From Syntrophothermus sp. DTU052 (GTDB lineage Bacteria > Bacillota > Syntrophomonadia > Syntrophomonadales > DTU052), in NCBI GenBank assembly GCA_001512495.1, contig LFRU01000058.1:1-34236 (forward strand): a stretch of DNA of 34,236 bases. The letters are read 5' to 3'. Shown one piece after another: positions 1 through 34,236 of this stretch (the stretch's first letter is position 1; the number at the start of each line of letters is the position of its first letter). The translations under genes and the position numbers were made by a program. Under the pieces are notes generated by a model. The model did not search any database. It was not told the DNA's origin and saw only the letters and a program-made list of their open reading frames with translations.

Positions 1-62
1 ACTACTGCTACCTTCGTCGTTCGGGACTTTCACCCTAGAGACAGCACCCATGCCGGGCACAC
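1..62 (-). mobile_element. Group II intron 5' end, partial (probably class C)
   Basis: Read on the minus strand, the segment starts with GTGTG, matching the group II consensus GTGYG. It continues with GCCCGGCATGGGTG and then AGGGTGAAAGTCCC, which I recognise as domain I sequence of bacterial group II introns. The element runs off the left edge, so no reverse transcriptase/maturase ORF or domain V can be seen. The 5' junction at position 62 lies seven bases past a terminator-like hairpin (69-96). Class C introns are known to insert just after intrinsic terminators, so both sequence and site agree. Without the rest of the element this stays a strong suspicion. Confidence 0.6.
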
Positions 63-68
63 GCAACA

Positions 69-96
69 AGCACGGCTACCCTCGGGCAGCCGTGCT
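69..96 (-). terminator. Terminator-like hairpin after the RuBisCO-like operon
   Basis: A 9-bp perfect inverted repeat (69-77 with 88-96) has a 10-base loop and is followed on the minus strand by a short T-rich tract, TTGTTGC. It lies about 44 bases past the stop of the last operon gene. A smaller hairpin (134-140 with 144-150) overlaps that stop codon. The T-tract is weak, perhaps because the group II intron interrupts it. Confidence 0.5.
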
Positions 97-139
97 CCGT
101 TTCACATCGCAGGAGTGTCTAGCCAGCGAACTCGGCAGG

Positions 140-979
140 CTAAGCCTGCCTCACCTTTATGGCCTTATACTCTCTGGTAATTGCAATTACAGCATTTTCA
201 GTGGGTGTTCGTTCTCCGCTGGAACCGGAGGCATAGCCGTCAGCATCAGAGTTGGCGATGGAGTACTGTGCGGTTGGGGCATCGGCAAAGGGGCCGCCAT
301 GTGTCAGTACGAAGACATCGGGGTTTACGGAACGGGCAGCCAGGCACATTTTCTGCACCTCGGCGGTAGCTCTTTCAAGGGTCATGACCTCTTTGGCTCC
401 GGTTAGACCGCCGCTGGTTACCCCGATAATGGCCCCGATTACATCGGCACCCGCTTCTGCCATAATACGGGCCTCGTTTTCATTAAAAGCCCAGGCTACG
501 GTGAAGATATCCTTTTTATGGGCGGCTTTGATTAACTCGACCTCGCGGGAAAAGCCGATTCCCGCATCCTCCAGCTGTTTGGCGAAGAATTCTCCGTAGA
601 GACCGGCAAAGGGTTCATTGGTGATACCGGAAAAGTCAAGGGCCATCATCTCGTCGATTATCCTATCAAGGTTCAGTGCCGGGTTATGGGCGCCGATGCC
701 CGCGATACAGGGAGCGGTTTTGACCACCGGTATTATCTCCCGGGCCATCTGTTTAACCCGCGCGTTGCAGTCCTCATAGGGCATCCAGGCGAGAAGGGTG
801 GGAAGTCCCATCATACGCCATATAGCCGTAGAATAAACCGCCACCAGATCCGCTCCGCCCAGATCAGCACACTTGGCCGTTAAACCGGTTCCCGCACCGA
901 ACATCAAGAGTGCCTGGTTCTTTTCCACCTGGTCCCGTAACCGAGCCAGTATCTCAGAGCGTTTATACTGTACTGCCAT
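140..979 (-). CDS. PEP-hydrolase-family TIM-barrel protein (paralog 1)
   Basis: This 279-residue protein belongs to the phosphoenolpyruvate hydrolase-like TIM-barrel family (PF09370), which also forms the C-terminal half of the plant Tm-1 resistance protein. Visible family marks are GAGTG near residue 30, MPY near 67, AGIG near 93, QLEDAG near 135, a TSGG loop and HGGP near the end. I chose the ATG at 979 because GGGAGG lies seven bases upstream and because the protein then aligns from residue 1 with its paralog at 3208-4056; an ATG at 994 is also open. It lies 26 bases after the Tm-1-like gene and ends the operon. The two barrels are clearly homologous but divergent, so they may be different enzymes or two subunits. 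The substrate is unknown. Confidence 0.85.
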   Translation of the reverse strand: MAVQYKRSEILARLRDQVEKNQALLMFGAGTGLTAKCADLGGADLVAVYSTAIWRMMGLPTLLAWMPYEDCNARVKQMAREIIPVVKTAPCIAGIGAHNPALNLDRIIDEMMALDFSGITNEPFAGLYGEFFAKQLEDAGIGFSREVELIKAAHKKDIFTVAWAFNENEARIMAEAGADVIGAIIGVTSGGLTGAKEVMTLERATAEVQKMCLAARSVNPDVFVLTHGGPFADAPTAQYSIANSDADGYASGSSGERTPTENAVIAITREYKAIKVRQA

Positions 980-1005
980 ATCTATACCTCCCAATTAAAG
1001 TGTTA

Positions 1006-2346
1006 TCAGAAAGGAATCACATATGGCAGACCAGCCCTGTTCCCTTTGGTCCATTTGCCACTGAGCATTTCCAAAAGCAATTCTGCCAGCAGCTCGGCGA
1101 AAGATGGGTCATTCATGTGTTTATCCACCAGAATGACCTCCAGGTTATCCTTGCTGGGATCGATTTTGGCTTTGAGGGCTTTTACATACTGCACTGAACG
1201 CCGTGACCACTTGGGATTCTGCTCATCAGCCACCCATACCGGTCCTGCTCCGGGTCCGGCCCACCCCAACTCTATGTCCGGTGTTGCCAGGTCACAGGCT
1301 CCCCAGCCTTGCATGGGCACGCACAACACACTGGGGCCCTTGGCGGCATTGAGCTTTTCCGCCATGTGTTCGCCGATCCGGTAGATCTCATCCATGGACA
1401 CCCCGATACAGGTTACCGTGGGATTATGCTCATACAGGCCCCGTCCGGGCTGGTCAGTCTCCCTGAGCAGCCTTTCCGGCACGGTATTCTTGGGGCCAAA
1501 GTTGATAAGGTCCAGTCCTCCCGGGGCGATTACCTGGGGGATGCCCATGTCCCCGGCGGCGGTCATGCGGTCGGGGCCGGCACCCAGTACCCCGCCCAGC
1601 ATTTCATCGGCGATTTCATGGGTGGTTATATCCAGCATCCCCGTTATATAACCGTCCCGGATCAGCTCTTCCATGGAGCGGCCGCCGCTGCCGACCGCGT
1701 GGTTGATAATGACGTCATAACCGGCCTTTTCCATGATGGAGGAGGCCCGCAGTACACAGGGGGTGGTCACGCCGAACATCATGCAGCCGATCAGCGGTTT
1801 TTCCTCTATTCCTTCCATGACCGGAGCCGAGGCCATGCCAACAACAGCTGCCGCTGCGTTATTGAGTATCCCCCGGGTGACCTTGTTGAGGCCGGCTTCA
1901 GCAATGGGATATAACATACAGATATCACTGGTGCCAACATAGGGTGCCACGTCCCCGGAGGCCATGGTGGTAAGCATCATCTTGGGAAAGCCGATGGGTA
2001 GTGTCTGCATGATCCTGGTAGCAATGCTGGCTCCCATGGAACCGCCATAGGCGATGATGCCGTCTACCTTTTCTGCGGCCAGCATTTCATTTACCAGGCT
2101 GATTGCCCCTTCCGTCACCAGGTCGGAGGCACCTTTGCGGTCCAGGGCAAATATATCTTCCGGTTTTTTGCCCACCCGGGCGACCACTTCGCTCAGGCTG
2201 ATATCTGCCCATCCTACTTCATGGCCGACGCTCAATTCCAAAATGGTGGGGTTGCCACCCGCTGCTCTGACCCGATCGGCCAGGAACTTGATCTCTTCTC
2301 CTTTGGTATCGAGGATTCCGGTTACCAATATCTCTTTAACCGTCAT
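1006..2346 (-). CDS. Tm-1-like ATP-binding domain protein (UPF0261)
   Basis: This 446-residue protein matches the UPF0261/Tm-1 N-terminal family (PF06792). It shows ILDTKGEE near residue 12, a glycine-rich YGGSMGASIAT around 100, PKMMLTTMASGDVAPYVG around 125 and a GLNKV...NAAAAVVGMA stretch around 160-175. In plants this domain is fused to a PEP-hydrolase-like barrel; here the two halves are separate neighbouring genes. The plant Tm-1 N-domain binds ATP and inhibits a viral replicase, but the bacterial role is unknown and is probably metabolic. The start has GAGGAGG seven bases upstream and overlaps the end of the ComB-like gene by 11 bases, which suggests translational coupling. The family is certain; the reaction cannot be given. 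Confidence 0.88.
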   Translation of the reverse strand: MTVKEILVTGILDTKGEEIKFLADRVRAAGGNPTILELSVGHEVGWADISLSEVVARVGKKPEDIFALDRKGASDLVTEGAISLVNEMLAAEKVDGIIAYGGSMGASIATRIMQTLPIGFPKMMLTTMASGDVAPYVGTSDICMLYPIAEAGLNKVTRGILNNAAAAVVGMASAPVMEGIEEKPLIGCMMFGVTTPCVLRASSIMEKAGYDVIINHAVGSGGRSMEELIRDGYITGMLDITTHEIADEMLGGVLGAGPDRMTAAGDMGIPQVIAPGGLDLINFGPKNTVPERLLRETDQPGRGLYEHNPTVTCIGVSMDEIYRIGEHMAEKLNAAKGPSVLCVPMQGWGACDLATPDIELGWAGPGAGPVWVADEQNPKWSRRSVQYVKALKAKIDPSKDNLEVILVDKHMNDPSFAELLAELLLEMLSGKWTKGNRAGLPYVIPF

Positions 2347-3133
2347 TGTTTTCCCTCCTCAATTGGTTGATGTTTTTACCTTCCCAGTTGGAAAACCGGA
2401 TCAGACCGTGATCCAACTGCATATGAGGAACGACCTCTGAGGTGTTTATCTGCAGGCAGCATTCAAAATCTTCTCTTCCGCCTTCCTGCAGGAGCACTTG
2501 GCCGCTGGCGGATTCCAGGAAAGCGGTCCGTGCATCGGGGTAGGCAGCCAGTAAAGCTTTGGCGGCCCGGGATGCATCCGAGATACGGAGTTTCAGCCCC
2601 CGATATCCAGCCAGGTCTTCCAGCTCTTGCAGGAGGTAGCCGGCACAGTATGCATCATCCAATACAAATTTTCCATACTGCCCCGCACATACTATCGTTA
2701 TTCCGCAGGACGCGGCCTGGGCTGCGGTCAAACCAGCCCCGGCACAGGCTCCGGCATTTAAGAGGCTGGCGATAAACAGGTTAACGCACCCCTTGGCTTT
2801 GTCTATCGCCCGCGTACCGTTGCTGGTGCACAAGGCCACATCCCTGCCTTTAACCGGATACTTTTTGGCTTCCGCCGGTGAGTTGTCCATATCAAACCCA
2901 GGCAGTTTGCGTCCCTGCCATTCCCCGCTGGTAACCATCCGCCTCTGAGCTCCCAACTGCCGGGCGTGTTCCTCTTCGGCCACGGTATAAACCCAACGGC
3001 AGCCGTTATCCAGGAGTGAAACAATCGTACTGCTCCCCCGGAGAACGTCTATTAACAGACAGACAGTATTATCTGCTTCAGGAGTATAATCCCTTAATGA
3101 GAGAGCGGTATCCACCTCAATAACCATGCTCAT
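2336..3133 (-). CDS. ComB-like phosphatase (2-phosphosulfolactate phosphatase family)
   Basis: This 265-residue protein has the ComB family signatures (PF04029): LIDVLRGSSTI near residue 27, GRKLPGFDMDNSPAE near 75 and CTSNGTRA near 102. Characterised ComB is a Mg-dependent phosphatase that converts 2-phospho-3-sulfolactate to sulfolactate in coenzyme M synthesis; Bacillus relatives are linked to spore sulfolactate. No ComA-like phosphosulfolactate synthase is visible in the window. Here the gene sits between the two barrel and Tm-1-like genes, so it may dephosphorylate the product of the RuBisCO-like protein instead. That would parallel MtnX acting after MtnW, and is inference. The ribosome site is weak (AGGA, nine bases upstream). 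The gene follows an internal terminator, so its expression may be lower than that of the first two genes. Confidence 0.82.
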   Translation of the reverse strand: MSMVIEVDTALSLRDYTPEADNTVCLLIDVLRGSSTIVSLLDNGCRWVYTVAEEEHARQLGAQRRMVTSGEWQGRKLPGFDMDNSPAEAKKYPVKGRDVALCTSNGTRAIDKAKGCVNLFIASLLNAGACAGAGLTAAQAASCGITIVCAGQYGKFVLDDAYCAGYLLQELEDLAGYRGLKLRISDASRAAKALLAAYPDARTAFLESASGQVLLQEGGREDFECCLQINTSEVVPHMQLDHGLIRFSNWEGKNINQLRRENNDG

Positions 3134-3163
3134 TCAACTACATCCTGTTCCGGTTCCCATTCT

Positions 3164-3198
3164 AAAAACTCCCTGTTGTCCGGCCGGACAACAGGGAG
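3164..3198 (-). terminator. Internal operon terminator (30-bp perfect palindrome)
   Basis: Bases 3169-3198 form a perfect 30-bp palindrome with 15-bp arms and no spacer. On the minus strand it is followed at once by five T residues (3164-3168), which makes a strong intrinsic terminator. It sits ten bases after the stop of the 3208-4056 gene and 36 bases before the ComB-like start. It would split the operon into a strongly expressed front half and a read-through-dependent rear half. A protein-binding operator is the other reading of such a symmetric site. Confidence 0.75.
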
Positions 3199-3207
3199 AA
3201 ACGGAGC

Positions 3208-4056
3208 TTATTTCTTCTTAAGTGGGATATTCTTGAATTGCTGACAGGCTTCCTTAAGCGGTACTTCGATGGGAATGCGTTCAATACTGGAAGCACCCAA
3301 AAAGCCTACTGATTCCGTGTGTTCATAAATGTAGCGGGTGTCCTCAGGATAGGCTATCGGTCCGCCATGGGAAAAGATCATGATATCCTTGTATCCACTG
3401 CGGGCCGCCTGGGTCATTTCGTTAATCAGTTCCGCACATTTTTCGAGGGTGAGCCTATCCTCTGCATACTTTGATCCGATAGAACCGCCGGCAGTCAGAC
3501 CCATATGACATATCAACACGTCCAGTTGGGCTTCGCCGACCAATCGGGCCTCGTCTACGTTAAAAGCATACCCCAGGGTGAACAGACCCAACTCCTTACC
3601 AATTTTCAGGGTCTCGATTTCCACCCCGTATCCCATACCGGTGTCTTCCAGCTCCTGGCGGAAGCGGCCGTCAATCAAGCCGACAGTCGGGAAGTTCATG
3701 ATGGCTGAAAAACCTAGATGCTGCAGGTGCTGAAAGTAAGGCCGCATTTCCCTGGTGGGGTCAGTTCCGCATATACCGGCAATCATGGGAGTTTCTTTAA
3801 TAACCGGGAATACCCGGTGTGCCAGATCGATGACTATCTGATTGGCATCACCATAAGGCATGAGCCCGGCCAGGGAACCCTTACCATCCATACGGAACAG
3901 CCCGGAGTTGTAGACCCCGATCAGGTCGACTCCCCCCTGCTCCGCAAATTTACCGGATATGCCGGTTCCGGCCCCGGCAATGATGATCGGTTTACCCTTG
4001 GCAATTTCCGCTTGTAACCTGGCCTTGACTTCATCACGGGTATACTGTTTTGCCAT
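3208..4056 (-). CDS. PEP-hydrolase-family TIM-barrel protein (paralog 2)
   Basis: This 282-residue protein is the second member of the PEP-hydrolase-like TIM-barrel family (PF09370) in the operon. It shows AGAGTG near residue 28, MPYGDANQ near 68, MIAGICGTDPTR near 92, RQELEDTGMG near 133, HMGLTAGGS near 185 and SHGGPIA near 230. The start is well set by AAGGAGG eight bases upstream of the ATG. The gene follows the RuBisCO-like gene by only 14 bases, so the two are surely co-transcribed and probably work on the same metabolite. It differs clearly from paralog 1 (TAGGS against TSGGL, longer C-terminus), so the pair is not a recent duplication. The substrate is unknown. Confidence 0.87.
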   Translation of the reverse strand: MAKQYTRDEVKARLQAEIAKGKPIIIAGAGTGISGKFAEQGGVDLIGVYNSGLFRMDGKGSLAGLMPYGDANQIVIDLAHRVFPVIKETPMIAGICGTDPTREMRPYFQHLQHLGFSAIMNFPTVGLIDGRFRQELEDTGMGYGVEIETLKIGKELGLFTLGYAFNVDEARLVGEAQLDVLICHMGLTAGGSIGSKYAEDRLTLEKCAELINEMTQAARSGYKDIMIFSHGGPIAYPEDTRYIYEHTESVGFLGASSIERIPIEVPLKEACQQFKNIPLKKK

Positions 4057-4070
4057 AGTAACTCCTCCTT

Positions 4071-5387
4071 TTATCCTTTAATATCAAAGATCCCGTTTCC
4101 TTCTGTTTCAATAAGCCCCCAGGCGTCAACTGCCGCCTGCAGTTCAGGGTGTTCTTTAGCTGCTTCCACAATGGGTATTCCGGCCACGGCTGCTTCTATT
4201 GCCTGGCGCATGGCTCTGGCTCCTGCCACCGGTCCCATAGGATGGCCGTGAATTGCTCCCCCGGCCCCCATAATACAGTCAAGTCCCAGATCGCGGTATA
4301 TGACGTCGACGCAGTTAGGCATTACCCCCCCGCCGGGCATGGGGAAAACCCGGTTGATATTGCACCAGGGGCTGTTCAGGTGATGTCCTATCTGCAGATA
4401 GCGTTCCCGCAGGAGAGGGAACTTGCCATAAGGACTGGGATAGACTACCATATCGGCCCCGGCCATGCGTGCAAGTTTGCCCAAAATAAGGTAGGAGCTT
4501 ATACCGGAGACCGGTGATTCATACATGGTCCCGGCAAAATCCAGGTGGGCCATTATCGGGACATTAATATCAGGATGTTCTGCCAGACCCTGCAGAGCGG
4601 AAATACCTACGGTCAGGTAGTTAATCATTAGTGCATTGGCCCCGGCATCAATAGCCCGCCGCGCATTATCCAGCACTTTTAGTGCCCCGTCGGTGATGTT
4701 GGGGGTATACAACACCCGGTGCCCGGTATCTTCGTAGTGCTTGCGAATAGCCTCCATATACAGCTTGATTCTCTTCTCAATGGGATTAAACGGCGGATCC
4801 GCAATCAGCTCGTCATCCTTGATAATGTCCACTCCGCCCTCAACCGCCCGGGTGAACAACTGGCAGCCGACTTCAGGAGAATACCCGGTGCAGGGTTTAA
4901 TCATATTGTTCAGCAGTGGTCGGTCATATACTCCCAAGAGCTGGCGCACCCCTTCAACCCCGAATTTGGGACCCTTAAACTGGGACAGATAACCGGGGGG
5001 GAATTTAATATCCAGGAGTTTCAGGGGGCCAATCATTGAAATATTACCAATTATGGTAGACAGCATCATGGGGATCTGGGGGCCGAAGTTCACTGCCGGG
5101 TACGCCAATTGAAATACCCACTGGCGTTTATCCTGGCTCTCAGGAACCTCGTATTCGTTCCCCGGGACCTCATATATACTCACCACTTTGGCCACATGTT
5201 TTTCCCGAACTTCCGGAGTTTCTTCGGGGACGGCTACCCAGGTACCGGTGGTCTGTTCAATGGCGATGGAACTGATCTTCTTCACGATATCCAAGTCGCG
5301 TCCGGTCTGCAGGTAATAGGTGGCGATTACATAGTCGCCAGTTGCCTCAATATGTTCCGGGATAACCATCATTTCCAACTCAGACAA
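4071..5387 (-). CDS. RuBisCO-like protein (form IV), function unassigned
   Basis: This is a RuBisCO large-subunit homolog whose sequence runs parallel to Bacillus MtnW along most of its length. Numbered from the TTG at 5387 (438 residues), counterparts of spinach RuBisCO residues are kept as follows: Glu44/Thr49 (E60/T65), Asn115 (N123), Lys164 (K175), the GGVDIIKDDE motif with Lys190, Asp192 and Glu193 (K201/D203/E204), His281 (H294), Lys322 (K334) and two glycine loops. Changed are K177 to Cys166, R295 to Leu, H327 to Val and S379 to Gly. The protein is thus neither a CO2-fixing RuBisCO nor a clear MtnW enolase. I prefer the TTG start because AGGAGG precedes it by ten bases and the length then fits the family. 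The frame stays open to an ATG at 5576 (501 residues), but that ATG has no ribosome site. Confidence 0.88.
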   Translation of the reverse strand: MSELEMMVIPEHIEATGDYVIATYYLQTGRDLDIVKKISSIAIEQTTGTWVAVPEETPEVREKHVAKVVSIYEVPGNEYEVPESQDKRQWVFQLAYPAVNFGPQIPMMLSTIIGNISMIGPLKLLDIKFPPGYLSQFKGPKFGVEGVRQLLGVYDRPLLNNMIKPCTGYSPEVGCQLFTRAVEGGVDIIKDDELIADPPFNPIEKRIKLYMEAIRKHYEDTGHRVLYTPNITDGALKVLDNARRAIDAGANALMINYLTVGISALQGLAEHPDINVPIMAHLDFAGTMYESPVSGISSYLILGKLARMAGADMVVYPSPYGKFPLLRERYLQIGHHLNSPWCNINRVFPMPGGGVMPNCVDVIYRDLGLDCIMGAGGAIHGHPMGPVAGARAMRQAIEAAVAGIPIVEAAKEHPELQAAVDAWGLIETEGNGIFDIKG

Positions 5388-5590
5388 ATTGATGAATCCT
5401 CCTTGCTTAAAAAGTATTGGGGAATGCTGCCATTGGATTAAAGGCTCAGCACCTCCTTGTCGGAAGCGTGCTGCCGTGCGGAGATTAATACCTTTAGAAG
5501 TTTGTGCATCCTGCTGCTCCTTTATTCCAGATGGGAAAGGTAAAATGACAGGTTCTCTGTCCTCCAATTCTACCATCTAATTAACTGCTA
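5388..5590 (-). promoter_or_regulatory. Possible structured leader of the RuBisCO-like operon
   Basis: If translation starts at 5387, a leader of about 200 nt precedes it. Read on the minus strand it contains a GACAG/CTGTC hairpin nested between GATGG and CCATC arms, and a long bulged hairpin at 5443-5475 that sequesters a GGAGG. A second, exposed GGAGG (5398-5402) serves the TTG start. I do not recognise a known riboswitch class. The stretch is also an open 63-codon extension of the gene, so it may be coding instead. Confidence 0.35.
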
Positions 5591-5596
5591 CAAATC

Positions 5597-5625
5597 CATA
5601 TACCCAATAGATAACGACGGGTAAA
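5597..5625 (-). promoter_or_regulatory. Candidate promoter of the RuBisCO-like operon
   Basis: On the minus strand TTTACC (5620-5625) is separated by 17 bases from TATATG (5597-5602). Transcription would start near 5590, only about 14 bases before the upstream ATG (5576) but some 200 bases before the TTG start. The match to the sigma-A consensus is moderate. Confidence 0.4.
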
Positions 5626-5747
5626 CTTAATAACTGCCGCGTCCATGCATGGTGCAAATAAGCCGGGGAAGAACACAAGTCCCGAAACACTTGGAGGGTA
5701 ACCCGGAGCTATTTCCCAATAGTCTAGTAAAACCATTGGAATTATGC

Positions 5748-5753
5748 TATTAT
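5748..5753 (+). promoter_or_regulatory. Candidate -10 box for nadA
   Basis: TATTAT lies 36 bases before the nadA start in an AT-rich stretch of the 213-base region between the divergent units. No convincing -35 box sits 16-18 bases upstream, so the call is weak. Confidence 0.25.
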
Positions 5754-5789
5754 ATGCTCAAATCATTCCATCAAGTGGAGGGCATCTGA

Positions 5790-6710
5790 ATGAAGAGTTC
5801 TGTTGGCTACCTGATTGACAGGTTCCTTAAGCTTAAAGAGGAACGTTCCGCCTATGTGATAGCCCATTATTACCAGCGGCCCGAGGTTCAGGATGTAGCT
5901 GACTTTGTAGGCGATTCTTACAGCATGGCCCTGGCCGCCAGGGAAACGCCGTGCGAAACCATACTGGTGGCCGGGGTTGATTTCATGGCCGAGACTGCTG
6001 TCATTCTATGTCCGGAGAAGACGGTACTAACCCCGGAACCGGACGCCACCTGCCCGATGGCCAACGATATAACGGCGCGAGATATTCTGAAATACAGGGA
6101 GCGATACCCGGACAGCATCGTTGTCTGCTATGTAAATACCCCGGCTGAGGTCAAGGCGGTGAGCGATGTCTGCTGTACCTCATCCAATGCCGCCAAAATC
6201 ATAGAAAAAATGCCGCCTGAGGCCAGAATATTCTTCGTACCTGATCATCACCTGGGGCATAATATCGGACACCGACTGAATCGCAGCATTGACCTTTATC
6301 GCTCCTGCTGTCCCACCCATGAGGAGGTCAGGACGGGTGGACTGCTGGAACTGAAACAAAGATATCCTGCTGCCAAGATCCTGGTGCACCCGGAGTGCCG
6401 CCCGGAAGTGGTGGATGTGGCTGATTTTGCGGGGAGCACCCGGGCCATTATTGAATATGCAGAGGCTTCGGAAGCGGATTCATTTATCATTGGAACCGAA
6501 TGTGGAATCCTTCATCCCCTCCAAAAGGCTAACCCCCGCAAGGAGTTCATCCTGGCAACCAAAGATTTGATATGCCCCAACATGAAGAGCATCACCCTGG
6601 AAAAGATGATTTACTCGCTGGAGCACATGGAAACCAGGGTAATGGTGGAAGAGTCGGTTAGACTCAAGGCCAGGATAGCTCTGGAGCGGATGATTGAGTA
6701 TGCGACATAA
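5790..6710 (+). CDS. nadA: Quinolinate synthase NadA
   Basis: NadA condenses iminoaspartate with dihydroxyacetone phosphate to quinolinate in NAD synthesis, using an oxygen-sensitive [4Fe-4S] cluster. The 306-residue protein has the usual length and motifs: AHYYQRPEVQ near residue 25, GVDFMAET near 62, HPEC near 200 and GTECGI near 235. The expected cluster ligands are Cys88, Cys174 and Cys262, which correspond to C83, C168 and C254 of the Thermotoga enzyme. GGAGGG nine bases upstream supports the ATG. No nadB or nadC is present next to it. Instead it is followed by an Rrf2 regulator and the IscS/IscU genes, which fits its need for Fe-S cluster assembly. It may be co-transcribed with them, although the 64-base gap could hold a separate promoter. 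Confidence 0.95.
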   Translation: MKSSVGYLIDRFLKLKEERSAYVIAHYYQRPEVQDVADFVGDSYSMALAARETPCETILVAGVDFMAETAVILCPEKTVLTPEPDATCPMANDITARDILKYRERYPDSIVVCYVNTPAEVKAVSDVCCTSSNAAKIIEKMPPEARIFFVPDHHLGHNIGHRLNRSIDLYRSCCPTHEEVRTGGLLELKQRYPAAKILVHPECRPEVVDVADFAGSTRAIIEYAEASEADSFIIGTECGILHPLQKANPRKEFILATKDLICPNMKSITLEKMIYSLEHMETRVMVEESVRLKARIALERMIEYAT

Positions 6711-6774
6711 GGCGGTATAAATTTTCTTTATTTGGCCTATACCCATAGAGTGTCAGGAGAAATGGAGGTACAGT

Positions 6775-7221
6775 ATGAGGTTATCTACCAAAGGACGATA
6801 CGGATTGAGAGCCATGCTGGACCTGGCCGTTCATAAGGATGAAGGGCCGAATGCGGTTTATCTGGTTGCGGAGCGGGAAGGGATATCGGATCGTTACCTG
6901 GAGCAGATAATGACATCTCTCAAGCGGGCGGGGCTGATTAAGAGCATACGCGGACCTCAGGGGGGATATGTCCTGACCAGAGAACCCGACGAGATCACCG
7001 TTGGCCAGATAATCCGAGCCCTGGAAGGGCCCATTGCCCCGGTCGACTGTGTCAGTGAAGAGTATCCGGAGGAATGTGAACGAGCCGACCGTTGTGTCAC
7101 CCGATTGCTGTGGGCCAAGGTTCGGGATTCCATTGTAGAAGTTCTGGATTCTTACAGCCTGCAGGACCTGATCGAAGAGTCGAAACAGAAGAATTCCAAT
7201 TGCTCCGGATCCGCACAATAG
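6775..7221 (+). CDS. Rrf2/IscR-like transcriptional regulator
   Basis: This 148-residue winged-helix protein has the Rrf2 family N-terminus (RLSTKGRYGLRAMLDLA), the recognition region ISDRYLEQIMTSLKRAGLI and the wing SIRGPQGGYVL. Cys92, Cys101 and Cys107 match the three cluster-binding cysteines of E. coli IscR (92, 98, 104) in position, though the spacing between the first two is wider. It therefore probably senses a [2Fe-2S] cluster and controls the iscS-iscU genes 21 bases downstream. CymR-type cysteine regulators are related but, to my knowledge, lack this cysteine triad. AATGGAGGTACAGT precedes the ATG, a good ribosome site. A GGTATA/TATACC inverted repeat in the upstream gap is a possible autoregulatory site. 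Confidence 0.88.
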   Translation: MRLSTKGRYGLRAMLDLAVHKDEGPNAVYLVAEREGISDRYLEQIMTSLKRAGLIKSIRGPQGGYVLTREPDEITVGQIIRALEGPIAPVDCVSEEYPEECERADRCVTRLLWAKVRDSIVEVLDSYSLQDLIEESKQKNSNCSGSAQ

Positions 7222-7242
7222 GACGGGAAAGGGGACAGTCAT

Positions 7243-8412
7243 GTGAAACGAGTCTACATGGATCATAGTGCGACTACTCCGGTTGATCTCCGGGCTCTGC
7301 AGGCCATGGAGCCGTACTTGACTGAGGAGTATGGCAATCCCTCCAGCATTCACCGGATGGGACAGGCGGCCCGCAACGGGGTGGAAACCGCCCGGGAGCA
7401 GGTGGCGCGCTTAATCAATGCCGCACCCGCGGAGATCATATTTACCAGCGGCGGGACCGAGGCTAACAATCTGGCGATACTGGGACTGATAGAAGCGATG
7501 CCGCCCCAGGGACAGCATATAATCACCTCGGCGGTTGAGCACCATGCGGTTCTGGATGTTTTCACCTACCTGGGCCGGAAGGGTTACGATGTAACGATTC
7601 TCCCCGTGAACAGGTACGGGATGGTGGAGCCGGAAACACTGGAGCGCGCAATGAAACCCAATACGGCACTGGTTTCGATCATGCATGCCAACAATGAGAT
7701 CGGTACCATCCAGCCCATTAAACAACTGGCGGCCATTGCCCGCCACAGGGGAGCCGTCTTTCATACCGACGCAGTTCAGAGTGTGGGACGCATCCCGGTT
7801 GATGTAAAGGACCTGGGGGTGGATATGCTATCCTGCTCTTCCCACAAGCTTTATGGACCCAAAGGGGTGGGATGCCTGTATATAAAGAAGGGAACCCGCC
7901 TGGCCCGACGCGTGTATGGAGGGTCTCAGGAGCGCAAACTTAGGTCCGGAACCGAGAATGTACCGGGTATTGTCGGTTTTGGGGCAGCGGCAGACATTGC
8001 CGGTAAAAGAATGAGTGAAACCATGGAACGTCTAAGTGATTTCGGCCGTTACTTATCCGGCAGTTTGCAGAGGCTGATTCCGGATACTATCCTGACCGGG
8101 GATCCTGTTAACCGCTTACCCGGGCATGTCAGCCTTTGTTTCAAGTATGTTGAGGGTGAGTCCATCTTGTTGATGCTGGACCAAATGGGCATCATGGCCT
8201 CCAGCGGTTCTGCCTGCACTTCGGGGTCTCTGGACCCTTCTCATGTGCTGCTGGCTATCGGCCTTCCACATGAGGTGGCCCATGGGTCTATCCGGCTGAG
8301 TCTGGGCCGCTCCAATACCAGGGAAGAGGTGGACTATGTGGTGCAGGTTCTGCCGGGTATTATTGAGCGGCTCCGAATGATGTCTCCTATGGCCGAGGAG
8401 GGGAAAATCTAA
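7243..8412 (+). CDS. iscS: Cysteine desulfurase IscS/NifS
   Basis: This PLP enzyme removes sulfur from cysteine as an enzyme-bound persulfide and passes it to Fe-S scaffolds and thiolation enzymes. The 389-residue protein has the DHSATTP start, GGTEANN near residue 70, the PLP lysine Lys202 in SSHKLYGPKG and the catalytic Cys325 in SGSACTSG. The start is GTG, with GGGGA about eight bases upstream. Its stop overlaps the start of iscU by one base (TAATG). Gene order regulator-iscS-iscU is the common Clostridia arrangement. Likely local clients are IscU, NadA and MnmA. The short loop around the catalytic cysteine does not separate IscS from NifS with certainty. Confidence 0.95.
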   Translation: MKRVYMDHSATTPVDLRALQAMEPYLTEEYGNPSSIHRMGQAARNGVETAREQVARLINAAPAEIIFTSGGTEANNLAILGLIEAMPPQGQHIITSAVEHHAVLDVFTYLGRKGYDVTILPVNRYGMVEPETLERAMKPNTALVSIMHANNEIGTIQPIKQLAAIARHRGAVFHTDAVQSVGRIPVDVKDLGVDMLSCSSHKLYGPKGVGCLYIKKGTRLARRVYGGSQERKLRSGTENVPGIVGFGAAADIAGKRMSETMERLSDFGRYLSGSLQRLIPDTILTGDPVNRLPGHVSLCFKYVEGESILLMLDQMGIMASSGSACTSGSLDPSHVLLAIGLPHEVAHGSIRLSLGRSNTREEVDYVVQVLPGIIERLRMMSPMAEEGKI

Positions 8413-8798
8413 TGGCCTTGTATTCGGAGAAGGTGATGGATCATTTTCTTAACCCGCGGAATGTGGGCACCATCGAAAACCCAAGCGGAGTCGGCAGAGT
8501 AGGTAACCCGGTTTGTGGTGATGTGATGCAGATTGAAATAAAGGTGGAGGATGACCGTATCGAGGACATCAAATTCAAAACCTTCGGTTGTGCCGCAGCT
8601 ATCGCCACCAGCAGCATGATCACCGAAATGGCGAAAGGCAAGACCCTGGAAGAAGCCCGTGCCATCACCAATAAAGCCGTGGCTGAGGCCCTGGACGGAC
8701 TGCCTCCGGTTAAGATGCACTGCTCCAACCTGGCTGCCGAAGCACTGCAGGAAGCGATCGACCAGTACCAGGGGAAGGTCAAATCAAATAATAATTAA
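8412..8798 (+). CDS. iscU: Fe-S cluster assembly scaffold IscU/NifU N-terminal type
   Basis: This 128-residue protein is a U-type scaffold on which [2Fe-2S] and [4Fe-4S] clusters are built. The three cysteine ligands are present as Cys35 (GNPVCGD), Cys60 (TFGCAAAIATSS) and Cys104 (KMHCSNLA), together with Asp37. It lacks the C-terminal Nfu domain of full-length NifU. It is translationally coupled to iscS through a one-base overlap. No HscA/HscB or ferredoxin genes follow, so this is the minimal S/U system typical of anaerobic Firmicutes. The zinc-bearing SufU form has an insertion before the last cysteine; this protein lacks it and fits IscU/NifU better. Confidence 0.93.
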   Translation: MALYSEKVMDHFLNPRNVGTIENPSGVGRVGNPVCGDVMQIEIKVEDDRIEDIKFKTFGCAAAIATSSMITEMAKGKTLEEARAITNKAVAEALDGLPPVKMHCSNLAAEALQEAIDQYQGKVKSNNN

Positions 8799-8928
8799 CA
8801 GCGTAATTGGGAGCGGATTGAACGCGAGATGACGGGTGGGCTTGGAACTTTATGCTGCTGATCCAGCTTACACAACAGATGACAGGGGGGGTCATCTACG
8901 GATTTACCGGAAGTGTACCTCCCCTGTG

Positions 8929-8955
8929 GTGTCAGGGGGACGGTTCTCTTGGCAC
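8929..8955 (+). repeat. REP-like palindromic element
   Basis: The core GGGGGACGGTTCTCTTG is framed by GTGTCA and TGGCAC. This is a motif I recognise as a dispersed repeat in many Firmicute genomes, often tied to REP-associated transposases. It can fold with 5' flanking CTCCCCTG. A second small hairpin (GATGAC/GTCATC, near 8879-8897) lies beside it. The cluster sits between convergent iscU and cysK and may also end transcription. Confidence 0.4.
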
Positions 8956-8985
8956 CATCAACCCTGCGTCGTTATTCTATTCAGT

Positions 8986-9921
8986 TTACATCCCCTGAAA
9001 CAGCTCTGTTGACAGGTACCTTTCACCGGTATCGGGAAGCAGAGCCACAATGGTCTTACCGCTGTTTTCAGGTCGTCTGGCAATCCGGGTGGCGGCGAAG
9101 GCTGCGGCTCCAGAGGAGATGCCAACCAGCAGCCCCTCGCTTTGGGCCAGCTTACGCGCAGTGTCAAAGGCTTCATCGGTCGTTACCCGAATAATCTCGT
9201 CAATGATGCCGGTGTTAAGCACTTTCGGAACAAACCCGGCTCCAATTCCCTGCAGTCCGTGAGGTCCCGGGCTGCCGCCGGAAAGTACCGGCGAGTCGTG
9301 GGGCTCAACCGCGACCAGTTTGAACTCCGGCTTCCGGGACTTAATAACTTCACCCACCCCGGTTAGAGTACCGCCGGTTCCGACTCCGGCCACGAAAAAG
9401 TCAACTTCACCCTCGGTATCGCGCCATATCTCCTCAGCGGTGGTTCGGCGGTGGATCGCCGGGTTGGAGGGGTTTTCAAACTGCTGGGGTATGAAAGAAT
9501 GTGGAATCTCGGCCGCCAGCTCCTGGGCCTTCCTGATAGCGCCCGACATTCCCTCTGTACCAGGGGTCAGTACCAGTTCCGCTCCCAGGGCCTTCAGCAG
9601 GTTGCGGCGCTCCAGGCTCATGGTTTCCGGCATGGTAAGAACAAGCCGGTAGCCTTTGGCGGAGGCCACAAAAGCCAGGGCGATCCCGGTATTGCCGCTG
9701 GTAGGTTCAATAATGACCGAATCCGGGTGTAGTAACCCGTTGTCCTCGGCATCCTTGATCATAGCATACCCGATGCGGTCCTTGACGCTGCCGGCGGGAT
9801 TGAAATACTCCAGCTTCAAGAGCAGCCGGGCGGTCAGGTTCTGCGACCGGCTGTAGTTTACGGGTTCAAGGAGCGGTGTATTACCTATCAGATCGGTAAG
9901 ACTCCGCGCAATTCTGGGCAT
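8986..9921 (-). CDS. cysK: Cysteine synthase (O-acetylserine sulfhydrylase)
   Basis: The enzyme makes cysteine from O-acetylserine and sulfide with PLP. The 311-residue protein has LIGNTPLL near residue 11, the PLP lysine Lys47 in [21 protein letters not shown] near 80, [12 protein letters not shown] near 180 and the GISSGAA phosphate loop near 265. The ATG at 9921 is chosen because GGAGGT precedes it by seven bases and because the family N-terminus aligns there; an upstream start at 9945 lacks this support. It follows metY after about 80 bases on the same strand and is probably co-transcribed with it. The two enzymes compete for sulfide, making cysteine and homocysteine. No serine acetyltransferase gene is present in the window. 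Confidence 0.94.
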
Positions 9922-9999
9922 GGTTTTTACCTCCGTTCTCAACAAAAGTAATGGTCGGCCTGAGCCTGAAGTTCATGGCGAGGAGCGGCTCCTACTTTC

Positions 10000-11319
<1,320 letters not shown>

Positions 11320-11363
11320 TCAGGTATAATAGCCTAGTAAACCTATATACATTATTGATTAAA

Positions 11364-11446
11364 TCAATTTTGCTGAGGCGTTGTCAACGACTAAGTATTT
11401 GGTAATTTCGTTACTCTTGAAATATTATCTGGTTATAACCTATAAT
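11364..11446. promoter_or_regulatory. Divergent metY / metA promoter region
   Basis: For metA (plus), TTGAAA at 11417-11422 and TATAAT at 11441-11446 are 18 bases apart, a near-consensus sigma-A promoter. For metY (minus), TTGACA (11382-11387) is followed after 18 bases by TTTAAT. A GGTTATAACC palindrome (11431-11440) lies inside the metA spacer and could be an operator. The metA promoter lies downstream of the TTG at 11381, which rules out the long open frame starting there. Confidence 0.6.
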
Positions 11447-11509
11447 GCCAATAAAATCTATAAAAATAGTGTAGAATACCCGTACCGGGTTGGAGAAGGG
11501 ATGATGACC

Positions 11510-12427
11510 ATGCCCATTATTATTCCGGATGATCTGCCGGCCAGCAGCGTCTTACAAAACGAGAATGTTTTCGTAATGCACGAAAAGCGGGCGCTACACC
11601 AGGATATCAGGCCGTTAAGAATTGCCATACTCAACATTATGCCCCAGAAGGAGATTACAGAAACCCAATTGCTCCGCTTGCTGGCCAACACGCCTTTGCA
11701 GGTCGAAATCGTTCTCTTGCATCCGGAAACGCACCAGAGCAAGAATACATCACAGGATCACCTGGATAACTTTTACCAGACCTTTTCGGAGGTTTGTGAT
11801 CAAAAATTTGATGGAATGATCATCACCGGCGCTCCGGTGGAACTGCTTGATTTTGAGCAGTGGAATTACTGGGAGGAATTGAAGGAAATAATGAAGTGGA
11901 CTCGAACCCATGTTTTTTCAACCTTCCATATCTGTGTGGGAGCTCAGGCCGGTTTATACTATCATTACGGCATATCCAAGTATCCTTTGCCACAGAAGAT
12001 GTTCGGTATATTCGAACACAGGGTTTGCGTGAGAAACAGGCCTTTGCTGCGTGGGTTCGATGACATATTCTATGCGCCCCATTCCCGGCATACTGAGGTC
12101 CTGAAAAGCGACATCGAAAAGGTTCCCGAACTGGAGATTCTGGCTGAATCCGAGGAGGCTGGAATCTACATCGTCAGCAGCTCGGACGGGCGGCAGGTTT
12201 TCGTGACCGGCCACTCCGAGTATGATCCGACTACCTTGAAGTACGAGTATGAGCGGGATCTTGCCAAGGGGCTGCCCATACAAATACCTGTCAATTATTT
12301 TCCGGAGGACGACCCGTCAAGACCTCCCAGGGTTTTGTGGCGCAGCCATGGTTTTTTGCTGTTCTCCAACTGGCTGAACTACCACGTATATCAGGAAACC
12401 CCGTTTGACCTAAATGAAATAAAGTGA
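11510..12427 (+). CDS. metA: Homoserine O-acetyltransferase (MetA type)
   Basis: MetA-family enzymes acylate homoserine as the first committed step to methionine. Counted from this ATG, the catalytic residues fall at the canonical numbers: Cys142 in [10 protein letters not shown], His235 and Glu237 in GHSEYD. Residue 111 is Glu (TGAPVE). In this family Glu111 marks acetyl-CoA use and Gly marks succinyl-CoA use, so O-acetylhomoserine is the predicted product, which matches the divergent metY. The protein is 305 residues. An ATG at 11501 (three residues longer) sits closer to GGAG and is an alternative start. The long upstream frame is excluded by the promoter at 11417-11446. Confidence 0.94.
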
Positions 12428-12767
12428 TCAGTCAACGAGCATGGCTCCTAGCTTGTGCTCTTGGTCAATCAGGCGGTAAGGCTTCCCGCAATCGTGACCA
12501 CGGTGCAGCCCGAGTTCGACGTTGGCACCGGTTTATTCTACAATGTTGTTAACGAATGGTCCTGGTGAGGTCACAAACGGCGCACACACCGCTTTATTAT
12601 CGCTCTTTATTCGAGGTCATTAAACCGGGTAAACTGTAAAGCGGGAAAGAGCCAATCTGGTCCGGACCCTCATATAAAACGAATTGTGGGGAGGCTGCCG
12701 GATATACCTGGAGGGAGGTAACGGGCAGCCTCCGGATGATCGAAGGAAACGGGAAGGTGTTAACAAT
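12428..12767. other. Gap between metA and mnmA
   Basis: No gene is supported here. A weak hairpin (GAGCA with TGCTC, near 12438-12461) follows metA and may end it. Just before mnmA, a 9-bp inverted repeat (12691-12699 with 12724-12732) encloses GGAGGGAGG and could form a leader hairpin. An open frame from 12684 joins mnmA in phase but has no family support upstream of 12768. Confidence 0.4.
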
Positions 12768-13844
12768 ATGTCCAGGGTATTGGTGGCGATGAGCGGGGGG
12801 GTTGACAGCTCCGTAGCCGCTTGGTTGCTCAAAAACCGGGGGTATGAAGTAGCGGGGGTGACCATGCAGATCTGGCCCCGGGAGGATGACGATGCCAAAG
12901 CCTGCTGCAGCTTAAGCGCGGTAAATGATGCCCGCCGGGTGGCGGCTCATCTGCAGATACCTCATTATGTTATGAACTTCCGGGACGAGTTCCAGGCGGA
13001 GGTTATCGACCTGTTCACCCGGGAGTACCTGGCCGGCAGGACCCCCAACCCCTGTATCGAGTGCAACCGCAGGCTGAAGTTTGGCTCCCTCCTTGACAAA
13101 GCCTTAGCCATGGGCTTTGACTATATTGCTACCGGTCACTATGTCCGCATCCAGTGCCGGAATGGGGAGTATCTGTTATTAACCGGCCTGGATCCAAGGA
13201 AGGACCAGAGTTATTTCCTGTATACCATGAACCGGCACCAGTTGGCCCATACCCTTTTCCCTTTGGGCGAATACCATAAGTCGCAGGTGCGGGCCATGGC
13301 GGAGGAGGCTGGTTTGCCGGTGGCTCATAAGGCCGAAAGCCAGGAAATCTGCTTCATCTCGGAGGGAGATTATGGTGACTTCGTGGAGAGGAATGCGGGA
13401 CAGGTACCTCCCCCGGGGCCTTTCAGATCCTCCAACGGAGATTATCTGGGTTTACACCGGGGCATTCACCGTTACACCATCGGGCAGCGCCGGGGACTGG
13501 GCCTAGCCCTGGGGAAACCGGTCTTTGTCACCAGGATAGACCCCGAAATGCAGGAGGTCTGGGTGGGGGAGCAGCGGGAGCTTTTCAAACCCGGACTGAT
13601 TGCCGGTCAGGTTAACTATATATCCGGGAAACCGTTCTCGGCACCCCGGAAGGTGACGGCGAAGATCCGGTATGCCGCTCCCCGGGTTAGTGCCACCGCC
13701 ATACCCATGAAAAACCAGCGTCTAAAGGTGGTGTTCGAACAGCCCCAGAGAGCCATTACCCCCGGGCAGGCGGTTGTCTTATATGAAGGGGAACAGGTCC
13801 TGGCCGGAGGAACGATAGCAGAGGTTATAGAGAACGAGAGGTAA
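12768..13844 (+). CDS. mnmA: tRNA 2-thiouridylase MnmA
   Basis: MnmA thiolates U34 of tRNA-Lys, -Glu and -Gln, using ATP to adenylate the base and sulfur from a cysteine desulfurase. The 358-residue protein has the PP-loop SGGVDSS at residues 9-15, the first catalytic cysteine Cys96 in TPNPCIECN and the second, Cys195, in SQEICFI. The region [16 protein letters not shown] near 275 and the C-terminal beta-barrel are also present. The start is the ATG behind GGGAAGGTG, because [11 protein letters not shown] is the normal N-terminus; an in-frame start at 12684 would add 28 unlikely residues. The IscS at 7243-8412 is a plausible sulfur donor. Confidence 0.95.
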
Positions 13845-13861
13845 TCAGATAGGAGAGGGAG

Positions 13862-14056
13862 TTGCTTGTCGTTCTGAATGAAGGTCCCACTGAAGGTCCG
13901 GGTATACTGGGAATGCTCGCTGTCACGGCCGGGTTGGTGGGACTTAAGGCTGTGGCCGAGAGGTTCAAAAAAAGGTTATTAAGTGATAAAGTGAAAGATG
14001 GTTTTGTTCGCGAGATGCAGATTACACAGAAATACCTAAAACTTGAGTTGCGCTAA
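13862..14056 (+). CDS. Small hypothetical protein
   Basis: This 64-residue frame starts with TTG behind AGGAG (six bases) and fills the space between mnmA and the EamA gene, 17 and 13 bases away, which supports it being real. Residues 13-32 are hydrophobic and could form one membrane helix; the second half is basic and polar, with a KYLKLELR end. I do not recognise a family. Expression would be from the mnmA transcript. A chance open frame remains possible at this length. Confidence 0.45.
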   Translation: MLVVLNEGPTEGPGILGMLAVTAGLVGLKAVAERFKKRLLSDKVKDGFVREMQITQKYLKLELR

Positions 14057-14069
14057 CAGGAGTTGACTG

Positions 14070-14993
14070 ATGAGTGTCCTTAAATCAAACGTTTTGCTGC
14101 TGATCACCGCAGCAATCTGGGGGCTCGCTTTTGTTGCTCAAAGGGTTGGCATGGATTATGTCGGCCCTTTTACATTCAACGGTGTGAGGTTTTTTCTCGG
14201 CAGTTTGTCCTTGATTCCGCTTATATTCTATTTTCGGGGTGATGCTCAGAACTCACGCCGGGAGTTCAAGAGTGCGGTGGTGCCGGGAATTATTGCCGGC
14301 ACGGTGCTGTTTGGCGGAGTATCTCTGCAGCAGGTCGGTCTCGTTTATACTACTGCAGGCAAGGCAGCGTTTATTACCGGTCTTTATGTGGTTCTGGTGC
14401 CGTTAATCAGTATATTGCTGGGGCGGAAAATAGGCGTAAGCAGCTTGCTGGGGAGTGTTCTGGCCACCGGCGGGCTCTACCTGCTGTGCATCAAGGAGAC
14501 CTTGACTGTTAATTATGGGGATATGCTGCAGCTGATAGGGGCATTTTTCTGGGCGGTTCATATCCTGATAATCGGTTATTATTCGCGCCGAGTAGATGCA
14601 TTGAAGCTGTCATGCTTTCAGTTTTTTGTTTGCTCTGCGCTCAGCATGGCGGTGGCATTGGTCACCGAAACCATAGTATGGGCTGATATACTCGCCGCTT
14701 ATATCGTTATATTATATGGCGGGATATGCTCGACGGGGATCGCCTACACCCTGCAGGTTGTCGCCCAGAAATACGCCCCGCCCGTCAACGCGGCCATAAT
14801 TATGAGCATGGAAACGGTGTTTGCCGCTATCGGTGGTTTTCTGATATTGCAAGAAAGGATGAGCGGAACGGAGATATTCGGATGCGCTCTGATGCTGTCG
14901 GGGATGCTGGCGGCTCAGATCGGGAGCCTACGCAAGGACAAAGCCGAGGAGGCCCATCCGGGGTGTCGAGATTCAACAAATATCACTATTTGA
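14070..14993 (+). CDS. EamA/DMT-family transporter
   Basis: This 307-residue membrane protein has about ten hydrophobic helices arranged as two EamA repeats. The first begins with LLLITAAIWGLAFVAQRVG, the second with QLIGAFFWAVHILIIGYYSRR. The drug/metabolite transporter superfamily exports or imports small metabolites; the substrate cannot be read from the sequence. The ATG follows CAGGAG by seven bases. It probably belongs to the mnmA transcript. A short hairpin (15080-15084 with 15088-15092) followed by CTTTTGG after the gene is a weak terminator candidate. Confidence 0.85.
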   Translation: MSVLKSNVLLLITAAIWGLAFVAQRVGMDYVGPFTFNGVRFFLGSLSLIPLIFYFRGDAQNSRREFKSAVVPGIIAGTVLFGGVSLQQVGLVYTTAGKAAFITGLYVVLVPLISILLGRKIGVSSLLGSVLATGGLYLLCIKETLTVNYGDMLQLIGAFFWAVHILIIGYYSRRVDALKLSCFQFFVCSALSMAVALVTETIVWADILAAYIVILYGGICSTGIAYTLQVVAQKYAPPVNAAIIMSMETVFAAIGGFLILQERMSGTEIFGCALMLSGMLAAQIGSLRKDKAEEAHPGCRDSTNITI

Positions 14994-15194
14994 TGACTAT
15001 CCCGGGTAGCTGCAGGAACCAGCTTGCCATTATCCGCCCTAGATCCCAAAACCAGGAGATTACTGCGGAGATACGTTGAGCACCCCAGGTGCCTTTTGGT
15101 ATCTGCCGGCATTGCCTTGATTCTCAAGAAACCGGAATGCTTACTTTTTCCTGTAACCGACGTAAATCGGGTGCAGCTTTGAATAAGGATAAGC

Positions 15195-15200
15195 TATAAT
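15195..15200 (+). promoter_or_regulatory. Candidate -10 box of the first ABC cassette
   Basis: TATAAT, a perfect -10 match, lies 53 bases before the GTG start. The expected -35 position (around 15172) reads TGCAGC, a poor match. Confidence 0.35.
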
Positions 15201-15252
15201 CTTTAGAGACAGGGCCGGGAAATGGCGAATATTGAGAGAAAGAGGGATTGCC

Positions 15253-16212
15253 GTGAAAAGAGTAATGATATGTATTTTTGCTGCCGTTATTGGCCTGGGC
15301 TTGACCGGTTGTGACCGTGGGGCAACCCCGGTCGGCGTGAACCAGGACGAGAAGAAGATCATCACTATCGGCGTGATGCCGGATGTGGAGTCGATTCCGC
15401 TTATCATCGCCGACAGGAACGGCTACTTTGAGGATGAGGGAGTAAAGGTTAAGATAGAGCATTTCAAGAGCGCGTCGGACAGAGACAGTGCCCTGCAGGG
15501 CGGTCGGCTGGATGGGGTTATCACTGATGTCGTGGCCGTTGTTTTTTCCAACGAGGGAGGTACTGATTTAAGGATAATATCCAAGAACGATGGCGATATT
15601 GAACTGATGGCCGGGAAGGAATCCGATATAGAGACGATAGTCGACATCAAGGGGAAAAGCGTCGGCCTTTCCTCCAATACCATCATGGAGTATACTGCCG
15701 ACCGGATGCTGGAATCGGCCGGAATTTCGGCTGATGATGTTAAGAAGGTGATGATCCCGCCGCTGTCTACCCGCTTGGAGATGCTCCAGGGAGGCAAGAT
15801 TGATGCCGCAATTCTTCCGCAGCCCCTGGCAGGTTTAGGAGTGAAGAACGGGGCCAGGGTTCTGGCCCGCACCAGTGAGGTAGTCGGTAAAGCCGGGGCT
15901 ATTGCGTTCACCTCCGAGAGCCTGAGGCAAAACCGGGAGGAGATCAAGGCGGTCTTCCGGGCCTACAACCGGGCGGTAGAGTATCTGAAAACGGAACCGG
16001 CATCCAGCTATGCTGACTATGTTGTCAGAGTTCAGGCTTTCCCGGCCGGGTTGGAGGCATCCCTGCAGCTTCCCGCCTATGAAAAGGCAAGTCCCCCTGA
16101 TCCACAGGTGGTAGCGGATGTTGTTGAGTGGATGAAGAACCGGAACCTGATCCAGAAGGCTTATGAATACTCGGACCTGGTGGATCAGGAGATCCTGAGG
16201 GAGATACAGTGA
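15253..16212 (+). CDS. ABC transporter solute-binding lipoprotein, nitrate/sulfonate/NMT1 type
   Basis: This 319-residue protein has a lipoprotein signal peptide ending in LTGC (residues 15-18), so it is anchored outside the membrane. The mature part matches the SsuA/THI5-like binding fold: IGVMPDVESIPLIIADRNGYF near the start, followed by ALQGGRLDGVITDV. Family members bind sulfonates, taurine, nitrate or thiamine precursors; the ligand is not evident here. I chose the GTG at 15253 behind AGAGGG; it gives a proper signal peptide, whereas the upstream TTG adds seven residues. It overlaps the ATPase gene by four bases. A sulfonate ligand is plausible given the sulfur genes nearby but unproven. 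Confidence 0.85.
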   Translation: MKRVMICIFAAVIGLGLTGCDRGATPVGVNQDEKKIITIGVMPDVESIPLIIADRNGYFEDEGVKVKIEHFKSASDRDSALQGGRLDGVITDVVAVVFSNEGGTDLRIISKNDGDIELMAGKESDIETIVDIKGKSVGLSSNTIMEYTADRMLESAGISADDVKKVMIPPLSTRLEMLQGGKIDAAILPQPLAGLGVKNGARVLARTSEVVGKAGAIAFTSESLRQNREEIKAVFRAYNRAVEYLKTEPASSYADYVVRVQAFPAGLEASLQLPAYEKASPPDPQVVADVVEWMKNRNLIQKAYEYSDLVDQEILREIQ

Positions 16213-16949
16213 TTACTGTAAGGGATCTGTCGGTGAAATATAAAAGCCGCAGCGGGGAGATCCTGGCGCTGAATAAAGTCAACATTGCTATGGATTCCAG
16301 GGAACTCTATACCGTCATCGGGCCTTCCGGCTGTGGCAAGTCAACCCTGCTCCATGTTCTGTCCGGCATACTGACTGATTTTGAGGGCAGTGTTTTAATT
16401 GACGGTAAAGGGATTAATCCCCGAAACCAGCGTATTGGTCTGGTCCTGCAAAACTATGGACTGCTGCCGTGGAAGACGGTGTACCAAAATGTTATGCTGG
16501 GTCTGAAGATTAAACAGGGGCACGCCGTCCTGGATGATTATGGAGGCTATTTGCTGAAACAGCTCGGAATAGACGACCTGCTGCACCGGTACCCCAAGGA
16601 GCTAAGCGGCGGCCAGCAGCAGCGGGTGGCACTGGCCCGGGCCTTCATACTTAAGCCTGATCTGCTGCTGATGGATGAGCCTTTTTCGGCTTTGGATGCC
16701 ATCACCCGGGAAGAAGTTCAGGAGCTTTTCCTGAAAGCCTGGCAGCAGAATCCAGTTAATACCGTCTTTGTTACTCACAGCGTTGATGAAGCCCTGTACC
16801 TGGGCCGCAAAATAGCGGTATTTTCACCTTCTCCCGGTAGGATACTGGAGGTTGTTGACAACCCGTGCTTCAACCAGGATAACCTGCGGTCGAGGAATGA
16901 TTATGTGGAGATGTCGATCTATTTACGCAATCTGCTGAGCAGAGGATGA
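16209..16949 (+). CDS. ABC transporter ATPase, nitrate/sulfonate type
   Basis: This 246-residue ATPase has Walker A GPSGCGKST near residue 38, the Q-loop QNYGLLPW near 81, the signature LSGGQQQRVALARA near 132 and Walker B LLLMDEPFSALD near 155, followed by the switch histidine in VTHSVDEA. It resembles SsuB/TauB. The GTG start overlaps the previous gene by four bases (GTGA), and its own stop overlaps the permease gene by four, so the three genes are translationally coupled. It powers import of the ligand bound by the 15253-16212 lipoprotein. Confidence 0.9.
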   Translation: MITVRDLSVKYKSRSGEILALNKVNIAMDSRELYTVIGPSGCGKSTLLHVLSGILTDFEGSVLIDGKGINPRNQRIGLVLQNYGLLPWKTVYQNVMLGLKIKQGHAVLDDYGGYLLKQLGIDDLLHRYPKELSGGQQQRVALARAFILKPDLLLMDEPFSALDAITREEVQELFLKAWQQNPVNTVFVTHSVDEALYLGRKIAVFSPSPGRILEVVDNPCFNQDNLRSRNDYVEMSIYLRNLLSRG

Positions 16950-17695
16950 TTCCGATGCAGTCAAAAGAGAGTTGGTGGGGGGCTTTATACAGCCTGGCGG
17001 TAGTGCTGGTTGTCTGGTGGCTGGTTTCCTGGATTATAAGACTGCCGATTGTTCCCTCCCCAGTGGATGTATTTATCAATATCGGCCAGATTTTTTCCAC
17101 GAAGATGGAGAAACATGTGCTGTACAGTCTGGGACGAATTGGTGGAGGGATCGCACTGTCCATAATTATCGGTGTTCCCCTGGGTTATTTAATGGGATCC
17201 TATGAACGGGTCAACCGTCTTTTGTCCCCTCTGGTGTATTTTACCTACCCGGTTCCTAAACTCGCCCTGCTTCCCGTAGTCATGCTGCTGTTTGGACTAG
17301 GGGAGGCTTCTAAATTGATCATGATTGTGCTCATTGTCGTGTTCCAGATTATAGTATCCTCTCGGGATGCGGTAATGAATATTCCTTCCGAGATCTTCCG
17401 TTCCCTCCAATCAATGGGCGCCAGCCGGATACAGATGCTGACCGAGATAATACTGCCGGCCACGCTCCCCGAGGTTCTGACCGCAACCCGACTGGCTTTG
17501 GGTACCGCGGTGTCGATTTTATTCTTTACCGAAACCTTCGGCACCGAGTTTGGTATGGGATACTTTATAATGGACGCCTGGCTGCGCGTGGACTACCTGG
17601 ATATGTATGGGGGGATTGTAGTATTAAGTCTTATGGGCTTTTTCCTGTTTACACTGATTGATGTGGCAGAAAAGCGTCTCAGTCCCTGGCGCTAG
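16946..17695 (+). CDS. ABC transporter permease, nitrate/sulfonate type
   Basis: This 249-residue membrane protein has about six helices and the EAA loop motif around residues 150-180 (SMGASRIQMLTEIILPATLP), which contacts the ATPase. It matches the SsuC/TauC class of the binding-protein-dependent permeases. The ATG overlaps the ATPase stop (ATGA). It is the last gene of the cassette. A gap of about 250 bases follows, in which I see only an AT-rich patch (TATGATAATATT near 17834) that may be the next promoter. Confidence 0.88.
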   Translation: MIPMQSKESWWGALYSLAVVLVVWWLVSWIIRLPIVPSPVDVFINIGQIFSTKMEKHVLYSLGRIGGGIALSIIIGVPLGYLMGSYERVNRLLSPLVYFTYPVPKLALLPVVMLLFGLGEASKLIMIVLIVVFQIIVSSRDAVMNIPSEIFRSLQSMGASRIQMLTEIILPATLPEVLTATRLALGTAVSILFFTETFGTEFGMGYFIMDAWLRVDYLDMYGGIVVLSLMGFFLFTLIDVAEKRLSPWR

Positions 17696-17949
17696 ACGAT
17701 TTCCTGCTTCCCCGCCAGGCCCGGACCCATCCGATTATCGACTGGAGAATAGCGGCCGCCGCCATTCAAATTCCATTGGGATCGATCTTTTTGTGTGAGA
17801 CTTATGATTAGATGGGACAAACATTGTAGCACTTATGATAATATTAGACAGAGGCATTTGCTGTTCATCGGCCTGCTGAAGATTGAGGCTGATGGCCGGG
17901 ATGCAAGCGGACGAACCATATTATTAAATTGGTGGAGGGGATATTTGTA

Positions 17950-18777
17950 ATGAGAAGGATGTTGACTCTGGCCTTGTGTGCAGTCCTGGCCCTGGGATTG
18001 CTAGTAGCCGCTGCAGGTTGCGGCGGGGATGAACAGTCCAAGCAGTTTAAGGTCGGCCTTGAATGTGGATACCCTCCGTTTAACTGGACACAGGCTGACG
18101 ACAGCAACGGCGCAGTTCCGATTGCCGGAACCAACCAGTATGCCGGGGGTTACGATGTTGAAATTGCGAAGCGCATCGCGGAAGGTCTGGGCAGAGAACT
18201 GGTTATTGTGAAGACCTCCTGGAAGGGCCTGCCGCCTGCAGTGCAAGCGGGAACTATTGACGCCATCATTGCCGGCATGTCACCCACCGCCGAGCGGCAA
18301 TTGACCCTCGATTTTTCAGACCCATATTACAGATCGGAACTGGTAATGGTGGTTAAGAAGGGCTCCCCCTATGAAAATGCCACCAGTATTCAGGATTTTA
18401 CTGGAGCCAAGATTACCGCCCAGCTCAGTACTTTCCACTACACAGTAATTGACCAGATAGAGGGTGTACAAAAACAGACAGCCATGGATGACTTTCCCGC
18501 CATGCGCGTAGCCCTGGAATCTGGTATTATTGATGGGTATGTATCGGAGAGACCGGAAGGCGTTTCGGCTTCGGCTGCCAACCCCAATTTTGTGATGGTT
18601 GAGTTCGCCGAAGGTCAGGGATTTGAGGCCTCGGACGAGGATGTGGCCGTAGCCGTGGGTCTTAAGAAAGGCAACCCCGATCGGGAAAAGATAAATGAGA
18701 TCCTGGCCGGCATTTCTGAGGAAGAAAGAATAACGCTAATGGACGAAGCAATCAGGAACCAGCCTTCTGCGCAATAA
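17950..18777 (+). CDS. Polar amino acid ABC transporter solute-binding lipoprotein
   Basis: This 275-residue protein belongs to the family 3 solute-binding proteins (SBP_bac_3). A signal peptide with a lipobox-like VAAAGC ends near residue 24. The mature part has CGYPPFNW, GGYDVEIAKRIAE, and AGMSPTAERQLTLDFSDPYY, the segment whose arginine usually grips the amino-acid carboxylate. I chose the ATG at 17950 behind GGAGGGG; an in-frame start seven codons upstream lacks a ribosome site. The ligand may be cystine, glutamine or another polar amino acid. The permease and ATPase follow directly. Confidence 0.88.
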   Translation: MRRMLTLALCAVLALGLLVAAAGCGGDEQSKQFKVGLECGYPPFNWTQADDSNGAVPIAGTNQYAGGYDVEIAKRIAEGLGRELVIVKTSWKGLPPAVQAGTIDAIIAGMSPTAERQLTLDFSDPYYRSELVMVVKKGSPYENATSIQDFTGAKITAQLSTFHYTVIDQIEGVQKQTAMDDFPAMRVALESGIIDGYVSERPEGVSASAANPNFVMVEFAEGQGFEASDEDVAVAVGLKKGNPDREKINEILAGISEEERITLMDEAIRNQPSAQ

Positions 18778-18809
18778 CAAGATACTTAGCTACAGAGGTG
18801 TAATAACTT

Positions 18810-19589
18810 GTGACTCCAGATAATTCGTTTATCGAATGGGTTTATTTTATATGGCAGAATAACTGGCCCCTATTTGTTATAGGGGCCAGGAATACGCTCA
18901 TAATCGCGTTATCCGGTACTATTATCGGATTTTTTATTGGGATCGTGATCGGGATTATAAGGACTATTCCCATTGATCATAAGACCCATCCACTGCTCAG
19001 AACCGGCTATAATGCCGTTAACTTCATCCTGCTGAGCTATATTGAGGTATTTCGCGGCACTCCCATGATGGTACAGGCCATGGTTATCTTTTATGGAGCC
19101 GCCATGGTATATGGTATCCACCTGGACCCGATTCCCGCCGGGATATTTATTGTCTCCATAAATACCGGAGCCTATATGGCGGAAATAGTACGGGGCGGCA
19201 TACTCTCCGTTGACAAAGGCCAGTTTGAAGCAGCTCACTCTATTGGTATGACTCATACCCAGACTATGGCTTTTATTGTGCTTCCCCAGGCCTTACGGAA
19301 TATTCTGCCCGCGACCAGTAACGAGTTTGTTATCAACATTAAAGATACCTCGGTACTGAGTGTTATCTCGGTAACGGAACTGTTCTTTAATTCCAATTCG
19401 GTGGCGGGTATTAATTACCGGTACTTTGAAGTGTTCCTTATCACCTGTATCATTTATTTTATTATGACCTTTACTGTAACCAGGCTGCTCCGGTACCTTG
19501 AAGTAAGACTGGAAGGTCCGTCCGTCTATACAATCCACGGTTCACAGTCAGTACCGGAGGCGCAGATAAGGATTGTGGGCAAGGAGTAG
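18810..19589 (+). CDS. Polar amino acid ABC transporter permease
   Basis: This 259-residue HisM/GlnP-type permease starts with GTG behind AGAGGTG. Hydrophobic helices lie near residues 20-50, 70-115 and 190-220. The family marker [13 protein letters not shown] is near 76, and the EAA loop is [31 protein letters not shown] near 135-165. The hydrophilic tail ending [12 protein letters not shown] is common in Firmicute members. It lies 32 bases after the binding-protein gene and seven bases before the ATPase. Confidence 0.9.
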
Positions 19590-19596
19590 GCAGGCT

Positions 19597-20334
19597 ATGA
19601 ACAAGATTATCGAAGTCAGGCATTTACGAAAAGTCTTTGGTAACAATGAGGTCTTAAAAGATATTAACTTCTCCGTCAGCAAGGGTGAGGTGGTTTGCAT
19701 CATCGGCGCCAGTGGTTCGGGAAAGTCGACTCTGCTCCGCTGCCTGAACCTGCTCGAATACCCTACCAGCGGGGAGATACTCTATCACGGCACCAATATC
19801 CTTGAACAGAAAATGTCCAATGCAGTCTACCGAACCAAGTTGGGCATGGTCTTTCAGCAGTTCAACCTCTTTAATAACCTTACGGTTTTGGACAACTGTA
19901 TGGTGGGGCAGATGAAGGTCTTGAAGAAGGATAGGGAGTCCGCCAGGAAAACCGCCATGAAATACCTGGAACGTGTAGGCATGTCCCAGTTCATTAATGC
20001 CAAACCCGACCAGATCTCGGGGGGGCAGAAACAGCGGGTGGCCATTGCCCGGGCCCTATCGATGGAGCCGGAAGCACTTTTGTTTGATGAACCGACCAGC
20101 GCCCTGGACCCGGAACTGGTGGGCGAGGTCTTGAAGGTTATGAAAGACCTGGCCCGCAGCGGGCTGACCATGCTGGTGGTTACCCATGAGATGGGTTTCG
20201 CCCGCGAGGTGGCCAACCGTGTGGTATTTATGGACGCCGGAGTAATCGTGGAGGACGAAGTTCCCGAGGTGATTTTCAATAACCCTTCCAACGAGCGGAC
20301 CCGGGAATTCCTGCGGCGGATTTTGGACGAGTAG
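19597..20334 (+). CDS. Polar amino acid ABC transporter ATPase
   Basis: This 245-residue GlnQ/HisP-type ATPase has Walker [10 protein letters not shown] near residue 36, Q-loop [16 protein letters not shown] near 84, signature [15 protein letters not shown] near 136 and Walker [15 protein letters not shown] near 160. The insertion of NA-rich residues before LGMVFQQ is typical of amino-acid importers. The ATG at 19597 is ten bases past AAGGAG, which overlaps the permease end; an in-frame TTG at 19573 would overlap the permease by 17 bases and is less likely. It closes the cassette and is followed by a terminator. Confidence 0.93.
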
Positions 20335-20774
20335 GTGCCGCCACCAAATCGAAGAACAGTGTTGTAGCTTTTCGGAACTGATGAAGAAGCCCGGTTCCCT
20401 GCCGGCTATTAACAGCATACAAAGTTATTGACTTATACCGGCCCTTCGGCCGGATTTTTATTTGCTCTTAACACAGTATTTCTGACAAATGGGATAATAA
20501 ACACCTTCCCCCCGGAGATAAGTAAGATACGGCAATAGCCGGCGATAGCAGCCGACGGCCCGAGAGGTCCGGCTGATCAAAAAATACTGCAATACTGTAC
20601 GAGGTGTTAGCTCGCCGGTTTGATGGTCAATACACGCAGCAATTGCCACCGGGCGCCGCCATAGAATGTTATTTCCTCTTATTATGTACCTCCTCCGGTT
20701 TGTTTACCCGAAGAGTGAAGCAAATGTTGATGGGATGAATAAGATAACATATGAAACACCGAGGAGGTATTATA
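20335..20774. other. Gap after the amino acid ABC cassette
   Basis: Apart from the terminator at 20438-20463 I see no supported gene. A minus-strand open frame (20458-20649, GTG start, 63 residues) has no ribosome site and overlaps the terminator T-tract. The GC-rich part around 20535-20575 has short inverted repeats (for example GCCGGCG/CAGCCGACGG) of unclear meaning. Confidence 0.4.
20438..20463 (+). terminator. Intrinsic terminator of the amino acid ABC cassette
   Basis: A 6-bp perfect GC stem (CCGGCC 20438-20443 with GGCCGG 20448-20453) and a CTTC tetraloop are followed by ATTTTTATTT. This is a textbook intrinsic terminator about 100 bases after the ATPase stop. Confidence 0.9.
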
Positions 20775-21698
20775 TTGGATCGACAGCTGGAAACCATGGA
20801 GTTTATTCAAAAGTCGCTGGGTCTTAACCTTTTCTTTTTGAGGATCATGAAGGAGCATTCTCTCATTCTGGAGGCCGGTATTGCTCCTAAGAACACCGAA
20901 TTGGTTGAAGCGGCCGGTGAGTTCAGGAACGGTTTCAACAAGCTGCTTAACGAGGCCGTAAGAATGGCTGATGGCAATGTGAGCCCCACCGTACTTGAAT
21001 CGGAGGAGATCGTTACCGAACTAACCCTCCAGGCAGAAGAGAAAACTGAGGAGCTGTCCGGGATAGACATTGATATGACCCTGACGAAAATGGAGATGCT
21101 GCTCCGGTCGGGCCGGGAGGATCCCGGTTTGGAGGACGCGGTTCGGCGGCTTAATTCGCAGGCTATTCATCTAACCCGTTCACTGGCTGATTTCAAAACC
21201 ACAGTCCTTAACGGGGTGCTTAACTGCAAAATCTTCACCTATGTCCTGCCAACCATGATCGAACACCTGCGGGAGGAGGCTGATGCCTACATTGAATGCT
21301 TGGAAAAGCTCCAACAAGGCATAGATCCGTATCAGGAAAAACATATTATGGGGGCTAAAGCCTTCTGGGATCACATCATGGCTGAGCATGCACAGTTTGT
21401 AGCCCACCTCTTAGATCCTTCCGAAGTAAAGCTTGTGCAGCAGGCAAACCGTTTCGCCGAAAGGTTCTTTAGACTCGCCCGAGAGGCCGAGTGGATCAAG
21501 TCAAGAGGGCGGTTTAACCGCTACATGCGAGAGCTGATGCGGGAGGAAATCAGAGCCACCAGAGATATTCGCAATTTCAAGAGAACCGGTGAAGAACTCA
21601 TTTTGGCCTGTCAGGTTAGATCCATCATTATTCCGCTGCTGGCTGACCATATCCTCCGGGAAGCAAATCACTTTCTGGCGGTTATGACCAACCGGTAA
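20775..21698 (+). CDS. DUF2935 family protein
   Basis: This 307-residue, almost wholly helical protein matches DUF2935 (PF11155), a family of two tandem four-helix-bundle repeats found mostly in spore-forming Firmicutes. Histidine and glutamate pairs recur at helix positions expected to bind metal: MKEHSLILEAGI near 24, MIEHLREEADAY near 160, FWDHIMAEHAQF near 197 and DHILREANHFL near the end. Structures of the family suggest a ferritin-like metal site, but no function is established. I chose the TTG at 20775 because AGGAGG lies seven bases upstream; the ATG at 20751 has none. It is monocistronic. Confidence 0.85.
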   Translation: MDRQLETMEFIQKSLGLNLFFLRIMKEHSLILEAGIAPKNTELVEAAGEFRNGFNKLLNEAVRMADGNVSPTVLESEEIVTELTLQAEEKTEELSGIDIDMTLTKMEMLLRSGREDPGLEDAVRRLNSQAIHLTRSLADFKTTVLNGVLNCKIFTYVLPTMIEHLREEADAYIECLEKLQQGIDPYQEKHIMGAKAFWDHIMAEHAQFVAHLLDPSEVKLVQQANRFAERFFRLAREAEWIKSRGRFNRYMRELMREEIRATRDIRNFKRTGEELILACQVRSIIIPLLADHILREANHFLAVMTNR

Positions 21699-21731
21699 AG
21701 AGGGTGATGTGAACCAACCATTGCATTTTGA

Positions 21732-21787
21732 CAATCCCATGCCAGGGGTGAGAAGCGATGTGCAGCTCATTTCCTGGTATGGGATTG
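21732..21787. repeat. Long inverted repeat after the DUF2935 gene
   Basis: Bases 21732-21746 pair with 21773-21787 over 15 bp with a single G-T wobble, and the loop contains an inner TGAG/CTCA pairing. No T-tract follows on either strand, so it is a poor intrinsic terminator. It may be a REP or MITE-like relic or an RNA stability hairpin. Confidence 0.55.
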
Positions 21788-21972
21788 CTTAATCATGGGT
21801 GTTGACGGGGTGACAGGGTGCAATTATCCATGCTCATGAATTAGCCCTCTCGACTGTTTACTCCAGAACCGCAGAATAAATTGATTACTATAAAGGTGCA
21901 GGTAGTCTTTCCTTTCAAGGGGAGTATTGCCCGATTGAAAATTAACGTCAAGATTGGGGGGTTGATAGTAGT

Positions 21973-23229
21973 ATGGCTGACAAGGAGCTAAAGACAGATC
22001 TTTCACAACTTAAGTATGTTTTCTTCTCACCTGACGACGAGCATCTGGTTAGAGCCGACTATGAAAAGGCGGTGGCAACGGGGGGGGCCATGCTGTCTGG
22101 ATTGCAGAGGGGTTATGCTGACGCTCTTTCCAGCTCATCAGGAGTAGTCTACTTTCAGGACTCCATGGGGTTCATGTATGATTGGGGTAAAAACGTGAGA
22201 TCTCCCGAACCGATGGATTGGGATCGGATGCGCAGTGAAATGATGGCCGCACTGGGAGCCGGCGACGTTTCAAAAATAATGCCATCATATCCCTTTGACA
22301 GGCACCTCAAAGAGGACGGCTCATTGGGTGTTGCATGCTATCCCTTGCAGCACGGGAGTTTGGAGTTGGACGGGCTGACTCGCAATTACTATTATTACGT
22401 TCCTTCGTCATACGATGGTAAGACTCCGGTCCCGCTTGTTTTTTCGTTCCACGGGATCCACAGCAGCGGTAATGGCCAGCAGAGCCTTACCAAGATGGAT
22501 ATTCTGGCCGAGAAGGAAGGTTTCATTATGGTGTACCCCGACGGTCAGCCCATACCGGAAGGGATGGGAATCCTGCAGGACACTTCCATGATCGCCGGGT
22601 ATCAGGGTTTGTGGAATTTTACCGACCTGGGTCTCAGCGATCTGAAATTTATATCTGTTTTGATCGATAAGCTGGCCGGCACCGATACCAGCGAGGGAGA
22701 GTATAATATTGATCGTACCCGTGTTTATGCTACCGGTATGTCCAACGGGGGCATTTTCAGTCATAAACTGGCGATTGAACTCTCGGACAAGATTGCGGCA
22801 GTTGCCTGTGTTACCGGCCCGTTGGCCCGGATCTCGGCAGCCAAGGTACCAGCCCGGCCCATCACCGTGATTCAAGCCAGTGGGGATGCAGACCCGATTA
22901 TTGACTGGAATGGAAACGATGCGCTGGGGACGCTCCCGGTGGATGATACCATTGCCTGGTGGATTAAGAACAACCAGACATCCACAACCCCGGTGGTGGA
23001 GGAATACCCGCCGGTAGAGCCCAACGATCCCACCAGGGTGATCAAGTATACATACGCCGGGGGTATCGACAACACCAAAGTGATCCTGTACAGGATCAAA
23101 GGGATGGGACATACTTGGCCGATGGGTCCTCAGTATCTGCCGATTCCTCTAATTGGTAATGTCAGCCTTCAGATTGATTTGAACCAGGCCATATGGGATG
23201 ACCTTAAGGATGTCCGGCTTCCCAAATAA
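21973..23229 (+). CDS. PHB-depolymerase/feruloyl-esterase-like alpha/beta hydrolase
   Basis: This 418-residue protein has an alpha/beta-hydrolase domain of the LpqC/Esterase_phb type (COG3509) from about residue 125. YYYYVPSSYDG leads into LVFSFHGIHSSG (oxyanion region), ATGMSNGG (nucleophile Ser in GMSNG), a likely Asp in SGDADPIIDW and the His in GMGHTWPMG. The first 120 residues do not resemble anything I know. Characterised family members are usually secreted, but there is no signal peptide here, so the enzyme may act on an intracellular ester. GGGGGG lies eleven bases before the ATG. A DUF2935 gene precedes and a convergent TetR gene follows. Confidence 0.8.
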   Translation: MADKELKTDLSQLKYVFFSPDDEHLVRADYEKAVATGGAMLSGLQRGYADALSSSSGVVYFQDSMGFMYDWGKNVRSPEPMDWDRMRSEMMAALGAGDVSKIMPSYPFDRHLKEDGSLGVACYPLQHGSLELDGLTRNYYYYVPSSYDGKTPVPLVFSFHGIHSSGNGQQSLTKMDILAEKEGFIMVYPDGQPIPEGMGILQDTSMIAGYQGLWNFTDLGLSDLKFISVLIDKLAGTDTSEGEYNIDRTRVYATGMSNGGIFSHKLAIELSDKIAAVACVTGPLARISAAKVPARPITVIQASGDADPIIDWNGNDALGTLPVDDTIAWWIKNNQTSTTPVVEEYPPVEPNDPTRVIKYTYAGGIDNTKVILYRIKGMGHTWPMGPQYLPIPLIGNVSLQIDLNQAIWDDLKDVRLPK

Positions 23230-23276
23230 AAGGATAACTGCAGTCCATCCTATTGATGGGTCGATAGAGTTCGACT

Positions 23277-23855
23277 TCATTGACTGGAGATGGTTTGGGG
23301 GTTGCTTACGCTATCCCAGATAAAGCTCAAGGCGCGTTCCACATACTCGGGATCCGATGCTTTGTGACGGTTGTCCAAAAAATGAACGATTAGAACGTGA
23401 AGAAGATGGCTTGTTACCTCAACGATGAGCTCCGGGGGGCTGTCCTTAAAAAGCTTCTGTCGCTCTCCGGGCTCAATGATTTTTTCAATAAATTCGCTGA
23501 ATACCAGGTTTTTTTCATCTTTTGACAGGTATGATGAGGTTAAGTACAAGTTTATAAACAGGTACTGCTCAGTGTTGTCCAGAGCAAATTCCAGCCAGTT
23601 TCGAAGCAGTTGCATGAATTTGCCCTTGATAGATCTGTAATTTTTCAGGCCCTTCCGGTAATATCTCTCGGCATTTAGACTGCACAGCAGAAACAGGGTA
23701 TCTATTATATCGTCTTTGGTTGGGAAATAGTGAAACAAGGTACCGTTGGCGACACCGGATTCCCTGGCGATCTGCGAGGTGGTAGTCTCCCGAAAACCAT
23801 GCCTGGCGAACAACTTTAATGCGGTTTTAAGGATCTTATTTTTTTTGTTTTCCAT
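23277..23855 (-). CDS. TetR-family transcriptional regulator
   Basis: This 192-residue regulator has the TetR DNA-binding domain at residues 5-50: ILKTALKLFARHGFRETTTSQIARESGVANGTLFHYFPTKDD type sequence with helix-turn-helix TTSQIARESGVANGTLFHYF. The C-terminal ligand domain is helical and resembles fatty-acid/acyl-CoA-linked TetR proteins only in general layout. The ATG at 23855 is favoured; a GTG two codons upstream is also possible and ribosome sites for both are weak. Its targets could be itself, the convergent esterase gene or the upstream copper-amine-oxidase-N gene. Confidence 0.85.
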   Translation of the reverse strand: MENKKNKILKTALKLFARHGFRETTTSQIARESGVANGTLFHYFPTKDDIIDTLFLLCSLNAERYYRKGLKNYRSIKGKFMQLLRNWLEFALDNTEQYLFINLYLTSSYLSKDEKNLVFSEFIEKIIEPGERQKLFKDSPPELIVEVTSHLLHVLIVHFLDNRHKASDPEYVERALSFIWDSVSNPQTISSQ

Positions 23856-23996
23856 ACCCACTCACGTATTTGAGATTAACAATGGTCAATTTACATAAGC
23901 GCCTGATGTTAATGCTGTGATGAGAATCGGTAATTGGAGAGTAAACGTGTTGGCTTAGGCTGTGAATAGTTGAGCAGCGGTGTTTGGACGGATCGG

Positions 23997-24033
23997 AATG
24001 CTGTCTCCCCGCTGTAGCGGAGAGAGCAGCATT
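23997..24033 (-). terminator. Large hairpin after the 24061-25347 gene
   Basis: AATGCTG (23997-24003) pairs with CAGCATT (24027-24033), and the inner arms CTCCCCGCT and AGCGGAGAGAG extend the stem with one mismatch. It lies 28 bases after the minus-strand gene. No clear T-tract follows, so termination is only probable. Confidence 0.5.
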
Positions 24034-24060
24034 TCGGGTTAACTGGGTAAAATGCTGGAA

Positions 24061-25347
24061 TCAGGGGGCTGTCATACTTATACTGACTCCATCCATATAC
24101 TGGGAAAGATCTTTGGCCTGACTTACATCGGGTACCGAGAAAGGTTTTCCGAGGTCGTAGATCTCAAAGGTTGCTCTTTCAGTAATATACATGACTATCG
24201 GTTCGAAGGTCCCATCCTCAATTACTGGTCCCGGGATATACAGCTCTATCAGGGCGTCCAGGTCCATATAGGTCGTTACCATGCTGGCTTGATCCACCCA
24301 AACCCGGTAAACCACATCGGCTTTCATGTTCTTAAACAGGGTTTCCATCATGTCATTATAATCCAAAATGAGGTCTTGATCAGCCTCCATACCCGGGATA
24401 TTGACTGCCTGGTTCATTACTTTTCCCACCAGTTCATTAAAGCTGTCTGTTCCCAGCGTTACATTGACTACCCAATATGAACGACCGTGTTTTTCCTGGT
24501 CATCGCTAAAACTGATAATAGCACCGCTTTCCTGCAGCATCTCCAGGGAAGCAACCGGGTCCTGGTTACGGGACTGCTCAATCAGCTCCTTCATATCCGT
24601 TCCCGGAACGTCCATTCTAAACCAGCCCTCTTCTCCGGGCATGGTCATAAACATGCCCTCTTCATTTAGTAATACTTCGATGGGGGCAGCAAGTTCTGGC
24701 ATTTCAGCCGCTCCTGGAAAATCGACGGTGGTCTGCCCGTAAATCAGCAGCGGATTATTCTGTATGGCCATATCCATCCCCATATTAAGCGGCACCTTAA
24801 CCGTTTCTTCCTGCACGGAAGGAATGGCGCCACCCATCTCCATACTTAACGCTGCCCTGGTTTTGTATGTATTGAACTTCAGCATGGCTTCCGAGGATTT
24901 CGCCAGAATCTCCTCGGGGGTCATACCCTGACGCTGTTCGGAATACAAGACCCCGGCGGTTCGGCTGTTCTGGTCCCAGGTGACCGTAGCGCCAAATGTC
25001 TCGCATATGAAGCGCAGGGGGACCATTACTTCCCCACCTACCAGAGTGGGAGCCTGGGGCATGGTCAGCTGTTTCCCGTCGAGAACGGCGTCGGTCCTGT
25101 TCAGCTGAAGATTTAGTGTTTGGGAGTCCTTGGTCACAGTTATGGTGCTGTCCGCCCTATCAATTTCAGCCCCTATAATCCTTCCTATTACATTCAGAGG
25201 TACCATAGTTGTACCGTTGCTTATCTGCGGGGCAACAAAGGGGACATAAGAGCTTCCATTGACGTTGAGATTAACATCAGCCCAGGCAGGGCTGGCGAAC
25301 AGAAGAAACAAAAAGGCAGTACATAAGACGATCAGTTTGTGGCGCAT
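24061..25347 (-). CDS. Secreted protein with copper-amine-oxidase-N repeats
   Basis: This 428-residue protein starts with a signal peptide (KLIVLCTAFLFLLF, cleavage after SPAWA near residue 24). Residues 25-145 hold a copper amine oxidase N-terminal-like domain (PF07833), seen as TMVPLNVIGRIIGAEI and VMVPLRFICETFGATVTWD. In Firmicutes this is a wall- or surface-associated module, not an oxidase. The remaining 280 residues, from EILAKSSEAMLKFNTYKTR, look like the LppX/DUF6612-type half-barrel found in many Clostridia lipoproteins, but that assignment is tentative. AGGAGGT six bases before the ATG sets the start. TATAAT (minus strand, 25481-25486) is a possible promoter. The role is unknown. 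Confidence 0.8.
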   Translation of the reverse strand: MRHKLIVLCTAFLFLLFASPAWADVNLNVNGSSYVPFVAPQISNGTTMVPLNVIGRIIGAEIDRADSTITVTKDSQTLNLQLNRTDAVLDGKQLTMPQAPTLVGGEVMVPLRFICETFGATVTWDQNSRTAGVLYSEQRQGMTPEEILAKSSEAMLKFNTYKTRAALSMEMGGAIPSVQEETVKVPLNMGMDMAIQNNPLLIYGQTTVDFPGAAEMPELAAPIEVLLNEEGMFMTMPGEEGWFRMDVPGTDMKELIEQSRNQDPVASLEMLQESGAIISFSDDQEKHGRSYWVVNVTLGTDSFNELVGKVMNQAVNIPGMEADQDLILDYNDMMETLFKNMKADVVYRVWVDQASMVTTYMDLDALIELYIPGPVIEDGTFEPIVMYITERATFEIYDLGKPFSVPDVSQAKDLSQYMDGVSISMTAP

Positions 25348-25687
25348 TTTACAACCTCCTGTAAATTGGGTGTTTGTCGGTTTCACATACTACAGCTTGC
25401 CGGCCTACAGTTACGGTACCACCAGGTTCAACAGTTGTTTATTGGCAGCTATAATTGCAATCTCACAAATCCCTGTTTTAATTATAAACCAATAGTTGTA
25501 AATTCTGAACCCGTATAACCAATTATTGCAATAGGCAGGGAGGAATCGGTAGATGGAGCATATGTGTCGGTAGGCCAATGGCCTGGCGGTTTATATTTGC
25601 GGAGGAACCGGGGGGCTGACAGCCGATGTTCGCCGGGTTCACAATAGGGAAGAATTTCCCTGCAGCAAAAGAATCAGGAGATCCCCT
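25348..25687. other. Gap between the secreted protein and diguanylate cyclase genes
   Basis: No gene is supported. The AT-rich part (25440-25540) probably carries the promoter of the leftward gene, with a minus-strand TATAAT at 25481-25486. GGGAA/TTCCC (about 25648-25661) just after the cyclase stop is a small hairpin without a T-tract. Confidence 0.4.
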
Positions 25688-26629
25688 CTACTTAGGATTA
25701 GGTGGAAGCAAGGGCTGTTGATCACTGACCACACCGATCTGATTTCTACCGGCTCTCTTCGCCTTATAGAGGGCCTCATCAGAGCGCCTCACCAGCTCAA
25801 TGGGGTCTTGCCCCGCTTGGGGAACCATGGTAGTAACTCCCAGGCTGACTGTGACAACCGGGGCAATAGGGGAACTGACGTGCGGAATGGTGAGGTCAAT
25901 TATTCCCTTCCTGATTCGCTCGGCAACGGTCATGGCACCGATAATGTCGGTCTCTGGAAGGATGCAGGCGAATTCCTCGCCGCCCCATCTGCCAACGAGG
26001 TCGCCGGGCCTTTTCAGCAGATCACACAACTTGTTGGCTACCTTGCGTAAACAGGCATCACCTTCCAAATGTCCATAGGTATCGTTGTAATTTTTGAAAT
26101 AGTCGATATCGCACATAATCAGTGATAACGGCTGGCTGGAACGGATGGCCCGCCTCCATTCCAGCGACATAATCTCATCAAACCGCCTCCGGTTGGGAAT
26201 GCCCGTCACACCATCTATCATACCGATTCTGGTCAAACGATCCCGATAGTATTTTAACTGCAGGTGGTTTCTGACCCTGGCTCTTAATATGGAAGGCTTA
26301 AAAGGTTTGGTAATGTAATCAATAGCTCCCAGACTGAGGCCGTATTCTTCATCATATTCATTGCTCATCCCGGTTAGATAAATAATAGGGATATCCTTGG
26401 TCTTTTCAATAGACTTAATCCGCCTGCATACCTCGAATCCATCCATGTCCGGCATTACAATATCCAGCAGTATCAAATCCGGTAGAGGTTCGGAACAGGC
26501 TATGCGAATGGCCTCTGTTCCGCTCCTGGCCATCAATATGTTGCAGTCTTCCTTCAAAATATCAACTATTATTTGTAGATTAAGGAGGCTGTCGTCAACA
26601 GCAAGGACCGTCTGCCTGGGTTGTTCCAT
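25688..26629 (-). CDS. Response-regulator diguanylate cyclase (REC-GGDEF)
   Basis: This 313-residue PleD-like protein makes cyclic di-GMP from GTP. The receiver domain (about 6-122) has the acidic pair DD at 12-13, the phospho-acceptor Asp56 and Lys108. The GGDEF domain (about 135-300) has DGVTGIPNRRRF, CDIDYFKNYNDTYGH and the active-site motif GGEEF at 216-220. RPGD at 207-210, five residues upstream, is a complete inhibitory I-site, so product feedback is expected. No histidine kinase lies nearby, so the phosphate donor is encoded elsewhere. The start lacks a strong ribosome site (AAGGGGAAGC). It is monocistronic and divergent from the glucosaminidase gene. Confidence 0.92.
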   Translation of the reverse strand: MEQPRQTVLAVDDSLLNLQIIVDILKEDCNILMARSGTEAIRIACSEPLPDLILLDIVMPDMDGFEVCRRIKSIEKTKDIPIIYLTGMSNEYDEEYGLSLGAIDYITKPFKPSILRARVRNHLQLKYYRDRLTRIGMIDGVTGIPNRRRFDEIMSLEWRRAIRSSQPLSLIMCDIDYFKNYNDTYGHLEGDACLRKVANKLCDLLKRPGDLVGRWGGEEFACILPETDIIGAMTVAERIRKGIIDLTIPHVSSPIAPVVTVSLGVTTMVPQAGQDPIELVRRSDEALYKAKRAGRNQIGVVSDQQPLLPPNPK

Positions 26630-26946
26630 AATGCTTCCCCTTGTTCATCAACCATATCTTACCGAAAATACTTGATATTGTTATGGATGTTCGTCTTCGC
26701 ACCTGGATTTCCTGCTGACACAAAAATACATTCTATTGTTGGATGTTAAAAGCTGCGATAAAATAAGAAAGGAAGCGCGAATATTATGGATGTTCTGCGC
26801 AATAAAGACAATGATATACCTGTTTAACATATTGAGTATACCACAGTCCGGCTATCGACCAATTCGAGAAACCCTGGGGAATAGGTTAAATTTTGGGGGA
26901 CTGGATACATAAGAACGCCGTCCCCTTGTTGAGGGGGGTTTGTTTT
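26630..26946. other. Divergent gap with possible translation switch
   Basis: No gene is supported. The right end (26895-26938) can form two exclusive hairpins: GGGGGAC (26895-26901) with GTCCCC (26920-26925), or CCCC (26922-26925) with the GGGGGG that is the ribosome site of the next gene (26933-26938). The first frees the ribosome site and the second hides it. The rest is AT-rich and holds the promoters of both genes, none of which I can place with confidence. Confidence 0.4.
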
Positions 26947-28290
26947 TTGTTAAGCCTTAGGAAGCTTTGCGTTTGTTGTACACTTGTGCTTGGGATCCTG
27001 CTTCTTTTTGCACCTTATCCCGCCAGAGCCGGCTCCCAGGTTTTATGCTTTATTGAGGGACAGGAATTAACATGCGACCCGGCCCCGTTTATTGTCAATG
27101 GACGGACGATGGTTCCCCTGCGCGCAGTGGGCGAGCAGTTGGGTATGGAGGTGAAATGGCTGGAGGATGTACGGGTGGCGTGGATTATTACAGGTGAGAA
27201 GGCTTCCGGCAATTCCCTGCCGCCGCTATCTGAACGACACTCTCTTGCCGGTCCCCTGATTTTTGTGGATGATATTCAGGTGCCGTCCGATGTGGATCCG
27301 GTGATAGTCGATGGACGCATCATGATACCGATACGTGTTGTTACCGAGTACCTGGGAATGGAAGTTAAATGGTATGAGGATGTCCGTCAGGTACACATAA
27401 AAAGAGCCCAGGCGCCACCGGAGGTGCCGGAGGAGCCCCCGGCAGAGCCGTCCATGCCGGAGCCCCCTGCGCACGAATATTTGGGGATTCCGATAATGGG
27501 ATGGTCCCAGGCCGGTCCCGCCGATATGGCTCGTGTGGCCTTCGAGGCAGTGGCTCCCCGGATTTATCCCGGAATAACCGAATCCGAATCCGCCAGGTAC
27601 ATCAGCCGAGCCCGGGACAGCGTGGAAGGTCAGTACTGTGAGGTTACATCCCTAGAAGTGGTTAGCCTGACTTTGGAATTGAACAGGAGCTCGGCGGAGC
27701 TAAGGCAGTTGTCACCGGCTGAGAGGGATCAGATCCTTGATTTTGTGGCCTGCACCTATTACAAAATCGCCCGGCTCTATCTGGAGAAGGGGCAGCAGTA
27801 TGGTATACGCGGTGATATTGCTTTTTTCCAGGCCGCCCATGAAACCGGATGGTGGAGATTCGGCGGGCTGGTGACCCCTGAGCAGAACAACTATTGCGGC
27901 TTGGGGGCCACCGGCAGAGCAGCAACCGCGGATGAACTGCTTAGAGGAGCCAATCCTTCCCGGGTCTGGTTTGTTGAGGGGAAGCACGGGGCATTCTTCG
28001 ATAAGCCGGCTACTGGAATTGAAGCGCAAATGCAGCACCTGTATGCATATGCCACTACCCGGGACCTGCCGCCGGGAGTTGACCTGTTGAGCCCCCGTTA
28101 CATTCTGGTGACCAAAGGGATCGCCCCCAACTGGGAGGATCTGGGGGGCAGGTGGGCGGTACCCGGCTATCCACGAGGAGCACCGTACTATTATGAAAAT
28201 ATGCCGGATCCTTTCGCCGCAGCGTTTGCTGACGGGCGGACCTACGGGCAGAAAATTCTGGACTACTATTTCCGGACTGGATGCAGTTAA
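26947..28290 (+). CDS. Secreted glucosaminidase with copper-amine-oxidase-N repeats
   Basis: This 447-residue protein begins with a signal peptide (LCVCCTLVLGILLLFAPYPARA). Residues about 33-150 hold two halves of a copper amine oxidase N-like domain (TMVPLRAVGEQLGMEVKW and IMIPIRVVTEYLGMEVKW). A proline/glutamate-rich linker (about 154-178) leads to a C-terminal glucosaminidase-type peptidoglycan hydrolase domain (PF01832), marked by FFQAAHETGWWRFGG with its catalytic Glu, PEQNNYCGLGATG and the QMQHLYAYA helix. It probably trims the cell wall in growth or sporulation. I chose the TTG at 26947 because GAGGGGGG lies eight bases upstream and a clean signal peptide results; the TTG at 26893 adds 18 residues without support. 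Confidence 0.85.
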   Translation: MLSLRKLCVCCTLVLGILLLFAPYPARAGSQVLCFIEGQELTCDPAPFIVNGRTMVPLRAVGEQLGMEVKWLEDVRVAWIITGEKASGNSLPPLSERHSLAGPLIFVDDIQVPSDVDPVIVDGRIMIPIRVVTEYLGMEVKWYEDVRQVHIKRAQAPPEVPEEPPAEPSMPEPPAHEYLGIPIMGWSQAGPADMARVAFEAVAPRIYPGITESESARYISRARDSVEGQYCEVTSLEVVSLTLELNRSSAELRQLSPAERDQILDFVACTYYKIARLYLEKGQQYGIRGDIAFFQAAHETGWWRFGGLVTPEQNNYCGLGATGRAATADELLRGANPSRVWFVEGKHGAFFDKPATGIEAQMQHLYAYATTRDLPPGVDLLSPRYILVTKGIAPNWEDLGGRWAVPGYPRGAPYYYENMPDPFAAAFADGRTYGQKILDYYFRTGCS

Positions 28291-28528
28291 AACGATGCCG
28301 CACCATTATTTGTTGGGGGAGCCCTCCACGAAGGATCATGGCGATTGCGCTCCGCGGTAGAATTAAGATAATTGGTGTTTTGTCATTAAGGATCGGTTGG
28401 CGGTCCTAGTTTCTTTATGAGGGGGTTTGTTATGGGTGGCATAATCAGGGCTGCGGTAAAAAGGGATTAAGCGACAATTCAGAGAAGATGTAGATTACAA
28501 GAGCTGAAGAAGATCCAAGGAGAAGCAA

Positions 28529-29407
28529 ATGCTGATACCTATTACAGACCGGATAAAAATGGTTAAGGCTTCGACTGATGTAAAACTGCTGGTGGCCAAT
28601 TCATTGTTGGTGGAGGATGAGCGGATACTCCTGATTGATGCCGGTTTTGGCCGGGGGAATGTCGATACCCTTAAGGATATCCCCGTGGACTATCTGGTTA
28701 ATTCGCATTTTCACGAAGACCATGTAATGTTCAACTGGCTTTTCCCCCGGGCCAAGCTCTTCGTGCCCCGAGAAGATGCAGAGGGAATAAGCTCCCGCCA
28801 GACCTACATCGATTGGTACGGTTTTCAGGTCCTTGACGGGCAGGCGGTTCAGGACTGGATATTCAAGGCTTTTGACTGGCGGGAGTATCATACAGACAAC
28901 CTGTTTACGGAGGGACACAAGTGGGAGCTTGGGAATACGACCGTGCAGGCGTTGCACACCCCTGGTCATACCAGGGGACACTACTCCTTCTGGATAGAAA
29001 AGGAAAGGATTCTGTTTGCAGCCGATGTGGCCCTTACTCCCACCGGTCCCTGGTATGGCAACATAACCAGCGATGTAGATGATTTTATAGCTTCGATAAA
29101 GCGATTGAAGGCTCTAAAACCCCAGGTGGTGGTATCTTCACACCGCTCCCTGATTGAAAAGAATATTGACGAAGAGTTTGACCGGTACCTGGAAGTAATA
29201 TTCGAGCGTGAGGAAAAGCTGATGAAATACCTGCGGAACGCCCATACACTGGAGGAGATTGCCGCCCAGAAGTTTCTTTACGGATACCAGCCCGCCGAAC
29301 TGGTCCAGGCCTTTTTCGAAAGGGTCCACGTCTACACCCACCTGCGTAGGCTGCTGAACTTGGGATGGGTGGAAGAGCTGGAAGGGAGGTACCGCAGCAC
29401 CAGGTAA
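28529..29407 (+). CDS. Metallo-beta-lactamase-fold hydrolase
   Basis: This 292-residue protein has the dinuclear-metal motif SHFHEDH (His60, His62, Asp64, His65), the third histidine in HTPGHTRGH (His147), the bridging Asp166 in FAADVAL and a late SSHRS histidine. The overall layout resembles glyoxalase II-like or small-molecule thioesterase/lactonase members rather than beta-lactamases. The C-terminal 80 residues look like a winged-helix add-on (TLEEIAAQKF...YTHLRRLLNLGWVEE), as in LACTB2-type proteins. AGGAG precedes the ATG by six bases. The substrate is unknown. Confidence 0.87.
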   Translation: MLIPITDRIKMVKASTDVKLLVANSLLVEDERILLIDAGFGRGNVDTLKDIPVDYLVNSHFHEDHVMFNWLFPRAKLFVPREDAEGISSRQTYIDWYGFQVLDGQAVQDWIFKAFDWREYHTDNLFTEGHKWELGNTTVQALHTPGHTRGHYSFWIEKERILFAADVALTPTGPWYGNITSDVDDFIASIKRLKALKPQVVVSSHRSLIEKNIDEEFDRYLEVIFEREEKLMKYLRNAHTLEEIAAQKFLYGYQPAELVQAFFERVHVYTHLRRLLNLGWVEELEGRYRSTR

Positions 29408-29421
29408 ATATGAAATGGAAA

Positions 29422-29459
29422 ACGGGAGCATCAGGGGCGTCGCTACCCGGTGCTCCCGT
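29422..29459. terminator. Bidirectional terminator between convergent genes
   Basis: A 9-bp perfect stem (29422-29430 with 29451-29459) is followed on the plus strand by CTTCTCT and on the minus strand by TTTCCATTT. It serves the convergent hydrolase and crotonase genes. Confidence 0.65.
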
Positions 29460-29489
29460 CTTCTCTATCCATCTAAGTATAGGTTACCG

Positions 29490-30272
29490 TTAACGGCCGT
29501 GAAACTCGGGTTTTCTCTTTTCGAAGAACGCGCGTACGGCCTCCTTCATATCCTCCGTGCCACAGCAGTATACGGATTGAGCGCCTTCGAAAAGCAGACC
29601 GGCCATACGGCTGCTTTCCACCGCCAGGTTGATGCCCTTCTTGGCCATGCGCACCGCTACCGGAGGCATGCCGGCGATCTTGTTGGCCAATCTCATGGCT
29701 TCCTCCATCAGCTTATCCGGCTCCACGACAACTTCTACCAGGCCGATGGCTTTGGCTTCGTAGGCGTCTATTTCCTCACAGGCGATAATCAGCCGTTTGG
29801 CCTGACCGGCGCCGACCAGCTTGGGCAGGCGGGTGGTTCCCCCCATATCCGGTGCCAGGCCAAAGCGTACTTCAGGAATAGCAATGCGTAGATTGGAAGC
29901 CGCTACCCTGATGTCGCATGCCAGGATGAACTCCGTGCCCCCACCGTAGCAGATCCCCTGTACGGCCGCAATAACCGGAACGGGGAAGTCTTCCCACACC
30001 GTGTAAATAGACTGCAGCCAGTTGGCCTTCATAAGTACGGCCTCCGAGCTGCCTTCCCCCAGGTATTTAACGTCCAGACCCGCGGAAAAGTGCTCCCCGG
30101 CAGCGTTGATGACCACAGCCCGGATATCACCCATGTCCTCCACCGCCTGGGCGGCATCATGGATTTCCTGCCATACTTCATGATTCAAAGTGTTGAAATG
30201 TTCCGCCCGGTTCAGGGTTACGATTGCTACCTTGTCTTCCCTGTTAATGAGTAGATGCTTAAAATCCGCCAT
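29490..30272 (-). CDS. Enoyl-CoA hydratase/isomerase (crotonase) family protein
   Basis: This 260-residue crotonase has the oxyanion-hole segments FSAGLDVKY near 62 and GICYGGGTEF near 106. Both hydratase glutamates are present, Glu114 and Glu134. In addition Asp142 in GLAPDMGGTTRLPKLVG matches the catalytic aspartate of dienoyl-CoA isomerase (ECH1). The reaction may thus be hydration or double-bond isomerisation of an acyl-CoA. The ATG at 30272 is chosen because AAAGGAG is nine bases upstream and MADFKHLLI is the normal family start; the track start ten codons earlier lacks support. It stands alone and is divergent from citrate synthase. No thiolase or acyl-CoA dehydrogenase genes are nearby. 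Confidence 0.9.
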   Translation of the reverse strand: MADFKHLLINREDKVAIVTLNRAEHFNTLNHEVWQEIHDAAQAVEDMGDIRAVVINAAGEHFSAGLDVKYLGEGSSEAVLMKANWLQSIYTVWEDFPVPVIAAVQGICYGGGTEFILACDIRVAASNLRIAIPEVRFGLAPDMGGTTRLPKLVGAGQAKRLIIACEEIDAYEAKAIGLVEVVVEPDKLMEEAMRLANKIAGMPPVAVRMAKKGINLAVESSRMAGLLFEGAQSVYCCGTEDMKEAVRAFFEKRKPEFHGR

Positions 30273-30479
30273 AATGGTCAGCTCCTTTGTAATTTGTTGC
30301 ACTTATTCTATTTTACTGTACCATGCATAGTTTTGCAGAAGCAAAAATCCCTGGAGACAGTGTATAGTGATACCGGAAAGCACGGCCCAAGAAAAACTTC
30401 CGGGAAAGCTTGAAAAACAGGCGGCAAACTGGTGAAATAGATGGTAAGCAATTTATCATCGAGCAACCAAGGAGACAGC

Positions 30480-31850
30480 ATGGCAATTCATAGTTTTCAG
30501 GATTATGACGAGAAAATACTGACCAGATTGACCGAACTGGCCCGGAAAAACAGCTTCATAAATCCTTATCTTTTTAAGAAGTATGTTGTTAAGCGGGGCC
30601 TGCGCGATGTTGATGGCCGCGGGGTGCTGGTGGGCCTGACCCGGATTGGTGAGGTGCACTCCTATATAATCGATGAGAATGAGATAATTCCAGTACCAGG
30701 CCGTCTGATGTACCGGGGGATCGATATCAACGATATTGTGGAAGGGTTTCTCAGGGAAGAACGCTTCGGTTTCGAAGAGACCTGTTATCTGCTGCTGTTT
30801 GGCAATTTGCCGAACCGGGAGGAACTGGAGGGGTTCAAACAGCTGCTGGCAGCCCGGCAGAAAATGCCGGAGGAATTTGTACGCGATGTAATCTTGAAAA
30901 CTCCCAGCAGGAATATGATGATAGTGATGGCCAGGAGTGTACTGGCTCTTTACAGCTATGACGAGCGGGCGGACGACACATCACTGAAGAATACAATAAG
31001 GCAGTGCTTATCGTTGATTGCCTGTTTCCCTTCACTGGCAGTATACGGGTATCAGGCATACTGCCATTACTACCGCAACAAGAGCATGTACCTGCACAGC
31101 CCTCGCCCCGGTTTGAGCCTGGCAGAAAACATCCTTCATATGCTCAGACCGGACAGCAGATATACACCCCTGGAGGCCAAGATGCTTGACCTGGCTTTGG
31201 TGCTTCATGCGGAACACGGTGGAGGGAACAACTCTTCTTTTGTTACCCACGTACTGACATCGTCCGGGACCGATACCTACTCGACGATTGCGGCAGCCTT
31301 AGGATCGCTTAAAGGACCCCGCCATGGGGGAGCCAATATTAAAGTGGTGCAGATGTTTGAGGACCTGAAGCGGCATGTACGTGACTGGGACGATGATGAT
31401 GAGATTGAATCCTATCTCACCAAACTGCTGAACAAGGAAGCCTTCGATCGCAGCGGTCTGATATATGGGGTGGGACATGCAGTATACTCAATCTCCGATC
31501 CCCGGTCGATCATTCTCAGAAACCAGGTAGCTCGGCTGGCGGCTGAGAAAGGGCTGGAAGATGAATTCCGGCTGTATGAAAAAGTTGAGAGATTGGCCCC
31601 GCAGGTTATCGGTAGGTTTCGCAAGATATACAAAGGCGTCAGCACCAATGTGGATTTTTATTCGGGTTTTGCCTACCGGATGCTGGACATCCCCCAGGAG
31701 CTTTATACTCCCCTCTTTGCCATCGCCAGAATCGCCGGCTGGAGTGCGCACCGCATTGAAGAATTGGTTAATGCAGGGAAAATCATCAGACCGGCCTATA
31801 AGAGCGTTGCGAAAAGGAAGAATTACCTGCCCCTGGACCAGCGCCGGTGA
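30480..31850 (+). CDS. Citrate synthase (citrate/2-methylcitrate synthase type)
   Basis: The enzyme condenses acetyl-CoA (or propionyl-CoA) with oxaloacetate. The 455-residue protein is of the long Clostridia type, with about 60 extra N-terminal residues before PGRLMYRGIDI. The catalytic triad is intact: His246 in HAEHGGGNNSS, His333 in GVGHAVY and Asp392 in STNVDFYSG. The ATG at 30480 follows AAGGAG by five bases; an ATG at 30441 adds 13 residues and is less likely. No aconitase or isocitrate dehydrogenase gene follows, so the gene is isolated, and citrate or methylcitrate use cannot be told from sequence alone. Glutamate synthesis is a likely role in an anaerobe. Confidence 0.93.
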   Translation: MAIHSFQDYDEKILTRLTELARKNSFINPYLFKKYVVKRGLRDVDGRGVLVGLTRIGEVHSYIIDENEIIPVPGRLMYRGIDINDIVEGFLREERFGFEETCYLLLFGNLPNREELEGFKQLLAARQKMPEEFVRDVILKTPSRNMMIVMARSVLALYSYDERADDTSLKNTIRQCLSLIACFPSLAVYGYQAYCHYYRNKSMYLHSPRPGLSLAENILHMLRPDSRYTPLEAKMLDLALVLHAEHGGGNNSSFVTHVLTSSGTDTYSTIAAALGSLKGPRHGGANIKVVQMFEDLKRHVRDWDDDDEIESYLTKLLNKEAFDRSGLIYGVGHAVYSISDPRSIILRNQVARLAAEKGLEDEFRLYEKVERLAPQVIGRFRKIYKGVSTNVDFYSGFAYRMLDIPQELYTPLFAIARIAGWSAHRIEELVNAGKIIRPAYKSVAKRKNYLPLDQRR

Positions 31851-31871
31851 TGAAGGTAATGTAAGGCATCC

Positions 31872-31944
31872 GGGGCCGCACGGCCCCTCCGCGTCATATA
31901 TTTGAAGCAAACCGGCGGCCATATTGAGGAAGGGCCGCCGGTTT
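31872..31944. terminator. Two hairpins between convergent citrate synthase and sspH
   Basis: The first hairpin is GGGGCCG (31872-31878) with CGGCCCC (31881-31887). The second is a 12-bp perfect stem (31909-31920 with 31933-31944) with T-rich ends on both strands because its arms are AAACC/GGTTT. Together they form a strong bidirectional terminator. Confidence 0.8.
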
Positions 31945-31968
31945 CATAACGCAGACGGATGTGGGTGT

Positions 31969-32208
31969 TTACGCTCTTATTACCGGAGACTGCCGGCTGA
32001 GCCACCCGGTAGGGTACTGGTCTTCCAGGTCGGGAAGGTCCACTTCCACCAGCTCGGATATCGGGACTACCGCTTCCTGGTTGCTGTTGAGGTAACGGAT
32101 GCGGGCCGAACTGCCGCTTACTGATTCAACCCTTATCGCAGCGGTATTGTGAACCAGTGCGGGGGCGTCTGATGATTCCATGATTTCAGTCAACCTGTCG
32201 AGATCCAT
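31969..32208 (-). CDS. sspH: H-type small acid-soluble spore protein
   Basis: This 79-residue protein matches the SspH family: the MDLDRLTEIMESSDAPALV start, then a short beta-rich segment (IRVESVSGSSARIRYL) and VPISELVEV. SspH-type proteins are made late in the forespore and protect spore DNA. It is about 20 residues longer than the usual 59, with an extra acidic tail (DLPDLEDQYPTGW). The ATG at 32208 follows AAAGGAG by eight bases. The open frame extends 92 codons upstream, but into the divergent T-box promoter, so the long form is wrong. A minus-strand CATGCTA (32234-32240) fits a sigma-G -10 box. This gene shows that the organism belongs to a spore-forming lineage. Confidence 0.85.
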   Translation of the reverse strand: MDLDRLTEIMESSDAPALVHNTAAIRVESVSGSSARIRYLNSNQEAVVPISELVEVDLPDLEDQYPTGWLSRQSPVIRA

Positions 32209-32233
32209 CCTCCTTACTCCTTTCGTTTTCTCA

Positions 32234-32240
32234 TAGCATG
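32234..32240 (-). promoter_or_regulatory. Possible sigma-G -10 box of sspH
   Basis: CATGCTA on the minus strand fits the sigma-G consensus CATnnTA and lies 26 bases before the ATG. About 17 bases upstream is GTAATAA, a partial -35 match. Confidence 0.35.
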
Positions 32241-32313
32241 TCTCAGGAAGGCGCCAATTATTACGTGTTACCGTGCCCAATTCATTCTCAGAAAAATTTT
32301 TCACTGCTGGGAC

Positions 32314-32343
32314 TTTACATGGTATTAGAGCATATGATAGAAT
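32314..32343 (+). promoter_or_regulatory. Promoter of the T-box/aro operon
   Basis: TTTACA (32314-32319) and TAGAAT (32338-32343) are 18 bases apart, a good sigma-A promoter. Transcription would start near 32350, just before the conserved GAAAGAGG...AGTA T-box stem I sequence. Confidence 0.6.
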
Positions 32344-32349
32344 CTGATC

Positions 32350-32730
32350 AATTTCATAGCAATAGAAGTAATGAAAGAGGAAAGTAGGTTCCGGGTACTT
32401 CTCGCAGGGAGGAGATGCCGCGACTGGAAGCGTCTCCAGAAGGAAGGAACTGAAGTTCCCTCTGGAACTCCCGGCTGAAACCATGGTGCAAGTAGGCTAG
32501 GGCGGAGCTTTCGCCGTTAAAAGGAAGGGGGTATCGGATGTCATCCCGTACCTTGGCTTACCCCGATAAGGGTGGTATAGCGAAAGGAAAAGCCTTTCGT
32601 CCCTTGTGGACCAAAGGCTTTGTTGTTTCATCCCGTACCTCATAGAGTGGGGCACCAACGTGCCCAATAAGGGTGGTACCGCGGGTAGCAGGCCTCTCGT
32701 CCCTTGGCAGGATGAGAGGCCTTTATATAT
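32350..32730 (+). promoter_or_regulatory. T-box leader with two antiterminator/terminator modules
   Basis: The T-box senses uncharged tRNA and controls transcription of the downstream aro genes. Stem I spans about 32374-32490 and includes the AGTA motif (32393-32396). Candidate specifiers are ACC after GAA (32480-32482) or TTC (32456-32458, Phe); I cannot decide. The first T-box core (32568-32582) is degenerate, ATAGCG replacing ACCGCG, and its terminator is a 9-bp stem (32589-32597 with 32613-32621) plus TGTTGTTT. The second core (32666-32684) is canonical, with terminator 32690-32698/32714-32722 plus a TTATATATA tail. A direct repeat CATCCCGTACCT (32542 and 32629) marks the duplication. The second module has no room for its own stem I. 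Confidence 0.85.
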
Positions 32731-32753
32731 ATAAAAGCTTAGGAGGGGTTAAA

Positions 32754-32819
32754 ATGGGGTTTTGTTGGCCGATAACAGAATCAAAGCTATGTGTTCCGCC
32801 GGTGCCGAAAATGATGTGA
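32754..32819 (+). CDS. Possible 21-residue upstream ORF before aroF
   Basis: AGGAGG (32741-32746) is seven bases before this ATG, the best start site in the region, but the frame differs from that of DAHP synthase. It encodes a 21-residue peptide (MGFCWPITESKLCV... ) ending in TGA that overlaps an in-frame GTG of DAHP synthase (32816). It may be a coupling peptide. One extra T in the TTTT run at 32760-32763 would join the ATG to the DAHP synthase frame, so a sequencing or natural frameshift is equally possible. Confidence 0.3.
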   Translation: MGFCWPITESKLCVPPVPKMM

Positions 32820-33589
32820 GCATTGGCCGGATGCGTATCGGGAAGGATGCTCCCCTGGCAGTTATTGCCGGACCCTGCGCCATCGAGAACGAGCAGATGT
32901 TGCGAGAGACGGCCAGGCTTGTGATCAAATCCGGCGCCCAGATGATTCGCGGGGGAGCTTTCAAGCCTCGCAGTTCTCCCTACAGCTTCCAGGGGCTGGG
33001 ACTGCCGGGGCTGAAGATGCTTCACCGGGTAGGCCGGGAACTGGGAGTACCGGTGATAAGTGAGGTTATGGACAGCGGGGATGTTGAGGTAATGGCTGAA
33101 TATGTAGATGTCCTACAGGTTGGAGCCCGCAATATGCAGAACTTCCCGCTGCTGAGAAAGCTGGGGACCATAGATAAGCCGGTGCTGCTCAAGAGGGGTT
33201 TAGCGGCCACCATCGAGGAGTGGCTGCTGGCCGCCGAATACATCATGGTGGGGGGTAATGAAAAGGTAATCCTGTGCGAGCGGGGGATCCGCACTCATGA
33301 ACGCTGGACTCGCAATACCCTGGACCTGTCGGCGGTCGCTGTAGTTAAGAGCCGTTCCTGCCTGCCGGTTATTGTGGATCCCAGTCATGCTACCGGCCAC
33401 AACCACCTGGTGGCACCAATGGCCAAAGCAGCCGTAGCTGCCGGTGCCGACGGGTTGATGATCGAAGTTCATCCCTGTCCGGAAAAAGCCATGTCCGATG
33501 GGCAGCAGGCTCTGACTCCGGAACAGTTCCGGGAGATGATGCTGGAAGTGTCACGGATAGCTGCTGCGGTGGGGAGGCATGCAGTATGA
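32762..33589 (+). CDS. aroF: DAHP synthase (3-deoxy-7-phosphoheptulonate synthase)
   Basis: This enzyme condenses PEP and erythrose 4-phosphate in the first step of the shikimate pathway. The protein (up to 275 residues) is the class I beta barrel only, without the ferredoxin-like or chorismate-mutase N-terminal domain found in Thermotoga or Bacillus. Motifs: IAGPCAIEN, RGGAFKPRSSPYSFQG, LLKRGLAATIEEW, CERGIRTHE, IVDPSHATGH and EVHPCPEKAMSDGQQAL, giving the Cys, His, Glu and Asp metal ligands. The start is uncertain: TTG 32762, GTG 32816 or a frameshifted ATG 32754. It is governed by the T-box leader and overlaps the next gene by four bases (ATGA). KDO8P synthase is a distant alternative. Confidence 0.9.
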   Translation: MLADNRIKAMCSAGAENDVSIGRMRIGKDAPLAVIAGPCAIENEQMLRETARLVIKSGAQMIRGGAFKPRSSPYSFQGLGLPGLKMLHRVGRELGVPVISEVMDSGDVEVMAEYVDVLQVGARNMQNFPLLRKLGTIDKPVLLKRGLAATIEEWLLAAEYIMVGGNEKVILCERGIRTHERWTRNTLDLSAVAVVKSRSCLPVIVDPSHATGHNHLVAPMAKAAVAAGADGLMIEVHPCPEKAMSDGQQALTPEQFREMMLEVSRIAAAVGRHAV

Positions 33590-34236
33590 GTGGATACGCG
33601 GTATTGGGACCTCCCGGCACCTACTCCGAGGATGCTGCGCGGTATTACTGGCAGGAGACATCCGAGCTGATTTACGTTCCTGATATTGGCCGGGTATTTG
33701 ATATGGTTAGTGAGGGCAGGGTTGAAGAAGGCCTGGTCCCATTCTATAACAGCCTGGGTGGATCAATCGGGGTTACTATGAATAACCTGCTGCGCCACCA
33801 ACTGTTCATCGGCGGGGAGTGCGTCCTGCCGGTGAGACACTGCCTCATGGCGAAGGAGCCAATAGAACTGGCTGAGGTGGAGCTCATCATTTCGCAACCG
33901 GAAGCATTCCTGCAGTGCCAGGGATTTCTGGCCCGGGAACTGCCCAACGCTCGTCGGGAGATCGTAAACAGCACCGGACAGGCGGCCAGCTACATCAGGC
34001 AGGAACAGCGCAGAGCCGCCGCCATCGGGTCGCACCGGGCAGCAGAGGTTTACGGTTTGTGTGTTATTGCCAGTTCCCTGGAGGATAATGAGGAAAACCA
34101 GACCACCTTCATCAACATAAAGAGGGCTCCCCGGAGCGAAGGCGACAAAACCTCGATCCTATTTGGCCTCCAGGATATGCCCGGGGCTCTTTACCGGGCC
34201 TTGGAGGTCTTCGCCCGGAGGGAGGTAAACCTCTCC
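33586..34236 (+). CDS. Prephenate-dehydratase-like protein with ACT domain, partial
   Basis: The 217 visible residues match the prephenate dehydratase fold: GPPGTYSEDAA at the start, VPFYNSLGGSIG near 49, SQPEAFLQCQGFL near 105, STGQAASYI near 130, AAIGSHRAAEVYGL near 145 and ENQTTFINI near 168, then an ACT regulatory domain from KTSILFGLQDMPGAL. Compared with the usual PIENS.EG.V, SHPQA and TRF motifs, key residues are changed (Glu to Tyr and Gly; His-Pro-Gln to Gln-Pro-Glu; Arg to Thr). The dehydratase Asn and Thr are kept. The gene overlaps aroF by four bases and shares its T-box. It runs off the right edge. Confidence 0.8.
   Translation, partial: MSGYAVLGPPGTYSEDAARYYWQETSELIYVPDIGRVFDMVSEGRVEEGLVPFYNSLGGSIGVTMNNLLRHQLFIGGECVLPVRHCLMAKEPIELAEVELIISQPEAFLQCQGFLARELPNARREIVNSTGQAASYIRQEQRRAAAIGSHRAAEVYGLCVIASSLEDNEENQTTFINIKRAPRSEGDKTSILFGLQDMPGALYRALEVFARREVNLS

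Follow-up and report, generated by a model that had tools for sequence, protein, structure and literature searches.

MtnW, the IV-YkrW type of RuBisCO-like protein (RLP), is a DK-MTP-1-P enolase that takes a monophosphate substrate and is followed by a phosphatase, MtnX; its downstream route is O2-dependent. OiaX-type RLPs, of the 3-oxo-isoapionate-4-P decarboxylase type, are found alongside a DUF1537-type four-carbon acid sugar kinase. A kinase, carbon chemistry on a phospho-compound and then a phosphatase also make up the acetovanillone pathways (Hpe/Acv/MarK), and in Novosphingobium aromaticivorans the catabolism of acetovanillone begins with MarK, a single-component kinase, in the order kinase, carboxylase, phosphatase (PMC13101465). 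The UPF0261 and PF09370 families are known to be linked and are fused in plants (PMC5028733), the pair being met as the plant Tm-1-like fusion and as adjacent bacterial genes.

In the window (the whole 34,236-nucleotide stretch analysed here, from the anaerobe Syntrophothermus sp. DTU052) we found a five-gene operon that resembles each of these systems in part. With MtnW it would share a monophosphate substrate and a phosphatase acting next, but MtnW has K123 and S334 where the window's RLP has N123 and K334 (spinach numbering throughout), and it comes without UPF0261 or PF09370. The likeness to OiaX would lie in a sugar-acid kinase neighbour and in the retained K334, whereas OiaX has a kinase of another family, G at position 123 and R295 retained. 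The acetovanillone pathways differ in their aromatic substrate and in using a biotin-dependent carboxylase where the operon has an RLP. Compared with the UPF0261 and PF09370 pairs seen elsewhere, the operon has a distinct UPF0261 subfamily and two barrels, and links them to an RLP and a phosphatase.

Layout and conservation of the operon

All five genes are on the minus strand, the RLP gene first, followed by PF09370-A, PF04029, UPF0261 and PF09370-B:

5398..5404, minus strand: ribosome-binding site AAGGAGG of the RLP gene
4071..5387, minus strand: RLP, 438 aa, TTG start (PF00016 and PF02788 matches)
3208..4056, minus strand: PF09370-A, TIM barrel (PEP_hydrolase-like), 282 aa
2336..3133, minus strand: PF04029 ComB-family phosphatase, 265 aa
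1006..2346, minus strand: UPF0261 (Tm-1-like) protein, 446 aa (PF06792 and PF23189 matches)
140..979, minus strand: PF09370-B, TIM barrel, divergent paralogue of PF09370-A

Profile matches bore out all five families as the earlier note had named them. The matches exceed their cut-offs for the RLP (PF00016 and PF02788, with a KDDE motif, which places it in the RuBisCO superfamily), for the UPF0261 protein (PF06792 and PF23189), for PF04029 (197.5 bits) and for both barrels (357 and 304 bits). The intergenic spacings of 14, 74, -11 and 26 bases likewise hold, the third being an 11-base overlap of the UPF0261 and PF04029 genes and the last depending on PF09370-B starting at ATG 979, where the starts of relatives agree, and not at TTG 994. 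The RLP open reading frame (4071-5576, 501 aa) is 63 codons over-long; we place its start at TTG 5387 because AAGGAGG stands 10 nt before it and relatives begin at the same residue, which gives a protein of 438 aa. The first base of the window is also the first base of its contig (44,803 bases), so that 139 bases are visible past the PF09370-B gene, and the operon is probably complete, since no conserved sixth gene follows PF09370-B in the loci of relatives. A promoter and terminator scan ahead of the window's operon returned nothing exceeding chance, and an Rfam search returned a single T-box, far from the operon.

When 84,980 species genomes were searched at the protein level, 80 relatives of the RLP came up, at ~50-94% identity. 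All five genes are contiguous in 16 relatives and a four-gene version without PF04029 is found in 10; the hosts are Syntrophomonadaceae, Thermacetogenium-like bacteria and Formimonas/Oscillospiraceae-type Clostridia, and a Caldisericota genome carries the gene set in rearranged form. The five-gene set also occurs in one single-contig genome of 2,939,057 bases. Among 101 related genomes, UPF0261 is present in 17/17 with an RLP of this type and in 6/84 without one, and the same counts (17/17 and 6/84) hold for the presence of at least two PF09370 genes (Fisher p ~1e-14, a statistic that ignores shared ancestry). In a 399-genome sample of the phylum, a close UPF0261 is present in 13 genomes, and 13/13 of them carry the RLP as well, without exception on the same contig and within a few kilobases; the one RLP genome lacking UPF0261 has a contig that ends inside the operon. 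An exception is a genome in which a 53%-identical UPF0261 gene adjoins a PF09370 gene and the RLP is absent. Moreover, across 28 operon loci the pairwise identities of UPF0261 and of the RLP are correlated (r = 0.89). This conservation across relatives rules out a chance assembly, and the co-occurrence that the earlier note had asked about is thus established. We found no description of the UPF0261, PF09370 and RLP combination in the open-access literature, in agreement with that note's view of its novelty. The operon is therefore real and conserved, and apparently undescribed.

The RuBisCO-like protein and its relatives

The window's RLP retains the catalytic residues K175, K201, D203, E204 and H294, together with E60, N123 and K334. 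In the 83 members of its clade T65, N123, K175, C177, K201, D203, E204, H294, K334 and G381 do not vary, while E60 and W66 are nearly invariant. On the other hand, R295, H327 and K177 are replaced in 83/83, and R295 and H327 are the residues that hold the 5-phosphate of RuBP; a RuBP carboxylase of forms I-III was rejected on these three positions. The retention of K334, E60 and N123 would permit carboxylation or decarboxylation without proving it.

The nearest solved relative is MtnW, at ~40% identity, and identity with MtnW was rejected: the RLP falls below both NCBIfam cut-offs (401.9 against 409 and 352.9 against 513.6 bits), and the catalytic Lys 123 is replaced by N in 83/83 clade members. 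OiaX was rejected as well (203 bits against an NCBIfam cut-off of 700, and no DUF1537 kinase alongside). By cut-offs and active-site residues the RLP is thus neither MtnW nor OiaX, a point on which the earlier note is supported. In the tree that the note had called for, the clade holding the window's RLP has support of 100/100 and the Clostridia operon clade 100/98; how it joins MtnW at depth is not settled by this tree, whose branches are long.

The sister group of the window's clade (50-58% identity; support 97/86) is an RLP clade of Chloroflexi, Actinomycetota, archaea and others that shares the E60, N123, C177 and K334 set and is paired at 37 loci with an FGGY kinase. These loci add a saccharopine-dehydrogenase-like or class III aminotransferase gene and are without UPF0261 or PF09370. 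Divergent RLPs adjoin UPF0261 in four more genomes; in three of these (L213, L229 and L231, the fourth being L214) TPI-like and RpiB-like genes are nearby, and L229 and L231 also have class II aldolase and ABC transporter genes. These divergent RLPs lack E60 and K334, so the chemistry may differ between RLP groups.

Partner proteins and regulation

The nearest solved structure to the window's UPF0261 protein is 9mpy, which is Saro_1862 of Novosphingobium aromaticivorans with acetovanillone bound (~32% identity); a fold search recovered 9mpy, and its remaining matches were weak. Since the acetovanillone pathway of the source species begins with a kinase, a kinase role for UPF0261 is suggested. 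We infer that MarK is Saro_1862, and hence MarK is probably a UPF0261 protein. By this distant homology the window's UPF0261 would probably be an ATP-dependent kinase, although at ~32% identity the kinase activity and the type of substrate of 9mpy may not carry over. The earlier note had the Tm-1-like protein cleave or activate the product; a kinase is the more likely role than a cleaving enzyme. The operon has no known sugar kinase, UPF0261 being there instead.

The PF04029 protein scores below all the NCBIfam cut-offs for 2-phosphosulfolactate phosphatase (138.5 against 330 and 127.9 against 175.05 bits), and the equivalog identity of ComB was therefore rejected. Among the loci examined, PF04029 is found in the operons of Syntrophomonadaceae, Thermacetogenium-like bacteria and Caldisericota. 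In its place a PHP-domain protein (PF02811) adjoins the RLP at six loci (L049, L063, L068, L091, L133 and L135) and a HAD phosphatase is present at two (L035 and L072); across these 8 replacements and the PF04029 loci, two of the three are never found together. At five further loci (L039, L043, L069, L083 and L134) the stretch read holds none of them. This pattern suggests that a dephosphorylation step can be supplied by different enzymes. The phosphatase step proposed for the ComB-like protein in the earlier note fits, and ComB, being one of three interchangeable phosphatases, does not point to sulfolactate.

PF09370-A and PF09370-B are ~38% identical, and both keep many invariant residues. 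The modelled fold of PF09370-A matches 2p10 (47% identity); its fold search returned 2p10 and generic TIM barrels only, with no functional hint.

At the regulatory level, a gene of the glycerol-3-phosphate responsive antiterminator family (PF04309) lies upstream of the operon in Thermacetogenium-like relatives. A conserved leader ahead of the RLP gene, GGGACYAGAGA..AGAGT.AGTCCC, overlaps a terminator hairpin with covarying pairs; ten genomes carry it, each in a single copy at the RLP operon and nowhere else. It had no Rfam family match in five relatives, nor was the motif found in the window's genome. In place of PF04309, the Clostridia operons carry a SorC-type sugar-binding regulator. Together, these two regulators of sugar-phosphate type suggest a phosphorylated effector. 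No transporter genes belong to the operon, which argues against the catabolism of an imported sugar.

A putative pathway and its alternatives

We propose that the operon encodes a module of kinase, RLP and phosphatase, joined by two accessory TIM barrels, that works on a sugar or keto acid bearing a single phosphate, and we give this reading a probability of about one half. It builds on the gene content, the conservation, the active-site residues and the phosphatase replacement observed above; what we propose beyond them is that UPF0261 acts as a kinase, and in what order and by what chemistry the steps would proceed. UPF0261 would phosphorylate, with ATP, a small molecule of the hydroxy-carbonyl kind (probably a sugar or a sugar acid), and the RLP would bind the product through a single phosphate in the RuBisCO P1 site. 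There a carbamylated-Lys/Mg centre would form an enediolate, which could be isomerised, carboxylated or decarboxylated, and the PF04029 enzyme would then remove the phosphate. The PF09370 barrels may be lyase-type enzymes acting on substrate or product, or partners of UPF0261. The monophosphate chemistry and phosphatase step that had been suggested from the first inspection of the locus fit the findings.

A tentative and more specific possibility is that the RLP is a carboxylase or decarboxylase of new function, in which CO2 would be added to or removed from a UPF0261-phosphorylated intermediate without biotin and a swappable phosphatase would free the product. If so, the operon would encode an anaerobic, CO2-linked pathway that is new, and a native role would be at hand for the UPF0261 and PF09370 pair, which plants have acquired in the form of Tm-1-like proteins.

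A variant of methionine or 5'-deoxyadenosine salvage, in which the RLP would act on methylthioribulose-1-phosphate or a derivative and ComB would serve as MtnX, is unlikely. The succession of RLP and phosphatase resembles MtnW and MtnX, the nearest solved relative of the RLP is MtnW, and MtnA is present in 17/17 RLP-bearing relatives; MtnA is, however, also present in 72/84 relatives without the RLP (89/101 overall) and does not discriminate. The RLP is without the K123 and S334 of MtnW and misses both its cut-offs. Furthermore, the window's own genome has a cluster of MTAP (over its cut-off), MtnA, a class II aldolase and a deaminase-family gene, and this speaks against salvage by the operon, since MTAP, MtnA and class II aldolase already give MTA and 5'-deoxyadenosine a route to DHAP.

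We consider it rather improbable that the operon is a metabolite-sensing module in which ligand binding by UPF0261 and the PF09370 barrels governs the RLP or its expression. A sensing role for PF09370 is possible, because no reaction is assigned to the family and a fusion to an AraC regulator (HTH) exists in another genome; it is also called TIM-barrel signal transduction (PMC5028733). The PF09370 proteins of the operon are nevertheless single-domain and keep their many invariant residues, and PF04309 and SorC are present as dedicated regulators.

There is little to recommend a sulfur-metabolite pathway (sulfolactate or a sulfo-sugar) with ComB as a true 2-phosphosulfolactate phosphatase. It would agree with PF04029 membership and with the cysteine, methionine and Fe-S genes that adjoin the operon, which the earlier note had taken to make a sulfur-containing sugar plausible. 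Outside the window's genus these neighbours are confined to two other lineages (L037/L038 and L133), and sulfur genes are missing from the surroundings of most operon loci; ComB, moreover, scores below the relevant cut-offs and gives way to PHP or HAD phosphatases in sister operons.

Finally, a genuine RuBP-type CO2-fixing RuBisCO of an archaeal-like nucleotide pathway can be dismissed as very improbable, for despite the eight retained residues the RLP scores 267 bits against a type III cut-off of 497, its clade has replaced R295, H327 and K177, and the operon is without nucleotide-pathway genes.

Returning to the kinase, RLP and phosphatase module, a conserved genetic unit is now defined for an RLP clade lacking an assigned function, and it ties the RLP to UPF0261 and PF09370, two widespread families to which no metabolic role is assigned in this context. 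The comparison of loci suggests that different RLP clades have repeatedly been paired with different kinase families, namely FGGY, DUF1537 and, probably, UPF0261. At the same time, the presence of a ComB-less form of the operon in Candidatus Formimonas warabiya (L083) makes its function amenable to testing.

Leader RNAs

Window 32362-32707, plus strand: T-box leader
L036:6362-6475, L038:9831-9944, L233:9872-9985 and seven other loci of relatives: conserved leader RNA, 5' of the operon of the RuBisCO-like protein (RLP)

In the Thermacetogenium-like relatives, the conserved leader occurs once per genome, has an antiterminator-like hairpin overlapping a terminator hairpin, and matched no family in an Rfam search. 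Most of those having the leader carry an adjoining gene of PF04309, the glycerol-3-phosphate responsive antiterminator family.

Sulfur and Fe-S neighbours

Window 5790-13844: divergent NadA-Rrf2-IscS-IscU and CysK/homocysteine synthase/MetA/MnmA genes

Comparable sulfur and Fe-S genes lie close to the RLP operons of L025, L026, L037, L038 and L133, and in most relatives the operon stands without them.

Variant loci and a PF09370 fusion

L135:6893-10337: second RLP of genome G034, with SorC regulator and PHP (alternative phosphatase) genes
L101:5933-16440: two near-identical RLP genes, Caproiciproducens faecalis
L083:910-9511: SorC gene and RLP operon, Candidatus Formimonas warabiya
L045:9980-18259: Caldisericota variant of the RLP gene set
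L131:8475-9662: PF09370 domain and AraC-type HTH in one fused protein

The L135 locus lacks UPF0261 and PF09370, and G034 also carries the four-gene operon (without PF04029) elsewhere. A SorC regulator and a GlpA-like/GlpB-like/DUF1667-like trio accompany the C. faecalis pair; in Ca. F. warabiya, transposase-like genes separate SorC from the operon. The Caldisericota set comprises RLP, UPF0261, PF09370, an acetamidase/formamidase-family gene, a second PF09370, a zinc alcohol dehydrogenase and PF04029. The L131 fusion gene adjoins another PF09370 gene, with KDPG aldolase, PfkB kinase, KduI-like and KdgT genes also beside it.
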